This document shows positions 1 through 64,000 of a stretch of 64,000 nt of DNA, one piece after another. The notes beneath the pieces were generated by a model. It worked only from the letters and a program-made list of their open reading frames with translations, ran no database searches and had not been told where the DNA came from. The translations under genes were made by a program, and so were the position numbers. The stretch is from Actinokineospora enzanensis DSM 44649 (GTDB lineage: Bacteria > Actinomycetota > Actinomycetes > Mycobacteriales > Pseudonocardiaceae), in NCBI RefSeq assembly GCF_000374445.1, contig NZ_KB894410.1, forward strand, positions 1-64,000. The letters are read 5' to 3'. How positions within the stretch are numbered: the stretch's first letter is position 1; the number at the start of each line of letters is the position of its first letter.

Positions 1-264
1 ATCCGGGACGGCGACGTCGTCATCCCGGATGGAGTCTCGCATGGCGCGGGCCAGGTGTTGCCGGACTCGGGGGAACCCGGCACCAAGCACCTCGGACTAG
101 GCGCTGTCCGGCAAGTCCGGCACGCGCTATCCGCGCCCGCGCGGCCTCCGGCCGCACGGGCGGAAAGCCCAAGTACAACCCGGTACGTGCGGCTTCCCGC
201 CCGCACGCCCAGAGACCACGCGGATCACGAATCCCGCGCACCAGACTTACCGGACAGCGCCTAG
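1..264 (+). CDS. 3' end of an unidentified gene, extended through a repeat element (partial)
   Basis: The window opens inside a plus-strand reading frame (frame 1). The first 33 codons have GC-rich third positions and read as ordinary protein ([12 protein letters not shown]...). The frame has no stop before the repeat at 98-263. It runs through the whole repeat and ends at TAG 262-264, which lies at the repeat's right edge. The last ~55 residues are therefore repeat-encoded and rich in Arg, Pro and Ala, unlike a conserved domain. The visible native part is too short to name. Frame 2 would instead stop at TAG 98-100, exactly at the repeat boundary, so frame choice matters; codon bias favours frame 1. 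Confidence is modest because the gene body lies outside the window. Confidence 0.4.
98..263. repeat. MITE-like element, copy 1 (166 bp)
   Basis: The element has 20-bp terminal inverted repeats. The left end is TAGGCGCTGTCCGGCAAGTC (98-117); the right end (244-263) is its reverse complement with one mismatch. Both ends sit in CTAG. A second inner inverted repeat (GCGGGCGGAAAGCC against GGCTTCCCGCCCGC) would let it fold into a long hairpin. Copy 2 is at 50095-50236. This copy carries about 24 bp more in its left half (a C/G-rich stretch near 137-161). It holds no transposase, so it would be non-autonomous. Confidence 0.8.
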
Positions 265-1217
265 ACGCGGCCTTCCAGCCGCCGCCTGCGGGCGACCTCC
301 GCCAACACGACCCCGGCCGCGACCGAGGCGTTCAACGACTCCACGCCAGCGGCCATCGGGATCGACACCGTGGCATCACAGCTCTCCCGGACCAGCCGGG
401 TGAGCCCCCGCCCCTCGGACCCGACCACCACGACCAACGGCCCGGTGGCCAGGTGCAGGTCGTCCAGCTCCATGGTGCCGTCGGCATCCAACCCGACGAT
501 CATCAGCCCCTGCTCGGCATAGGCCCGCAGCTGACGCGTCAGGTTGGTGGCGATGGCGACCGGCAACTTGGCGGCGGTGCCCGCGCTGGTCCGCCAAGCC
601 ACCGCGGTCATCCCGGCACTCCGCCGCTGCGGCAACAGAACCCCGTTGGCCCCGAACGCCGCCGCGGACCGAATGACAGCACCGAGATTGCGCGGATCCG
701 TCACACCATCGAGCGCCACCAACAAGGGTGCCTCGCCGGTGCCCGCGGCCGTTTCCAACAGCTCGTCCGGGTGCGCGTACTCGAACGGCGGCACCTGGAG
801 CCCCAAGCCCTGGTGCATGGCCCCCGCGGTCAACCGGTCGAGCTCCGGCCGGGAGACCTCCAGCACCGAGATGCCCCGGTCGGCCGCCATCCGCACCGCG
901 TCGGCGACCCGGTCGTCCGCTTCGATGCCCAGGGCGACGTACAGCGCCGTCGCCGGGATGCCCGCGCGCAGGCACTCCACGACCGGGTTGCGGCCCGCGA
1001 CGAGCTCGTTGCCCGCCTTGTCCGAGGTCTTGGCCGCGGCGCGCCTGGCGATCGCGTTGGCCTGGCGGTGCGCCTTGTGGCCGGGGCGGTCCTCGGCCTT
1101 GGGGGTGGGGCCCTTGCCCTGCAACGCCTTGCGCCGCTGGCCGCCGGAGCCGACCACGGCGCCCTTCTTGGTGCCCGGTTTGCGCATCGCGCCCTGGCGC
1201 CGGGAGTTCCCTGCCAC
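261..1217 (-). CDS. rlmB: SpoU-family 23S rRNA (guanosine-2'-O-)-methyltransferase, RlmB-like
   Basis: This is a predicted S-adenosylmethionine-dependent 2'-O-methyltransferase of 23S rRNA with the SpoU/TrmH trefoil-knot fold. At 318 aa it has a basic, low-complexity N-terminal extension of about 70 residues, then a substrate-binding domain beginning around [10 protein letters not shown]. The catalytic domain shows the three SpoU motifs: [25 protein letters not shown] and SLNASVAAG. It starts with GTG one base after the cysS stop, so the two are almost certainly co-transcribed; the cysS-rlmB pairing is the usual actinobacterial order. Its TAG stop overlaps the outer end of the repeat at 98-263. 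The family is secure; the exact methylated base is inferred from RlmB homologues. Confidence 0.9.
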
Positions 1218-1218
1218 G

Positions 1219-2610
1219 TCAGCTGTCCTTCAATGTCCATAGTGGACCGTCGGGGGTGTCCTCGACGGCGATGCCCGCGCTCAGCAGGCGGTCGCGCAGT
1301 GCGTCCGCCATGGCGAAGTCGCGGGCGGCGCGGGCGCGCTGGCGTTCCTCCAGCATGGTGCCCACGAGGGCGTCCAGCGCCTGGTGCAGACCCGCTTCCG
1401 CGCCGGAGCCCGCGGCCCAGTCCGGGGACAGCGGGTCGAGACCGAACACGCCGGTCATCGCGCGCACGGTGGCGGCCGCCTCCCGGGCGCCCGTCTCGTC
1501 GCCCGCGTCCAGGGCGCCGTTGCCGATCCGCACCGAGTTGTGCACCACGGCCATCGCGCCCGGGGTGGACAGGTCGTCGTCCAAGGCCGCGACGAACTCC
1601 GGCGCTGGCGCGCTGGCCGCCACCGTGCCGGTGCGCTGCACGACCTTCTGTAGGAAGTTCTCGATGCGCTGGTAGGCACGCACCGACTCCTGCAGCGCGG
1701 CCTCCGAGTACTCGATCACCGATCGGTAGTGCGGCACGGCCAGGTAGTAGCGCAGCTCCTGGGCACGCACCCGGTTCAGCATCTCCGGGATCGACACCGT
1801 GTTGCCCAACGACTTCGACATCTTCTCGCCGCTGAGCGTCACCCACGCGTTGTGCATCCAGTACCGGGCGAACCCGTCCCCGGCCGCGCGCGACTGGGCC
1901 TGCTCGTTCTCGTGGTGCGGGAACAGCAGGTCGATGCCGCCACCGTGGATGTCGAACTCCGGCCCCAGGTAGGTGTAGGCCATCGCCGAGCACTCCAGGT
2001 GCCAGCCCGGCCTGCCCGGACCCCACGGCGTCGGCCAGGACGGTTCACCCTCGCGGGCGGACTTCCACAGCGTGAAGTCGCGCGGGTCGCGCTTGCCCCG
2101 GCCCGCCGACTCGCCCTGCTGCACCTCGTCCGGCTTGGCGCCGGACAGCTCGCCGTAGGCCGGGAACGACGACACCGAGAAATACACGTCACCGCCCTCG
2201 GCGTAGGCGTGCCCGGCGTCGATGAGCCGCTGCATCATCTCCACCATCTGGGTGACGTGCCCGGTGGCCCGTGGCCCCGCGGACGGCGGTAGGCAGCCCA
2301 GCGCGGCATAGGCCTCGTCGAAGGCCCGCTCGTGCGTGGCCGCCCACTCCCACCACGGCCTGCCCGCCTCGGCGGCCTTGGCCAGGATCTTGTCGTCGAT
2401 GTCCGTGACATTGCGGATCAGCCGCACGTCCGCGCCGCCGTGCGCCAGCCAGCGGCGCAGCACGTCGAAGTTCAGCCCGCTGCGCACGTGCCCGATGTGC
2501 GGGACGCCCTGCACCGTCGCGCCGCAGAGGTAGATCGAGACCTGGCCGGGGACGCGCGGGGCGAACTCGCGCAAGGTGCGGCTCGCGCTGTCGTGGATGT
2601 GCAGGGACAC
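1219..2610 (-). CDS. cysS: Cysteinyl-tRNA synthetase
   Basis: This class I aminoacyl-tRNA synthetase charges tRNA-Cys. At 463 aa it has the usual length. The HIGH signature is present as PHIGH near residue 38, and the KMSKS loop as GEKMSKS near residue 263. The expected zinc-site residues are visible: C in [11 protein letters not shown] in WHLECS, and the H/E of FPHHENE. The reading frame stays open to 2700, but the start was set at GTG 2610 ([10 protein letters not shown]) because CAGGAG lies just upstream at good spacing and family proteins begin here. It is followed one base later by rlmB. A HAD hydrolase and a PPOX protein separate it from ispF, to which it is adjacent in mycobacteria. 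Confidence 0.95.
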
Positions 2611-2722
2611 GGCTATCTCCTGGTGGGAGCAAGCGTTTACGGGAGAATGGTACGGGCCACGATGTCCGTCACCGGTGCCCGGTTGGCTGCCGGTCGGCAA
2701 CCCGGGGTGCCCGACCTGGCGG

Positions 2723-3427
2723 TTACTCCGCGATCCCGTGGGTGCGCAACGCGTCGAGCAGCGCGTCGGGACGGTTCGCGGTCGCCTGCGGCTCCACCCG
2801 CTCGAATCGACAGCCGACCTGCGCGGCTGCGCCGTCGATGGCCGCGCTGTCGCCGATCATCAGCGTCTCGCCGGGGGCGCGGTCGATACGCGCGCAGGCC
2901 AGGGCGAACAGCTCGGGCGCGGGCTTCATCAGGCCCTCGGCGTAGGAGAGCACGTACGCGTCCACCAGGTCGGCCAGGCCGCGGTGGGCGAAGGTGTCGC
3001 GGATGTCCCACGGGATGTTGCTGACCACGGCCACCGGGACGCCCCGGGCGCGCAGCAGCCGCAGCGCGGCCTCGGCGTCCGGGTAGGGGCGCCAGGCGGC
3101 TGGCGTGAGCATGACGTCGTAGAGCCGGGCGGCCATGCCCTCGGCCAGCCGGTGCGCCGGGTCGGCCAGCAGGTGCAGGTAGGCGTCGCGGTGCGCGGCC
3201 AGGTCCAGGTCGCGGCGGTGCCAGTGCTCGTGCAGGCCGGTGGGCAGGCCCGTGGGCACCTTCTCGCCGACGGTGTTCAGGCTGGTGATCAGCTCGATGT
3301 AACGGTCGGTGCCGACCGGGGTGCCGTCCATGTGGTGCAGGCCGTCGACGGACTCGACACCCGGTTCCAGACGGAACAGGGTGCCGGAGAAGTCCAGCAG
3401 GACGCCGCGGATGGCCACGGCGTCCAT
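2723..3427 (-). CDS. HAD-superfamily hydrolase (subfamily IA type)
   Basis: This is a cytosolic haloacid-dehalogenase-fold protein of 234 aa, probably a small-molecule phosphatase; the substrate is unknown. Motif I is LLDFSGTLF near residue 10, motif [10 protein letters not shown], motif III the Lys of MKPAPELF, and motif [14 protein letters not shown]. The second acidic residue of motif I (DxDGT), normally the general acid/base of HAD phosphatases, is Ser here (DFSGT), so the catalytic mechanism may differ or activity may be low. An alpha-helical cap lies between motifs I and II. It lies between cysS and the PPOX gene on the same strand, with short gaps that suggest co-transcription. The superfamily is certain; the activity is not. 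Confidence 0.85.
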
Positions 3428-3455
3428 GCTAGAGATACGTCACATGCGCTCGCTG

Positions 3456-3851
3456 TCAGGTGGCGCGGCCGGTGATGCGCTCCGGGGTGATCCGCACCAC
3501 CACGCGCACCGCGTCCGGGGCGTCGTTGGTGTACGGGCCGCCGGTGTATTTCTGCGAGAGCTCGTCGATCAGCTCGCGGCCGCCCTCCTCGCTGAGCCGG
3601 GCGTCGCCGCGGACCTCGACGTAGCGGTACGGGTTGGTGCGGTCGTAGATGGTGACGCTGACCCGCGGGTCCCGGCTGAGGTTCTTCTCCTTCTGCCTGC
3701 CCCGGGTAGTGGACAGCAGCAGGTCGCCGCCGTCGACCTTGACCCACAGCACCGAGGTCTGCGGGCTGCCGTCGGGGTTGAGGGTGGCCAGGGTGGCGTA
3801 GTTGTCGCCGTCGATGAGCGCGCGTGCCGCGTCGGAAAGTGTGGATGCCAT
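3456..3851 (-). CDS. PPOX-class F420- or flavin-dependent oxidoreductase
   Basis: A 131-aa split-barrel protein of the pyridoxamine-5'-phosphate-oxidase-like family. The core is typical of actinobacterial F420-binding FDOR-B enzymes such as Rv1155: an N-terminal helix, then NYATLATLNPDGSPQTSVLW, LLLSTTRGRQKEKNL, DPRVSVTIYD and YRYVEVRGDARL. These enzymes reduce or oxidise small substrates with F420H2; no substrate can be deduced here. The K-N-L-x-R-D-P segment fits a phosphate-binding site for the cofactor. It is on the minus strand between ispF and the HAD gene. The alternatives are an FMN- or haem-binding member of the same fold. Confidence 0.85.
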   Translation of the reverse strand: MASTLSDAARALIDGDNYATLATLNPDGSPQTSVLWVKVDGGDLLLSTTRGRQKEKNLSRDPRVSVTIYDRTNPYRYVEVRGDARLSEEGGRELIDELSQKYTGGPYTNDAPDAVRVVVRITPERITGRAT

Positions 3852-3921
3852 GGTCCGAACTTACGACCACGCGCACCCGGTCGCCGGTGATCCCGACCGG
3901 CGGAAACGCCGGGTCAGCAGC

Positions 3922-4386
3922 TCAGCCGGACAACAGCAGCACGGTCGCCACGGCGGCGATGCCCTCGCCGCGGCCGGTGAGGCCGAGGCCGTCGGTGGTG
4001 GTGCCGGACACCGACACCGGCCCGCCGACCGCCGCGGACAGCGCCTCCTGCGCCTCCGCCCGCCGCTTGCCGATCTTGGGCCGGTTGCCGATCACCTGCA
4101 CCGCGGCGTTGCCCACCCGCAGCCCGAGCGCCTCGACCCGGACCCGCACCTCGCCCAGCAGGGTGACACCGGAGGCGCCCGCCCAGCGCGGGTCGCCGGT
4201 GCCGAACACCGCGCCGAGGTCGCCGAGCCCGGCCGCGGACAGCAGCGCGTCGCACAATGCGTGCGCGGCCACGTCCCCGTCCGAGTCACCTGTGCAGCCT
4301 GCCTCGCCCGGCCAGTGCAGCCCGGCGATCCAACACGGTCGGGTTAGGTCGATCGGGTGAACATCCGTGCCGATCCCGACCCTCAC
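3922..4386 (-). CDS. ispF: 2-C-methyl-D-erythritol 2,4-cyclodiphosphate synthase
   Basis: IspF carries out the fifth step of the MEP isoprenoid pathway, cyclising CDP-methylerythritol 2-phosphate with loss of CMP. The protein is 154 aa, the family norm. The zinc ligands D8 and H10 are in GTDVHPI and the third His is in [10 protein letters not shown] near residue 42. The C-terminal substrate loop is [15 protein letters not shown]. Its ATG overlaps the ispD stop by 4 nt, so the two consecutive-pathway enzymes are translationally coupled. Confidence 0.95.
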
Positions 4387-5129
4387 GCAAGCTCCTCGGC
4401 GGCCAGCACGGATTCGGCAATGGCCAGGTCAAAGGGGGTTGTGACTTTCATCGCATAGGGATGGCCGGGCACCGTGGCCACCGGCACGCCGATCTTCTCC
4501 ACCAGCCCGGCGTCATCCGTGGCGGAATCGCCCGCCTCGGCATACGCCCTGGTCAGCGTGGCCACGTCGAAGCCCTGGGGGGTCTGCACGACGCGCAGCG
4601 CGGCCCGGTCGGGGGTGGTCAGCACGGTGCCGGCGAAGTCGACCTGCTTGACCGTGTCGGCCATCGGCAGGACCGGGATCACCGCGGGCGCGCCCGCCTC
4701 GACGGCGTCCACGACGGCGTTGATGACCGCCGCCGGGGTGAACGCGCGGGCGGCGTCGTGCACCAGCACGACCCGGGCGTCCGGCGCCACGACCAGCGCG
4801 TGCGCCAGCGCGCGGCGGACGGAGTCGGTGCGGTCGGCCCCACCTGGCACGACCTCGGCGGCCAGGCCCGCCTCGGCGAGTAGGGCCGCGGTCGCCGCCA
4901 CCTCGGCGGGTGGGGCGGCAACCACGACATGCCGCACGCGGCCCGCGTCGAGCAGGCCGCGCACGGCATGGGTGAGCAGAGCGGTCCCACGCACCGGGAC
5001 CAACGCTTTGGGCACACCGAACCCGAGCCGGGTACCGCGGCCCGCCGCGGGCACGAGCGCCACGGCGGTCGCCGGGTGCCCGACGGGCGAGCCGGTCGGC
5101 TGGGTCGGGGGTGTCCCAGGGGGTGTCAT
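4383..5129 (-). CDS. ispD: 2-C-methyl-D-erythritol 4-phosphate cytidylyltransferase
   Basis: IspD transfers CMP from CTP to methylerythritol 4-phosphate in the MEP pathway. The protein is 248 aa. The nucleotide-binding signature [11 protein letters not shown] follows a Pro/Thr-rich leader of about 25 residues, and [10 protein letters not shown] holds the conserved metal/substrate region. The next Met downstream is well inside the fold, so the leader may be genuine, though the true start could be a little further in. It lies between carD and ispF, as in mycobacteria, and overlaps ispF by 4 nt. Confidence 0.95.
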
Positions 5130-5181
5130 GCAGGTCTCAATCGGGCCGGATCCGCCGGGCGGCCCGGTCGGGACGTGCGGG

Positions 5182-5673
5182 TCAGACGGTTGCGGTGGCC
5201 AGGACCTCGTCGAGCAGGACCTCGGCCTTGTCCTCGTCGGTGCCCTCGGCCAGCGCGAGCTCGCTGACCAGTATCTGCCGCGCCTTGGCCAGCATCCGCT
5301 TCTCGCCAGCGGACAGGCCGCGATCCTTCTCCCGCCGCCAGAGGTCTCGCACCACCTCGGCCACCTTGTTCACATCGCCGGAGGCGAGCTTCTCCAGGTT
5401 GGCCTTGTACCGACGCGACCAGTTCGTCGGCTCCTCGGTGTGCGGCGCGCGCAGCACGTCGAAGACGCGGTTGAGGCCCTCCTGGCCCACGACGTCCCGC
5501 ACACCGACGATCTCGGCGTTGTCTGCGGGGACGCGAACCGTGAGGTCACCCTGTGCGACCTTGAGGACGAGGTACTTCTTCTCCTCGCCCTTGATCACGC
5601 GGGTCTCGATCGCTTCGATGAGTGCGGCACCGTGGTGCGGGTAGACGACGGTCTCTCCGACCTTGAAAACCAT
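5182..5673 (-). CDS. carD: CarD family RNA polymerase-binding transcription regulator
   Basis: CarD binds the RNA polymerase beta subunit and stabilises open complexes, notably at rRNA promoters; it is essential in mycobacteria. The protein is 163 aa. The N-terminal RNAP-interaction domain begins [19 protein letters not shown], and the C-terminal helical DNA-binding domain contains [14 protein letters not shown] and the [12 protein letters not shown] segment. The sequence matches the mycobacterial type along its whole length. It heads the carD-ispD-ispF series and is divergent from lpqE. Confidence 0.96.
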
Positions 5674-5977
5674 GTGTCCTCTGCCCCTTTCGCTGTCCCC
5701 ATCTTAACACGGGTCGCACGGTCCAGGAGATGGACCCGCGACCGTCTGCGCAGGTCAAGGGCCACATCAGGGAACACCGGGGGGTTGACAAGAGCTGTTT
5801 GTGCGTACTCAGCGGGCTGTCACCTCCCGGTTCGCCGGAAGTCGATCTACTCCACTGTGGACGTGATTGTGCCGACACCCCTCGGGTGATTGTGCGACCA
5901 CGCGCGGGCTCGATCTCTTGCCCCGGCTAGGCTTCCTGCCGGTAGGTGGAATGTCCGCTAGCGACGCAGGAGCCCCC
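5674..5977. promoter_or_regulatory. Divergent carD / lpqE intergenic region
   Basis: These 304 bp separate the divergent carD and lpqE starts and must hold both promoters. No convincing -35/-10 pair can be read by eye. One copy of the palindrome TCCACTGTGGA lies at 5851-5861. No open reading frame here looks coding. Confidence 0.5.
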
Positions 5978-6703
5978 GTGAGCCGTGCACAGCAGAACAC
6001 GACCGGTCGGCTGCGCCTTGCCCCGGCGATGCTGGGCCTCGGTCTCGCAGCCCTCCTCGGTGCCGCCGGGTGCGGCTCCGGGCAGATCACCCAGACCGAT
6101 TCCCAGTTGCCCGCCGTGAACGGCGCGAAGGCCGAGGCGGGCAAGGTCGCGGTGCGCGACGCCATGCTCGCGTTCCCGACCGACGGCCACTACGCCAAGG
6201 GCGCGGACGCGCCGCTGGTGCTCACCCTGGTCAACATCGGCGGGACCGCCGACCGGCTGGTCGAGGTCACCAGCCCGGTGGCGGGCGCGGTCGAGGTCGT
6301 CGGCGACACCAACCTGCCGGGCGGCTTCGCCATCCAGGTCGGCGAGCCGGGCAAGCAGGCCGAGGGCACCTCGGTCGCGGCCACCACGCCCACCCCGACC
6401 ACGACCACCGCCACACCGACGACCACCACCGGGTCCGCGACGACCACGACCGGTAAGCCGTCCGGCGCGACCACCACCACCGGTAGCTCCTCGGTGCCGC
6501 CGACCAGCAGCACCCCGGCGGAGACCACCACCAGGAAGCTCGACCTGGGCAAGGCCGAGATCGTCCTGAAGGACCTGGGCGTGGTGCTGTACCCGGGCCG
6601 TAACGTGCCGGTCACCTTCATCTTCGAGAAGGCCGGGCAGATCACCGTGAACCTGCCGATCGCCGCCCCGAACGGGCCGCGCGCCGAGGCCGCCGAGCAC
6701 TGA
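5978..6703 (+). CDS. lpqE: LpqE-like exported lipoprotein
   Basis: This is a predicted surface lipoprotein, about 241 aa. The start is GTG 5978 because AGGAG sits 5 nt upstream; in-frame codons further upstream (ATG 5951) lack this. A hydrophobic signal peptide ends in a lipobox (GAAGC). The mature part has a PCu(A)C-like beta fold (ADAPLVLTLVNIGGTADRL ... GKAEIVLKDLGVVLYPGR), interrupted by about 60 residues of Thr/Pro/Ser low complexity. I do not see the His/Met copper motif of classical PCu(A)C chaperones. The name rests on position: lpqE sits between carD and radA in mycobacteria, as here. Its function is unknown. Confidence 0.8.
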   Translation: MSRAQQNTTGRLRLAPAMLGLGLAALLGAAGCGSGQITQTDSQLPAVNGAKAEAGKVAVRDAMLAFPTDGHYAKGADAPLVLTLVNIGGTADRLVEVTSPVAGAVEVVGDTNLPGGFAIQVGEPGKQAEGTSVAATTPTPTTTTATPTTTTGSATTTTGKPSGATTTTGSSSVPPTSSTPAETTTRKLDLGKAEIVLKDLGVVLYPGRNVPVTFIFEKAGQITVNLPIAAPNGPRAEAAEH

Positions 6704-6768
6704 GCCTGAGCGCCGGGCCGTTCGTGGGTGATCTCCGCGCTGTCGGGGAGCACCCGTAGCGTGGCCGC

Positions 6769-8151
6769 GTGGTGACGAAGACGACCAAGCCGAGCCCGGC
6801 CAAGTCCGGCTACCGCTGTGCCGAGTGCGGGCACACGGTGGCCAAGTGGTTCGGCCGCTGCCCGGAGTGCCAGGCCTGGGGGAGCCTGGAGGAGGTCGGC
6901 GTGCCCCGGGTGCGGATCGCGGCGGGCGCGCCCAGCTCACCCGCGCGGCCGATTGCCGAGGTCGACGTGGAGTCGGCGAAGGCGCGTACGACCGGTGTGT
7001 CCGAGCTGGACCGGGTGCTCGGTGGCGGATTGGTACCCGGCGCGGTGGTGCTGCTCGCGGGCGAGCCCGGAGTCGGCAAGTCGACATTGTTGCTGGAGGT
7101 CGCCTACCAGTGGGCGGCCCTGGAGGGCGACAACGGGCCGACCCTCTACGTCACCGGCGAGGAGTCCGCCGGGCAGGTGCGGCTGCGTGCCGAGCGCACC
7201 GGCAACGTGCACAAGTCGATGTTCCTGGCCGCCGAGAGCGACGTGGCCGCGATCCTCGGGCACGTGGACGCGGTGAACCCGGGTCTGCTGGTGGTCGACT
7301 CCGTGCAGACCATGTCCTCGCCCGCGGTCGACAGCGCGCCCGGCGGCGTCACCCAGGTGCGCGCGGTCACCGCCGCGCTGGTGGCGCTGGCCAAGGAGCG
7401 CGGCCTGCCGGTGCTGCTGGTGGGACATGTCACCAAGGAGGGCTCGATCGCGGGCCCGCGCGTGCTGGAGCACCTCGTCGACGTCGTGCTGCACTTCGAG
7501 GGCGACCGGCACTCGGCGCTGCGGCTGCTGCGCGGGGTGAAGAACCGGTTCGGCCCGGCCGACGAGATCGGCTGCTTCGAGCTGGTCGACCGGGGCATCG
7601 TGGGCGTGCCGGACCCGTCCGGGCTGTTCCTGAACCGCCGCGACACCGGCGTGGCGGGCACCGCGGTCACCGTGGCGGTGGAGGGCAAGCGGCCGTTGCT
7701 CGGCGAGGTGCAGGCCCTGGTGGCCCGCTCGCACCTGGGCACGCCCCGGCGCGCGGTCTCCGGTCTGGACTCGGCCAGGGTGGCGATGGTCCTGGCCGTG
7801 CTGGAACGCCGCGGCGGCGTGCGACTGGGCGACGCGGACGTGTTCACCGCCACCGTGGGCGGCATGAAGATCCCCGAGCCCGCCGCCGACCTGGCGGTCG
7901 CCCTGTCGGTGGCCACGGCCGCGCGGGACGTGGCGCTGCCGCCGGACCTGGTCGTCCTCGGCGAGGTCGGCCTGGCGGGCGAGGTGCGCCGGGTCTCCGG
8001 GGTACGCGCTCGCCTCACCGAGGCGGTCCGGCTGGGCTTCACCAAGGCCCTGGTCCCACCGGACCCGGGCGACCTGCCCGACGGCATCGAGGTCCGTTCG
8101 GTCAGCGACCTCGCCTCCGCCATGCACAATCTTCAGGTCCTGCGCGCCTAA
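6769..8151 (+). CDS. radA: DNA repair protein RadA
   Basis: RadA is a RecA-like ATPase that promotes branch migration in recombination. The protein is 460 aa. It has an N-terminal four-Cys zinc finger (YRCAECGHTVAKWFGRCPEC), Walker A GEPGVGKST near residue 98, the RadA-specific GVKNRFGPADEIG near residue 257, and a C-terminal Lon-like domain. In mycobacteria disA follows radA; here radA instead converges with an XpaC-like gene, the two stop codons overlapping by 4 nt (radA TAA 8149-8151). No terminator hairpin is visible at the junction. Confidence 0.96.
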   Translation: MVTKTTKPSPAKSGYRCAECGHTVAKWFGRCPECQAWGSLEEVGVPRVRIAAGAPSSPARPIAEVDVESAKARTTGVSELDRVLGGGLVPGAVVLLAGEPGVGKSTLLLEVAYQWAALEGDNGPTLYVTGEESAGQVRLRAERTGNVHKSMFLAAESDVAAILGHVDAVNPGLLVVDSVQTMSSPAVDSAPGGVTQVRAVTAALVALAKERGLPVLLVGHVTKEGSIAGPRVLEHLVDVVLHFEGDRHSALRLLRGVKNRFGPADEIGCFELVDRGIVGVPDPSGLFLNRRDTGVAGTAVTVAVEGKRPLLGEVQALVARSHLGTPRRAVSGLDSARVAMVLAVLERRGGVRLGDADVFTATVGGMKIPEPAADLAVALSVATAARDVALPPDLVVLGEVGLAGEVRRVSGVRARLTEAVRLGFTKALVPPDPGDLPDGIEVRSVSDLASAMHNLQVLRA

Positions 8152-8762
8152 CTCTCGTCGGCTCGGTCGCGTAGGTATCGGGTGTGGTCTGACTGTTTGC
8201 GGAGGTCGTCGGCGAAGAAGCGGCCGGAGACCGTTTCCGCGTCCTTCGTCAGGAGTTCCAGCTGGGTCAGCAGCTCCTCGGCCGCCGTGGGGGTGCCCGA
8301 GTTGACCTTCTTGGCCACCGACAGCCACCACGGCAGGTTCAGGTAGGTCTCCACCGCCAGCGGCACGTCCACCCGTACCAGGCGGGTCGTGCCGTGCAGC
8401 GCCTCCGGGTCGGCGGCCAGCTCGTCCGGGCGGGTCAGCAGGGAGTCGAGCACCTCGACGATCCGCTCCAGCCGGGGCAGCGCGCCCTCGGGCATGCGGC
8501 TGGCCGCCGTGCGGACCTTGTCCAGCAGGGCCGTCATGTCCGCGCGCAGTCGCGACGCGGCGTCGGCCGGGTCGACCGTCAGGTGCACCTTCTCCGGCGG
8601 GGCGGCGAGCGCGCCCACCAGGTAGAGCCCGACCACCACGACCGGCCACAGCCCGCCGCCGATGCCCAGGGCGTGCAGGCCGATCCCGAGTAGGCCGCCG
8701 ACACAGCCGACCAGGTTCTTGGTCGACCCCAGGTACCCGACGACCCGCCTACTGGTAGCCAC
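8148..8762 (-). CDS. XpaC-like membrane-associated protein
   Basis: A 204-aa protein with two closely spaced hydrophobic segments near the N-terminus (LVGCVGGLLGIGLHALGIGG and WPVVVVGLYLVGALAA) followed by a helical cytoplasmic part. The tail contains VDVPLAVETYLNLPWWL, which resembles the YLP-type segment of the XpaC (5-bromo-4-chloroindolyl phosphate hydrolysis) family. XpaC and TelA genes are commonly adjacent, and a TelA gene lies two genes upstream. Its start overlaps the end of the VWA gene by 14 nt, so it is the last gene of a four-gene operon. The family assignment is by pattern and context only. Confidence 0.6.
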   Translation of the reverse strand: MATSRRVVGYLGSTKNLVGCVGGLLGIGLHALGIGGGLWPVVVVGLYLVGALAAPPEKVHLTVDPADAASRLRADMTALLDKVRTAASRMPEGALPRLERIVEVLDSLLTRPDELAADPEALHGTTRLVRVDVPLAVETYLNLPWWLSVAKKVNSGTPTAAEELLTQLELLTKDAETVSGRFFADDLRKQSDHTRYLRDRADES

Positions 8763-10380
8763 GGATCTCCCGAAACACCTGCTGCAGCCCGTTGCCCCTG
8801 GCGTCGAACACCTTGCCGCCGGTGAGCTTGGCCAGGCCGTCCATTTCGGACTGGCTGCCCTCGCCGAAGAGCACCGTGAACACCGGCACGCCGCGCAGCT
8901 CCGGCGATCGGGCCGCCTGCGCGCGCTCGAAGTCGGCGTACTCCGAGCCGCTGGTGTTCTCGCCGTCGGTCATCAGCACGATGGAGGTGAACCGGTCGGC
9001 GGGCGGGCCCTGGCCGAGCAGCCGGTATGCCTGGTCGAGACTGTCGTAGATGGCGGTGCCGCCGCTCGCGGACAGGCCCTGCGCGGTCTGCTTGATCTTG
9101 TCCAGTTCCGCCTGCGGGTCGGTTTCCGGGACGGTGAACGAGATCGGCGCCTGCGGTGTGGTGTTGAACGGGATGAACGTGACCTCCTCCCGGCCGTGGA
9201 AGCGTCGGTACTTGCCGACCAGGTCGTTGGTCACGCCGGTCAGCCCGACCAGGGACGTGCGCAGCGCGTCGATCCGTTCGCCCGCCATGGAACCCGAGGT
9301 GTCCAGCACGTAGATCGTGCGCGAGGGGTGGCGGATCTGGTCGAAGTAGGCCGACAGCAGCGCGTCGAACGCGTCCTGGGTCGCCGGGAACGGCAGTTCC
9401 ACCAGGTCCTTCGGGCCGAAGCCCGCGGACAGGTCCACGCCGGGGATCGCGGGCCGCCGATGCGTGCTGGTCATGATCTCGCGCTGCGTGTCGGGGGTGC
9501 GCAGGAAGTCGGTGAGCCGCTGGTAGTCGCCACGGGCCTGTTCGTTCGCGCCCGACAGCAATGTCAGCGGGTAGTCCGCGGTGACCACGCCGTCGCTCGG
9601 GTAGATCAGCGCAAGCGGCTCGGGCAGGGTGCCCGCGGCGTTGAGGGACAACAGGACCGACTCGTAGTTCACCAGACCGTCGATCTTCTGCCCGGGGTCC
9701 GCGCCGGTGGCCCGGCGCTGGTAGGCGTCGGAGAGCCAGCCGGAGGAGCCCGCGCTCAGCACCTGCGCGGCGAAGAACTTCTTCAGCTCCGGGGTCACCG
9801 CGCCGACCTGGCCCGCGGTGACCGCGGCACCGGTGCCCGCCAGCGCGGAGGCAACACCGACCAGCGCGGAGAACCCGGAGTTCGACGCGGACGGGTCGGT
9901 CATGCCGTAGCTGAACTTCTTCTCCTCGGCGGCCTTGGCGATGTCCGTCCAGGTCACCGGTTTCCCGGTCCAGCCGAGCGCGTCCGCCTTGGACTTCGCC
10001 AGACCCAGCACGACCGGCGAGCTCATGATCTTCGTCTGGTTGCCCAACCTGCGCGCGGCCTCCGGCAGGGCCTGCGGGTAGCGGTTGGCGGAGAACCACA
10101 CCGCGTCATACGCGCCGTCCGCGCCGCCCGCCGCCAGGGTCTCGGCGGCCTCGATCGTGCCGGAGAAGGTGAACTCCACCCGCACGCCGGTCGCCTGCGC
10201 GGCGCGGTCCAGCACCGGTTTGAGATCCGCCAGCTCGCTGCCCGCGAGCACCCGCAGCTTGCCCGGTTCCGCCGGACTCGGCTCCGGCTTCGAACCGGAG
10301 TCGTCGGAACACCCGGCGAGTAGACCGGTGGCCGCCAGCAAGGACAGGGCGAGGGCGGGAAACCGCCTGTGCCGTAACAT
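8749..10380 (-). CDS. Lipoprotein with solute-binding and von Willebrand factor A domains
   Basis: A 543-aa exported lipoprotein. The signal peptide ends in lipobox LLAGC near residue 24. Residues about 40-330 form an extracellular solute-binding-protein-like domain (KLRVLAGSELADLKPVLDRA ... ADYPLTLLSG). Residues about 350-540 are a VWA domain with the MIDAS motif DTSGSM (VLDTSGSMAGERID) and a matching downstream MTDGENT. The start is ATG 10380, two bases from the telA stop; an upstream extension of the frame runs antiparallel into telA and lacks a signal. Its partners are a second binding-like protein, TelA and an XpaC-like protein. Metal-dependent ligand binding at the cell surface is a reasonable inference; the ligand is unknown. 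Confidence 0.88.
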   Translation of the reverse strand: MLRHRRFPALALSLLAATGLLAGCSDDSGSKPEPSPAEPGKLRVLAGSELADLKPVLDRAAQATGVRVEFTFSGTIEAAETLAAGGADGAYDAVWFSANRYPQALPEAARRLGNQTKIMSSPVVLGLAKSKADALGWTGKPVTWTDIAKAAEEKKFSYGMTDPSASNSGFSALVGVASALAGTGAAVTAGQVGAVTPELKKFFAAQVLSAGSSGWLSDAYQRRATGADPGQKIDGLVNYESVLLSLNAAGTLPEPLALIYPSDGVVTADYPLTLLSGANEQARGDYQRLTDFLRTPDTQREIMTSTHRRPAIPGVDLSAGFGPKDLVELPFPATQDAFDALLSAYFDQIRHPSRTIYVLDTSGSMAGERIDALRTSLVGLTGVTNDLVGKYRRFHGREEVTFIPFNTTPQAPISFTVPETDPQAELDKIKQTAQGLSASGGTAIYDSLDQAYRLLGQGPPADRFTSIVLMTDGENTSGSEYADFERAQAARSPELRGVPVFTVLFGEGSQSEMDGLAKLTGGKVFDARGNGLQQVFREIRGYQ

Positions 10381-10382
10381 GT

Positions 10383-11549
10383 TCACTTCGTTTCCTCGCT
10401 GAGCTGTCCGGCCCGGGACCGGCGTAGGTGGTCCTCCGCGCGGCGCAGTTCCCCGGTCAACGCGGCCACGGTGGTGGCCATGCTCTCGGTGGCGCCCGCC
10501 CGGAACGAGTCGACGGCGTCGATCGCCCGGTAGATCTGGTCGAACGACTCGCGGATCGCCGCCAGGCCCACGGCGGGGTCGCTGCTCGCCTGCCGGATCC
10601 GCTCGGTTTGCAGTGCCAGCAGGTCGTTGTTGCTGCGCATCAGGCCCTCGGTGGTGGACCGCAACGCGTCGACCTCGTCGAGCACGTCCTGTTGTCCGGC
10701 CAACGCGCCGCTCACCGCGAGCGCGACCCGCAACGCGGACACCGTGGTCGAGCAGGCCCGTTCGACGCCCCGGATGAGTTCGTCGTTGTTGCGGCGCACC
10801 AGATCCAGCGCGAGGTAGCCCTGCGCACAGACGGCCAGCTGGGTCAGCACATCCTGGTGCCGCTGCCGGACCGGGTGCAGCACGTCCGCGCGCAACGCGT
10901 TCGCCGCCGCGGGGTCGGCGTAGTCCAGGATCCCCGCCTGCCGCTCGACCGCGCCGTCCAGCGCCTCGGCGAACGCGGCGGTCTCGGCCAGCCGGGACAT
11001 GTTGTCCCACAGCCGGGCACGCTCGCCCTTGATCGCCGCGTTGTCCCGGCGCAGCTGGTCCTGCCGCGTGCGCAGATCGACCACCAGCTGGTTCACCGGT
11101 GTGTTCGCGGCCAGGTAACGGTCCAGCAGGCGCTTGGCCTGGTTGCCCATCGGGATCAGGCCGAGCAGCTTGCGCGGGGTGGTCGGCAGCCCGCCCGGGT
11201 CCAGCTCGGTGACCGTGCGGCGCAGCTCGGCCAGGCTCGTGGTGACCCGCTGCTCGGCGCCCGCGCGCCTGCCCTGCGCGCCCGCCAGCGCGTCCACCGA
11301 CCGGTCCAGCAGGCTCGCCGCGATCGCGGACGCCACCCGCATGTCGGCCTCGCCGACCGCGAGCAGCTCGTCCACCTTGGCGGTGAAATCGGGGGAGCGC
11401 GGGTCCAACGCGCCCAGCTGCGCGGCGAACTCGCCTGCCCGCTCGGCGGCGGCGAGCCTGGTCGGCTCGTCCAACGGGACCAGGCCCGCGACCCGCTCGA
11501 CCGGCACCGGGTCCACGGGATCGGGCGGCGTCAGTGACAGCTCGGTCAT
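10383..11549 (-). CDS. TelA/KlaA family 'toxic anion resistance' protein
   Basis: A 388-aa, almost entirely alpha-helical cytosolic protein of the TelA family, named from plasmid tellurite-resistance loci but with no defined biochemistry. Typical features are the central PRKLLGLIPMGNQAKRLLDRY segment, long coiled-coil stretches and the repeated QQDVLDEVDALRSTTEGLM region. Its start overlaps the stop of the upstream binding-protein gene by 4 nt, and its stop is 2 nt from the VWA gene, so all are one transcription unit. There are no Ter-type (TerD) genes beside it. Confidence 0.88.
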   Translation of the reverse strand: MTELSLTPPDPVDPVPVERVAGLVPLDEPTRLAAAERAGEFAAQLGALDPRSPDFTAKVDELLAVGEADMRVASAIAASLLDRSVDALAGAQGRRAGAEQRVTTSLAELRRTVTELDPGGLPTTPRKLLGLIPMGNQAKRLLDRYLAANTPVNQLVVDLRTRQDQLRRDNAAIKGERARLWDNMSRLAETAAFAEALDGAVERQAGILDYADPAAANALRADVLHPVRQRHQDVLTQLAVCAQGYLALDLVRRNNDELIRGVERACSTTVSALRVALAVSGALAGQQDVLDEVDALRSTTEGLMRSNNDLLALQTERIRQASSDPAVGLAAIRESFDQIYRAIDAVDSFRAGATESMATTVAALTGELRRAEDHLRRSRAGQLSEETK

Positions 11550-12637
11550 TTGTACTGCTTCCCGACGGCGTCGAGCAGCCGTTCCAGCGTCTCGTAGCTG
11601 GGCGGCTCGACCACGTCGACCAGGTCGCGCGGCGCGGTCAGCTTCCGGTCGGCCACCACCTGGGCGAACACCTTCGGGTCGCTGGTGCGGAAGCCGGACT
11701 CGGCGGCCAGCCGGACCAGCTCCTGGTCGGTGGTGAGCAGCTGGCCGACCTGGTCGCCGCGGCCCTGCAACGGCACCAGGGTGTGCTTGGACAGCACCGT
11801 GGGCGCCGGGTAGAGCAACCGCATCTCCGGCCGGATCGACCCGTCGGCGCGGCCCTGCCGGTCCAGGTACTGCGACTCGTAGATCATCACCAGCGGGGTC
11901 TTGCCCATGCCCGCGGCCAGATAGTCCTCGAACGGGCCCTCGGAGCTGTTCTGCGTGTAGCCCTGGTCCAGGAACAGCCGGGTCAGCTCGGGCAGCACCT
12001 TCGCCTCCGCCTCCGGGCTGCTCACCACCGCGTTGCCGTTGGCCACGAAGGAGACCGCGGACAGGTACATGGCGGCCGAGTTGGAGTCGCGCGGGTCGGT
12101 GGTGGTGATCAGCACGTTCTTGCGCGCCGGGTAAGCGGTGTTGCCGGGCAGCTGGTCCCAGCGGGTGCCCTTGGCGGCCAGGTCGAGGTAGGCGGCCACG
12201 TCCAGCACCTGGTAGTCGCCGGTCGGGCCGGGCCGCACCACGCCATGTGCGGTCAGCAGGTCGGCGATCGGCGCGAAGGTGGCCACGGCCATCGGCGAGA
12301 AGAACGGCGTGTAGACCTTGGTGACCTTCCGGTCCTGCTGGATCTTCTGCGCCGCCGGCGCGGAGGACGGGAACGCGAAGTCGTACGGGGCCAGGTCGAC
12401 CGTGGTGGCGATCTGGCGGGAACCGGCCGAGTCGAACTCGACCTTCAGGCCGTGCTTCGCGAACGCGGCGACCACCCGCTGGTCGGCGAAGTAGGCCGCC
12501 TTCTCCGAGCCGCCCACACCACGCACCGTGGTGAGCCCGGCCTCGGGCGGGTCGTCGTCACCCGAACCCATGATGATCGCGACGACCACCGCGGCGAGCA
12601 ACACCACCGCCAGACCAATGCTGACCTGTCGTTTCAT
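11546..12637 (-). CDS. Membrane-anchored periplasmic-binding-like protein
   Basis: A 363-aa protein with an N-terminal membrane anchor (about residues 5-24, IGLAVVLLAAVVVAIIMG) not followed by a lipobox. The rest is a predicted extracytoplasmic domain resembling type 2 solute-binding proteins: a DLAPYDFAFPSSAPAAQKIQ segment, then VLITTTDPRDSNSAAMYLS and MIYESQYLDRQG. It is the promoter-proximal gene of the four-gene telA operon, overlapping telA by 4 nt. No permease genes are nearby, so it is more likely a sensor or scaffold than an import receptor. The ligand is unknown. Confidence 0.7.
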   Translation of the reverse strand: MKRQVSIGLAVVLLAAVVVAIIMGSGDDDPPEAGLTTVRGVGGSEKAAYFADQRVVAAFAKHGLKVEFDSAGSRQIATTVDLAPYDFAFPSSAPAAQKIQQDRKVTKVYTPFFSPMAVATFAPIADLLTAHGVVRPGPTGDYQVLDVAAYLDLAAKGTRWDQLPGNTAYPARKNVLITTTDPRDSNSAAMYLSAVSFVANGNAVVSSPEAEAKVLPELTRLFLDQGYTQNSSEGPFEDYLAAGMGKTPLVMIYESQYLDRQGRADGSIRPEMRLLYPAPTVLSKHTLVPLQGRGDQVGQLLTTDQELVRLAAESGFRTSDPKVFAQVVADRKLTAPRDLVDVVEPPSYETLERLLDAVGKQYK

Positions 12638-12768
12638 TCGCCCCCTCCTCGCCGTCGAGCATGTCGCGCGGACACTGCCTAGGACGTGGGTTCACCCGAT
12701 CTGGTGATGAAGCGCAAATGAACGCTGGGTGACTTGTGTGCTCCTCGGGTCGGCTGTGGACAGACGCG

Positions 12769-12805
12769 GAACGGCGGACCCGCCCGGTGGGCAGGTCCGC
12801 CGTTC
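12769..12805 (-). terminator. Hairpin downstream of the otsB-GH15 gene
   Basis: A perfect 12-bp inverted repeat, GAACGGCGGACC (12769-12780) and GGTCCGCCGTTC (12794-12805), encloses a 13-nt loop. It sits 16 bp past the stop of the minus-strand fusion gene, in the right place to end the otsA-otsB/GH15 transcript. There is no clear U-tract, as is common in actinobacteria. Confidence 0.75.
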
Positions 12806-12820
12806 GCGGTCGGGTGCTGG

Positions 12821-15349
12821 TCAGCCCGCCAGCAGCTGGGCGCAGCGGATCAGGCCGAGGTGCGAGTACGCCTGCGGGTGGTTGCCCAGCGAGCGCTCGG
12901 CCACCGGGTCGTACTCCTCCGGCAGCAGCCCGGTCGGCCCGGCCGCGTCCACGATCTGCGCGAACAGGTCCTCCGCCTCCGGGCGTCGCCCGGTCAGCAG
13001 GTAGGCCTCGATCATCCAGGCCGCGCAGATGTGGAAGCCGCCCTCGTCGCCGGGCAGGCCGTCGTCGCGGTGGTAGCGGTACACCGTCGACCCGCTGCGC
13101 AGCTCCGCCTCGGTGGCCGTGACGGTGGCCTGGAACCGCTCGTCGGTCGGGTCGATCAGGCCGACCATGCCGATCATCAGGGTGGCCGCGTCCAGGTCGG
13201 TGCCGTCGTAGGCGGTGGTGAACGAGCGGACCTCGTCGTTCCACCCGTTGCTGAGCACGTCCTCGGCGATCCGGTCGCGCAGCCCGGCCCAGTCCGGCTC
13301 GGCCTTGCGGCCGTGCGCGTCCGCCAGCCTGATCGCCCGGTCGATGGTCAGCCAGCACATGACCTTCGAGTACACGTGGTGGCGCGGGCGGTGCCGCTCC
13401 TCCCAGATGCCGTGGTCCGGCTCGTGCCAGCGCCGGGTGACCGCCTCGGCCATGGCCTGGACCATCGTCCAGTCGCCGTCCGACAGCGTCCCCTTGGCCT
13501 CGGCCAGCGCCGCGACCAGGTCCACCACCGGGCCGAACACGTCCAGCTGCACCTGCTGGTTGGCCAGGTTGCCCACCCGCACCGGCCGCGAGCCCGCATA
13601 GCCTGGCAGGGTGTCGATCACCGCCTCCGGCCCGAGCGTGGTGCCCGCGATCGTGTACAGCGGGTGCAGCCGCTCCGGGCCGGGGATGGTGGCCAGCACG
13701 CCGTGCACCCACTCCAGGAACGCCTCGGCCTCGGCCGTGGAACCCAGCGACACCAACGCCTTCGCGGTCATCGAGGCGTCGCGCAGCCAGCAGTAGCGGT
13801 AGTCCCAGTTGCGGATGCCGCCGATCTCCTCCGGCAGCGAGGTGGTGGCCGCGGCCATGATCGCGCCGGTCTCGCTGTGGCAGAGGCCGCGCAGGGTCAG
13901 CGCGGACCGGGCCACCAGGTCCTTCTCCACCGGCGGCAGCGACAGCGTGTCCAGCCAGTCGGTCCAGTAACCGGCCGCGCGGGCGCGCCGGGCGTCCAGC
14001 GCAACCGGGTGCGGGCTCAGGTCGTCGGTGCCGCACCGCAGTTCGAGCACCACCGGCACGTCCGGCGTCGGTTGCACCACCGCGCGCGCCGAGTCGACCA
14101 TGCCGTCCGAGGTGATCTCCCAGACCACGCCCGGCGCGCGCAACGCGATCGGGTCGGAGGTGCCGGACACCCGCAGGCCGTCCGCGGTCGCCTCCAGCCG
14201 TACCTGCACCTGCCCGAACTCGGGGCGGGGCGCGAACTCCACGACCGCGGCCGAGCTGCCGGAGATCACCCGGGTCACGTCGGTGCGGTGCGGGTCGGCG
14301 CCGTGCTCAAGGTAGTCCGTGATCAGCAGGCCGGACCAGCGCGTCTCCACGGTCATCGTGCCCGGCAGGTAGCGCTGGCCCAGCGGCAGCCCGCCGCGCT
14401 CCGGGGACACCGAGAAGTGCCCGGCGGTGGCGCCGCCGAGCAGGTCGGCGAACACCGCGGCGGAGTCCGGTTCGGGGTGGCACAGCCAGGTCAGCCGGGC
14501 GTCCGGGGTCACCAGCGCCACCGACCGCTCATTGGCCAACATGGACAGACGCTCGATGGGCGGCGCCTGCTCGCCGTAGAGCCAGTTGCGGCGCTCCTCC
14601 AGCAGCAGCGCCAGCGTGGTGGCCACCGCGATCGGGTCCGGGATCCGGTAGGCGGCACCGGTTTCGCCGTCGCCCACCTTGACCCCGAGATCCGGGCCGG
14701 ACAGCCGGGCGAACGCCTTCTCGTCGGTCACGTCGTCCCCGACGAAGATCGCCGCGGTGGCGCCGACCTGGTGCCGCAGGATGTCCAGCGCGTGGCCCTT
14801 GTCGGTCTGCACCACGGCCAGCTCCACCACCGCTTTGCCCTCGGTGACCTCGACACCGGACCAGGTGCACGGGCCGGTGCGGACCTTGTCCAGCACCGAC
14901 TCGGCGACCGCGGGCTCGGCCCGGCGCACGTGCACGGCGATGCTGGCGGGTTTGACCTCCAGCGCCACGCCTTCCGCGCCCTCGATGAGCTTCTCCAGCT
15001 CCGCCTCGATCCGGCGGTGCAGCTCGCGCGCCTCGGCGTCGAGCGCGTGCACGAAGCCCACGTCGAACTCGGAGCCGTGGCTGCCGACCAGGTGCACCTC
15101 GCCGGGCAGTCTGGACAGCGTGGCCAGGTCGCGCAGCGCCCGGCCGGAGATCACCGCCGTGGTGGTCTCGTGCAGCCCGGCCAGTGAGCGCAGCGCGTTC
15201 ACCGACTCCGGGTGCGGGCGGGCGTGCTCGGGGTTCTCCACGATCGGCGCGAGCGTCCCGTCGTAGTCGCAGGCGACCAGCAGGCGCGGCGTGCGGGCGA
15301 TCTGCACGACGGCGCGGCGCAACTCGGCAGGGAGGGCCTCGGCGGTCAA
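12821..15349 (-). CDS. Trehalose-6-phosphate phosphatase fused to a GH15 glycoside hydrolase
   Basis: An 842-aa two-domain protein. Residues about 1-250 are a HAD-type OtsB phosphatase (ACDYDGTLAPI near residue 27; VISGRALRDL; VGDDVTDEKAF), expected to dephosphorylate trehalose 6-phosphate. Residues about 255-842 are a GH15 domain of the glucoamylase/trehalase type, with WDYRYCWLRDAS, the WEERHRPRHHVYSKVM segment around the usual acid catalyst, and GLLPEEYDP followed by GNHPQAYSH. GH15 members in mycobacteria are trehalases. The start is TTG 15349, supported by AAGGAG 7 nt upstream. It lies directly downstream of otsA. If both domains act as expected, one polypeptide would make trehalose and then cleave it; the GH15 domain might instead act on another glucan. 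Confidence 0.88.
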   Translation of the reverse strand: MTAEALPAELRRAVVQIARTPRLLVACDYDGTLAPIVENPEHARPHPESVNALRSLAGLHETTTAVISGRALRDLATLSRLPGEVHLVGSHGSEFDVGFVHALDAEARELHRRIEAELEKLIEGAEGVALEVKPASIAVHVRRAEPAVAESVLDKVRTGPCTWSGVEVTEGKAVVELAVVQTDKGHALDILRHQVGATAAIFVGDDVTDEKAFARLSGPDLGVKVGDGETGAAYRIPDPIAVATTLALLLEERRNWLYGEQAPPIERLSMLANERSVALVTPDARLTWLCHPEPDSAAVFADLLGGATAGHFSVSPERGGLPLGQRYLPGTMTVETRWSGLLITDYLEHGADPHRTDVTRVISGSSAAVVEFAPRPEFGQVQVRLEATADGLRVSGTSDPIALRAPGVVWEITSDGMVDSARAVVQPTPDVPVVLELRCGTDDLSPHPVALDARRARAAGYWTDWLDTLSLPPVEKDLVARSALTLRGLCHSETGAIMAAATTSLPEEIGGIRNWDYRYCWLRDASMTAKALVSLGSTAEAEAFLEWVHGVLATIPGPERLHPLYTIAGTTLGPEAVIDTLPGYAGSRPVRVGNLANQQVQLDVFGPVVDLVAALAEAKGTLSDGDWTMVQAMAEAVTRRWHEPDHGIWEERHRPRHHVYSKVMCWLTIDRAIRLADAHGRKAEPDWAGLRDRIAEDVLSNGWNDEVRSFTTAYDGTDLDAATLMIGMVGLIDPTDERFQATVTATEAELRSGSTVYRYHRDDGLPGDEGGFHICAAWMIEAYLLTGRRPEAEDLFAQIVDAAGPTGLLPEEYDPVAERSLGNHPQAYSHLGLIRCAQLLAG

Positions 15350-15397
15350 CGCCTTCTCCTTGGTGACTTCAGGCAGGGTACGAAAAGGTTTCAGTTG

Positions 15398-16828
15398 CTA
15401 GTGGGCGTGCTCGGGGTCCAGCGCGTCGAGGAACGAGCGCGCCCAACGGTCGACGTCGTGGGTCAGCACTTGACGACGCAGCGCGCGCATCCTACGGCGC
15501 CCCTCCGCGGGATCGAGGGTTAGGGCGGCGTGCATGGCGTTCTTGACACCGTCGAGGTCGTGCGGGTTCACCAGGAAGGCACTGGTCAGTTCGGCGGCCG
15601 CGCCCGCGAACTCCGAGAGCACCAGCGCCCCGCCGAGATCGTGCCTGCAGGCCACATATTCCTTGCATACCAGGTTCATGCCGTCGCGGACGGGCGTCAC
15701 CAACATGACGTCGGCGGCGGCGAAGAAGGCACTCAGCTCCGCGCGTCCCACGGACTGGTGCAGATAGTGCACGATCGGGCGGCCGACCTTCCCGAACTCC
15801 CCGTTGATCCGGCTGACGACCTGCTCGATGTCGCCGCGCATCCGCTGGTAGTGCTCGACCCGCTCCCGGCTCGGCGTGGCCAGCTGCACCATGACCACCT
15901 CGGCCGGGTCCACCCGGCCCTCGGCCAGCAGCTCCTGCAGCGCGTAGAGCCGCAGGTCGATCCCCTTGGTGTAGTCCAGCCGGTCCACCCCTAGAATGAT
16001 CTTCTTCGGGTTGCCCAGGTCGGCCCGGATCTGCTGGGTGCGCGCGACGGTTTCCCGCTTGCGCGACAACGCGTCCAGGCCCGCGGCGTCGATCGAGATC
16101 GGGAACGCGCCCACCCGCACCGCGCGGTCCCCGAGCTGGATGACGCCCGGACGGGTGCGCACGCCCACCGCGCCCCTGGTCGGCTCCAGGCCGAGCAGCC
16201 TGCGCGCCAGCCAGAGGAAGTTCTGCGCGCCGCCGGGCCGGTGGAACCCGACCAGGTCGGCGCCCAGCAGCCCGCGCACGATCTCAGCACGCCAGGGCAG
16301 CTGCATGAACAGTTCGGTGGGCGGGAACGGGATGTGCAGGAAGAACCCGATCCGCAGATCCGGCCGCAGGTCGCGCAGGATCGCCGGGGCCAGCTGCAGC
16401 TGGTAGTCCTGGATCCACACGGTCGCGCCCTGGGCGGCCACTTTCGCGCAGGCCTCCGCGAAGCGGTGGTTCACCTTGACGTAGCTGTCCCACCAGCCGC
16501 GGTCGAACACCGGCGGCGCCACCACATCGTGGTAGAGCGGCCAGAGCGTGGCGTTGGAGAAACCCTCGTAGTAGTCGCGGACGTCGTCGCCGGTCAGCGA
16601 CACCGGGTGCAGCCGCAGACCGTCCTCGGTGAACTCCTCCACCTCGACGTCGGCCACCCCGGGCCAGCCCACCCAGGCCCCGCTGTGGCTGCGCAGGAAC
16701 GGCTCCAGCGCGCTGACCAGACCGCCGGGGCTGTGCTTCCACCGCCGCGTGCCGTCCGGCAGCCGTTCCAGGTCGACCGGCAGCCGGTTGGCGGCCACAA
16801 TGAAATCGGCACCGTCTTCGCTGCTCAC
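15398..16828 (-). CDS. otsA: Trehalose-6-phosphate synthase
   Basis: A retaining GT20 glycosyltransferase that joins glucose from a sugar nucleotide to glucose 6-phosphate. The protein is 476 aa, normal for OtsA. Visible signatures are [12 protein letters not shown] at the N-terminus, WPLYHDVV and [50 protein letters not shown] and the C-terminal [18 protein letters not shown]. The start codon is GTG 16828. The OtsB-GH15 fusion gene follows after 48 bp on the same strand, completing the OtsA-OtsB pathway for trehalose, a compatible solute and envelope precursor. Confidence 0.95.
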
Positions 16829-17100
16829 GCCTGACGCGCCTCCCGTCGGACCGTCGGAATACCGGCTCTGAGGCTAGTCACTGACGACACCGCCCGCGTC
16901 CTGCGACCGGTGCGAGAAGGGCGTGGCCACTCTCACGCCACCCGGGGGTTTACAGGTCCCGCCAGCCCGGCCCTATGAGATTGGGTCGCGATCCGTGTAT
17001 CTGGCTCGGTGAGATGGTTGCCGTGGTGAAGTCTCGTCACGGTGCCCCTGGGGTTGCTGTTGGTGTGTGGTCGGCCGTGGGGGTTGCTTCTCGGGGTGGT

Positions 17101-18555
17101 CTATTCCAGGCGGCGTTCGGTGGGGCGTAGCGGGCCGGACATGCGGGGGCCTGCCAGGCGGCGTTCCAGGCGGCCCAGGCCGCTGCGGACGGGTTGGGCG
17201 AGGTACTCGCCGAGTACGACGCCCGCGGCCAGGGCCAGGGCGATGGCGGCGGCCACCATCAGGGTGGGCAGGCCGTTGAGGCTGCGTTCCACGGCCAGCT
17301 CGAACACCGCGCGGTAGGTGGTGAGACCGGGCAGCAGCGGCACCATCCCGGACACCGCGACCACCAGCGGCGGCATCCGGAACCGGCGGGAGATCATGCC
17401 ACCGGCGAACCCGATCACCACCGCGGCCAGCCCGGACGCGGCGATCGGGCTGGTCCCGGTGAGCGTCAGCGCGCCGTAGGTCGCCGTGCCCACACCACCC
17501 GCGGCCGCGGCGACGAGCAGCGCGCGCGGCTTGGCGTAGCTGGCCAAGGCGAACAGCCCGGCCGCGGCGGCACCCGCCACCGTCTGCACCGGCAGCCGGA
17601 ACGCGCTGGGCGGCAATGGATCGGCGAGCGGGGTGTAGGCCATGCCGAGCGTGGTAGCGGTGTTCAGGGCCAGCACCACGCCCGCGATCAGGCCCGCGGT
17701 CATCAGCGAGACCTCCATCGTGCGGCCTGCCGCGGTGACGTTGTAGCCGGTGATCGCGTCCTGCACGGTCGACACCACCGACAGCCCGGACAGCAGCACG
17801 GTGATCGCCGCGGCCACCAGCACGGTCGGCCGCACGTTCAGCATCCCGCTCGCCAGCAGCCCCAGCGCCGCCCCGGTCGCCAGCCCGCCGCCGACCACCT
17901 GCTGGAAGAAGAACGGCAGCGCGCGCCGGTTGAGCACCCGCCCGACCCGGTCCACCACCGCGGTGATCAGCGCGGCGAACACCGCCATCAGCGCCTCGCC
18001 GCCGATCAGCACGGTGATCGCGGCCGCCATCCCGGCATAGGCGGCGGTCGCCAGCCAGCGCGGGTACGGGTGCGGCGCGGTCGTGATCCGCTCCAGCTCG
18101 GCGCGCGCGTCCCGGACCGAGATCAGCCGGGCGGCGATCTGCCCGACCAGCGTCTCCACATCGGCGAGCCGGGTGTAGTCCAGGCCGCGCGAGCGCACCA
18201 CCCGCAACGAGGTGATCGGCGGCTCCTCGGTGCCGCGCTGGCAGGCCACGGTGATCGAGGTGAAGATGACGTCCACCTCGCAGTGCGGAAGACCATAGGC
18301 GGCGGACACCGCGATGATCGTCGCGGTCACGTCCGAGGCGCCCGCTCCGGACGCCATCTGCACCTCACCGATGCGCAGCGCCAGGTCGAGCACGGAGTGG
18401 ACGGTGCGTTCCTCGGGCAGCGCGGGCCCCTGCACCGCCGCCTGCCCCAGGTGGTGCCCGTTGGTTCGCGGCATCGGCAGCCCACTCGGCTGCCTGCGCC
18501 CCAACCACCGCACCCGCTGCGCGAACCCCGGCACCGCGCCCTCCCGTCTCGGCAC
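17101..18555 (-). CDS. Threonine/serine exporter family (ThrE-like) membrane protein
   Basis: An integral membrane protein of about 484 aa. Residues about 60-210 form the cytosolic ThrE N-terminal domain (LDLALRIGEVQMASGAGASDVT; CEVDVIFTSITVACQ). The remainder has roughly ten hydrophobic segments, as in the ThrE/DUF1212 plus DUF3815 arrangement, including SGMVPLLPGLTTYRAVF near the end. Corynebacterial ThrE exports threonine and serine; the substrate here is inferred. The start is taken as GTG 18555; an internal ATG at 18474 is possible. About 270 bp separate its 3' end from otsA. Confidence 0.85.
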   Translation of the reverse strand: MPRREGAVPGFAQRVRWLGRRQPSGLPMPRTNGHHLGQAAVQGPALPEERTVHSVLDLALRIGEVQMASGAGASDVTATIIAVSAAYGLPHCEVDVIFTSITVACQRGTEEPPITSLRVVRSRGLDYTRLADVETLVGQIAARLISVRDARAELERITTAPHPYPRWLATAAYAGMAAAITVLIGGEALMAVFAALITAVVDRVGRVLNRRALPFFFQQVVGGGLATGAALGLLASGMLNVRPTVLVAAAITVLLSGLSVVSTVQDAITGYNVTAAGRTMEVSLMTAGLIAGVVLALNTATTLGMAYTPLADPLPPSAFRLPVQTVAGAAAAGLFALASYAKPRALLVAAAAGGVGTATYGALTLTGTSPIAASGLAAVVIGFAGGMISRRFRMPPLVVAVSGMVPLLPGLTTYRAVFELAVERSLNGLPTLMVAAAIALALAAGVVLGEYLAQPVRSGLGRLERRLAGPRMSGPLRPTERRLE

Positions 18556-18649
18556 ACATCCCACCGCTGACGACCGTCGCCGATCATGGGCCGGCCCGCA
18601 ACCCCACCGGCGGCGAGGCTTACGATGGTCGAGGCACCTCCGGTGCCAG

Positions 18650-18722
18650 GCCGGCATAGCTCAATTGGCAGAGCACTCGCCTTGTAAGCGAAAGGTTGCG
18701 GGTTCGAGTCCCGCTGCCGGCT
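18650..18722 (+). tRNA. tRNA-Thr (anticodon TGT)
   Basis: The sequence folds as a standard cloverleaf. The 7-bp acceptor stem is GCCGGCA/TGCCGGC, the D arm GCTC/GAGC, the anticodon loop CTTGTAA (anticodon TGT, decoding ACA), and the T arm GCGGG-TTCGAGT-CCCGC. The outermost anticodon-stem pair is a mismatch. CCA is not encoded. The 3' part (18692-18712) is repeated at 19720-19740 beyond the NYN gene. Confidence 0.93.
18692..18712 (+). repeat. Putative attL: direct repeat inside tRNA-Thr
   Basis: A 21-nt segment of the tRNA 3' half, AAGGTTGCGGGTTCGAGTCCC, matches 19720-19740 at 20 of 21 positions. tRNA 3' halves are the usual attachment sites of tyrosine-recombinase elements. Confidence 0.6.
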
Positions 18723-18887
18723 CCCGCGCGCATCGTGCGCCTCTTTTGGAGAACGCCCAGGTCAACGGCTGCGCTTCGGTTCTCGCCTCGGCCGACTGGA
18801 TGGTCCATTGTGGTCACGGTCGGCGGTGGTCTCACCAGCGGACCCGATGTGGATCTCGGCGCGCTGTCGCCCAGCGGCAAAGGAAAA

Positions 18888-18908
18888 CCCGGCCCACGAG
18901 GGGCCGGG
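18888..18908 (+). terminator. GC-rich hairpin downstream of tRNA-Thr
   Basis: The inverted repeat CCCGGCCC - ACGA - GGGGCCGGG sits 166 bp past the tRNA and about 46 bp past the 3' end of the convergent NYN gene. It could terminate transcription from either side. Confidence 0.6.
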
Positions 18909-18954
18909 CGGGTATGGTTGCTCATCCTAGCCAGGAGGCTTCAAAACTTCAACA

Positions 18955-19686
18955 TCACCAGCCAAGAGGTTTCGTGTAGCCGCCTGTCGGATCGGGCAGC
19001 TGCTGACCCGTGTAGTCGGCTGCGACCACGCTCCGCCACCAGTGGTGACCTGCGCCGCTGGTCGGTCCTCTGGACAGCGCGCCAGCCGTGTAACCACCCC
19101 CGGGGTTGACCACGCCGACCGGGACTCGCTGCCAAGCCTCGTGTACAGGCATCCGCAGATCGCTGTCATTACTGATCACGACAGCCGCGTCCACGGCATC
19201 GGTCAGCACGTCCACCAGGAGGTGGGAGGCGACGTTGACGTCTGAGCCTTTCTCTTCCCACGTTCCGACGGACGCTATGAACGTAGCCGCGGGCTGTGCC
19301 AGTCCCTGAGTCTGGATCATGATTGGCCACGCCGGTCGAGCTGTTACCGGCCTGCCGCGCCGGTCGGGCGTCGCCAGTGGACGCTTGATGACCTTGCTGA
19401 TGTAGGAGCCGAATTCGATGTAGTCGACACTGCGGCTCGCGAGCAGTGCCTTGAGGTAAACGTCTTGATCGGCTGCTCCGCTGGGATTCCCTGCTCCGCT
19501 GATTCGAGCTGTGCAGTAGACGATTCGGTGCACCGTCGCTCCCGGCCATATTTGAGCTTGCTCGGCCACCAACTTGGTTGCCAAGGCGCGAATGTCGAGC
19601 CAGCGCCAGCCGGGTGTGCCCCGACCGCAAGCCTTTCTTCCCCCGTAGTACAGATTGTAGCCGTCGACGTAGATGCCAACTCGCAT
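18955..19686 (-). CDS. NYN-domain (LabA/DUF88-like, PIN-fold) protein
   Basis: A 243-aa protein with a NYN domain, a PIN-like fold that typically cleaves RNA. Acidic metal-site residues are in [16 protein letters not shown] (D8), in [15 protein letters not shown] and in [12 protein letters not shown]. About 40 residues of Gly/Thr-rich tail follow. Base composition is visibly lower in GC than the flanks (one 60-bp stretch at 19441-19500 counts 36 G+C), suggesting transfer. It lies between tRNA-Thr and a partial copy of the same tRNA's 3' end, so it appears to be the cargo of a small island. A tRNA or phage-RNA target is plausible but unproven. Confidence 0.85.
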
Positions 19687-19719
19687 CTGACGACCTTAGC
19701 AACACGAGATCGCGCCCTT

Positions 19720-19740
19720 AAGGCTGCGGGTTCGAGTCCC
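19720..19740 (+). repeat. Putative attR: partial tRNA 3' duplicate
   Basis: AAGGCTGCGGGTTCGAGTCCC repeats tRNA-Thr positions 18692-18712 with one mismatch. The following bases no longer match the acceptor stem, so this is a fragment and not a functional tRNA. Confidence 0.6.
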
Positions 19741-19965
19741 TGCGGTCAGCTTCTGCATCACCGAGACGGTTCCTTTCGGCCCGGGAATACCGTCGGCGTG
19801 TTGGGAAATGCGCGCCCACGAGTTGGTGAATACCCGAGGAGCCTGCCGTTCCCGCCGACTCCACGTACGCGCGCGGACACGCCCCGCACACGGTTCGTGG
19901 CGAGGTGTGCAACGGTGGCCTGTGCTGGGACGATGTGTCCGTCGACCGTCGTAGAGGGTGTGGGG

Positions 19966-20781
19966 GTGCCGGTGGCCGGGGAACCGAGGATTCGGGCCGG
20001 GGCCGCGACCGATGTCGGTCTGGTCCGGGTGGCCAATGAGGACAACTACGTCATCACGGCCAGCGTGTTCGCCGTGGCCGACGGGATGGGCGGGCACGCG
20101 GCCGGGGACGTGGCCAGCGGCCTGGCGGTGGCCGGGCTGGCGCAGCTGGGCACCGAGGGCACGGTGCGGCCGGACGACGTGCGCAGGCACATCGTGCGGC
20201 TCAACGGCGACATCCTGGCCGCCGCCGCGCGCAACCCGGAGCAGGCCGGGATGGGGACCACGGTCACCGGGCTGTGCCTGGTCGACTTCGCCGGGTCCCC
20301 GCACTGGGTGGTGTTCAACGTCGGCGACTCGCGGGTCTACCGCTACGCCGAGAAGGACGTGCCCGGGGTGCGCGTGCTGGAGCAGCTGACCGTGGACCAC
20401 TCCGAGGTGGGCGAGCTGGTGGCGGCGGGGAAGCTGAGCCCCGCCGAGGCCGCCGTCGACCCGCGGCGCAACGTGGTCACCCGGGCCCTCGGGTCGCCCG
20501 CCGCGCCCGAGCCGGACCTGTTCGTGTACCCGCTGACCGCGGGCGAGCGGTTCCTGATCTGCTCCGACGGCCTCACCGGCGAGCTGGACGACGCGGCCAT
20601 CGCGGGCCTGCTCGACCGCGAGGAGGACCCGCGGGACGCCGCCGCGACCCTGGTCCGCGCGGCCGTGGCCGCGGGCGGCCGGGACAACGTGACCACCGTG
20701 GTGGTCGACCACGTCGCCGCCGACCCGGGCGCGGGCGACACTCCCGCCGACGACGAGACCGCGCCGCGACAGGTGGGCTGA
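19966..20781 (+). CDS. PP2C-family Ser/Thr protein phosphatase
   Basis: A cytosolic PPM/PP2C metallophosphatase of about 271 aa. The metal-binding signatures are present in order: the D of GAATDVGLVRVANEDN (about residue 16), VADGMGGHAAGD, GMGTTVTGL, ICSDGLTGELDD and GGRDNVTTVVVD. The start is taken as GTG 19966 with AGAGGG 7 nt upstream; an in-frame ATG at 19933 is the alternative. It is the first of seven plus-strand genes and lies 2 bp from the FHA gene. It is the natural eraser for the kinase two genes downstream. Confidence 0.92.
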   Translation: MPVAGEPRIRAGAATDVGLVRVANEDNYVITASVFAVADGMGGHAAGDVASGLAVAGLAQLGTEGTVRPDDVRRHIVRLNGDILAAAARNPEQAGMGTTVTGLCLVDFAGSPHWVVFNVGDSRVYRYAEKDVPGVRVLEQLTVDHSEVGELVAAGKLSPAEAAVDPRRNVVTRALGSPAAPEPDLFVYPLTAGERFLICSDGLTGELDDAAIAGLLDREEDPRDAAATLVRAAVAAGGRDNVTTVVVDHVAADPGAGDTPADDETAPRQVG

Positions 20782-20783
20782 GC

Positions 20784-22037
20784 ATGGAGGTCCGGTACCG
20801 GCCGGGGCAGTGGGTGGCGGTCACCGGACCGCGAACCTGGCTGCTGGTGGCGGCCGCCGCGGACGCGCCGCTGGTGGCCCGCTGCTGGCAGCTCGCCCGG
20901 ACCGGTGCCGACGAGCTGGAGCTGCTGAACGCGCTGGTCGCCGAGGGCCTGCGCGCGGTGCGCGGGTTCGCCGTGGCGGGCTACGCGGACGGGGTCGGGC
21001 AGGTGGTGGTGCGCGGCGAGGTCACGGTCACCGCCGTCGACGCCGACGGCACCGAACGGGTGGTCACCGCCGAGGGCATGGCCACCTGGGTGGAGTCCCG
21101 GCTGACCGGCTCCCTGGCGCGGCTGCTGTTCACCGGCCCGGTCGCGGACGGGCCCGCGTTGCCGCTGGACAGCGGGGTCGTGCACGCGGGCGCCCTGGAG
21201 ATCATCGTCGGGCAGCGGCTCGCGGGTGTCCGCGCGGAGCAGGCGGACACGCCGATCGAACCCGTCTCCGACGCCGTCGCCCATGACCACCTTTTCGGGG
21301 CCGAGCCGGATCCGATTCCCATCGAGCCGGACCCCATTCCTGTCGAGCCGGATCCGATTCCCGTCGAGAAGCCCGCGCCCATTCCGGTGTCCGCCGACAA
21401 GCCCGCGGAATCCCGCTCCGAACCGGCCCCGGAGATCGGGAACACGACCTTGTTGACGCCGGTGCCCGCCATCCCCGAGGGCACCACCAACGTCATCACC
21501 CACCTGGCCTGGGCCGTGGCCGACGACCCGGGCGCCACCCGGATGCGCGCCACCGGCCCGTCCGCGCCGCCGACGCCGATGGTGGTGCTCGCGATCCGCT
21601 GCGAGTCAGGGCACTGGAACCCGCCGCACGCGCTGTCCTGCCGGGTGTGCGGGTCGGGTGTGCCGCCGCAGCAACCGATCGAGGTGCCGCGCCCCTCGCT
21701 CGGCGTCCTCCGGCTCACCACCGGCGACCTGGTCCAGCTGGACCGGGGTGTGCTGCTCGGCCGACAACCCGACACCGCCGCCGTCGACCAGCCGGTGCGC
21801 CCGCACGTGGTGCGGCTGCGCAGCCCGCTCGGCGACATCTCCCGCAACCACGTCGAGGTCCGCCTGCACGGCTGGCAGGTGCTGGTGGCCGATCTCGGCT
21901 CGCGCAACGGCACCGTGGTGTGCCCGCCCGCCGACCTGCCCTTCGACCTGGTGGCGCGGCAGCCGGTGGAGATCCAGCCGGGCACGGTGGTGAACCTGGC
22001 CACGGACATCGGGTTCGTGTTCGAGGTGACCGGGTGA
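20784..22037 (+). CDS. FHA-domain protein with zinc-ribbon-like segment
   Basis: A 417-aa protein. Residues 1-150 form an unassigned beta-rich domain starting VRYRPGQWVAVTGP. A linker carries three tandem EPDPIP-type repeats (about 174-195). A CxxxH...CxxC segment lies near 273-290 (CESGHWNPPHALSCRVCG), and a phosphothreonine-binding FHA domain occupies about 325-410 (GVLLGRQP, SRNHVEVRLHGWQVLV, DLGSRNGTVV). FHA domains bind phosphothreonine, so this is the likely adaptor for the adjacent kinase. The GTGA overlap with the kinase shows translational coupling, and the phosphatase lies 2 bp upstream. No membrane segment is present. Confidence 0.9.
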   Translation: MEVRYRPGQWVAVTGPRTWLLVAAAADAPLVARCWQLARTGADELELLNALVAEGLRAVRGFAVAGYADGVGQVVVRGEVTVTAVDADGTERVVTAEGMATWVESRLTGSLARLLFTGPVADGPALPLDSGVVHAGALEIIVGQRLAGVRAEQADTPIEPVSDAVAHDHLFGAEPDPIPIEPDPIPVEPDPIPVEKPAPIPVSADKPAESRSEPAPEIGNTTLLTPVPAIPEGTTNVITHLAWAVADDPGATRMRATGPSAPPTPMVVLAIRCESGHWNPPHALSCRVCGSGVPPQQPIEVPRPSLGVLRLTTGDLVQLDRGVLLGRQPDTAAVDQPVRPHVVRLRSPLGDISRNHVEVRLHGWQVLVADLGSRNGTVVCPPADLPFDLVARQPVEIQPGTVVNLATDIGFVFEVTG

Positions 22038-23593
22038 GCCGCCCGGGGCCACCCGAGATCCCCGGTCTGGACCTGGTCAAGTTCCTCGGCTCCGGCGGCT
22101 TCGCCGAGGTCTACCTCTACCGCCAGGACAAGCCCAAGCGCGAGGTCGCGGTCAAGGTGCTCTCGGACGCCGCGCCCGCGGTGCGGTTCACCGAGGAGGC
22201 CGACGCCATGGCCGAACTCGGCGACCACCCCAACATCGCGCAGGTCTTCTTCACCGGGGTGAGCGTCGACGGTCGCTCCTTCCTGGTCATGCCCTATTAC
22301 CCGCGGGCCAACTTCGCCGAGCGGGTGCGCACCGAGCGCGTCGGCGTCGCCGAGGTGCTGCGGGTCGGGGTGCGGATCGCGGGCGCGGTGCAGGCCGCGC
22401 ACGAGGTGGGCATCCTGCACCGGGACATCAAGCCAGCCAACGTGCTGGTCGACCGGCTGGGCGAGCCCCGGCTGGCGGACTTCGGCATCGCGGGCCGGGC
22501 AGGCACCGGGTTCGCCGCCGACGCCGGGGTGCCGATGTCGGTGCCGTGGTCGCCGCCGGAGGTGCTGCGCGGCGAGCCGTCCACCTTCCAGTCCGATGTG
22601 TACTCGCTGGGCGCCACGGTCTGGCACCTGCTGGCAGGCCGGTCGCCGTTCGAGGTGCCCGGCGGGGACAACGGGGTCGACGCGCTGGTCCAGCGGATCG
22701 AGCACACGGACGTGCGGCCGACCGGGCGCCCGGACGTGCCCGCCGAGCTGGAGCGGGTCCTGGCCCGCGCGATGTCCCCGCACCCGGGCGACCGCTACGG
22801 GAGCGCACGGGAGTTCGCCCAGGCGTTGCGCGCGGTCGAACAGAGCGGCGACCTGCCCGCGCAGACGACCGTGCTGCCACCCCCGCGGCCGCGGCCCAAG
22901 CCGGATCCGGTCGAGGAGACCCGGCTGCGCTCGCCCGCCGAACCGGGCGCGGAGACCCGGTTCCGGGCACCGTCCTATGTCGAACCGGCCGAACAGACCC
23001 GCGCGCGGCCGATTGCCCCGATCGGTCCATCGCTCGTTCGTCCATTGGCAACCCCACCGCCCGTGCCGGTCCACTTCGACCCGCCCGAGACCCCGTGGCG
23101 CCTCGAACCGAGCGTGTCGTCGCCCACACCCACCGTCCCGGAGCCGATCATCACGCCCGAACCCGAGCAGCCCGCGCCGCGCCGACCGTGGGCCGCGCTC
23201 GTGCTCGGCGGGGTCGCGCTCGTCGCCGCGGCCGTCACCGGGGCGGTGCTCCTCTCCGGCGGACAGCCGCCCGCGCCGGACCGATCACCGGTGGATCCCG
23301 GTGTGCGAGATCAAAACGCGGGTGGACCTGAGGCGCCGCCGGGCCGACCGACCGTCACCGCGACCAGGTTGACCACCGAGACGATCCGGTTCACCTGGAC
23401 CTATTCGGCCCAGTTCGACTCCGATACGTATGCCTGGCGGGTCGTCGACCAGTCGCGGAACGGAACGGAACCGGAACCGCACGTGGACCTCGCGGCCGCC
23501 CCGGGAACCGAGATCTGCGTTCAGGTCAAGGTCATCCGGCTGGACGGTGGGAACGCGACCGCCGACTGGTCGCCACCCGGGTGTGGAAGGTGA
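22034..23593 (+). CDS. Transmembrane Ser/Thr protein kinase
   Basis: A Hanks-type kinase of 519 aa. The kinase domain covers about 10-275, with glycine loop GSGGFAEVYLY, VAVKVL lysine, HRDIKPANVLV and DFGIAGRA. A Pro-rich juxtamembrane linker with repeated E(E/Q)TR motifs follows. A single transmembrane helix (about 388-408) leads to an external domain of about 110 residues that looks FN3-like (PTVTATRLTTETIRFTWTYS) and ends in Cys-containing sequence. There are no PASTA repeats, so it is not PknB. GTG 22034 overlaps the FHA stop. It should phosphorylate the FHA protein or other locus members in response to an envelope signal. Confidence 0.92.
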   Translation: MSRPGPPEIPGLDLVKFLGSGGFAEVYLYRQDKPKREVAVKVLSDAAPAVRFTEEADAMAELGDHPNIAQVFFTGVSVDGRSFLVMPYYPRANFAERVRTERVGVAEVLRVGVRIAGAVQAAHEVGILHRDIKPANVLVDRLGEPRLADFGIAGRAGTGFAADAGVPMSVPWSPPEVLRGEPSTFQSDVYSLGATVWHLLAGRSPFEVPGGDNGVDALVQRIEHTDVRPTGRPDVPAELERVLARAMSPHPGDRYGSAREFAQALRAVEQSGDLPAQTTVLPPPRPRPKPDPVEETRLRSPAEPGAETRFRAPSYVEPAEQTRARPIAPIGPSLVRPLATPPPVPVHFDPPETPWRLEPSVSSPTPTVPEPIITPEPEQPAPRRPWAALVLGGVALVAAAVTGAVLLSGGQPPAPDRSPVDPGVRDQNAGGPEAPPGRPTVTATRLTTETIRFTWTYSAQFDSDTYAWRVVDQSRNGTEPEPHVDLAAAPGTEICVQVKVIRLDGGNATADWSPPGCGR

Positions 23594-23670
23594 CCCGGTG
23601 AATCTGCAACATTGTCACCGCCCGGCACGATAGGGCCCAAAGACGGCTCGGGGACTCTGGCAGGGGACAC

Positions 23671-26600
23671 GTGGGTTTTATCAGGCGACACCGAACCGCC
23701 ATCGCTTCCTCGGTCGTGCTCGCGATCGGCGCGTCCGCGCTGGTCACCTTCGCGCTGTCGTCGACCGGCTACCCGGTGCGGCAGGTCGACCTCGACGACG
23801 GCGGCATCTGGGTCACCAGCGACCGCGACGGCCTCTTCGGCCGGTTGAACAAGCCCGCGGGCACCCTGGACGCGGCCTTCTACCCGCCCGGCGGCGCCCA
23901 GCAGGCATACCAGCTCGACATCGTGCAGGACGGCGCCGCGGTCGCCGCCCGCGACGAGACCACCGGCCGGTTGTTCCCGGTGGACGTCGCCCGCGCGGTC
24001 GCGTTACCTGAGCAGGGCTTAACCATCCCCGGCGACATGACCCTCGCCATGGGCGGCGGCACGCTCGCCGCGCTCGACCCCAAGACCGGCCGCGTCTGGG
24101 CCACCCGGGTGGACACCCGGGACGGCATGACGAACATGGGCACCCTGGACCCCGCGAACACCCCGGTGGCCACGGTCGACGCCGACGCCGCGCTCGCGGT
24201 GGGCGTGGACGGCACTGTGCGCGCGGTGGCGAAGTCCGGCAAGACCGCCACGATCCGCGCGAACAAGGACAACTTCGAGGACCCCGACTACTCGACGCTG
24301 CCGCATCCGTTGCGCAGCGTGCAGGTCACCGCGGTCGGCGGCGACATGGTCGTGCTGGACGCGGCCGCGGGCAAGGTCGTGCTCCCCGGCGGCCAGGAGG
24401 TCTCCGTCGGCGCGGACGCGAACGCCGCGGTGCAGCAGCCCGGCGCCGGTTCCGACACCGTCGTGCTGGCCACCTCGTCCACCCTGTACTCGGTCGGCAT
24501 CGCCGACGGTCGGGTCGTCGAGCTCTCGCACGCGGGCAAGGGCCCGCCCGCCGCACCGGTACGCCTCGGCGGCTGCGTGCACGCCGCGTGGGCGCGCACC
24601 GACTCCGGGTACGTGCGCTCCTGCGGCGGCGCCCCCGCCACCCCCGGCAACCTGCGCGACGCGCAGGTGCTGGCCAAGCCGATGTTCCGGGTCAACCGCG
24701 GCTCGGTCGTGCTCAACGACCTGGCCAACGGCGCGGTGTGGGACCTGAACACGCAGAAGAAGGTCGACAACTGGTCGGCGGTGAAGCCACCGCCGGTGCA
24801 GAACCCCAGCGACAAGTCCAAGGACGACAAGAACACCGACGCGGTCAAGGACAAGCCGCCGAAGGCCGTGGACGACGACCTCGGCGCCCGGCCCGGCCGC
24901 ACCACCGTGCTGCACGTGCTGGACAACGACTCCGACCCGGCGGGCAACATCCTGTCCATCTCGGCGGTCACCGCCCCGGACAACCCGGCGGTGAAGCTGG
25001 CCATCGCCCCGGACGGGCAGACCGTGCAGATCACCCTGCCGGACACCGTCGTGGACACCCGGTTCAAGTACACCGTCGACGACGGCCAGGGCCTGAGCGC
25101 GACCGCCTCGGTGAACGTCGACGGCCGCGGCCCGGACGACAACAAGCCGCCGGAGCTGCGGCCCGGCTACAAAGAACAGGACTGGAGCGTCGCCTCCGCG
25201 GGCGTGCTGTCCATCCCGGCCCTGGACGACTGGCGCGACTTCGACGGCGACCCGATCGTGCTGGCCGACGCGCACGTGGACGCGGGCGCGGTGACCACCA
25301 CCCCGGCCGGGTTCGTGGAGTACTCGGCGCCGCGTGACGCGGGCACCCGGCGGGTCGACTTCCGGGTCACCGACGGGCACGGCGAGCCGGTGATGGGCCA
25401 GGCCTCGGTGCGCGTGCTGGAGCCGACCGCCACCACCGCGGTGGCCGCGGTGGCCCAGCCGGACGTGGTGCGCGGCCAGGTGGGCCAGCCGATCCAGGTG
25501 CGGCCGCTGGAGAACGACCGCCCCGGCTCCGACCCGACCGACCCGCTGGCCCGGCTGCGGTTGGCGGGTGAGCTGTCCGCGCCGCCGAATGCGGCGGTCA
25601 CCACCGACCTGAAGACCAACCAGGTCACCGTGGTCGTGTCCCGGCCGGGCACGGTGTTCCTGGAGTACTCGGCGGCGTTCGGCAACGCGCCGTTCGCCAA
25701 GGGCAGCATCCGGGTGGACGCCACCCCGGCGCCGTCCGCGCCGCTGCCCCCGGTCGCGGTGCCGGACAGCGCGGTGGTCCGCGCGCAGCTGCCGACGCTG
25801 GTGGACGTGCTGGCCAACGACGTCGACCCGGCGGGCTCGCTGCTGGTCGTGCAGACCGCCGACCCGGTGGTGGACAACCAGCTCAAGGTCGCCATCGTGA
25901 AGGGCAGGTGGCTGCGGATCACCGCGCTCACCCCGACCCTGAGCCCCAACCCGCAGCTGGTCCGCTACACCGTCACCAACGGCCTGACCGGCGCGGTCAC
26001 CGGCGAGGTGTCGGTGACCCAGCTCGGCCCGCCCGCCGACGACACCCCGGTGCCGCGCGACGACTACGCCACCGTGCGCGCGGGCGACTCGGTCGCCATC
26101 CCGGTGCTGGACAACGACACCACGCCAGGCGGCTCGCCGATCTCGTTGCAGGCCAACGTGGAGGGCGCGCCCGCGCGCGGGCAGCTGTCCGTGACCGGCG
26201 TGTCCGACCCGGACCAGCAGGTGGGCACCGCGTACGTGACCGGCAACGTGGTCCGCTACGTGCCGCCCGCCGCCGTGGACGTCCAGACCAGGGTGTCGAT
26301 CGCCTACGTGGCGCTCAACCCCAACGGCGACCAGGCCGTCGGCCACGCGCACGTGACGATCAACCCGGCGCCCACGCCCGCCGTCCCGAACCAGGCGCCC
26401 GCGCCGCAGCCGGTGGAGGCGCGCGCGGTCGCGGGCGACACCATCAAGATCGTCATCCCGACCTCCGGGGTGGACCCGGACGGCGACTCGGTGACCGTCA
26501 CCGGCATCGGCTCGGCCGCCGCGCTCGGCCGGGTGATCGCCATCGGCGCCACCTCGGTCACCTACCAGGCCTACCCGACCAGCGCGGGCACCGACACCTT

Positions 26601-29600
26601 CAACTACGTGGTGACCGACCCGTACGGCAAGTCCGCGCAGTCCACCGTGCGGGTCGCGATCGTGCCGCCCGGCGACCCGCAGCCCGCGGTCGCGGTGGAC
26701 GAGGTGGTCACCGCCGCGCCGGGCGTCCGGCTCGCGGTGGACGTGCTGGCCAACGACCTGCATGCGCCCGGCGACCAGATCCGGGTCGAGCCGCTCGCCG
26801 AGCGGAACCCGAACCTGCCCAAGGACGTCACGCTCAACCCGGACACCGGGCTGATCGAGCTGACCGCGCCGGACCTCACCGGCAAGCCGCTGGTGGTCAT
26901 CTACGCCATCACCGGCGGGTTCGGCGAGCCGTCGCTGGCCAAGCTGACGGTGCGCGGCCAGAAGGACTACAACGTGCCGCCGATCGCGGGCGACACCTAC
27001 GCCGAGCCCCGGCCCGGCGCGGACACCGTCGAGGTGGACGTGCTCGGCGCGGCGGGCGATGTGGACGGTCCGGCCGAGGAGCTGACCGTCACCAAGGTCT
27101 TCGACGACAAGGCCTCCATCGCGGGCGGCAAGATCACCGTGCCGGTGCGCGACCAGCCGCGCACCGTCGCCTACGAGCTGCGCGACGGCGGTGGCGCCAC
27201 CGCGCTGGGCTTCGTGCACATCCCGGCCAACGGCAACGGCGCCCCCTATGCCAAGCGGGACCAGAGCATCGACGTCCCGGTCAACGGCAGCCGCACCGTG
27301 TCCGTGGCGGACTACGTGGTGGACCCGGCGGGCAAGCCGGTGAAACTCACCCTGGCCGACCGGATCTCCGCCTCGCCGTCCATCGGCCTCAAGGCGCACA
27401 ACGACGGCGACCAGAACCTGGTGCTCACCGCCGAGCCGAACTACAACGGCCCGGCCGCGGTCACCTTCGAGGTCACCAACGGCACCGGGGTCACCGACGG
27501 CACCACCGCCTACATCACGGTGCCCGTGCAGGTGGGCCCGGACGTGCCGATCCTGCGCTGCCCCACCGGCACCATCACGCTGATCGCGGGCGGCACCACC
27601 ATCGGCATGGACGTCACCTCGGTCTGTCACGTGTGGACGGCCAAGCCGGGCGGCGCGGCCGACCTCAAGTACACCGCCCGCTGGCAGAACGAGGCCGAGG
27701 GTGTCGACGTGGCTGGCGAAGGCACCCGCACCATCCGGCTCACCGCCTCCGGCGCGGCCCGGCCGGGTGCCAACGGCGTGCTGGAGATCGGTGTGCAGGG
27801 CTCGGAGGGCGCGCCGACCCCGTTCTCGGTCAAGGTCATCGCCGCGCCCGCGCCGTCGGTGTCGCCGGTGACCGTGGACGGCATCAAGGCAGGCGAGACC
27901 GCCGAGGTGAACCTGGCCGCCTACGTGCGCTCCCGGCTGCGCGACCCGGTCGTGTCCGTGGTGTCTGTGCGCCAGCTGGACGGCATGGCCGCATCGTCCA
28001 CTTCGGACGGCGCGACCGTGCGGATCACCCCGGGCGGCGACTCGCACGGCGTGATGAACTTCGAGGTGACGGTCACCGACGTGGCCGACACCAGCCGCAA
28101 CGACCGCAAGGTCCCCGGCCGCATCACGCTGCGCGTGCTCGGCACGCCGGACGCGCCCGGCGCCCCGGTGCCCGGCCGCACCACGCTGAGCAAGGTCGTG
28201 GAGCTGTCCTGGACCACCCCGGCCAACAACGGCGCCCCGATCGAGGGCTACGAGGTCGACTGGGACGGCGGCAGCCAGGCCTGCGCGGCCTCCCCGTGCT
28301 CGATCAACGGGCTGACCAACGGCCGCCAGTACACGTTCACCGTGAAGGCCCGCAACCTGGTCGGCTGGAGCAAGCCGAGCGTGGGCTCCGCACCGTCCAC
28401 ACCGGACGAGGTGCCCGGCGCGGTCGGCGGGCTCACCGCCTCCCAGCCGCGCGACGGCGCGGTCCAGCTGAACTGGACCGAGCCGCACAACGAGGGCAGC
28501 GAGATCCTTCGCTACGAGATCACCTGGACCGGCGGCGGCCGAACCACCGCGAGCGGCGGCGCCACCGGCGCCACCGCGACCGGGCTGGACAACGACACCG
28601 TCTACACCTTCACCGTCGTCGCGGTGAACGCCCAGGGCCCCGGCCCCGCGGCGACCACCACCGGCCAGGCCGCGGGCGTGCCCGCCCGGCCCGCCGCGCC
28701 CACCTTCACCGCGGCCCAGTCGGCCGACTCGTCCTCGCGCGCGGTACAGGTGAGCTGGAACGCGGTCGGCCCCAACGGCCCCGGCCCGGTCACCTACACG
28801 GTCAACCGCTCCGGCGGCGGCCGCGACAAGGTGGTGTGCGCCAACGTGTCCGGCACCTCGTGCGCCGACGACGGCCTCGCGAACGACGGCACGATCTACA
28901 CCTACACCGTCACCGCGACCAACTCCGCGCCCGGCGACAACCACACCTCCCCGCCCAGTCCGGGCGCGGAGATGGAGGCCACCGCCACCCCGGACCCGTT
29001 CACCTCGTCGTTCAAGGCCGAGGCGACCGGCGTGGACGGCCAGGCGAAGATCAGCTTCGACGCGCCCGCCTCACACGGCCGCAGCAACACTGTCACCTGC
29101 ACCTGGGGCGGCGGCAACAGCTGCGGTACCTGGAACTACGACCCAGAGGGCCGAAACAACGTCGAGTACACGGTCAACGGCCTGCCCAACGGCAAGGAGA
29201 CCGCCATCTCGCTGCGCACCTGCAACGGCAGCGGCGGCGGTGCCTACGCGGGCGACCCGTGCAACGCGCCCGGCACCGCGTCGGTCACCACCTTCGGCCC
29301 GATGCAGGACCTGCAGGTGGAGCTGACCACCACCAGCCAGGACGTCAACATCGACGTCAGCGTGGACCCGAACGGCAAGCCCGCGCAGGTCCGGGTGCAG
29401 AGCGCGAAGAACGACCAGACCTTCACCACCGAGGTGGGCGTCTGGAGCAAGAAGCTCGCCGACAACGACATCGGTTACGACACCACCGACACGGTGACCG
29501 TGACCGTGACGTCGCCGGGCAGGCCAACGCTGACCATGACGAAGACGATCAAGACCGGTCCGCCGCCGCCCACCCCCGAGGTCATCGTCAGCAAGGGCAA

Positions 29601-29856
29601 CACGTGCGGCGGGGCCTACCCGTGCAGCAGCACCGACCCGAACGCGTGCACCGACGCCAGCTGCGCGTTCATCACGGTGCAGACGAAGTTCTTCCTGACC
29701 AACGTGACCTGCTCGTTCACCGCGGACAACCCGGGCAACTTCGTCAACGTGAACATGGGGCCCAACCAGACCAAGCAGACCACCAACTTCTACGGCCATC
29801 CGGGCACGAAGGTCTACGTCACCTGCGGCAGCGTCCGCGGCGAGCTCGTCTGGTGA
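23671..29856 (+). CDS. Giant membrane-anchored Ig-like / fibronectin type III repeat protein
   Basis: A 2061-aa surface protein. An N-terminal signal/anchor helix (about residues 11-30) is followed by a propeller-like region to about 370 with DGGIWVTSDRDG-type motifs. A Lys/Asp-rich linker leads to about eight bacterial Ig/cadherin-like repeats (about 400-1400), marked by V-x-DNDSDPAG, LVDVLANDVDPAG, IPVLDNDTTPGG and similar. FN3 modules follow (about 1490-1780). The C-terminal part has paired Cys and Gly/Asn-rich loops and ends in GELVW. GTG 23671 follows AGGGGA. It lies 77 bp after the kinase and 73 bp before MoxR. There is no LPxTG motif. A role as an extracellular adhesin or envelope sensor is inferred from architecture. 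Confidence 0.88.
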   Translation: MGFIRRHRTAIASSVVLAIGASALVTFALSSTGYPVRQVDLDDGGIWVTSDRDGLFGRLNKPAGTLDAAFYPPGGAQQAYQLDIVQDGAAVAARDETTGRLFPVDVARAVALPEQGLTIPGDMTLAMGGGTLAALDPKTGRVWATRVDTRDGMTNMGTLDPANTPVATVDADAALAVGVDGTVRAVAKSGKTATIRANKDNFEDPDYSTLPHPLRSVQVTAVGGDMVVLDAAAGKVVLPGGQEVSVGADANAAVQQPGAGSDTVVLATSSTLYSVGIADGRVVELSHAGKGPPAAPVRLGGCVHAAWARTDSGYVRSCGGAPATPGNLRDAQVLAKPMFRVNRGSVVLNDLANGAVWDLNTQKKVDNWSAVKPPPVQNPSDKSKDDKNTDAVKDKPPKAVDDDLGARPGRTTVLHVLDNDSDPAGNILSISAVTAPDNPAVKLAIAPDGQTVQITLPDTVVDTRFKYTVDDGQGLSATASVNVDGRGPDDNKPPELRPGYKEQDWSVASAGVLSIPALDDWRDFDGDPIVLADAHVDAGAVTTTPAGFVEYSAPRDAGTRRVDFRVTDGHGEPVMGQASVRVLEPTATTAVAAVAQPDVVRGQVGQPIQVRPLENDRPGSDPTDPLARLRLAGELSAPPNAAVTTDLKTNQVTVVVSRPGTVFLEYSAAFGNAPFAKGSIRVDATPAPSAPLPPVAVPDSAVVRAQLPTLVDVLANDVDPAGSLLVVQTADPVVDNQLKVAIVKGRWLRITALTPTLSPNPQLVRYTVTNGLTGAVTGEVSVTQLGPPADDTPVPRDDYATVRAGDSVAIPVLDNDTTPGGSPISLQANVEGAPARGQLSVTGVSDPDQQVGTAYVTGNVVRYVPPAAVDVQTRVSIAYVALNPNGDQAVGHAHVTINPAPTPAVPNQAPAPQPVEARAVAGDTIKIVIPTSGVDPDGDSVTVTGIGSAAALGRVIAIGATSVTYQAYPTSAGTDTFNYVVTDPYGKSAQSTVRVAIVPPGDPQPAVAVDEVVTAAPGVRLAVDVLANDLHAPGDQIRVEPLAERNPNLPKDVTLNPDTGLIELTAPDLTGKPLVVIYAITGGFGEPSLAKLTVRGQKDYNVPPIAGDTYAEPRPGADTVEVDVLGAAGDVDGPAEELTVTKVFDDKASIAGGKITVPVRDQPRTVAYELRDGGGATALGFVHIPANGNGAPYAKRDQSIDVPVNGSRTVSVADYVVDPAGKPVKLTLADRISASPSIGLKAHNDGDQNLVLTAEPNYNGPAAVTFEVTNGTGVTDGTTAYITVPVQVGPDVPILRCPTGTITLIAGGTTIGMDVTSVCHVWTAKPGGAADLKYTARWQNEAEGVDVAGEGTRTIRLTASGAARPGANGVLEIGVQGSEGAPTPFSVKVIAAPAPSVSPVTVDGIKAGETAEVNLAAYVRSRLRDPVVSVVSVRQLDGMAASSTSDGATVRITPGGDSHGVMNFEVTVTDVADTSRNDRKVPGRITLRVLGTPDAPGAPVPGRTTLSKVVELSWTTPANNGAPIEGYEVDWDGGSQACAASPCSINGLTNGRQYTFTVKARNLVGWSKPSVGSAPSTPDEVPGAVGGLTASQPRDGAVQLNWTEPHNEGSEILRYEITWTGGGRTTASGGATGATATGLDNDTVYTFTVVAVNAQGPGPAATTTGQAAGVPARPAAPTFTAAQSADSSSRAVQVSWNAVGPNGPGPVTYTVNRSGGGRDKVVCANVSGTSCADDGLANDGTIYTYTVTATNSAPGDNHTSPPSPGAEMEATATPDPFTSSFKAEATGVDGQAKISFDAPASHGRSNTVTCTWGGGNSCGTWNYDPEGRNNVEYTVNGLPNGKETAISLRTCNGSGGGAYAGDPCNAPGTASVTTFGPMQDLQVELTTTSQDVNIDVSVDPNGKPAQVRVQSAKNDQTFTTEVGVWSKKLADNDIGYDTTDTVTVTVTSPGRPTLTMTKTIKTGPPPPTPEVIVSKGNTCGGAYPCSSTDPNACTDASCAFITVQTKFFLTNVTCSFTADNPGNFVNVNMGPNQTKQTTNFYGHPGTKVYVTCGSVRGELVW

Positions 29857-29929
29857 CCCCCGCCTTCCCGGCACACGGCGGCTTCCCGACCCACAGCGGC
29901 TTTTCGGTACACAGAGGACAGGAACGGTT

Positions 29930-30895
29930 ATGACAGCCACACCGGAGCAGGCGCAGCTGTTCGCGCAGACCTTCGACCGGCTGGTCGCGAACGTCAGCGT
30001 CGCGATCGTGGGCAAGGAGCACGCGGTCCGCCTGGCGTTGACCTGCCTGCTGTCCGAGGGGCACATCCTGCTGGAGGACTACCCGGGCACCGGCAAGACG
30101 ATGCTGGCCAAGGCGCTGGCGCGGTCGGTGCAGGGCACCAACTCGCGTATCCAGTTCACCCCGGACCTGCTGCCGTCGGATGTCACCGGCGTGACGATCT
30201 ACGACCAGCGGCGGCAGGAGTTCGAGTTCCATCGCGGCCCGGTGTTCCACTCCATCGTGCTGGCCGACGAGATCAACCGGGCCTCGCCGAAGACCCAGTC
30301 GGCGCTGCTGGAGGTCATGGAGGAGGGCCGGGTCACCGTCGACGGCGTGTCGCACGAGGTGGGCAAGCCGTTCATGGTGATCGCCACGCAGAACCCGGTC
30401 GAGCAGGCGGGCACCTACCGGCTGCCGGAGGCGCAGCTGGACCGGTTCTTGATGAAGACCAGCATCGGCTACCCCGACCACACCGCCACCGTGGCGCTGC
30501 TGTCCGCGGCGTCGGTGCGCGACCGGTCGGCCGCGGTGCAGCCGGTGATCAGCTCCCAGGTCGTGTCCCAGCTGGCCGCCACCGCGGACCGTACGCACGT
30601 GGACGCGGCCGTGCTGTCCTACGTGACCCGGATCGCCGAGGCGTCGCGCGAGCACGAGCACGTCCGGCTGGGTGTGTCCGTGCGCGGCTGCCTGTCCTAC
30701 GTGCGCTGCGCCAAGACCTGGGCGATGACCAAGGGCCGCAACTTCGTCACCCCCGAGGACGTCAAGGAGCTGGCGCTGCCCGTGCTCGGGCACCGGGTGC
30801 TGCTCAACGCGCAGGCCCAGTTCGACGGCGTCTCGGTGACCGACGTGATCGAGAAGCTGCTGGCGGACGTCGCGCCGCCGGTCGCCAGGGGCTGA
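29930..30895 (+). CDS. MoxR-family AAA+ ATPase
   Basis: A 321-aa cytosolic AAA+ chaperone-like ATPase of the MoxR family. Walker A is DYPGTGKTMLAK near residue 55, Walker B VLADEINRASPKTQSALLE near 110, and the sensor IATQNPVEQAGTY. MoxR proteins are thought to remodel or activate partner complexes and are nearly always next to a DUF58 gene, as here (3-bp gap). This one belongs to the kinase-surface protein locus. Confidence 0.93.
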   Translation: MTATPEQAQLFAQTFDRLVANVSVAIVGKEHAVRLALTCLLSEGHILLEDYPGTGKTMLAKALARSVQGTNSRIQFTPDLLPSDVTGVTIYDQRRQEFEFHRGPVFHSIVLADEINRASPKTQSALLEVMEEGRVTVDGVSHEVGKPFMVIATQNPVEQAGTYRLPEAQLDRFLMKTSIGYPDHTATVALLSAASVRDRSAAVQPVISSQVVSQLAATADRTHVDAAVLSYVTRIAEASREHEHVRLGVSVRGCLSYVRCAKTWAMTKGRNFVTPEDVKELALPVLGHRVLLNAQAQFDGVSVTDVIEKLLADVAPPVARG

Positions 30896-30898
30896 TCC

Positions 30899-32089
30899 GT
30901 GGACGGTCTGCTGGCGGCGGTGCGCGCGGTGACCCCGATGGGGGTCACCGTCGCGGTCTGCTCGGTGCTCGCCTGGATCTCCGGCGCCGTGCTCGGCTGG
31001 TCCGAGCTGGTGGTTGCCGGGGCGGCAGGCGTGCTGGCGTTCCTGGCCTGCCTCGGCTGGGCGGTCGGTCGGGCGGCCCTGGAGGTGCGGTTCCGGCTGG
31101 AGAAGGAGCGCGTGGTCACCGGCCAGCCCGCGGGCTGCGTTGTCGAGGTGGTCGGCAGGCGCTCCGGCAACCGGCTGCTGGCCATGGAGCTGGAGCTGTC
31201 GGTGGACGACGAGGTGCATGTGGTGGAGGTGCCCGGCCTGGCCGCCGGGCAGACGCACCGCGAGCTGTTCCCGATCCCCACTGAGCGCCGCGGCGTGATC
31301 GCGGTCGGCCCGGCGGTGACCGTGCGCGGCGACCCGCTGGGCATGCTGCGCCGCACGGTGACCTGGGGCGAGGCGCGCGAGCTGTTCGTGCACCCGGTGA
31401 CCGTCGCGTTGGGACCGCTGGGCGCGGGCATGCTGCGCGACCTGGAGGGCTACACCACCACCGACCTGTCCACCAGCGACCTGGCCTTCCACACCCTGCG
31501 CGAGTTCGCCCCCGGCGACGACCGCAGGCACATCCACTGGCGCTCCTCGGCGAAGGTCGCGAACGCGGGCACCGGCGGCGCCAACTTCCTGGTCCGGCAG
31601 TACCTGGACACCCGGCGCGCCCGGCTGGTCATCGCGGTCGACGGCGACCCGACGGCCTACCCGGACCCGGACGAGGACTTCGAGACCGCCATCTCCGTCG
31701 CCGGTTCGCTGGCGCTGCGCGCGACCGAGGACGAGATCGACCTGACGCTGTTCGCCGCGGGCCAGGTGGTGCACGACGCCACCGCCCAGCGCGCGCTCGA
31801 CGGCCTGTCCCGGGTCACCCCGGTGACCATGGGCCTGGACGACCTCACCAGCCGCGCCGCGCGGCTCGCCCCGGACGCGACCGTGGTCGTGGTGGTGGCG
31901 GGCGGCAACCGCAGCTACGCCGAACTGCTGCGCGCCTGCGGGCAGTTCCCGTCCGACATCCGCCGCGCGGCCATCACCGTGTCCGCCGCCGGGCGGGCCG
32001 GGATCACCGAGGGCCCCGGCCTGACCGTGGCCGCGGTGCGCGACCTGACCGACCTGCGGGCCGTGCTCGCCGGAGGACCGCTGGCATGA
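30899..32089 (+). CDS. DUF58 membrane protein
   Basis: A 396-aa protein with two transmembrane segments near the N-terminus (about 10-60). The conserved DUF58 block LREFAPGDDRRHIHWRSSAK lies near 205 and is followed by a VWA-like alpha/beta domain (RLVIAVDGDPTAY). DUF58 proteins are the standard partner of MoxR ATPases; their biochemical role is undefined. It starts with GTG 3 bp after moxR and overlaps the transglutaminase-fold gene by 4 nt. Confidence 0.9.
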   Translation: MDGLLAAVRAVTPMGVTVAVCSVLAWISGAVLGWSELVVAGAAGVLAFLACLGWAVGRAALEVRFRLEKERVVTGQPAGCVVEVVGRRSGNRLLAMELELSVDDEVHVVEVPGLAAGQTHRELFPIPTERRGVIAVGPAVTVRGDPLGMLRRTVTWGEARELFVHPVTVALGPLGAGMLRDLEGYTTTDLSTSDLAFHTLREFAPGDDRRHIHWRSSAKVANAGTGGANFLVRQYLDTRRARLVIAVDGDPTAYPDPDEDFETAISVAGSLALRATEDEIDLTLFAAGQVVHDATAQRALDGLSRVTPVTMGLDDLTSRAARLAPDATVVVVVAGGNRSYAELLRACGQFPSDIRRAAITVSAAGRAGITEGPGLTVAAVRDLTDLRAVLAGGPLA

Positions 32090-34542
32090 CCAAGCCCGAC
32101 AAGAAGAAGCCCGACGCCAAGGCGGGCACCAGGAAGCCCGACGCCCGTAAGGCCGAGGCGAGAAAGTCCGACGCGCGGAAATCCGAGGCCAGGAAGGCCG
32201 GTGCGGGGAAGACCGACGTCAAGCCCGCCAGGTCCGCGCGGCCTGCCTCGCACGCGAAGGGCAAGGGTTCCCGCTCGATCGTGCCGACGCGCGCGGACCT
32301 GGCCGACGCGGCGTGGCTGTCGGTGCTGTTCACCGTGGCCCTGGCCGGGTTCACCACCAGCTACACCGGCTGGTCGTTCCTCTGGGTCGGGCTCGCGGGC
32401 CTCGGCCTCGGCCTGCTGGTCGGGCACGTGGCCAACGTGCTGCGACAGCCGCTGATCACCGTGGCCGCGCTGACCGTGGCGGTGTTCTTCCTGCTCGGCA
32501 GCGCGGTCGTGATGCGCGACCGCGCGGTGGCAGGCTTCCTGCCCGGCCCGGACGCCCTCACCGGCCTGGCTCGGTCCAGTGTGGACAGTTGGAAACAGCT
32601 GCTGACCACGCTGCCGCCGGTCGACGCGACCGGCCCGCTGCTGGTGATCCCGTACATCCTGGGCCTGCTGTGCGGCGCGGGCGGTCTCACCATGGCGCGC
32701 CGGGTGCGGGTCAGTGCCGCGCCGGTGTTCGCCCCGGCGGCCGTGCTGGTCGCGGTCGTCCTGTTGGGCACGGCTTCGCCGACGCTTCCCCTGGTGCAGG
32801 GCGGGGTCTTCGCCGCCGGCGCGCTGGCGTGGACGGCCGTCCGCGCCCGACGCCGCCGTCGGCAGCTGCGCGACGGCAACCGCCGGGCCACGCGCGTGTT
32901 CACCGCCGCCGCCCTGATCGGCGCGACCGGCGCGATCGCCGTCGTGGCCGGCCCGGTCCTGCCCGGCGCGGGCGGCCACCGCACGGTGCTGCGCGACTAC
33001 ATCACGCCGCCGTTCGACCTCAACGCCTACGCCAGCCCGCTGGTCGGTTTCCGGAAGTACACCAAGGATGCCAACCAGCTGTGGGACCAGACCCTGTTCA
33101 CGGTCAAGGGCCTGCCCGAGGGCGCCCTGGTCCGCATCGCCACCCTGGACGACTACACCGGCACGGTCTGGGGCGCGGGTCCGGGCGACCAGGCCACCAC
33201 CACGGGCGCCAGGAAGAACGGCTTCCAGCGCGTCGGCTCGCGCATCCCGTCCACCGTGGACGGCCCACGGGCCACCGTGGAGATCGCCGTCGGCGCCGCC
33301 TACGCCACCGCCGACGACGTCAATGCCTGGCTGCCCACCCCGGGCTCACCCACCGCGATCCGCTTCACCGGCGACACCGCCGCCGCGCACGCGGACAGCT
33401 TCCGTTTCAACCTGGCCACCAACGCGGGCATCGTCGCCGACCGCCTGCGCACCGGCGACAAGTACACGGTCGACACGATCGTGGACACCGTGCAGGTCCC
33501 CGAGGACCCGCAGCCGTTCGGCCGCTCCACCCTGTCCTCGTCGTCGTACACGTTCGTCGCCGCCAAGGCGAGCACCTGGACCGGCAAGGCCACCGACCTC
33601 GGCGCCCGACTGAGGGCCGTCGCCGCCTACCTCCGCGACCACGGCGCCTACAGCGACGGCGGCCCGGGGGAGACGGAGTACCTCCCCGGCCACAGCGTCG
33701 GCAGGCTGACGAACTTCCTCAACGCCCAACGCCCGGTCGGCGACGACGAACAGTACGCGTCGGCCTTCGCCCTGATCGCCAACCAGCTGGGCATGCCCGC
33801 CCGCGTCGTCCTGGGCGCCAAGCCGGGCACGGACGGCGTGGTCCGGGGTGAACAGATCCAGGCCTGGGTGGAGATCCACCTGACCGACGGCCGCTGGGCG
33901 CAGATCATGAACACCGAGTTCATGCCGGACCGGTCGAAGAAACCCGACCGCGTCCCCCCGGAGCAGTTCGAGAACACCGACGCCTCGATCGTCCCACCCC
34001 CCAACACCGTCCACCCGCCAAGCTCCCTCACCGACTCCAGCCGCGTCGACCCCAACGTCGGCCGCACCCCGTCGACCCAGGGCACCAGCATCTGGGACGG
34101 CCTCCCCGGCTGGCTGATCACCACCCTCACCTGGGGCGGCCCCCCGGTGCTTCTGGTCGTACTGGTCTGCACGGTGATCATCGGCGGCAAGGCCCTTCGC
34201 CGCCGCAGAAGGAGAAGGCGCGGTGTCCCGGCCACCAGGGTCGCGTCCGGCTGGCAGGAGATCATCGACCGCGCCCGAGACCTGGGCACCCCGGTCCCGG
34301 CAGGCCTGACCCGCCCAGAACAAGCCACCGTCCTGGGCAACGAGGGCACCCTGACCCTGGCCAGAGCCGCCGACGCCACCGTCTTCGGCCCCATCGACCC
34401 CACCGACGCCACCGCGACCCACTTCTGGACCTCGGTCGACGACGTCCGTAAACAACTGGGCACCAACGTAAGTCGCCTCCGCCGCCTACGCGCCGCCCTC
34501 AGCCTGCGAACCCTGCGTCCCCCACGCCCGCTGACCTCGTAG
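32086..34542 (+). CDS. Transglutaminase-fold membrane protein lacking the catalytic triad
   Basis: An 818-aa integral membrane protein. The N-terminal ~65 residues are a Lys/Arg/Ala/Asp-rich repeat. A DUF3488-like block of about six transmembrane helices (70-290) and a transglutaminase-like external domain (about 480-630) follow, then one more helix near 690 and a cytosolic tail. Aligned to the family pattern, the catalytic Cys of GxCEQFASA is Asp (D554, GDDEQYASA), the His of HAWVE is Gln (Q592, IQAWVEI), and the Asp of WVPVDPT is Met (M608, WAQIMNT). All three triad residues are gone while the surrounding fold motifs remain. It is probably a pseudoenzyme for binding or assembly. It is the last gene of the seven-gene locus. 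Confidence 0.88.
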   Translation: MTKPDKKKPDAKAGTRKPDARKAEARKSDARKSEARKAGAGKTDVKPARSARPASHAKGKGSRSIVPTRADLADAAWLSVLFTVALAGFTTSYTGWSFLWVGLAGLGLGLLVGHVANVLRQPLITVAALTVAVFFLLGSAVVMRDRAVAGFLPGPDALTGLARSSVDSWKQLLTTLPPVDATGPLLVIPYILGLLCGAGGLTMARRVRVSAAPVFAPAAVLVAVVLLGTASPTLPLVQGGVFAAGALAWTAVRARRRRRQLRDGNRRATRVFTAAALIGATGAIAVVAGPVLPGAGGHRTVLRDYITPPFDLNAYASPLVGFRKYTKDANQLWDQTLFTVKGLPEGALVRIATLDDYTGTVWGAGPGDQATTTGARKNGFQRVGSRIPSTVDGPRATVEIAVGAAYATADDVNAWLPTPGSPTAIRFTGDTAAAHADSFRFNLATNAGIVADRLRTGDKYTVDTIVDTVQVPEDPQPFGRSTLSSSSYTFVAAKASTWTGKATDLGARLRAVAAYLRDHGAYSDGGPGETEYLPGHSVGRLTNFLNAQRPVGDDEQYASAFALIANQLGMPARVVLGAKPGTDGVVRGEQIQAWVEIHLTDGRWAQIMNTEFMPDRSKKPDRVPPEQFENTDASIVPPPNTVHPPSSLTDSSRVDPNVGRTPSTQGTSIWDGLPGWLITTLTWGGPPVLLVVLVCTVIIGGKALRRRRRRRRGVPATRVASGWQEIIDRARDLGTPVPAGLTRPEQATVLGNEGTLTLARAADATVFGPIDPTDATATHFWTSVDDVRKQLGTNVSRLRRLRAALSLRTLRPPRPLTS

Positions 34543-34548
34543 TCACGG

Positions 34549-34776
34549 ACTTATCCACACCCCCAGCCCAACCCCCGCCACACGGTCGGCCCCCCGGACT
34601 ATCATGGATTCGGGGGGCCAAGGGCCGCACCCAAATCCAAGATCACCAGTCACCAGGCTGGTGAATGGAGGGCCAGCAGCCGCCCTCCCGACTTATCCAC
34701 ACCCAAGATCACCGACGCCGCCGTAGTGTCGGTACCCCCGACTAGAATGGTGATCGGGGGGCCGGAGGCGCGCCCC
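34549..34776 (+). repeat. Two direct copies of a hairpin element, each opening with TTATCCACA
   Basis: Each copy begins ACTTATCCACACC (34549 and 34691). About 25-35 bp later it has a hairpin with a C-run/G-run stem around a short A/T-containing loop (34588-34619 and 34734-34761), followed by GGCC and a C/G-rich tail. TTATCCACA (34551-34559, 34693-34701) is identical to the DnaA-box consensus. The first hairpin may also end the upstream operon. Confidence 0.6.
34588..34619 (+). terminator. Hairpin after the PP2C-to-transglutaminase locus
   Basis: The inverted repeat GGCCCCCCGGA / TTCGGGGGGCC surrounds a 10-nt loop, 46 bp after the last gene of the locus. It allows G-A or wobble pairing at the loop end. 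It is part of the repeat pair at 34549-34776. Confidence 0.5.
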
Positions 34777-34849
34777 GGCAATAGTCACCCTTCTGCGATA
34801 GCAGGCAGAACCCCACCAGTATCCAGGTGACTATGGACAATCCGACCCG

Positions 34850-35077
34850 GTGCGGCTGGTCGACGCGGTGCGCCGCCTGCTCGCGGGCCGCGACGACCTG
34901 CCACAGGCGGCCGCCGAGGTGACCGAGGAGGTCGCCACCGAACTGGCACAGCCCAAGGCGGACAAGGGAAAGCTCCAGCGGCTGCTGGAGACGCTGGTGA
35001 AGCTCGTGGCCCCGGTCGAACCGGTGGCCACCACCGTGAACGACCTGTCGCACGCGGTGGCGGCCATCGGCTCGTGA
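34850..35077 (+). CDS. Small helical protein of unknown function
   Basis: A 75-aa reading frame from GTG 34850, the only in-frame start after a stop at 34799-34801. Codon third positions are GC-rich and the product is amphipathic and helical (VRLVDAVRRLLAGRDDLPQA ... LQRLLETLVKLVAP). The coding bias extends slightly upstream of the GTG (QSDPVRLVD) without an alternative start, and no good ribosome site is seen, so this may be a shortened remnant. I recognise no family. Confidence 0.4.
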   Translation: MRLVDAVRRLLAGRDDLPQAAAEVTEEVATELAQPKADKGKLQRLLETLVKLVAPVEPVATTVNDLSHAVAAIGS

Positions 35078-35081
35078 CCGG

Positions 35082-36029
35082 TCACGGACGGGAGGTCAGG
35101 TACCCGCCCATGTGCTTGAAGTAGTCGTGCGCGGCCAGCTCCGTGCCGTCCGCCGTGCGCACCCGGGTGACCAGCAGCGCCTGGTTGCGGCCACGTCGGG
35201 CCTCAGGACCCGCCACGATTGCGACGCCGTCGCCTTCGCGGTAGAAGATCCGGCCCGGCGTGCCGCCGTAACGCGCCTCGGAGACCTGCGCGGTCACGAT
35301 CTCCAGCCGCTTGCCGCGGTGGAAGCAGAACGCGCTCGGGTACGGCGCGGACTGCGCCCGGACCAGCCGGTCCAGCTCGTCGGCCGCCCAGGTCCAGTCG
35401 ATCCGCAGGTCCTCCTCGGCGCGCTTGTGGAAGAAGCTGGCCTTCGACCGGTCCTGCTTGGTGAAATCGGTCCGGCCCGCCGCGATCTCGGCCAGCCCGT
35501 CCACCGTGATCGGCCCGAACAGCGCCAGCGTCTTGGCGAACAGGTCGGCCGAGGTGTCTCGCGGCCCGACCGGCACGGCCCGCTGCAGCACGATGTCACC
35601 GGCGTCGAGCGTGTCGTCCATCATGTGCGCGGTGACCCCGACCTCGGACTCGCCGTTGATCAGTGCCCAGATCAGCGGCGAGAACCCGGCGTAGGCGGGC
35701 AGCAGCGAGTCGTGCACGTTCAGCGTGCCCCGCTTGGGCAGGGCGAAGATCCGCGGCGGGATCCAGGTGCGCCAGTTGGTGGCCACGATGACGTCCGGGT
35801 CGAGCTCGCGCAGCCGCTCGACCAGCTCGTCGTCGTCCGGCCGCTCGCGCACGATCACCTCGACGCCGTGCGCCTCGGCCAGGTCGGCGACCGAGTCGCT
35901 CCAGACCTTCTCGTAGACGCCCTCGCCCGGCGGGTGGGTGACCACCGCGACCACCTCGTGCTCGGACTCCAGCAGTGCTCCCAGGGTGCGGTGCCCCCAG
36001 GTCTGAAAACCGAACATCACGACCCGCAT
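35082..36029 (-). CDS. Formyltransferase, methionyl-tRNA formyltransferase-like, probably for siderophore synthesis
   Basis: A 315-aa 10-formyl-tetrahydrofolate-dependent formyltransferase. Catalytic residues of the family are visible in LNVHDSLLPAYAG (Asn, His) and TLDAGDIV (Asp), with a C-terminal OB-like domain. It is not the housekeeping Fmt, which sits with def and rsmB. The formylation of N5-hydroxyornithine in coelichelin-type siderophores uses such an enzyme together with an ornithine N-hydroxylase, and one lies 1.2 kb upstream. An IdeR/DmdR-like iron box (36068-36086) lies about 40 bp before its start. A role in sugar-nucleotide formylation is the alternative. Confidence 0.82.
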   Translation of the reverse strand: MRVVMFGFQTWGHRTLGALLESEHEVVAVVTHPPGEGVYEKVWSDSVADLAEAHGVEVIVRERPDDDELVERLRELDPDVIVATNWRTWIPPRIFALPKRGTLNVHDSLLPAYAGFSPLIWALINGESEVGVTAHMMDDTLDAGDIVLQRAVPVGPRDTSADLFAKTLALFGPITVDGLAEIAAGRTDFTKQDRSKASFFHKRAEEDLRIDWTWAADELDRLVRAQSAPYPSAFCFHRGKRLEIVTAQVSEARYGGTPGRIFYREGDGVAIVAGPEARRGRNQALLVTRVRTADGTELAAHDYFKHMGGYLTSRP

Positions 36030-36067
36030 GGACCCTCCTGAACTCCGTCGGTTCGGTCCAGCCTAGT

Positions 36068-36086
36068 TTTGCTTAGGCTAACCTCA
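36068..36086. promoter_or_regulatory. IdeR/DmdR-like iron box before the formyltransferase
   Basis: TTTGCTTAGGCTAACCTCA matches the palindromic consensus TTAGGTTAGGCTAACCTAA at 16 of 19 positions. It lies 39 bp upstream of the formyltransferase start, suited to repression by an iron-loaded IdeR/DmdR protein. The rest of 36087-36370 shows no gene. Confidence 0.75.
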
Positions 36087-36370
36087 CCAGGCAGTGTGAG
36101 ATGGTCCGCCTTTATTGCCACTCTTTATTGCCACTGTGGAGGCTCTTTCCCCGCCCGCCTTGGTCACCCGGCTCGACGGCGTCCCGAATCGCGACCGCGC
36201 CGACACCGGGACGGGCCCATGGCCGTGCGGACACCGTCAAGCCGCCATTCGAAGTCGATCTGTGCACAGAGTTGTCCCCAGCCTGGGGACAACTCGTTCA
36301 CCTCGGGCGATGCGCGCGAACGCCGGACGAACAACACCGGAACGGTCTTGCACCGCCTGACCCCGCTCGA

Positions 36371-37153
36371 CTAAAGGCCCGCCATGATGTCCGTCTCGGT
36401 GATACCCGGCCCCTGCCCCGCCCGGATGAACCACTCGATGCCGAACGCGAACCCGAACGCCTCGTCCGGGATGGCCAGGAAGAAGCTGTCCTCGCTGATC
36501 TGGCTGGCGTGCGCGCGCATCGCCGCCCGCTTGGCGTCCAGGTACTTGGTGACGTCGACCCGCGCGGTCAGCTCCGCCTCCGGCTTGCCGATCTCGAAGT
36601 CCTCCGGCGGGCCGACCGGCGCCTCGCCGCGCTCCTGCGCCGCCGCCTGCATGGCCTTGATGCTGTCGCGGTTGGCGGTGGCCTGGTAGACGCGCGGGGT
36701 GCCCGCCAGCTCGGCGGCGCGCGTGCCGACCCGGTGCACCTGGATGTGGTCGGGGTGGCCGTAGCCGCCGTTGTCGTCGTAGATGGTGAGCACGTCCGCC
36801 GCTTCCTCGGTGAGGATCGCCGCGAGCCGGGCCGCGGCCTCCTCGACCGGGGCCGTCCAGAAGGTGCCGGAGACGTCGTTGGTGGGCTCGCCCATCATCC
36901 CCGAGTCGGTGTAGCCGAGGAACGCCACGCGGGCGACGCCGAGGACCTCGGCGGCGGCGTGCGTCTCGGCGACCCGGCGCGAGGTGAGGTCCTCGCCCGG
37001 GTCAAGGAAGCCGTCCTCCACCTCGCCCAGCTCACCGCGGGTGGCGACGACCAGCACCACGCGGTGCCCCTCGTCGGCGGCCTTGCGCATGACGCCACCG
37101 CAGTTGATGCACTCGTCGTCCGGATGGGCGTGGAAGGTGACCAAAGTTGCCAT
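36371..37153 (-). CDS. PIG-L/LmbE family deacetylase
   Basis: A zinc-dependent N-acetylglucosaminyl-type deacetylase/amidase fold protein of 260 aa. The metal site is AHPDDE near residue 9 and GYGHPDH in the middle. The family includes MshB and Mca of mycothiol metabolism; the length and TRGELGE segment fit, but the substrate cannot be read. The start is taken as ATG 37153 with GGGGA just upstream; a TTG three codons earlier is possible. It lies 33 bp after the N-hydroxylase gene on the same strand, so it is probably in the same iron-controlled transcript. Confidence 0.85.
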   Translation of the reverse strand: MATLVTFHAHPDDECINCGGVMRKAADEGHRVVLVVATRGELGEVEDGFLDPGEDLTSRRVAETHAAAEVLGVARVAFLGYTDSGMMGEPTNDVSGTFWTAPVEEAAARLAAILTEEAADVLTIYDDNGGYGHPDHIQVHRVGTRAAELAGTPRVYQATANRDSIKAMQAAAQERGEAPVGPPEDFEIGKPEAELTARVDVTKYLDAKRAAMRAHASQISEDSFFLAIPDEAFGFAFGIEWFIRAGQGPGITETDIMAGL

Positions 37154-37186
37154 GGTCCCCAAATTACGCAGAAACGCCGACAGTTC

Positions 37187-38539
37187 TCAGTGGAGCGCGG
37201 CCGGGATCCCGGTCCCGGGCGCCGGTTCCGCTACGGGCGAACCTCCGCGCTGGACCGACTCCAGGATCTCGCCCACCCGGACGGCCGTCGTGGACAGCAG
37301 CGACGCGGTCAGACCGTGGCTGTGCTCCGACCCCTGCAGGTAGATGCCCGCCCGCATGTTCGACGCCGTGCGCAGCCGGTAGTCCCGGTCCACCACCGGC
37401 CTGCCCGACGCGTCCCGTTCGCACACCGCCGCGACCCGGTCGAGCAGGGCGAACACGTCGACCGGGTGAAAGCCGGTGGCGTACACCAGGGCATCGCACT
37501 CCAGGGTCTCGGTCTCGCCGGTGGGCAGGAACTCCACCGTCGCGTACACCGCCTCGTCGGTCTCCCGGGTGTAGGTGACCCGCGAGGCGTTGCGGATGTC
37601 CAGGCGTTTGCGGCCGGAGACGCTCTCCCGGTACTCGCGGGCGTACAGGTCCTCGATGAGGTCCATGTCCACCACGGAGTAGTTGGTGTTGCGGTGGTAG
37701 TCCATCAGCATCCGCCGCACGTCCGGGGGCGCGCCGTGGAAGTGGTCGACCGCGCGCGGGTCGAAGATCCGGTTGGCGAACGGGCTGTCGTCGGCAGGCG
37801 CGTAGCCGTAGCGGGCGAACACCGCGCACACCTGGGCCCGCGGCAGCGCGGTGTGCAGCTCGGCGGCGACCTCGGCGGCGCTCTGCCCGGACCCGACCAC
37901 CAGTACCCGGTGCGGGTCGGTGCGGGCCAGGCCGTCGACCCGGTGCATCAGCTCGATGTTGTGCCACACCCGGTCCGACGGCACCGCGTCCGCGGGCAAC
38001 TTGGGCCGCAACCCGGTGGCGACCACGATGTTGCGTCCGCGCACGGTGCGCACCCGGCCCGCGCCGTCCTTGGCGATCACGTCCAGGTGGGTGATCTCGC
38101 CGTCCACCTCGACCGGCCGCACCGAGGTGACCTCGGCGTCGTAGTGGACCTGGTCGGCCACCCGCGCCGCGGCCCACTCGAAGTAGTCGTGGAACTCGGT
38201 GCGCAGCGGGAACAGTGTCTTGTGGTTGATGAACTCGGCCAGCCGGTCGCGGTCGCGCAGGTAACACAGGAAGCTGAAGTCGCTGGCCGGGTTCCGCATG
38301 GTGACCAGGTCCTTGAGGAAGGACACCTGCATGGTCGCGTCGTCGATCAACATGCCGCGGTGCCAGCCGAAGGCCGCCTGCCGCTCCAGGAACAGCGCGC
38401 GTACCGGCGCCTGCGGGTGCGCCAGGTTGTGCTCGTGCACGGCGATCGCCAGCGCCAGGTTGGACGGTCCGAAGCCGATCCCGACGATGTCCCACACCTC
38501 GTCACCGGATACGTCCTGCGGAAGAACCTCGCTGGTCAC
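37187..38539 (-). CDS. L-ornithine/L-lysine N-monooxygenase
   Basis: A flavin-dependent N-hydroxylating monooxygenase of about 450 aa (PvdA/IucD/SidA family), the committed step to hydroxamate siderophores. Signatures are the FAD site DIVGIGFGPSNLALA, substrate region QVSFLKDLVTMRNP, NADPH site VVGSGQSAAE, and the C-terminal LVYATGFHP. The start is taken as GTG 38539, with AAGGGA upstream; the frame is open to TTG 38569. An iron box lies at 38573-38591. Whether the amino-acid substrate is ornithine or lysine is not settled. Confidence 0.93.
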   Translation of the reverse strand: MTSEVLPQDVSGDEVWDIVGIGFGPSNLALAIAVHEHNLAHPQAPVRALFLERQAAFGWHRGMLIDDATMQVSFLKDLVTMRNPASDFSFLCYLRDRDRLAEFINHKTLFPLRTEFHDYFEWAAARVADQVHYDAEVTSVRPVEVDGEITHLDVIAKDGAGRVRTVRGRNIVVATGLRPKLPADAVPSDRVWHNIELMHRVDGLARTDPHRVLVVGSGQSAAEVAAELHTALPRAQVCAVFARYGYAPADDSPFANRIFDPRAVDHFHGAPPDVRRMLMDYHRNTNYSVVDMDLIEDLYAREYRESVSGRKRLDIRNASRVTYTRETDEAVYATVEFLPTGETETLECDALVYATGFHPVDVFALLDRVAAVCERDASGRPVVDRDYRLRTASNMRAGIYLQGSEHSHGLTASLLSTTAVRVGEILESVQRGGSPVAEPAPGTGIPAALH

Positions 38540-38572
38540 TGGGGTCCCTTCGTCGGCGATGATCGGCAAAGC

Positions 38573-38591
38573 CAGGTAAGGCTAACCTAAA
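38573..38591. promoter_or_regulatory. IdeR/DmdR-like iron box before the N-monooxygenase
   Basis: On the minus strand this reads TTTAGGTTAGCCTTACCTG, close to the consensus TTAGGTTAGGCTAACCTAA. It lies about 35 bp before the monooxygenase GTG and overlaps the TAG stop (38587-38589) of the upstream NRPS-derived gene. Confidence 0.8.
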
Positions 38592-39453
38592 TAACGACCG
38601 GTGGGGAGTCCGCGTCCGCGCGGGTGGCGTGGTCTGGGTCTCCCTCGCGCAGAGCCTGCCGTACCAGCTCGCCCAGGCCCGAGAGTTCCCAGTTGCCTGC
38701 CGCCGCCGGATGCGCCTCGATGGTCAGCCGGTGCGCCGCCGAACTCAGCCTGACCAGCGAGAACCGGACCATCGGCGCCCAGTCGACGCCGAACCCCGGC
38801 TGGTGCGGCGTCGGCTCGAACCCGGCGCCGACCCCGGCCACCGCGAACGCCCGCGACCCCACCATCCGGCACGCCGACGCCAGCGCGGGGCGGTCGCGCA
38901 CGACCGCCTCCACTGCCTCGCGCACCCGTTCCCGGTCGACGGCCGCGGGCAGGTCGACGGTGATCCGCGCCGGTTCGCTCGCGGCATCCGGCAAGGGGGT
39001 GACCCGACCAGCCTCGGTGGCCAGCCCGGTCAGCGCCGCGCACCAGGTGTCGGCCAGCTCGGCCACCGCGTGCTCGGTCACCGCCGTTGCCCGCCACGTC
39101 CACGTCGACGCGATCGTTCCCTCGGCGATCTCGGCGAACACCTCGATCACGTGGTGGTCGGTTTCGCCCCTGACCCGCGTGTCGAAGGCGAAACCGACCG
39201 TATCCGCGGCAGGCGGCGCGGCGAGCCTGCGCACGGTGTGCGCGAGGCCCGCGGGCGCGTCCACGGACAGCGCGCGGCCGTGCCGCGCAGACCATCGGGC
39301 GACCGCCACCACCAGTGCCGAGCGCAGCAGGTCGGCGGGGTCGGTGGCGTAGTAGCCGGGCGCGGTGCCCAGCAGCGCGGCGGTGTGCTCGGCGCCCAGC
39401 GCGCGGCGCAGTCCGGGGTGGCCGATGGGTAACGGCGCGACCAGAGTATCCAT
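38587..39453 (-). CDS. Stand-alone NRPS epimerization/condensation-derived protein (probable relic)
   Basis: A 288-aa protein that does not match a complete enzyme. Residues about 25-150 resemble the second half of an NRPS epimerization domain (TAPGYYATDPADLLRSALVV ... ASTWTWRATAVTEHAVAELA). Residues about 160-275 resemble the first half of a condensation domain (RITVDLPAAVDRERVREAVE ... APMVRFSLVRLSSAAHRLTI). The catalytic HHxxxDG is not kept: the aligned stretch reads AHPAAAGNW. The order, E C-half followed by C N-half, is what remains if a megasynthase is trimmed around an E-C junction. It has its own iron box and sits with a siderophore N-hydroxylase. It may be a relic or a repurposed protein. 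Confidence 0.55.
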   Translation of the reverse strand: MDTLVAPLPIGHPGLRRALGAEHTAALLGTAPGYYATDPADLLRSALVVAVARWSARHGRALSVDAPAGLAHTVRRLAAPPAADTVGFAFDTRVRGETDHHVIEVFAEIAEGTIASTWTWRATAVTEHAVAELADTWCAALTGLATEAGRVTPLPDAASEPARITVDLPAAVDRERVREAVEAVVRDRPALASACRMVGSRAFAVAGVGAGFEPTPHQPGFGVDWAPMVRFSLVRLSSAAHRLTIEAHPAAAGNWELSGLGELVRQALREGDPDHATRADADSPPVVI

Positions 39454-39499
39454 TGTGGACTGATCACCCTCCTCGACGGGCTCGGAGCCCGAGCGTAAG

Positions 39500-39518
39500 T
39501 TAGGTCAGGCTGGCCTCT
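39500..39518. promoter_or_regulatory. IdeR/DmdR-like iron box before the NRPS-derived gene
   Basis: TTAGGTCAGGCTGGCCTCT matches the iron-box consensus at 15 of 19 positions and lies 47 bp upstream of the minus-strand gene starting at 39453. It is the weakest of the three boxes. Confidence 0.6.
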
Positions 39519-39687
39519 CAAGCGACTGTGTGAATGGCAATTGACCAATTGCCAACATTCCGCCATCACGCCCAAGCCGGACTCACCCGGGTGATCCATC
39601 ACCCGGGCGTGACACCGAGCCGATCGCCGCCGCACCAACGGGTGAACCGGGTAGTCGCGCCGCGCCCCCGCAACTACGTTGCCGGGC

Positions 39688-40308
39688 ATGTCGGAGTTCG
39701 CCGAACTGGTCGGTCGCATGCGCGGCGACCGCGGCCTGCTGCGCGCCCAGCTGCTGGCCCGCCCGCACGAATGGCTGGTCGACCAGCTCCTGGCCATCGC
39801 CACCGGCGACCCGGGCGCGGTCCCCGACCAGCGCACCGACCCGTCGCCCGGCCACCAGCCCAGGGCGCTGCCGCTGGACGAGCGCTCGCTGGCCAGGCAC
39901 ACCGCCCGCCTTGGCGCCTGGGACACCAGCGCCTGCCTGGTCGCCCCGTGCCCGCCCGGCCCGGTGATCGAGCCGGACCGGCGCACCGCCCAGGGCGAGG
40001 ACCTGCTCCGCCTGGCGAAGGACCTGCTGTTTGCCATCCTGTTCGGCGGCCCGGCCCAGGGCGTCCGGCTGGAGCGCGCCCGCCGTGCGACGATCACCCT
40101 CGGGCTGCCCGCCGGGAAGGCGCACGTGCTCGCCTTCCTGCGTCAGACGATCACCGGCGACACCGTGCGCATCGAGTTCGACGAGATCGCCAGTGGCGCG
40201 GTCGCCGACGCGGTGGTCGCCGCGCTCCGCGTGATCAACCGGTTGGAGATCAACGAGGAAGTGCTCTACGCCCGCCGCGCGGATCCCCTCGACAGCACCA
40301 TGATCTGA
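39688..40308 (+). CDS. Hypothetical protein
   Basis: A 206-aa protein starting at ATG 39688 (MSEFAELVGRMRGDRGLL). I do not recognise the family. It has no signal peptide or membrane helix. Codon use matches the neighbours and the sequence looks folded (LAKDLLFAILFGGPAQGV; IEFDEIASGAVADAVVAALR). It lies between the iron-regulated genes and the ectoine operon, transcribed towards ectA but separated by about 200 bp, so a link is uncertain. Confidence 0.75.
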   Translation: MSEFAELVGRMRGDRGLLRAQLLARPHEWLVDQLLAIATGDPGAVPDQRTDPSPGHQPRALPLDERSLARHTARLGAWDTSACLVAPCPPGPVIEPDRRTAQGEDLLRLAKDLLFAILFGGPAQGVRLERARRATITLGLPAGKAHVLAFLRQTITGDTVRIEFDEIASGAVADAVVAALRVINRLEINEEVLYARRADPLDSTMI

Positions 40309-40506
40309 CGTCTCGGCGAATCAAACCCATACTTTCGTAGGGTTTCGTTCAACGATGCCGGTAGCACGACCGTTGCGACGGTAACAACCGGACTGTTGCA
40401 CTCCTCACCCATGTTTCGGGATATCCCCAGGTAGGTACCCGGTTGCGCGCGCCGCCCGCCGCGCTTCGTCCGGAGCGGACGAAACACCCCTGTTACGTTC
40501 CGATAT

Positions 40507-41025
40507 ATGTCCGGGGAAACGCACGACATCCACATCGCCGAACCGTCTACATCGGACGGGTCGGAGCTGTGGCGGATCGCCCGCGATTCGCGCACGCTCG
40601 ACCTGAACTCCTCCTACGCCTACCTGCTGTGGTGCCGCGACTTCGCCGACACCTCCGCGATCGCCTGGCGGGCGGGCCGCCCGGTGGGGTTCGTCATCGG
40701 TTTCGTCCGCCCGACCGAGCCGGAGACCGTGGTGGTCTGGCAGATCGCCGTCGACGGCGACCAGCGCGGCCTGGGGGTCGCGGGCAGACTCCTCGACCAC
40801 CTGCTCGACCGGCTCGCGCCGCGCGGCGTCCGGCACCTGGAGACCACGATCTCGCCCGGCAACGACGCCTCCATCGCGCTGTTCCAGGCGCTGGCCCGGC
40901 GCCGCGGCGCGGATCTGCGCCGTGCCGGGCTGTTCGCCCCCGCGCACTTCCCCGACGACCACGAGGCGGAGGACCTGTACCGCATCGGTCCGCTCGTCCC
41001 CGCGCGCGAACGCGTGCCCGCCTGA
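40507..41025 (+). CDS. ectA: L-2,4-diaminobutyrate N-gamma-acetyltransferase
   Basis: EctA acetylates diaminobutyrate, the second step of ectoine synthesis. It is a 172-aa GNAT protein with family signatures SRTLDLNSSYAYLLWCRDF and the acetyl-CoA loop DQRGLGVAGRLLDHLL, then NDASIALFQALARRRGA. The spacing to ectB is 25 bp. The 198 bp upstream hold the operon promoter; no operator was recognised. Confidence 0.95.
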   Translation: MSGETHDIHIAEPSTSDGSELWRIARDSRTLDLNSSYAYLLWCRDFADTSAIAWRAGRPVGFVIGFVRPTEPETVVVWQIAVDGDQRGLGVAGRLLDHLLDRLAPRGVRHLETTISPGNDASIALFQALARRRGADLRRAGLFAPAHFPDDHEAEDLYRIGPLVPARERVPA

Positions 41026-41050
41026 CACGACTGGGGAAAGGGAGATCTCC

Positions 41051-42310
41051 GTGAGTGTGTTCGAGACCCTGGAGTCCGAGGTCCGCAGCTACAGCCGCGG
41101 CTGGCCGGTGGTGTTCGACCGGGCCGTCGGCGCGCACCTCTATGACGAGATGGGAAAGTCCTATGTGGACTTCTTCGCCGGCGCGGGCGCGCTGAACTAC
41201 GGCCACAACAACCCGGTGCTGAAACAGGCCGTGCTCGACTACATCATGCGCGACGGCGTCACCCACGCGCTGGACATGCAGACCGTGGCCAAACGGGACT
41301 TCCTTGAGTCCTTCCGGGACCTGGTGCTGACCCCGCGCGAGCTCGACTACAAGGTCATGTTCCCCGGGCCCGCGGGCGCCAACGCCGTCGAGGCCGCGCT
41401 CAAACTGGCCCGCAAGATCACCGGCCGGGAGTCGGTCGTCAACTTCACCAACGCCTTCCACGGCATGACCCTGGGCGCGCTCTCGGTCACCGGCAACTCG
41501 ATGAAGCGCGGCGGCGCGGGCATCCCGCTGGTGCACGCCACCCCGATGCCCTACGACAACTACCTCGACGGCCAGGTGCCGGACTTCCTCTGGCTGGAAC
41601 GCCTGCTCGCCGACAGCGGCAGTGGCCTCAACGAGCCCGCCGCGGTCATCGTGGAGACCGTGCAGGGCGAGGGCGGCATCAACGCCGCCCGCGTGGAATG
41701 GCTGCGCGGCCTGGCGGAACTGTGTCAGCGGCACGGGATCCTGCTGATCGTCGACGACGTGCAGATGGGCTGCGGCCGCACCGGCCCGTTCTTCAGCTTC
41801 GAGGTCGCGGGCATCCGGCCGGACATCGTCTGCCTGTCCAAGTCGATCGGCGGCTTCGGCTTGCCGCTCGCGCTCACCCTGATCCGCCCCGAGCTGGACG
41901 TCTGGGAGCCCGGCGAGCACAACGGCACCTTCCGCGGCATCAACCCCGCCTTCATCGCCGCCACCGAGGCGCTGCGCGCCTACTGGGCCGACGACGGCCT
42001 GGAGAAGGGCACGCTGGCCAAGGGCGAGCAGGTGGAACGGGTCCTGGTCGGCATCGCCGAGCGGTACCCGGCCGCCGACCTGCGTGCCAAGGGCCGCGGC
42101 CTGGCCAGGGGCCTGCGCTTCCCGGACGGCGCCACCGCGGGCGCGGTGTGCCGGGCCGCGTTCGAGCGCGGCCTGCTGATGGAGACCTCCGGCCCGGACG
42201 GCGAGGTCGCCAAGGTCATGCCGCCGCTGACCATCACCGACGACGAGCTGGACGCGGGCCTGGCCATCCTCACCGACGCGGTGGCCACCACCCTCGACCG
42301 AACCGAGTGA
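41051..42310 (+). CDS. ectB: Diaminobutyrate-2-oxoglutarate transaminase
   Basis: EctB makes L-2,4-diaminobutyrate from aspartate semialdehyde. It is a PLP-dependent class III aminotransferase of 419 aa. The start is GTG 41051 ([19 protein letters not shown]), with GGGAG upstream. Motifs are [15 protein letters not shown], the cofactor Asp in [13 protein letters not shown], and the Lys of [12 protein letters not shown]. It is the first pathway enzyme but the second gene. Confidence 0.95.
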
Positions 42311-42326
42311 ACCCGGGAGGACCGCC

Positions 42327-42722
42327 ATGATCGTCCGCACCCTGGACGAGATCACCGACACCGACCGCGACATCCGGACCGAGAACTGGCGCAGCAAACG
42401 CATCGTGCTGGCCAAGGACGGCGTCGGTTTCTCGGTGCACGAGACGACGCTCTACCCCGGCGCCGTCAATGACTTCTGGTACGCCAACCACATCGAGGCC
42501 GTCTTCGTGGTCTCCGGCGAGGGCGAGCTGCTGGACAAGGAGACCGGCCGCAGCTACGAGCTGGCCCCCGGCGCGCTCTACCTGCTCGACGGCCACGAAC
42601 ACCACCAGCTGCGGCCCCGCACCGAGATGCGCACCGTGTGCGTGTTCAACCCGCCGGTCACCGGCCGGGAGGTGCACGACGAGAACGGGGTCTATCCGCT
42701 GATCACCGAGGAGGACCGATGA
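42327..42722 (+). CDS. ectC: L-ectoine synthase
   Basis: EctC cyclises N-gamma-acetyl-diaminobutyrate to ectoine. It is a 131-aa cupin with IVRTLDEI at the N-terminus, [18 protein letters not shown] (metal-site Glu) and [10 protein letters not shown] (metal-site His). ATG 42327 follows GGGAGGA. Its TGA overlaps the ectD ATG by 4 nt. Confidence 0.96.
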
Positions 42723-43621
42723 CCCTCACCGATGTCCGCACGCCCGACCGCTACCTGACCAGGACCGCGACGCCCGGCAGGCCGATCGAACGCACCGACC
42801 CGACGGTGTGGGGCGAGCACGCCGACGGCCCGATCGACGCGGCCACCCTCGCCGCGCACGAGGTCCGCGGCTACTCGGTCTTCGACAACCTGCTCAGCGC
42901 GGCCGAGGTCGAGACCTTCCGCGCCGAGCTGGACCGGCTGGCCGGGGACGAGGCCGTGCGCGCCGACGAGCGCACGATCGTGGAGCGTTCCTCGGCCGAG
43001 GTCCGCTCGATCTTCGAGGTGCACCGGACCAGCGGGCTGATCGCCGAGCTGGTGCGCGACCCGCGCGTGCTCGACCGTGCCCGCCAGGTGCTCGGCTCCG
43101 AGGTCTACGTGCACCAGAGCCGGGTCAACTACATGCCCGGCTTCAAGGGCAAGGGCTTCTACTGGCACTCGGACTTCGAGACCTGGCACGCCGAGGACGG
43201 CATGCCCGCCCCGCGCGCGGTCAGCATGTCCATCGCGCTGACCGACAACCACCCGTTCAATGGTGGCCTGATGGTCATGCCCGGCTCGCAGCGGGTGTTC
43301 GTGCCCTGCGTCGGCGAGACGCCCGCGGACCACTACAAGGCGTCGCTGACCGAGCAGGAGATCGGTGTCCCGAGCCACGCGCACATCAGCCTGCTGGCCG
43401 CCGAGCACGGCATCGAGCAGTTCACCGGCCCGGCCGGGTCGGCCCTGCTCTTCGACGCGAACATCATGCACGGCTCCGGGAACAACATCACCCCGTTCCC
43501 CCGCTCCAACATCTTCATCGTTTTCAACAGCGTGGCGAACACCCTGGTGGAGCCGTTCGCTGCGCCCGCGCCGCGGCCAGGGTTCATCGCGTCCCGATCG
43601 TTCGCCCCGCTCATGAGGTGA
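42719..43621 (+). CDS. ectD: Ectoine hydroxylase
   Basis: EctD is an Fe(II)/2-oxoglutarate dioxygenase that converts ectoine to 5-hydroxyectoine. It is 300 aa long. The iron ligands are in [11 protein letters not shown] (His, Asp) and NIMHGSGNN (His), with the EctD signature segment spanning [17 protein letters not shown]. Its ATG overlaps the ectC stop, making the last pair of ectABCD translationally coupled. The cell is therefore expected to make hydroxyectoine as well as trehalose under osmotic stress. Confidence 0.96.
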
Positions 43622-44096
43622 CCCGAAAGTGATCATGTGTAATCCGTCTGTTACCATGTGTGCGCGCCGCGCGGCTGGTTGATCAAGAGCTGGTCGGGGT
43701 CCCACTCGGGGTGGAACCCGACGTGCTGTCGACCAACTCCGCGTGGTTACGGCCCCGTCCCCGCCGACTCGGGATCGGCGCGGTGGCGGGGCCGGTCCAT
43801 GTCCGCACCCGGAGCGGAGTCCACAGTCACCGGGCTCCGGCCAACCCGACTCGGACACCCCTTTTTTCGTCCGCCGAGTGGGCTGCGTCACTTCGTTTGT
43901 TTCGGCGCCTGCCCCGTTGCCGCCCTTCGCTTTCCACGCGACCCGGAATTCGCCGCTGACACCCCGTGTCACCCGCTCGACGGTCCGTTTGGCCGGTTGC
44001 CCGGAAACTTGTCCGGCATTAGGCCATCCGGTTGACGAGTGTCGTATCCGGGCCGTGATCGGCCGATTCGTCCTAGGTTTGTCCCCGGGAGCGCTT
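43622..44096. other. Gene-free region between ectD and the AfsR-like regulator
   Basis: These 475 bp have no reading frame with convincing coding bias in its correct start context. The frame of the regulator is open through much of it, but the sequence reads as low-quality protein and a good ribosome site appears only before GTG 44097. It probably holds the regulator's promoter; no repeat or hairpin was noticed. Confidence 0.5.
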
Positions 44097-46940
44097 GTGA
44101 ACCGGCTTAGGGGAGCCGGTCCGATCGGGGGGTGGTACCTGGTGGCGCATGACGCGCTCGCGGATCCGGAGCAAGGGGGTCCGCGGTTTTGCGTATTGGG
44201 CCCGGTGTGCGCGCTGGTGGGGGAGAACACGCTGGTTCCCGGGGGGCCGGGACTGCGCGGGATGCTGGCGATGCTGCTGTTGGAGCCCAATCAGGTGGTC
44301 TCGGTGGAGCGCGTGATGGACGTGCTCTGGGACCACGAACCACCCGCCACGGCGCGGACCATCGTGCAGGGCTATGTTTCCCGCCTCCGCCGCTGGCTGT
44401 CCACTGTGGATTCCACGCGGACCACCAGGATCCAGACCGCGGGCCCCGGCTACCGGCTGGAGGTCGACGAGACCCGCATCGATGTCGCGCTGGCCAGGGA
44501 ACTGCTGGCCGAGTCCCGCGACCGGCCCGCGGCCGAACGCGCCGACCTGCTCGCCCGCGCCCAGGGCCTGTGGCGGGGCCCGGAACTGTCCGGCATCGGC
44601 GGCCGCGTCCGCGCCCCGGAACTGGCCGAGCTGCGGCTCACCGTGCTGGAGGCGCGCCTCGACGCCGATCTTGAGCTCGGCAGGCACGACGAGGTCATCG
44701 GCGAACTGGCCGCGCTGGTCGACACGCACCCGTTCCGGGAACACCTCGTCGGCCAGCTCGTCCTCGCGCTCTATCGCTCCGGCAGGCGCGCCGCCGCACT
44801 GGAGATCTACCAGCGCTTCGCGCACCGCGCCGCCCGCGAACTCGGCCTCGACCCCGGCCCCGGCCTGCGCGAGCTGCACAGCCGGATCCTGCGCGACGAC
44901 ACCACGCTGCTCGAATCGCGCGGCGCCGCGGTGATCGCGCCCCGGGTCGGCGTGCTCACCCCCGCCCAGCTGCCCGCAGCGCCGTCGGGGTTCACCGGCC
45001 GCGAGGAGGAACTGGCCTGGCTCGACGAGGTCCGCGCGGGCGCGGACGGCACCGCCCCCGCGATCGGCGTGCTCGTCGGCCCAGCCGGGGTCGGCAAGAG
45101 CGCGCTCGCGGTGGTGTGGGGCACCCGCGCCGCCGCCGAGTTCCCGGACGGCAGGCTCTACGCCGAGCTGCGCGGCTTCGACCCCCGACACGACCCGGTC
45201 GAGCCCGCCGAGGTGCTGGCCCGCTTCCTGCTCGCGCTGGGCGTGGCCGCCGAGCACATCCCCGAGGACATCACCGAGCGCACCGCCTTCTACCGCTCGC
45301 TGCTGGCCGAACGCAGGCTGCTGGTGGTGCTCGACGACGCCCGCGACTCCGACCAGGTCCGCCCGCTGCTGCCGGGCGCGCCCGGCTCCACCGTGGTGGT
45401 CACCAGCAGGCGCAAGCTCGACGGCCTGGTCACCGACGGCGCGAGCCTGCGCGTGCTGGGCACGCTCCCGCCCGCCGAGGCCGAGGCCGTGATCACGCAC
45501 GCGGCAGGCCCACCCGCCCCACAGGAACGCGCCCTGCGCGACCGCCTGGCCCGGCTCTGCGGCTACCTCCCGCTCGCCCTGCGCATCGCGGGCGCCCGGC
45601 TGGTGGTCAGTCCACAGTGGTCACTCCGGGAACTGGTCGACGAGCTGGCCGACGAGCACACCCGGCTCAGCGCCCTGCGCGTGCAGGACGTGGACACCGG
45701 CGTGCGCGCCGCCCTCGACCTCACCTACCGCGGCCTCGACGACGCCCAGGCCGAGACGCTGCGGCTGCTCGGCGCCGTGCCCGGCCCCACCGTCGGCCCG
45801 CACCTGCTGGCCGCCATGGCGGGCGGCACCGTCACCGAGGCCCGCGCCCGGCTGCGCGCGCTCGCCGCGCTGTTCCTGGTGAACGAGACCGACCCGGACG
45901 TCTACGGCATGCACGACCTGGTCCGCCTCTACGCCCGCGAGCTGTGCTCGGACGACCTGCTCCCATTGGTGCTGCGCTACTACCTGGTGGCCGCCGACGC
46001 GGGTAGGCGGCACCTGCGGGCCGCAGGCGACGACCTGGACCACGCCGCCACCGAACCGGAGGTGCCCCGCCCGGAGATCGCGGGCCGGGACGACGCGCTG
46101 GCCTGGTTCGAGCGCGAGTGGCCGAACCTGGTCGCCGCCGCCGAGGCGGGCGCCCGCGCCGGTCTGCACACCGAGGTGTGGCAGCTGGCCCGGATGGCCA
46201 GCGAGTTCCGCCGGGTCCGCACCCGCCGCGACGACTGGGAGCACGTGCTGCGCCTTGGTCTCAAGTCCGCCCAGGCCGCGGGCGACCGCCGCGGCGAGGT
46301 GCTGATGCGGCTGAGCCGGTGCGTGCTGCTGACCCGCTTCGACCGCGAGCACGAGACCGTCACCGACGCCGAGCGCGCCGTCGCCATCGCCACCGAGCTG
46401 CGCGACTCCAAGCTGATGGCCATGGGCTTCAACACCGTCGCCAGCGCCCTCTACGGCCAGAAGCGCTACGCCGAGGCGCTCGCGGGCTACCGCAAGGCCC
46501 TGGAGCTCTCCGGCCGCGCGGGCTACCGGCTTGGCGAGGCCAACCTGCTCAACAACATCGCCCAGGTGCACCGCAACCTGGGCGCGCCAGCCGAGGCGGT
46601 CGGCCCGCAGGCGCAGGCGGTGGCGATCTTCCGCGAGGTCGGCGATCTCGGCTTCGTCGGCCTCGCGCTGGCCAACCTCGCCGAGCTGGAGCACGAGCTC
46701 GGCCTGCCGGAGGCGGCCGGGCTGCACGCCCGCGAGGCCATCGAGCTGGCCGAGGGCAACGGCCTGGACCTCACCGAGGCGTTCGCCCGCGAGGTGCTCG
46801 CCCGGGTGCTGCGCGACCACGGCGACGTGGCCGCGGCCCGGGTGGAGCTGACCCTGGCGCTGGAGCTGTACCGACTGGTCCAGTCACCGGCCGCGGACGC
46901 CGTCCAAGCCGGACTGGCCGCGTTGCCGAAGGACGTTTAG
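44097..46940 (+). CDS. AfsR/SARP-type transcription regulator with NB-ARC ATPase and TPR domains
   Basis: A 947-aa STAND-family regulator. An OmpR-like winged helix (about 25-115, LRGMLAMLLLEPNQVVSVER ... TIVQGYVSRLRRWL) is followed by a BTAD (about 120-260). An NB-ARC ATPase comes next (Walker A VGPAGVGKSALAVV near 325; LLVVLDDARD), then C-terminal TPR-like repeats (YAEALAGYRKALELSGRAGY). The start is GTG 44097 because GGGAG lies 5 nt upstream. Such proteins activate secondary-metabolite or stress genes. It follows ectABCD on the same strand but no direct link is shown. Confidence 0.9.
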   Translation: MNRLRGAGPIGGWYLVAHDALADPEQGGPRFCVLGPVCALVGENTLVPGGPGLRGMLAMLLLEPNQVVSVERVMDVLWDHEPPATARTIVQGYVSRLRRWLSTVDSTRTTRIQTAGPGYRLEVDETRIDVALARELLAESRDRPAAERADLLARAQGLWRGPELSGIGGRVRAPELAELRLTVLEARLDADLELGRHDEVIGELAALVDTHPFREHLVGQLVLALYRSGRRAAALEIYQRFAHRAARELGLDPGPGLRELHSRILRDDTTLLESRGAAVIAPRVGVLTPAQLPAAPSGFTGREEELAWLDEVRAGADGTAPAIGVLVGPAGVGKSALAVVWGTRAAAEFPDGRLYAELRGFDPRHDPVEPAEVLARFLLALGVAAEHIPEDITERTAFYRSLLAERRLLVVLDDARDSDQVRPLLPGAPGSTVVVTSRRKLDGLVTDGASLRVLGTLPPAEAEAVITHAAGPPAPQERALRDRLARLCGYLPLALRIAGARLVVSPQWSLRELVDELADEHTRLSALRVQDVDTGVRAALDLTYRGLDDAQAETLRLLGAVPGPTVGPHLLAAMAGGTVTEARARLRALAALFLVNETDPDVYGMHDLVRLYARELCSDDLLPLVLRYYLVAADAGRRHLRAAGDDLDHAATEPEVPRPEIAGRDDALAWFEREWPNLVAAAEAGARAGLHTEVWQLARMASEFRRVRTRRDDWEHVLRLGLKSAQAAGDRRGEVLMRLSRCVLLTRFDREHETVTDAERAVAIATELRDSKLMAMGFNTVASALYGQKRYAEALAGYRKALELSGRAGYRLGEANLLNNIAQVHRNLGAPAEAVGPQAQAVAIFREVGDLGFVGLALANLAELEHELGLPEAAGLHAREAIELAEGNGLDLTEAFAREVLARVLRDHGDVAAARVELTLALELYRLVQSPAADAVQAGLAALPKDV

Positions 46941-47247
46941 CGAACGCTTAGCCGTCCGCCTTCGACAGCCGGCAACCTCTGCGGCCAGGGTCCCCGTGCC
47001 AACCGGGACCCAGGGCCGCGGCGGGAGATAGTTGGGGGACAGCGGCCCGACGTACCGGCCGGCGCTCTCGGGGGAGGGAGAGCCGGCCGGTCGTCGTTTC
47101 CGGGTCATTCCGTCGGAATCCCCGCGCCGCGACCGTTCGATCGCCGAACCGTCCGTGTCCACGATGTGTCCCGAGCGCCGCGTCCCGGGCACCGATGACC
47201 ATCGGGCCCGGGACGTGCCGGACGCTCTCGGATGGACCGACCCCGGA
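46941..47247. other. Convergent intergenic region
   Basis: This 307-bp stretch separates the converging AfsR-like and SGNH genes. Apart from the hairpin at 47055-47090 nothing recognisable is present. Confidence 0.6.
47055..47090. terminator. Bidirectional hairpin between convergent genes
   Basis: CCGGCCGGCGCTCTC (47055-47069) and GAGAGCCGGCCGG (47078-47090) form a long GC-rich stem with a small bulge. It lies between the convergent regulator and hydrolase genes. Confidence 0.7.
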
Positions 47248-48033
47248 TCAGACGTTCAGGCTCTCGCCGTCCACCTGGAAGGGCCGCAGTTCCGGACGCT
47301 TCGGCGCCAGACCGTCCCCGAGGGATTCCCCGGTGATCTGCCTGCGCACCCACGGGAGCAGGTGCGTGGTGGTCCAGGCCAGGTCGTCCTGCCGCAACCG
47401 CAGCCACGGCTTGCGCTCCTCGCTGGGCAACGGCTCCCGCCAGTCCTCGACGACCGGGACCCCGAGCACCTCCGCGGTGCGCAGCGCGATCCGTCGGTGA
47501 CCCTCGGTCGAGAAGTGCAACCGGTCGTCGCACCAGGACCGCCGGTCGTGCAGCACATCCATCGACCACAGATCTACCACCCGCGCGCCGTGCCGCTCGG
47601 CGATGGCCCGCAGGTGTCCGTTGTAGATGGCCACCTTGCCACGCACCCGGCGCAGCAACGGCTGCACCTTCGGGTCGGGCCCGGTGAACATCACCACCTC
47701 GCAGTCCACCGCGCGCAACGCGGCGACCGCCGTCTCGAACAGCGCCGCCACATCGTCGACATCGGTGCCCGGCGTGATGATGTCGTTGCCACCACCGCAC
47801 AGCGTCACCAGATCGGGCCGCGTCGTGACCGCGATCGGCACCTGCTCGTCGATGATCTCCTGCAGCATCTTCCCGCGCAGGGCCAGGTTCGCGTACTGGA
47901 ACCCACCCCGCTGCGCCGCCATGACCTCGGCCAGGCGGTCCGCCCAGCCGACGTAGCCACCACCCGGCGCCTCGTCGCTCATACCCTCGGTGAAGCTGTC
48001 CCCGATCGCGATCCAGCTGTCCCACCCGTGCAC
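47248..48033 (-). CDS. SGNH/GDSL-family esterase or lipase
   Basis: A 261-aa serine hydrolase of the SGNH fold, probably cytosolic as no signal peptide is present. Block I is WIAIGDSFTEGMSD (nucleophile Ser), the Gly of block II is in NLALRGKM, the Asn of block III is in LCGGGNDI, and the catalytic Asp/His in DDRLHFSTEGH. The C-terminal ~60 residues (WREPLPSEERKPWLRLRQDD) extend past the core as in a common actinobacterial subgroup. The substrate is unknown. Confidence 0.88.
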   Translation of the reverse strand: MHGWDSWIAIGDSFTEGMSDEAPGGGYVGWADRLAEVMAAQRGGFQYANLALRGKMLQEIIDEQVPIAVTTRPDLVTLCGGGNDIITPGTDVDDVAALFETAVAALRAVDCEVVMFTGPDPKVQPLLRRVRGKVAIYNGHLRAIAERHGARVVDLWSMDVLHDRRSWCDDRLHFSTEGHRRIALRTAEVLGVPVVEDWREPLPSEERKPWLRLRQDDLAWTTTHLLPWVRRQITGESLGDGLAPKRPELRPFQVDGESLNV

Positions 48034-48229
48034 AGCCGACCTCCCCTTCCGATCCGTTGCCTCTTACAACCAAACGTCCAGAATGCCCCCGCATTCCCGC
48101 TCGACGCCACCACCGGTGCAGGGCAGGGTAAGACCAACGTCCGACATCGACCACTCCATTCCCCGGTGTGCCTGAACACAGCCGGGGTCTGGCCTACCTA
48201 ACGCAGTTGACGTGCGGCAGGCTGGAGGC

Positions 48230-48874
48230 GTGACCGACTCGCTGTCCGACATCCTCGGCGGGCGCCGCGGCGCGCTGGACGCCACCGCGCCGCCGCTGGC
48301 GTTCGCGGCGGGCTACCTGGTGTCCGACAACCGGATCGGCTGGGGCGCGGCGGTCGCCCTGCTCACCGCCGCCGTGGTCGCGATCATCCGGGTCACCCGG
48401 GGCGAACGGGTGACCGCGGTGGTCGGCAGCAGCACGGCGGTGGTGGTCGGGGCGATCGTGGCCCTGCACACCGGTCGGGGTGAGGACTTCTTCCTGGTCC
48501 AACTGTTGTCAAACATCGGCAGCGCCCTCGCGTGGGCTGTGAGCGTGCTCATCCGCTGGCCGCTGCTGGGTGTCGTGGTCGGCACCCTGCTCGGTCAGAA
48601 GACCCGGTGGCGGCGCGATCCGCAGTTGCTCCGCGCCTACAGCCGGGCGAGTTGGGTCTGGGTGTTCGGCCAGTACACGCTGCGCACGGTGATTTACGGC
48701 GCGTTGTGGCTGGCGGGCAACGTCACGGCGTTGGCGATCGCGCGTGTCGTGCTCTCCTGGCCACTGGTCGCCGTGGTGGTCGCTGCGAGCGCTGCGGTGC
48801 TGGCCAGATCGCTGCCGGAGGGACATCCCGGCATCCGCCACCCGCGCATCCCGCAGCCCGCGGCGAAGCCCTAG
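48230..48874 (+). CDS. DUF3159 membrane protein
   Basis: A 214-aa integral membrane protein with about five to six hydrophobic helices, matching the actinobacterial DUF3159 family (ILGGRRGALDATAPPLAFAA; YSRASWVWVFGQYTLRTVIY). Its function is unknown. GTG 48230 gives the usual N-terminus but GGAGG lies only 1 nt before it, so GTG 48212 may be used instead. It is divergent from the SGNH gene. Confidence 0.8.
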   Translation: MTDSLSDILGGRRGALDATAPPLAFAAGYLVSDNRIGWGAAVALLTAAVVAIIRVTRGERVTAVVGSSTAVVVGAIVALHTGRGEDFFLVQLLSNIGSALAWAVSVLIRWPLLGVVVGTLLGQKTRWRRDPQLLRAYSRASWVWVFGQYTLRTVIYGALWLAGNVTALAIARVVLSWPLVAVVVAASAAVLARSLPEGHPGIRHPRIPQPAAKP

Positions 48875-48939
48875 CGGGACCGACGGTCGGCCCGTCGACC
48901 GGCAGGCGACCGGACGGCGGCGGCCCGCACCGCGGTTGG

Positions 48940-49977
48940 TCATCGGGGGCGGGCGGCGTCGGCCCCGAAGGCGTCCAGGGCCGCGAGCCAGGCCGCGCCC
49001 ACGGCCCCGTCCTCGGCCCCGACCACCTCCCGGTCGGCCAACAACTCCCGCACCCGATCACCGACCAGGGTGCGCAGCACACCGCCGACCAGCACCACCG
49101 GCCCGTCGACGTACACGCTCGACACTTGTCCCGCCAGGGATCGCGCCGCGCGCTCCACGATCCCGGCGGCCACCGGATCGGTGTGCGCCGCCGCTGTCAC
49201 CAACGGCGAAAACCGCGCCAACCGCACCGGCTCGTCCCGTCTCACCGCCGCGATAACCATCCCGAAAAGTGTCGCGGCAGCCAGCAGTTCATGATCTTCC
49301 CCTGTCCCCGTCGGTTCTCCCGCGAGGTCGCGGGAGCGATTCGAGGCCAGGTTATGCAGGCCCTCGGACGAGTCCAAGGCGATCTCGCCGCCTGTGGATG
49401 AATCCGGGGATTGTGGATAACTCGGCTGTGGATAACCCAGCGCGCCCAGCACCGAGGCGGCCAACACGCCCATCGGCTCCTGCCCCTGCAGGGTGCGTAG
49501 GGTCGCCCGGACGGCCTCGCGCCCGATCCAGAAGGCCGACCCCTCGTCGCCCAGCAGCCAGCCGTACCCGCCCGCCGTGGCGACCCGTGCCCGGCCGACC
49601 AGGCGAATCGCGATCGACCCGGTCCCGGCGATCAGCACCGTCCCGTCCGGGGACGCCGTGCCCGAGGCGAACGCCACCTCCGCGTCCACCACGACGCGCG
49701 GCCGTAAGATCGCGAACACCGGCCGGAAGGCGGCCGCGACCGGCGGCGAGCCCAGCGCGGAGTACCCCGCCAGACCGATCACGCAGGCCGCGAGGGGACG
49801 TCCGCCCAGCGCCTCGCGCGCGGCGGTGAGGATGTTGTCCGCGGCCACGGCGGGCGCGACGGATACCGGGTTCGCCCCGCCCGCGCGCCCCCGCCCGACC
49901 ACGGTCCCGGCCGCGTCGACCGCCAGCGCCCGGGTCGTGCTCCCGCCCGCGTCGATGCCCAGCGCGACCCCGCTCAC
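48940..49977 (-). CDS. BadF/BcrA-type ATPase, N-acetylglucosamine kinase-like
   Basis: An ASKHA-fold sugar kinase of 345 aa. The phosphate loops are GIDAGGSTTRALAVD near residue 5 and VLIAGTGSIAIRLV in the middle, with GGYGWLLGDEGSAFWIG typical of the N-acetylglucosamine kinase group. GTG 49977 follows GGAG. An SIS-domain sugar isomerase/deaminase and a DasR-like regulator lie next door, supporting aminosugar use. A stretch of about 45 residues (GYPQPSYPQSPDSST and beyond) is an insertion relative to the core fold and is encoded by DNA containing three DnaA-box-like 9-mers. Confidence 0.87.
   Translation of the reverse strand: MSGVALGIDAGGSTTRALAVDAAGTVVGRGRAGGANPVSVAPAVAADNILTAAREALGGRPLAACVIGLAGYSALGSPPVAAAFRPVFAILRPRVVVDAEVAFASGTASPDGTVLIAGTGSIAIRLVGRARVATAGGYGWLLGDEGSAFWIGREAVRATLRTLQGQEPMGVLAASVLGALGYPQPSYPQSPDSSTGGEIALDSSEGLHNLASNRSRDLAGEPTGTGEDHELLAAATLFGMVIAAVRRDEPVRLARFSPLVTAAAHTDPVAAGIVERAARSLAGQVSSVYVDGPVVLVGGVLRTLVGDRVRELLADREVVGAEDGAVGAAWLAALDAFGADAARPR
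49393..49435 (+). repeat. Cluster of three DnaA-box-like 9-mers inside the kinase gene
   Basis: TGTGGATAA occurs at 49412-49420 and 49427-49435, and TGTGGATGA at 49393-49401. The reverse complement TTATCCACA is the DnaA-box consensus. On the coding strand they produce the repeated YPQ(P/S) peptide in the kinase's insertion. Confidence 0.6.
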
Positions 49978-50094
49978 CGGCGCACTACTCCGTTCGGCGT
50001 AACATGTGGTGGCCCGCTCCGCTCCACCCCCTCGGCGGAGCGGGCACCTACGCCTACCTTGCGCACGGCCGAGTCGGGCGACATACACCCAGGC

Positions 50095-50236
50095 TAGGCG
50101 CTGTCCGGCAAGTCCGGCGCACGCTATCCGCGGGCGGAAAGCCCAAGTACAACCCGGTACGTGCGGCTTCCCGCCCGCGCGCCCGGAGACCACGCGGATC
50201 ACGAATCCCGCGCAACAGACTTGCCGGACAGCGCCT
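50095..50236. repeat. MITE-like element, copy 2 (142 bp)
   Basis: The left end TAGGCGCTGTCCGGCAAGTC (50095-50114) is identical to copy 1 at 98. The right end GACTTGCCGGACAGCGCC (50218-50235) is its perfect reverse complement over 18 bp. The inner sequence is nearly identical to copy 1 apart from a ~24-bp gap. It sits between the kinase gene and the 3' end of the SIS gene, 13 bp past the latter's stop. Confidence 0.82.
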
Positions 50237-50248
50237 GGTTACCCGACC

Positions 50249-51289
50249 TCAGCGGGTCTTGGTGACCTTGTTCAGCCCGCGCGGCGCGTCCGGGTCCCCG
50301 CCGCGAGCCAGCGACAGCCCGAGCGCGAGCCGCTGCAGCGGCAGCACCTCCAGGATCGGCGCCACCTCCTCCGCGCTCGCGGGCAGCTCCACCCGCAGCG
50401 TCGCGGGCACCGACGCGGCCGCCGAGCCCACCGCCACGATGTCGGCGCCGCTGCGCGCGACCACCTCCAGCACCTCGCGCATCGCCGTGCCGCCCGCGCC
50501 CTCGCTGGCCACCGCGAGCACGCCGGTGTCCGCGCCGACCGCGGCCACCGGGCCGTGCAGCAGGTCGGCACCGCTGTAGGCGCGCGCGGACAGGTAGCTG
50601 GTCTCGGCGAGCTTGAGCGCCGCCTCCGCCGCGGTGGCCGAGGAGTAGCCGCGGCCGGTGGTGACCATCCGGTCCACGAACCGCAGCCTGGCCACCGCCT
50701 CGTCCACGTTGTCCGCGGCCAGCGCCCGCTCGGCCAGCTCGCCGATCTCGGCGACCGCCTTGCCGTCGCCGCCGCGCACCGCGTCCACCAGCAGGTAGAG
50801 CGCGAGCAGGGTGGCGCTGTAGGTCTTGGTCGCGGCCACCGCCAGCTCCGGGCCCGCGCCGATGTCGATGGCCAGCTCGGCCGCCTCGACCAACGGCGAG
50901 TCCGGGGTGTTGGTGACCGCCACGGTCAGCGCGCCGCGCTCGCGGGCTGCCCGGGTGGCCTCGATCAGGTCCGGCGAGCCGCCGCTCTGGCTCACCGTCA
51001 CGTAGAGCACGTCACCGAGATCGGGCTGCGCGCCGTAGAGCGTGGTGGTCGACGGGGACACCAGGCCCGCGGGCAGGTTGAGCAGGACCTCGGTCAGGTA
51101 CTTGGCGTACAGGGCCGCGTGGTCGCTGGACCCGCGGGCGGCGAACAGGGCGAACCGGGGTCGGGCAGCGGCGATCCTGGCCGCCACCTCGGCGGTCTCG
51201 GCGCGCTTGGCGACCGCGGCGGCCAGCACGGCGGGCTGCTCGGCGATCTCGGCACGCATCCGTTCGCCGGATGGTTGCGGGTTCGTCAT
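50249..51289 (-). CDS. SIS-domain aminosugar isomerase/deaminase (NagB-II/AgaS type)
   Basis: A 346-aa protein with two SIS domains and no glutaminase domain. Signatures are MRAEIAEQPAVLA, FAARGSSDHAALYAKY, TVSQSGGSPDLIEATR, GRGYSSATAAEAALKLAET and the C-terminal GLNKVTKT. Such stand-alone GlmS-like proteins act as glucosamine-6-phosphate deaminases or aldose-ketose isomerases. A dre-like DasR site lies 19 bp upstream of its start, and the DasR-like gene is divergent from it, so regulation by that protein is likely. Confidence 0.88.
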   Translation of the reverse strand: MTNPQPSGERMRAEIAEQPAVLAAAVAKRAETAEVAARIAAARPRFALFAARGSSDHAALYAKYLTEVLLNLPAGLVSPSTTTLYGAQPDLGDVLYVTVSQSGGSPDLIEATRAARERGALTVAVTNTPDSPLVEAAELAIDIGAGPELAVAATKTYSATLLALYLLVDAVRGGDGKAVAEIGELAERALAADNVDEAVARLRFVDRMVTTGRGYSSATAAEAALKLAETSYLSARAYSGADLLHGPVAAVGADTGVLAVASEGAGGTAMREVLEVVARSGADIVAVGSAAASVPATLRVELPASAEEVAPILEVLPLQRLALGLSLARGGDPDAPRGLNKVTKTR

Positions 51290-51307
51290 CTGCGGCTCCT
51301 CAGCAGG

Positions 51308-51323
51308 TAAGGTCTAGACCAAT
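51308..51323. promoter_or_regulatory. dre-like DasR operator
   Basis: TAAGGTCTAGACCAAT matches the DasR responsive element ACTGGTCTAGACCAGT at 12 of 16 positions, with the central GGTCTAGACC palindrome intact. It lies between the divergent SIS and GntR genes. Confidence 0.75.
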
Positions 51324-51455
51324 CATACCGTGCGGGCGCCGCCACGCGTCCAGCCCGTCGGTCACGGTCGGACCAAACCGGCGGGGTGTGATCGCGTCAG
51401 GCACCCCCGACAAGGCATTCTGTAGGGGTCGGGCGCAAGACTCAGGAGGGACGCC

Positions 51456-52211
51456 ATGCTGGAGATGTCCACGGCCGACGGGTCGGACACGGTGGCGCGC
51501 GTGCAACGGGAACCCAAGTACTGGGGTCTCAAGCGCCACTTGCTCGACCTGCTCGGCTCCATGCCTCCCGGCTCGCCCATCCCAACCGAACGCTCACTGG
51601 CCACCGAGTTCGACGTCTCCCGCACCACGGTCCGCCAGGCACTGGCCGAGCTGACCGTCGAGGGCAGGCTACTGCGGGTGCAGGGCAAGGGCACCTTCGC
51701 TGCCGAGCCCAAGGTCGCCCAGCGACTGCAGCTGTCCTCCTACACCGAGGACATGCGCGCCCAGGGCCGCGAACCGTCCAGCAAGCTGCTGGAGGTCTCC
51801 GAGATCCCCGCCGAGGCCGACCTGGCCCGGCTGTTGGGCATCCGCGCGGGCGCCAAGGTGCTGCGACTGCACCGGCTGCGGCTGGCCGACGGGGAACCGA
51901 TGGCGATGGAGACCACGCACCTGCCGCTGGGCCGCTTCCGCGGCCTGCGCCGCTACGTCAGCGGCGGCGGCTCGCTCTACCAGGTGCTCCGGGAGCGGTT
52001 CGATGTCGAGATGGGACACGCCGAGGAGACGATCGAAACCGCGCTGGCCGGTCCGCACGAGGCCGAGCTGCTCGGCGCGGACGTGGGCATGCCGATGCTG
52101 CTGCTGTCGCGGCACTCGTTCGACACCGACGAGCGGCCGGTGGAATGGGTGCGGTCGGTCTACCGGGGCGACCGCTACAAGTTCGTGGCCACGCTGAACC
52201 GGCCGTCCTGA
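51456..52211 (+). CDS. dasR: GntR/HutC-family regulator, DasR-like
   Basis: A 251-aa repressor with a GntR winged helix (about 25-90: [37 protein letters not shown]) and a UTRA effector domain (about 95-245). The domain arrangement, divergent SIS gene and GGTCTAGACC operator all match DasR, the GlcN-6-P-responsive regulator of aminosugar uptake and development in Streptomyces. ATG 51456 follows GGAGGG. Orthology is inferred from context and motif. Confidence 0.85.
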
Positions 52212-52216
52212 CCAAG

Positions 52217-53719
52217 GTGACCGCGACACTCGCCGACATCCGCTGGGGCAGCGCCCCGGCGCGCGGCGTGCTGGCCACCACCATCCTCGGGTCGGGGATG
52301 GCCATGCTCGACGGCAGTGTCGTCAACGTCGCCCTGCCGCGTATCGGCACCGAGCTGGACGCCTCGGTCGCCGGTCTGCAGTGGATCCTGGACGGCTACC
52401 TGCTCGCGTTGGCCTCGCTCATCCTGGTCGCGGGCTCACTCGGCGACCGTTATGGGCGAAGACGGGTGTTCCTGGTCGGTGTGGTGTGGTTCGGCGCCGC
52501 GTCGGTTTTGTGCGGTTTGGCGCAGAACACGGCCATGCTGGTCGCGGCGCGGGTGCTACAGGGCATCGGCGGCGCGCTGCTGACCCCGGGCTCGCTCGCG
52601 ATCCTGCAATCGGTCTTCCACCGCGAGGACCGCGCACGTGCCATCGGAGCGTGGTCGGGTCTCGGCGGCCTCGCGGCCGCGGCGGGACCACTCGTCGGCG
52701 GCCTGCTGGTACAGGCGTGGTCCTGGCGGCTGGCGTTCCTGGTGAACATCCCGGTCGCCATCGCGTGCGTCCTGCTGGCGCTGCGCTACGTCCCGGAGAC
52801 GAGGGACGGCGAGGTGACCGGTCACCCGGACGTGGCGGGCTCGACCCTGGGCGCGCTCGGCCTCGCCGGGATCACGACAGCGTTGGTCGAGGCCCCGGTA
52901 CGCGGCGCGGACTGGCTGGTCGTCGGCGCGGGCGTACTCGGCGTGCTGGCGCTGGGGACGTTCGTGGTGATGCAACGCCGCCAACGAACGCCGCTCGTGC
53001 CGCCCGCCCTGTTCACCGGCCACACGTTCGTCATCTCGAACGCACTCACGTTTGTCGTCTACGCGGCACTGGGCGGCGTGATGATGCTGATGGTCCTGCA
53101 ACTACAGGTCTCACTCGGCTACCCACCGACCGCAGCGGGCGTGGCGGGCCTCCCGATCACGCTGATCATGCTGACGCTGTCGGCCCGCTCCGGCAGACTC
53201 GCCGCCAAATGGGGCCCGCGCTGGTTCCTGGTCCTCGGCCCACTGACCGTGGCGGCGGGCATGCTCCTCATGCTGCGCATCGCCCCTGGCGCGTCATACC
53301 TGGGTTCGGTACTGCCCGCGGTGATCGTGTTCGGCCTCGGGCTGTCCATCGTGGTCGCTCCGGTGACAGCGACGGTCCTGGCCGCCGCCCCGGACCGCTA
53401 CGCGGGCGTGGCATCCGGCGTGAACAACGCGGTAGCCCGCACCGGAAGCCTCCTCGCGGTGGCAGTCCTGCCCGCGGTGGCCGGACTTACCGGCGCCGCT
53501 TACACAGACCCGGCGGCGTTGACATCGAGCTGGCGCATCTCCCTGTGGGTATGCGCCGGTCTCGCAGCCCTGGGCGGCCTCCTGGCCATCAGCATCCACG
53601 ACAACGTCCTGGCCGCCGCCCCGAAAACCCCCACCCCCGAATCCCCCCAACCCGGCGACTGCCTCCACTGCGGCGTCGAAGGCCCACCCACTCACGTCGT
53701 CCCGACCCGCGCCGCCTGA
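52217..53719 (+). CDS. MFS multidrug efflux transporter (EmrB/QacA, DHA2 type)
   Basis: A 500-aa proton-coupled exporter with 14 predicted helices. Typical motifs are LDGSVVNVALPRIGTEL in helix 1, LGDRYGRRRVFLVG (motif A) and RVLQGIGGALLTPGSLAIL (motif C region). The Cys-containing tail (GDCLHCGVEGPP) is unusual. The start is GTG 52217, 5 bp past the dasR stop. No drug can be assigned. Confidence 0.9.
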   Translation: MTATLADIRWGSAPARGVLATTILGSGMAMLDGSVVNVALPRIGTELDASVAGLQWILDGYLLALASLILVAGSLGDRYGRRRVFLVGVVWFGAASVLCGLAQNTAMLVAARVLQGIGGALLTPGSLAILQSVFHREDRARAIGAWSGLGGLAAAAGPLVGGLLVQAWSWRLAFLVNIPVAIACVLLALRYVPETRDGEVTGHPDVAGSTLGALGLAGITTALVEAPVRGADWLVVGAGVLGVLALGTFVVMQRRQRTPLVPPALFTGHTFVISNALTFVVYAALGGVMMLMVLQLQVSLGYPPTAAGVAGLPITLIMLTLSARSGRLAAKWGPRWFLVLGPLTVAAGMLLMLRIAPGASYLGSVLPAVIVFGLGLSIVVAPVTATVLAAAPDRYAGVASGVNNAVARTGSLLAVAVLPAVAGLTGAAYTDPAALTSSWRISLWVCAGLAALGGLLAISIHDNVLAAAPKTPTPESPQPGDCLHCGVEGPPTHVVPTRAA

Positions 53720-53761
53720 GCTGCTCACGCCCCAGCTGGACGAGCCCGCACCCTCCGCGGC

Positions 53762-53850
53762 CTGTGGACAGCTCCGCGCGCTACCTCGCCTACCAGCGGT
53801 AACGTAGAAATCCGGGGATCCCCCGCAAGCTATCCACAATCCGTCGAACC
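53762..53850 (+). repeat. GATCCCC-type dispersed repeat, copy A (partial)
   Basis: Shares CTGTGGACAGCTCCGCGCGC, TACCAGCGGTA, GGGGATCCCC and a TATCCACAAxxCGTCGAACC block with copies B and C, but diverges after about 90 bp. Confidence 0.65.
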
Positions 53851-53897
53851 GTCCCCAAGCACGCAGCGCCACTTGACGAGCCCCCGCTCCACCGCCC

Positions 53898-54029
53898 CTG
53901 TGGACAGCTTCGCGCACGGTCTCTCCCACCAGCGGTAGCGTGGAAATCGGGGGTCCCGGCGAGTTGTCCACAACCCCTCGAAACCATCCACAGGCCACCG
54001 ACGCGGCTTGTTTGCCCTGCTCAGCGTTC
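53898..54029 (+). repeat. Dispersed repeat copy B, left arm of a 2.2-kb inverted repeat
   Basis: This segment is the reverse complement of 55999-56131. A 72-bp block, from the CCCGGCGAG to the CTCAGCG, appears identical. It contains TTGTCCACA and ATCCACAGG motifs. Confidence 0.85.
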
Positions 54030-54126
54030 GGCAGGATTGGTAAGGACCCCGGGGCAGGATTTCCCATCTTCAGCCAGCGTGATCATGAAGCCCGGGTGGG
54101 CTCTGGTTCTCAGCGGGTGACGTGGG

Positions 54127-54786
54127 TCAGGTCGGTGGGGACTGGATTGAGGTGGCGGCGTCGGGAGACGACGTCGTGGTCGGGGGCGGTTGTGGGGTTG
54201 TCGTTGTGGTCGGGGCGGCGGATGTGGTGGGGGTGGGTGTCGTGGTTTGAGTGGGGGTTTGTGTCGGGGACGGGGTTGTTGTCTCCGGGGTGGTGGTGGG
54301 GGCTGTCGACGTGCTGGTCGGGGTCTCGTGCACGGTGACCGTGGTCGTTGAGGGTGGGCTCGTCGGCGCCGCCGGCTGCACCAGGTTGCCCAGGGTGGTG
54401 CCCTCGGCGCCGCTGAGTGACTCGCCGCGGGCGAACTCGACAGCGGTGATCACAGCCATGCCCAGGACGAACATCAGCACGCCGCCCGCGACCATCGCCC
54501 AGGGGCGTTTCGTCGCCGGTTTCGCGGGCGGTGCGGGTTCATCGGACTCGTCGTCGGTGCTCACGACCGTGCCGTTGCGGGTGATGATGCGGTCGCGCAC
54601 CGCGTCCCGAGTGCGTTCCAGCGAGCGCAGGTAGAGCGTGCCGCCGACGGTGGTGATCACGCTGGCCACCGCGGCGCCGGTGACGGTGCCCGCGACGCCC
54701 AGGGTGGAGCCGAGCAGCGCGGCGGTGGCTGCCGCGAGGGCGCCCGCCGCGACCTGGCTGATGCGAAGTGTGTGGTCCTGACTCAT
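54127..54786 (-). CDS. Membrane protein with Thr/Pro-rich external tail
   Basis: A 219-aa protein starting at ATG 54786. Hydrophobic segments lie near residues 12-50 and 95-115. A charged loop (RSLERTRDAVRDRIITRNG) lies between them, and the last 80 or so residues are almost only Thr, Pro and Ser, as in glycosylated or wall-spanning stalks. I recognise no family. It is divergent from the threonine dehydratase gene, and both lie within the inverted repeats. Confidence 0.78.
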   Translation of the reverse strand: MSQDHTLRISQVAAGALAAATAALLGSTLGVAGTVTGAAVASVITTVGGTLYLRSLERTRDAVRDRIITRNGTVVSTDDESDEPAPPAKPATKRPWAMVAGGVLMFVLGMAVITAVEFARGESLSGAEGTTLGNLVQPAAPTSPPSTTTVTVHETPTSTSTAPTTTPETTTPSPTQTPTQTTTPTPTTSAAPTTTTTPQPPPTTTSSPDAATSIQSPPT

Positions 54787-54921
54787 GATTCCGTTCGGTG
54801 TCGTTGCCGTGCCCCTCCATTGCCGCCGACGCGTGACGCGTTCGCCCGGTTGGCCCAAGGTGAGCTGCGCGACACCGCCCAGTCCATAGTGGACTTGGCG
54901 GCCCCGGTGCACACTGGGTGG

Positions 54922-55869
54922 GTGAACCTTGTCACCCTCGCCGACATCACCGCCGCCGCCGAGCGGATCGCGGGCACCGCCGTGCGCACCCCGCTGGTCC
55001 CGTGCCCGTGGGCCGATCGTCCACTGTGGATCAAGCCGGAGAGCCTGCAACCGGTGGGCGCGTTCAAGATCCGCGGCGCGTACAACGCCATCGCCCGCAT
55101 CGACGCGGCGACCAGAGCCCGCGGGGTGGTCGCCTACTCCAGCGGGAACCACGCCCAAGCCGTGGCCTACGCGGCCAAGGTGTTCGGGATCCCGGCGTGG
55201 ATCGTGGTCCCCGAGGACACGCCGACGGTCAAGGTCGAGGCTACCCGCGCGCACGGCGCGGAGGTGGTGCTCTCCGCCGTCGGGCAGCGCGAGGCCGTGG
55301 CCTACGAGATCGTCGAGCGGGAGAACGCGACGCTGGTGCCGCCGTTCGACGATCCGGGGGTGATCGCCGGGCAGGGCACGATCGGCCTGGAGATCGTCGC
55401 CGACCTACCTGACGTGGACCTCGTCCTGGCCCCGGTCAGCGGCGGCGGCCTGATCTCCGGCATCGCCGCCGCGGTCAAGGCCCTGCGCCCCGAGGCCCAG
55501 GTGTGGGCGGTGGAGCCGGAACTGGCCGCCGACACCGCCGAAAGCCTGGCCCGCGGCGAACGCGTCTCCTGGTCGGTCGCCGACCGCAACCGCACCATCG
55601 CCGACGGCCTGCGCAGCCAGCCATCGGAACTGACCTTCGCCCACCAGCAGGCCCTGGTCGACGGCATCGTCACCGTCTCCGAGGACGAGATCCGCGACGC
55701 CGTCGCCGTCCTGGCCCACCGCGCCCGCCTGATCGCCGAACCCAGCGGTGCCGTCGCCACCGCCGCCTACCTGCACCACGCCGACCGACTCCCACCCGGC
55801 AAGACCGTCACCATCCTCAGCGGCGGCAACCTCGACCCGACCACCCTCGCCGACCTGCTGAAGGCCTGA
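54922..55869 (+). CDS. Threonine/serine dehydratase family PLP enzyme
   Basis: A fold-type II PLP enzyme of 315 aa, without the regulatory ACT domain of biosynthetic IlvA. The PLP lysine is in LQPVGAFKIRGAYNA, the Asn loop is SSGNHAQAVAYAAK and the phosphate loop SGGGLISGIAAAV. It may deaminate threonine or serine or act as a serine racemase-like enzyme. The start is GTG 54922. It is divergent from the Thr/Pro-rich membrane protein. Confidence 0.88.
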   Translation: MNLVTLADITAAAERIAGTAVRTPLVPCPWADRPLWIKPESLQPVGAFKIRGAYNAIARIDAATRARGVVAYSSGNHAQAVAYAAKVFGIPAWIVVPEDTPTVKVEATRAHGAEVVLSAVGQREAVAYEIVERENATLVPPFDDPGVIAGQGTIGLEIVADLPDVDLVLAPVSGGGLISGIAAAVKALRPEAQVWAVEPELAADTAESLARGERVSWSVADRNRTIADGLRSQPSELTFAHQQALVDGIVTVSEDEIRDAVAVLAHRARLIAEPSGAVATAAYLHHADRLPPGKTVTILSGGNLDPTTLADLLKA

Positions 55870-56210
55870 CCTGTCCGCATCGCCCCGCTGCGGACCAGAG
55901 CCCACCGGCTTCATGATCGCGCCGCACTCAAGATCGAGATCCGTCCCCGGGGCGGGCCCCGCCCGCCCCGGGGTGCGGCGCTCTTCCACAACCTATCGAG
56001 CGCTGAGCAGGGCAAACAAGCCGCGTCGGTGGCCTGTGGATGGTTTCGAGGGGTTGTGGACAACTCGCCGGGATCCCCCATATTCCACGCTACCGCTGGT
56101 GGGCGACGTTGCGCGCGGAGCTGTCCACAGGGAGTCGTGGGTGTGCGGGCTGGTCACGTGGGGTGTGGGCCTGGGCGACAGTCCAGCGGGGCTGCGGGCA
56201 ACTTGGGTGA
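55870..56210. other. Gene-free region carrying repeat C
   Basis: This 341-bp gap between the dehydratase and thiE holds repeat C and nothing else recognisable. Confidence 0.7.
55999..56131 (-). repeat. Dispersed repeat copy C, right arm of the inverted repeat
   Basis: The reverse complement of 53898-54029. It carries GGGATCCCCC and CTACCGCTGGTGGG, and TGTCCACAG at its outer end. Confidence 0.85.
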
Positions 56211-56879
56211 TCAGCTGCGGAGGGCGGCGGACAGGGCTTCCGCGGCGGCCTTCGGGTCCGGAGCCTCGGTGATCGCGCGGACGACGACGATGCGGTCGGC
56301 GCCCGCGGTGCGGACCTCCGGTAGGCGGGTGTCGTCGATTCCGCCGATGGCGAACCAGGGGCGGGTCGGGGCGGTGGCGGCGCAGGCTCGGACCAGGTCG
56401 AGGCCGGGGGCCGGGCGGCCGGGTTTGGTGGGGGTCGGCCAGCAGGGGCCGGTGCAGAAGTAGTCCACGCCCGGTTCGTTCGCGGCCGCGATGGCCTGGG
56501 CGAAGTCGTGGGTGGAGCGGCCGATCACGATGTCGTCGCCCAGGATGTGGCGGGCCACGGTGACCGGTAGGTCGTCCTGTCCGAGGTGCAGCACGTCCGC
56601 GCCTGCCGCGAGCGCTACGTCCGCGCGGTCGTTCACCGCCAATAACGCACCGTGGGCAGCGCACACTTCCGCGATGACGGATAGCGCGCGCAGTTCCGGT
56701 CCTGCCTCCAGCGGTACGTCGTTCCGCTTGTCCCGCAACTGCACGATGTCCACACCGCCCGCGAGCGCGGCGTCCACGAAGTCCGCGAGGTCGCCGCGGT
56801 CGGAGCGCGCGTCCGTGCACAGGTAGAGCCGCGCGTCGGCGAGCCTGCGCCTGATCTGGTCCCCGTCGAGTCCTGGCAT
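56211..56879 (-). CDS. thiE: Thiamine-phosphate synthase
   Basis: ThiE joins the HMP pyrimidine and HET-P thiazole units to give thiamine phosphate. It is a 222-aa TIM barrel with [52 protein letters not shown] and the phosphate loop [12 protein letters not shown]. The start is ATG 56879. It is divergent from thiOSG and, being on the opposite strand, is not downstream of the riboswitch in that gap. Confidence 0.95.
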
Positions 56880-56918
56880 GGAGTTGACGCTAGCGCCTGC
56901 GCTACGGTGGTGGTCGGT

Positions 56919-57008
56919 CGCACGGGAGTCCGGGGAATCGGGCTGAGAGGGAGCTGTGTCGCTCCGACCGTCGAACCTGATCCGGGTCATGCCGGCGCAG
57001 GGAGCGTG
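56919..57008 (+). promoter_or_regulatory. TPP riboswitch (THI element) before thiO
   Basis: The conserved elements are in order: CACGGGAGTCCGGGG, GGCTGAGAGG, GACCGTCGAACCTGATC, CGGGTCATGCCGGCG and CAGGGAGCGTG. The 3' strand ends about 6 nt before the thiO ATG, overlapping the ribosome site GAGG. This suggests control of translation initiation by thiamine pyrophosphate. Confidence 0.93.
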
Positions 57009-57013
57009 AGGAC

Positions 57014-58132
57014 ATGAGTGAAGTGGGCCGCATCGCCGTCGTAGGCGGCGGGGTGGTCGGGCTGTCGGTGGCGTGGTGGCTGGCCGCGGCCGGATATCCG
57101 ACGACGCTGGTGGATCCCCGGCCGAAGCGTGGTGCGTCCTGGGTGGCGGGTGGCATGTTGGCGCCGGTCACCGAGTCCTGGCCGGGGGAGGAGGACGCCC
57201 TGGAGCTGGGCAGAGCCTCATTGGACCAGTGGCCGGAGTTCGCCGCGCGGTTGACGCGCGCGGGCGGTGACCCCGGGTTGCGGCATGAGGGCACGCTTGC
57301 GTTGGCCATGGACTCCGCCGACGTCGGCACCCTGGCCATGCTCGCCGACCACCTGCGGGATCGCGGCCGCGAGGTGCACCGCCTGTCCGGCCGTGAGCTG
57401 CGCGGGCTGGAGCCGACCCTGGGATCGAGTGTCCGAAGTGGACTTCATGTGCCCGGGGATCTGGCCGTGGACAACCGCGCGTTGCTTACTGCCCTGCACG
57501 CCGCGTGCGTCCGATCGGGTGTGGAGTTCGTCACGGTGTCAGCGGACACGGTTCACCCGGGTGGCGTCGAGCTGACCGACAAGTCCACTGTGGAATGTGC
57601 GGTGGTGGTGATCGCCGCGGGCGCTTGGAGCGGCGCGCTGCACCCGGCGTTGCACGGGCTGGTGCGTCCGGTGAAGGGCGAGATCCTTCGACTGCGCACC
57701 CGGCGCGGCGCGTTGCCCGTCCCGACTCGCACGATCCGCGCGCACGTCGAGTCGAGGCCGATCTACCTGGTACCGCGCGTGGACGGCGAACTCGTGCTCG
57801 GTGCGACCCAACAGGACGTGGGCTTCGACGAGGACGTCACCGCGGGCGCTGTGCGCGACCTGCTGCGCGACGCGGAACGCGTGCTCCCCGGTATCGCCGA
57901 GTACGCGCTGACCGAGACGGCCGCGGGTTTGCGCGCGGGTAGTCCAGACAACCTGCCGTTGATCGGCGAGTTGGAACCCGGGGTGTTGGTCGCGTCAGGG
58001 CATCACCGCAATGGTCTGTTGCTGGCTCCGATAACCGCGGCTGCGGTGCTGTCCCTGGTGCGCGAGGAAGAACTGCCGGAACGCCTGCGCGCGGCGTGCC
58101 CGTCCCGATTCGGCGTGGAGGTGCCCACATGA
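57014..58132 (+). CDS. thiO: Glycine oxidase
   Basis: ThiO is an FAD enzyme that oxidises glycine to the imine needed for thiazole formation. It is a 372-aa DAAO-like protein with the Rossmann motif [18 protein letters not shown] at the N-terminus, [18 protein letters not shown], the loop VVIAAGAWS and the C-terminal [11 protein letters not shown]. It is first in thiO-thiS-thiG, overlaps thiS by 4 nt and is preceded by a TPP riboswitch. Confidence 0.94.
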
Positions 58133-58329
58133 GGATCACGGTCAACGGCGACATACGCGACGTGGCCGACGGCGCGACGGTCGCCGACGTGCTGACCGTG
58201 CTCGGCCTGCCCACCACCGGCATCGCCGTCGCGTTGGACGGTGAGGTCGTGCCGCGCGCCGCCCACGTCGCGACGCCGGTGTCCGCGGGCGCCGTGCTCG
58301 AAGTACTCACCGCCGTGCAGGGAGGTTGA
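58129..58329 (+). CDS. thiS: Sulfur carrier protein ThiS
   Basis: A 66-aa ubiquitin-fold sulfur carrier ending in the required Gly-Gly (TAVQGG). The C-terminal glycine is thiocarboxylated and donates sulfur to the thiazole. It begins ITVNGDIRDVADGATVADVL and sits between thiO and thiG, 3 bp before the latter. Confidence 0.95.
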   Translation: MRITVNGDIRDVADGATVADVLTVLGLPTTGIAVALDGEVVPRAAHVATPVSAGAVLEVLTAVQGG

Positions 58330-59088
<759 letters not shown>

Positions 59089-59162
59089 CCGTGCTTCAGA
59101 TCGCATACGCCTCATATCCAGCGCAGCGGGACAGCCGGGCGTGATCGACTTCGCCTGCCCCC

Positions 59163-59291
59163 GTATATAGCCCGCCGCTCCACTGGGGGATCCCCCGCTG
59201 GCCATTCTACCTGGTGCGGGTGACAGTGGATCTTGATCGGCGGGGTTGTGGGGCTTGCCTGTGGATAACTCTTGTCGCCTGATCGGAGGGC
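59163..59291 (+). repeat. Direct repeat D1
   Basis: Runs from ATATAGCCCGCCGCTCC through GGGGGATCCCCC and TGGCCATTCTACC to CTGTGGATAACTCTTGTCGC. Shared with D2 and D3. Confidence 0.82.
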
Positions 59292-59625
59292 TTTTGTGGT
59301 GGTGGTTAGGTGTCTGCCTGGGATTTTGGGTCGGGCAGGGGAATCGCAGGGGAGGTTGAGGGGAAGTCGCCAGAATTGTCTGGCGTCCGGACATCTGGCT
59401 CTGTGGCCGGCCGGCGCCGGGATCGCCTGGTGTGGGGATCGGCCAGCGTGCAGGTGGGGCTGATACGAGATCGCTCTGCGCAAAGGCCGCCTGGTCCGAG
59501 AGTGTCTTGGATGAAGACCGGCCGATGCAAAGATCACCTGGCATGAGGCTCGGCTGCCGCAAGATCGGGCGCTACCGGCTCGGCGGGCGTGGAATCGGCT
59601 GGCTGTCGGGCCTGAAGCGCCCCCA

Positions 59626-59750
59626 CCACATAACCCGCCGCTCCCAGGGGGATCCCCCGTTGGCCATTCTACCGGGCGGAGGTGATTGTGGATCTTGGTT
59701 TGATGGGGTGCGGGGGTGGGCTGTGGATAACTTCTGTCGCTCGATCGGGG
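59626..59750 (+). repeat. Direct repeat D2
   Basis: Has ATAACCCGCCGCTCCCAG, GGGGGATCCCCC, TTGGCCATTCTACC and ends CTGTGGATAACTTCTGTCGC. Highly similar to D1. Confidence 0.82.
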
Positions 59751-60017
59751 GAGATTCGCGGGGGCGTTGCTGGGTGGGTGGTGCTTTGACCTGGGGTTCG
59801 AGTGGGTTTGGGGTGCGGCGGATGTCGATGTCGGGAAATTGAGTCGGGGCGTGATCGGTCTGCCGGTTCGAGCGTCTGGGAGGTGATCGGTCACGGGGTG
59901 GCTGTGCCTGCTGTGGTGGGCGAAGGGTGGGGACTGGTCGGCGGTGTGTTTGTCGATGTCGGTGAGCAGGGCACCCCGACCGACTCGGGATCGGGGCGTT
60001 GCTTGCGCGGGCTGCCC

Positions 60018-60142
60018 CACTACATAGCCCACCGCTCCCAGGGGATCCCCCACGGCCATTTTAGCAGGTGGGGGCGGCAAAGGATCTTGGAGAGGCGGGT
60101 GTGGATCTTGCCTGTGGACAACTTCTGTCGCTGGGATGGGTG
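60018..60142 (+). repeat. Direct repeat D3
   Basis: Has CACTACATAGCCCACCGCTC, GGGGATCCCC, CGGCCATTTTAGC and ends CTGTGGACAACTTCTGTCGC. The most diverged copy. Confidence 0.78.
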
Positions 60143-60209
60143 GTTTTTCCTGGGGTGGGGTGGTGGACCTGCCGTTGGGGGTTTGGGGGGTGGCCCGGCA
60201 CAATGAGGT

Positions 60210-60647
60210 ATGACGACATCGGCCGCCGAGCCCGCCGTCGGTGACGTGCCCGCTCGGTTGTACCTGGCGATCGGGCGGTTGTCGCGGGCGTTGCGGCGTT
60301 CGGGTGCCCCCGGGTTGGGCCACGGGTCCATCTCTGCTCTGTCCACTTTGGTCGGATGTGGTGAGCTGCGGCTGGGGGACCTGGCCGCCAAGGAGGGGGT
60401 GGCCGCGCCGACGATGTCGCGGATCGTGGCGAGTCTGGTGGAGTCGGGGTATGTGGACCGGCAGCCGGACCCGGCCGATCGGCGGGCGTGGCTGGTGCGG
60501 GCGACCGAGGACGGGGAGCGGATCGTGTCCGGGGTGCGGTCGACGCGGGTGCACGAGTTGGGGCGGCGGCTGGATCGGTTGGCGCCCGCGGATCGGGCGC
60601 GGTTGGAGGCGGCGATTCCGGTGTTGGAAGCCCTGCTGGTCGACTAG
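60210..60647 (+). CDS. MarR-family transcription regulator
   Basis: A 145-aa winged-helix regulator. The recognition region is LAAKEGVAAPTMSRIVASLV and the wing YVDRQPDPADRRAWLVRATE, the standard MarR pattern. The next gene on the strand, a SnoaL-like protein, starts 37 bp later and may be its target. The effector is unknown. Confidence 0.9.
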   Translation: MTTSAAEPAVGDVPARLYLAIGRLSRALRRSGAPGLGHGSISALSTLVGCGELRLGDLAAKEGVAAPTMSRIVASLVESGYVDRQPDPADRRAWLVRATEDGERIVSGVRSTRVHELGRRLDRLAPADRARLEAAIPVLEALLVD

Positions 60648-60684
60648 TGGATCTCCAGTGTGCTGGAGGGAACACACTGGGGGG

Positions 60685-61110
60685 ATGACGGTCGACGAGG
60701 TCATCAACGAGCTGGTTCGGGTCTGGAACGCGGGCGATAGTGCCGGGTGGGCCGCGTGCTTCGCCGAGGACGCGGTGTTCGTGGACGTGTTGGGGCGGGT
60801 GCAGCGCGGGCGGACGGTGATCGCGCGGGAGCATCGGAAGATCTTCGACACCATTTACCGGGGGAGCAGGCTGGAGATCCGTGCGGAGTCCAGTCGTCCG
60901 TTGGCGGATGGGTTGCTGCTCGTGCACAGCACTTCGACGCTGCGGGTGCCGGATGGGCCGCGGGCCGGGGAGACGCGCGCTGTGCAGACGATGCTTCTCG
61001 CGGATGGGTTGGTGCTGGCTTTCCAGAACACCATTCGTTCGGCGGTTTCCGGCTTCGCGAAGGGGGACGAGGAGCTGGGCCGTTTGGATCCACTGGGCTG
61101 GGGCGCTTGA
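60685..61110 (+). CDS. SnoaL-like / SgcJ-EcaC family protein
   Basis: A 141-aa NTF2-like alpha+beta barrel. The pattern VWNAGDSAGWAACFAEDAVF followed by VDVLGRVQRGRTVIAREHRK is typical of the SgcJ/EcaC group. Members bind small hydrophobic ligands, and function is mostly unassigned. It is likely in one unit with the MarR gene. Confidence 0.85.
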   Translation: MTVDEVINELVRVWNAGDSAGWAACFAEDAVFVDVLGRVQRGRTVIAREHRKIFDTIYRGSRLEIRAESSRPLADGLLLVHSTSTLRVPDGPRAGETRAVQTMLLADGLVLAFQNTIRSAVSGFAKGDEELGRLDPLGWGA

Positions 61111-61115
61111 AATGC

Positions 61116-61144
61116 GGAACGCCCCCTCCGGAAGGGGGCGTTCC
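61116..61144. terminator. Bidirectional terminator hairpin
   Basis: GGAACGCCCCCTCC / GGAAGGGGGCGTTCC forms a strong near-perfect stem just past the SnoaL-like stop and 6 bp before the thiD 3' end, serving both convergent genes. Confidence 0.88.
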
Positions 61145-61149
61145 ACGTT

Positions 61150-63638
<2,489 letters not shown>

Positions 63639-63642
63639 TCAT

Positions 63643-63751
63643 CCTCCCTACGCCGGCATTACCCGGTCAGGTTCATCGGTCGGCGGCACCGGGTCCTCGG
63701 ATGGGACACCAGCCGCCCTCTCAGCCCGCCATGGCGCGAGCTCCCGCGGTG
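63643..63751 (-). promoter_or_regulatory. TPP riboswitch before thiC
   Basis: Read on the minus strand: CACCGCGGGAGCTC, GGCTGAGAGGG, a long variable arm, GATGAACCTGACCGGGTAAT, GCCGGCGTAGGGAGG. The final GGAGG is the thiC ribosome site about 10 nt before GTG, again placing the switch over translation initiation. Confidence 0.93.
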
Positions 63752-63820
63752 TGTTCAGTTGTCTCGGCCGACCCTAGCCGGCCGGGCACGGACTGCCAAG
63801 TGAGCCACTATGGTTCCCCC

Positions 63821-64000
63821 ATGCCGCAGCCGTACCCGCCCGGAGCCCGGCTTCTGGCCAGACCGGAGACGGTCGAGCCGTGCCCCGCCTGCGCCGACCC
63901 GCTCGGCCGCGGCTACCCCACCTGCCTGACCTGCGCCGACCGCGTGGACGCCTACTGGCGCGCGGACTGGGACGCGCTGGTCGCCGAACAGCCCGGCGAG
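63821..64000 (+). CDS. Zinc-ribbon-like hypothetical protein (partial)
   Basis: Only the first 60 codons are in the window. From ATG 63821 the product has two CxxC pairs (VEPCPACADP and YPTCLTCADR), a probable zinc knuckle, then WRADWDALVAEQ. It begins about 70 bp from the thiC riboswitch and is divergent from thiC. No family is recognised. Confidence 0.7.
   Translation, partial: MPQPYPPGARLLARPETVEPCPACADPLGRGYPTCLTCADRVDAYWRADWDALVAEQPGE

Follow-up and report, generated by a model that had tools for sequence, protein, structure and literature searches.

A PFNA-type operon of Actinokineospora encodes a TgpA-like membrane protein with a predicted transglutaminase fold that lacks the catalytic triad

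The window analyzed here is a stretch of 64,000 nucleotides from Actinokineospora enzanensis DSM 44649, a member of a free-living actinomycete genus. Within it, genes for a kinase, a giant FN3 protein, a MoxR ATPase, a DUF58 protein, and the membrane protein Tgm follow one another on one strand in the order known from PFNA clusters, and the last gene of this series is the tgm of a PFNA-type operon (Table 1). The assignment is also supported by homology to the Bifidobacterium-family loci described below. The accessory PP2C and FHA genes of PFNA clusters are present as well and lie upstream. HRD and DFG motifs were recognized by eye in the kinase, whose true start, likewise judged by eye, is probably near 22050. 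The MoxR protein exceeds the bpMoxR cut-off, and AAA_3 scores far better. In the ternary MoxR-vWA-beta-propeller systems, a vWA protein fused to a beta-propeller adjoins MoxR; a family scan reported no vWA or propeller family for the neighbors that it covered. Further along the window, two ORFs at 40507-42310 resemble, by eye, the acetyltransferase and aminotransferase genes of ectoine biosynthesis.

Table 1 Features of the PFNA-type operon and of the tgm product
Feature	Position in window	Strand	Basis
ORF with PP2C phosphatase domain (about 20059-20589)	19465..20781	+	E 6.6e-09
ORF with FHA domain (about 21828-21998)	20274..22037	+	E 4.8e-06
Ser/Thr kinase, Pkb2-like (domain about 22076-22801)	21647..23593	+	Pkinase 1.4e-34
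Giant protein, 2061 aa, Big_9 and FN3 domains	23671..29856	+	Pfam
MoxR-type AAA+ ATPase	29930..30895	+	AAA_3 3.7e-63
DUF58 protein	30899..32089	+	Pfam E 0.0026 (below cut-off) and operon position
tgm, TgpA-like membrane protein with pseudo-transglutaminase ectodomain	32086..34542	+	818 aa ORF
Transglut_core domain, residues 497-605	33574..33900	+	Pfam E 1.7e-14, model and fold match
G535-H536-x3-R540, near-invariant PFNA-type Tgm motif	33688..33705	+	Conservation counts
D553-D554-E555-Q556, pseudo-active-site motif	33742..33753	+	Conservation comparison
D554 at catalytic Cys place	33745..33747	+	Cys in 0/154 PFNA-type rows vs 56/56 controls
Q592 at catalytic His place	33859..33861	+	His in 58/154 PFNA-type rows vs 56/56 controls
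M608 at catalytic Asp/Glu place	33907..33909	+	D/E in 69/154 PFNA-type rows vs 56/56 controls

In the tgm product, Pfam detected a TgpA_N region (E 3.2e-12) together with the Transglut_core domain, and the combination of the two within one membrane protein is the TgpA-type architecture. An NCBIfam scan of the same product returned no family above the cut-off. Within the source genus, the named loci L095-L098 encode proteins with 75-80% identity to it, and a full-length orthologue was retrieved from 10 of 16 Actinokineospora genomes and from none of the other six. The protein begins with a repetitive tail of about 60 residues rich in Lys, Ala, Arg, and Asp (window 32086-32270), which is absent from the orthologues and gives a weak HC2 match (E 0.034).

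A profile–profile alignment with 16 active actinobacterial TgpA proteins, among them the intact paralogue of the same genome, places D554 in the column of the catalytic Cys, Q592 in that of the His, and M608 in that of the Asp (E 2.1e-43). The preliminary description of this DNA had proposed the same three replacements by eye, and the present alignment, made independently of it, arrives at the same columns. It had also described the neighboring motifs as intact, which is borne out by the EQYAS, AWVE, and G-P-x-R-V stretches common to the tgm product and active TgpA. An alternative alignment with a Cys elsewhere in the pocket was looked for and none was found; the only cysteines of the protein, C196 and C695, both fall outside the modeled ectodomain (residues 296-652), leaving no Cys that could act as a displaced nucleophile in the pocket. 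A relocated triad is thus ruled out on two grounds, the Cys-free modeled ectodomain and the agreement of the independent alignment. Nor is the triad kept by the orthologues: in the 10 Actinokineospora proteins (that of the window and nine more), Cys and the acid are found in none and His in one (L014). The loss is not a matter of chance, since all 56 active control relatives keep Cys and His and carry Glu (49) or Asp (7) as the third residue; these controls comprise 40 hand-picked among the best-scoring matches listed, together with L001, 14 further loci, and L241. The Cys-His-Asp/Glu triad of a TgpA-type enzyme is absent from the tgm product, which, judged from its sequence, is almost certainly no transglutaminase of known mechanism.

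The fold is kept in the predicted structure. Residues 296-652 were modeled with AlphaFold2 from 58 sequences (mean pLDDT 88.9, pTM 0.86). Among solved structures, the closest to the model is the Pseudomonas aeruginosa TgpA periplasmic domain (6g4h; Z 20.7, rmsd 3.9 over 248 residues), and the next structural match outside TgpA, 3isr, is far below it at Z 8.8. Foldseek alone was less convincing than this VIA alignment (TM 0.51, rmsd 7.2 against TgpA), and a different angle between the two domains may be the reason. In model numbering, where position i corresponds to residue i+295, helix 259-272 begins with D554, strand 296-304 contains Q592, and M608 comes just after strand 309-312. These are the places at which the transglutaminase fold is expected to carry Cys, His, and Asp, respectively.

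That all three catalytic residues are gone could also mean that the gene is decaying and has no function. The pseudo-core (residues 496-615) nevertheless has dN/dS values of 0.13-0.30 across seven pairs of Actinokineospora orthologues, and in 7/7 of these pairs the value is below that of the rest of the ectodomain (296-495). This purifying selection indicates that tgm is maintained rather than decaying; the listed genus orthologues contain no stops, and the gene order is conserved. We reject decay on the dN/dS values and leave it scarcely any probability. Overall, the tgm product combines a predicted transglutaminase fold with the absence of the nucleophile and with purifying selection, as is characteristic of a pseudo-transglutaminase.

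The loss of the nucleophile is not confined to this genus. A profile seeded by eight Cys-less Tgm sequences and limited to residues 64-498 was run against 394 genomes of the class; this region excludes the triad, so that retrieval was not chosen by the triad, although the seeds were Cys-less all the same. The profile matched 51 genomes at 67 places besides the window, 60 of which were read, the seven weakest (E 1.4e-13 or worse) being left out. No Cys occurs at the nucleophile column in these 60 rows, nor in the 73 that result when relatives from the genus and the order are included. A further 77 named loci were collected with two peptide patterns, of whose 216 confirmed stretches the best 80 were kept; they are biased toward Cys-less proteins because one pattern contains GD[DQ]EQ, and nine of them have a twin of more than 97% identity in the other sets. 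Six PFNA-type rows were added, four in genomes of the same phylum and two as further copies in known genomes. With L093 and L094 assigned to a second Cys-less set, the PFNA-type set amounts to 154 rows, 139 of them distinct at 97%. Column 554 of the distinct rows holds Asp in 92, Gln in 22, Glu and Ala in nine each, Gly in six, and Ser in one; His is found at 592 in 52 rows, an acid at 608 in 66, and both in 24. Loss of the triad nucleophile is thus the rule across the PFNA-type Tgm samples read. As a separate observation, two cysteines occur between residues 496 and 612 in a Tgm subfamily made up of L082-L088, L090-L092, L216, and L217; in the rows inspected, the pair lies within a loop insertion between 579 and 588 and perhaps forms a disulfide.

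A quick, unrooted tree was built from 90 rows hand-chosen from 221, without Bifidobacterium-family rows. In it, the 41 PFNA-type rows cluster together (SH-aLRT 98), as do the 38 active rows (94), and 11 further Cys-less rows fall between the two groups. The Cys column needs one change on this tree, whereas the His column needs 11 and the acid column 10. The catalytic triad is general among TgpA and other transglutaminases, and the direction of change on the unrooted tree is taken from this generality. The simplest history would be a single loss of the nucleophile followed by repeated erosion of the His and the acid, and it would account for the 24 of 139 distinct relatives that lack the Cys alone. 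On such a history, Actinokineospora is at the far end of the putative erosion, with all three triad residues gone. The preliminary description had presented the joint loss of the three residues as the salient event; this is true of the window protein, but the event that defines the family would be the loss of Cys, which happened once, while the His and the acid were lost repeatedly.

The 11 intermediate rows make up the second Cys-less set (L093, L094, and L232-L240), in which the Cys is replaced by Ser, Ala, Glu, or Thr and the His by Phe, Leu, Asp, or Ser, with His itself in one row. A neighbor with fn3 domains stands beside MoxR in four of the 11 loci (L093, L094, L235, and L236; that of L094 is below the Pfam cut-off). 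These proteins adjoin MoxR-DUF58 and are much shorter than the PFNA giant, having 723-920 aa and one to three fn3 stretches. The other seven loci were examined by phmmer, with Pfam applied to some neighbors of two of them. Such fn3 neighbors raise the possibility that dead Tgm was linked to a large surface protein before PFNA itself arose. One member of the set, L232 (4099-15403), is a second Cys-less TgpA relative of the same genome as the window; its Cys is replaced by Glu and its His by Asp, and its Asp is kept. The L232 operon encodes an FHA-FtsK protein, a Ser/Thr kinase, MoxR, and DUF58, and no FN3 giant was detected in it.

Conservation has not only been lost from the PFNA-type proteins. 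H536 is present in 151 of the 154 PFNA-type rows, as is R540, and position 553 holds Asp or Asn in 150 of 154, in place of the aromatic residue found there in 56/56 controls. E555 and Q556 are invariant in the 139 distinct rows and more fixed than in the active relatives; E555 is not universal, as L258 has Asp. When thinned sets of 56 PFNA-type and 43 active rows were compared, conservation fell most at columns that include His592, G603, 581, 566, 608 (the acid), and 524, where every active row has Tyr, and the biggest gains included H536, G588, R540, G535, S523, and E555, with Q556 gaining too. The PFNA-type set is less conserved overall (mean entropy 1.87 vs 1.53 in the controls), and this greater divergence accounts for part of the loss at the catalytic columns.

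These near-invariant residues bear on what the domain might do instead. The positions H536, D/N553, E555, and R540 are either new or less variable than in active relatives and could in principle constitute a novel active site on the ancestral fold. Against such a new catalysis, position 554 is not fixed and offers no recurrent nucleophile, and H536 also occurs in 10 of the 56 active controls; we regard it as highly improbable. H536 was in fact considered as a residue specific to the PFNA type, a proposal weakened by those controls and by its presence in all 11 rows of the second Cys-less set; R540 holds better, with one of 56 and none of 11, respectively. Alternatively, the dead domain might be a purely structural scaffold, a folded spacer or protein–protein platform at the membrane whose pocket is empty. 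Protein 4.2, a structural membrane-skeleton protein of the erythrocyte and itself a pseudo-transglutaminase, is among the weak fold matches of the model (7uzs, Z 5.9), and the variability of position 554 (Asp, Gln, Glu, Ala, Gly, or Ser) would agree with an idle site. An empty pocket, however, leaves unexplained why E555 and Q556 became invariant beyond the active relatives and why new near-invariant residues arose, so that we think a pure scaffold unlikely. The shift in conservation is what a re-used region would look like, and an idle scaffold is not obviously in need of it. Moreover, the newly conserved residues lie next to and before the old nucleophile, which fits binding. The suggestion in the preliminary description that the protein was selected for a non-enzymatic role, for which it had named envelope peptide or glycan as possible ligands, gains from the loss of the triad, the kept fold, the purifying selection, and these residues, and we carry it forward as a prediction.

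The genomic neighborhood, which the preliminary description had missed, points to the system in which such binding would take place. FN3 genes, defined as same-strand homologues of the window FN3 protein, were counted where 5.5 kb or more of sequence precedes the tgm frame. The FN3 giant was present upstream in 53 of 55 profile-set loci, 69 of 70 named loci, and all six added phylum or copy loci. Beside active TgpA it was found at none of 54 control loci, 47 of which have the 5.5 kb of room; the 54 neighborhoods derive from the 56 controls, L241 having been examined separately and the short locus L001 left out. MoxR adjoins 52 of the same 54. A kinase in the same direction was recorded at 27 of 58 profile-set, 39 of 77 named, and three of six added loci, counts that are lower than those of FN3 and that include stretches ending short of the expected kinase position. 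A strict rule by which a dead Tgm always has an FN3 neighbor, and the reverse, was rejected, as it fails at L079, L081, and L162, which are Cys-less PFNA-type loci with room upstream and no FN3 gene, and in the second Cys-less set; Tgm need not, accordingly, always serve the giant. At L048, L054, L058, and L075, two large FN3-like frames stand in tandem upstream of MoxR.

This linkage also speaks to a further alternative, that Tgm tunes the active TgpA of the cell by binding its substrates or partners and leaving them unprocessed. A TgpA of the same genome (L001) does retain its Cys, His, and Asp, yet the gene neighborhood ties Tgm to the FN3 system, and we judge the regulatory role improbable.

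On balance, Tgm is probably a non-catalytic membrane receptor or scaffold with a predicted ligand-binding pocket, coupled to a kinase-switched MoxR-DUF58 machine for a surface protein. By analogy with TgpA, the membrane part would carry the ectodomain on the outer face. A single loss of the nucleophile would have preceded the spread of the PFNA-type family, and the His and the acid would then have drifted, while the same domain would have gained the near-invariant G-H-x3-R and the fixed E-Q beside the old nucleophile. The pocket may bind a ligand, with a peptidoglycan peptide and a strand from the FN3 giant as candidates, and Tgm may couple this ligand to the MoxR-DUF58 machine inside. The kinase, the phosphatase, and the FHA protein would switch this machine, leading to regulated assembly, anchoring, or release of the surface protein. 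If this reading is right, experiments on PFNA should seek a binding partner of Tgm and not a cross-linking product, and free-living actinomycetes could be used for PFNA work without a host. In addition, Tgm would be a clean case of pseudoenzyme evolution, with a single nucleophile loss, frequent losses of the other two triad residues, and a shift of conservation to new residues on one and the same fold.

A wider reading is possible, and we put it forward tentatively, as less likely than not. PFNA-type Tgm proteins, those of bifidobacteria included, may be ancient re-tooled transglutaminase folds. In that case, one nucleophile loss would have been followed by a new conserved pocket (GHxxxR and [D/N]xEQ), which would recognize an envelope ligand and either signal via a kinase-controlled MoxR-DUF58 machine or assemble with that machine, the one that handles giant FN3/Ig surface proteins across Actinomycetota. 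If this were true, the PFNA system would be a general envelope machine and any dialogue with host immunity a late use of it.

The closest known system is the PFNA cluster of Bifidobacterium, given in passages of two reports as pkb2-fn3-aaa-atp-duf58-tgm with optional prpC and fha (PMC8430577, PMC6803598). In B. longum, it is described in part of the latter as transcribed as one operon, with a kinase that phosphorylates MoxR (PMC6803598). The window locus agrees with it in its five genes and in their order. However, the PP2C and FHA genes lie downstream in B. longum, according to the section on that cluster (PMC8430577), and upstream in Actinokineospora.

An order-level search gave a family of small genomes that we take to be that of Bifidobacterium on the strength of a 16S genus probe. 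With at most one mismatch, the probe matched 14 of 17 tested genomes of this family and none of 15 from a second small-genome family; of the 15 genomes in which Tgm was read (from 16 with a match), 13 match the probe, nine of them exactly. All 15 Bifidobacterium-family Tgm proteins lack the Cys, the His, and the acid. Each reads GDSEQYA, with Ser for Cys; the His column holds Thr, Gln, Glu, or Ala (7/5/2/1), and the acid column holds Tyr in 14 and His in one. L257, outside this count of 15, has Glu, Thr, and Tyr at the three columns (by eye). All 15 tgm genes stand beside a kinase, FN3, MoxR, and DUF58, in the published order in the six loci with coordinates, and the counts of the FN3 giant upstream and of the same-direction kinase are both 15/15. 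Likewise, the five loci of the second small-genome family lack the Cys, two of them keeping His and Asp; all five have the FN3 giant and two a same-direction kinase.

Since the 15 family members are all triad-less, the Tgm of the published Bifidobacterium operon very probably lacks the triad too. TGM is described there as an enzyme, a transglutaminase and presumably a cysteine protease, in the passage concerned (PMC8430577), and the PFNA operon is described in part of another report as found only in bifidobacteria (PMC10688814). Both statements look wrong against the sequences of the present analysis, with which the enzyme label and the bifidobacteria-only range conflict; the window copy comes from Actinokineospora. 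We found no earlier statement of Tgm inactivity in the literature searched, which includes few subscription papers.

Among other transglutaminase folds, erythrocyte protein 4.2 (EPB42) is called catalytically inactive in a passage of PMC10318531 and resembles Tgm in fold, as in the weak match to 7uzs noted above; it is eukaryotic and not TgpA-like, however, and serves as an analogue of Tgm for scaffolding only. The MRP-type MoxR-DUF58-transglutaminase operons share with PFNA the membrane protein family and the MoxR neighbor but differ in that their triad is intact (56/56) and the FN3 giant is absent (0/54). P. aeruginosa TgpA (PA2873; PDB 6g49/6g4h) has the TgpA_N and Transglut_core regions and the ectodomain fold found in Tgm. 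For this protein, the relevant part of PMC3507681 describes a conserved catalytic triad and a purified domain assayed for transglutaminase activity. Where TgpA carries Cys, His, and Asp, the Tgm of the window has Asp, Gln, and Met.
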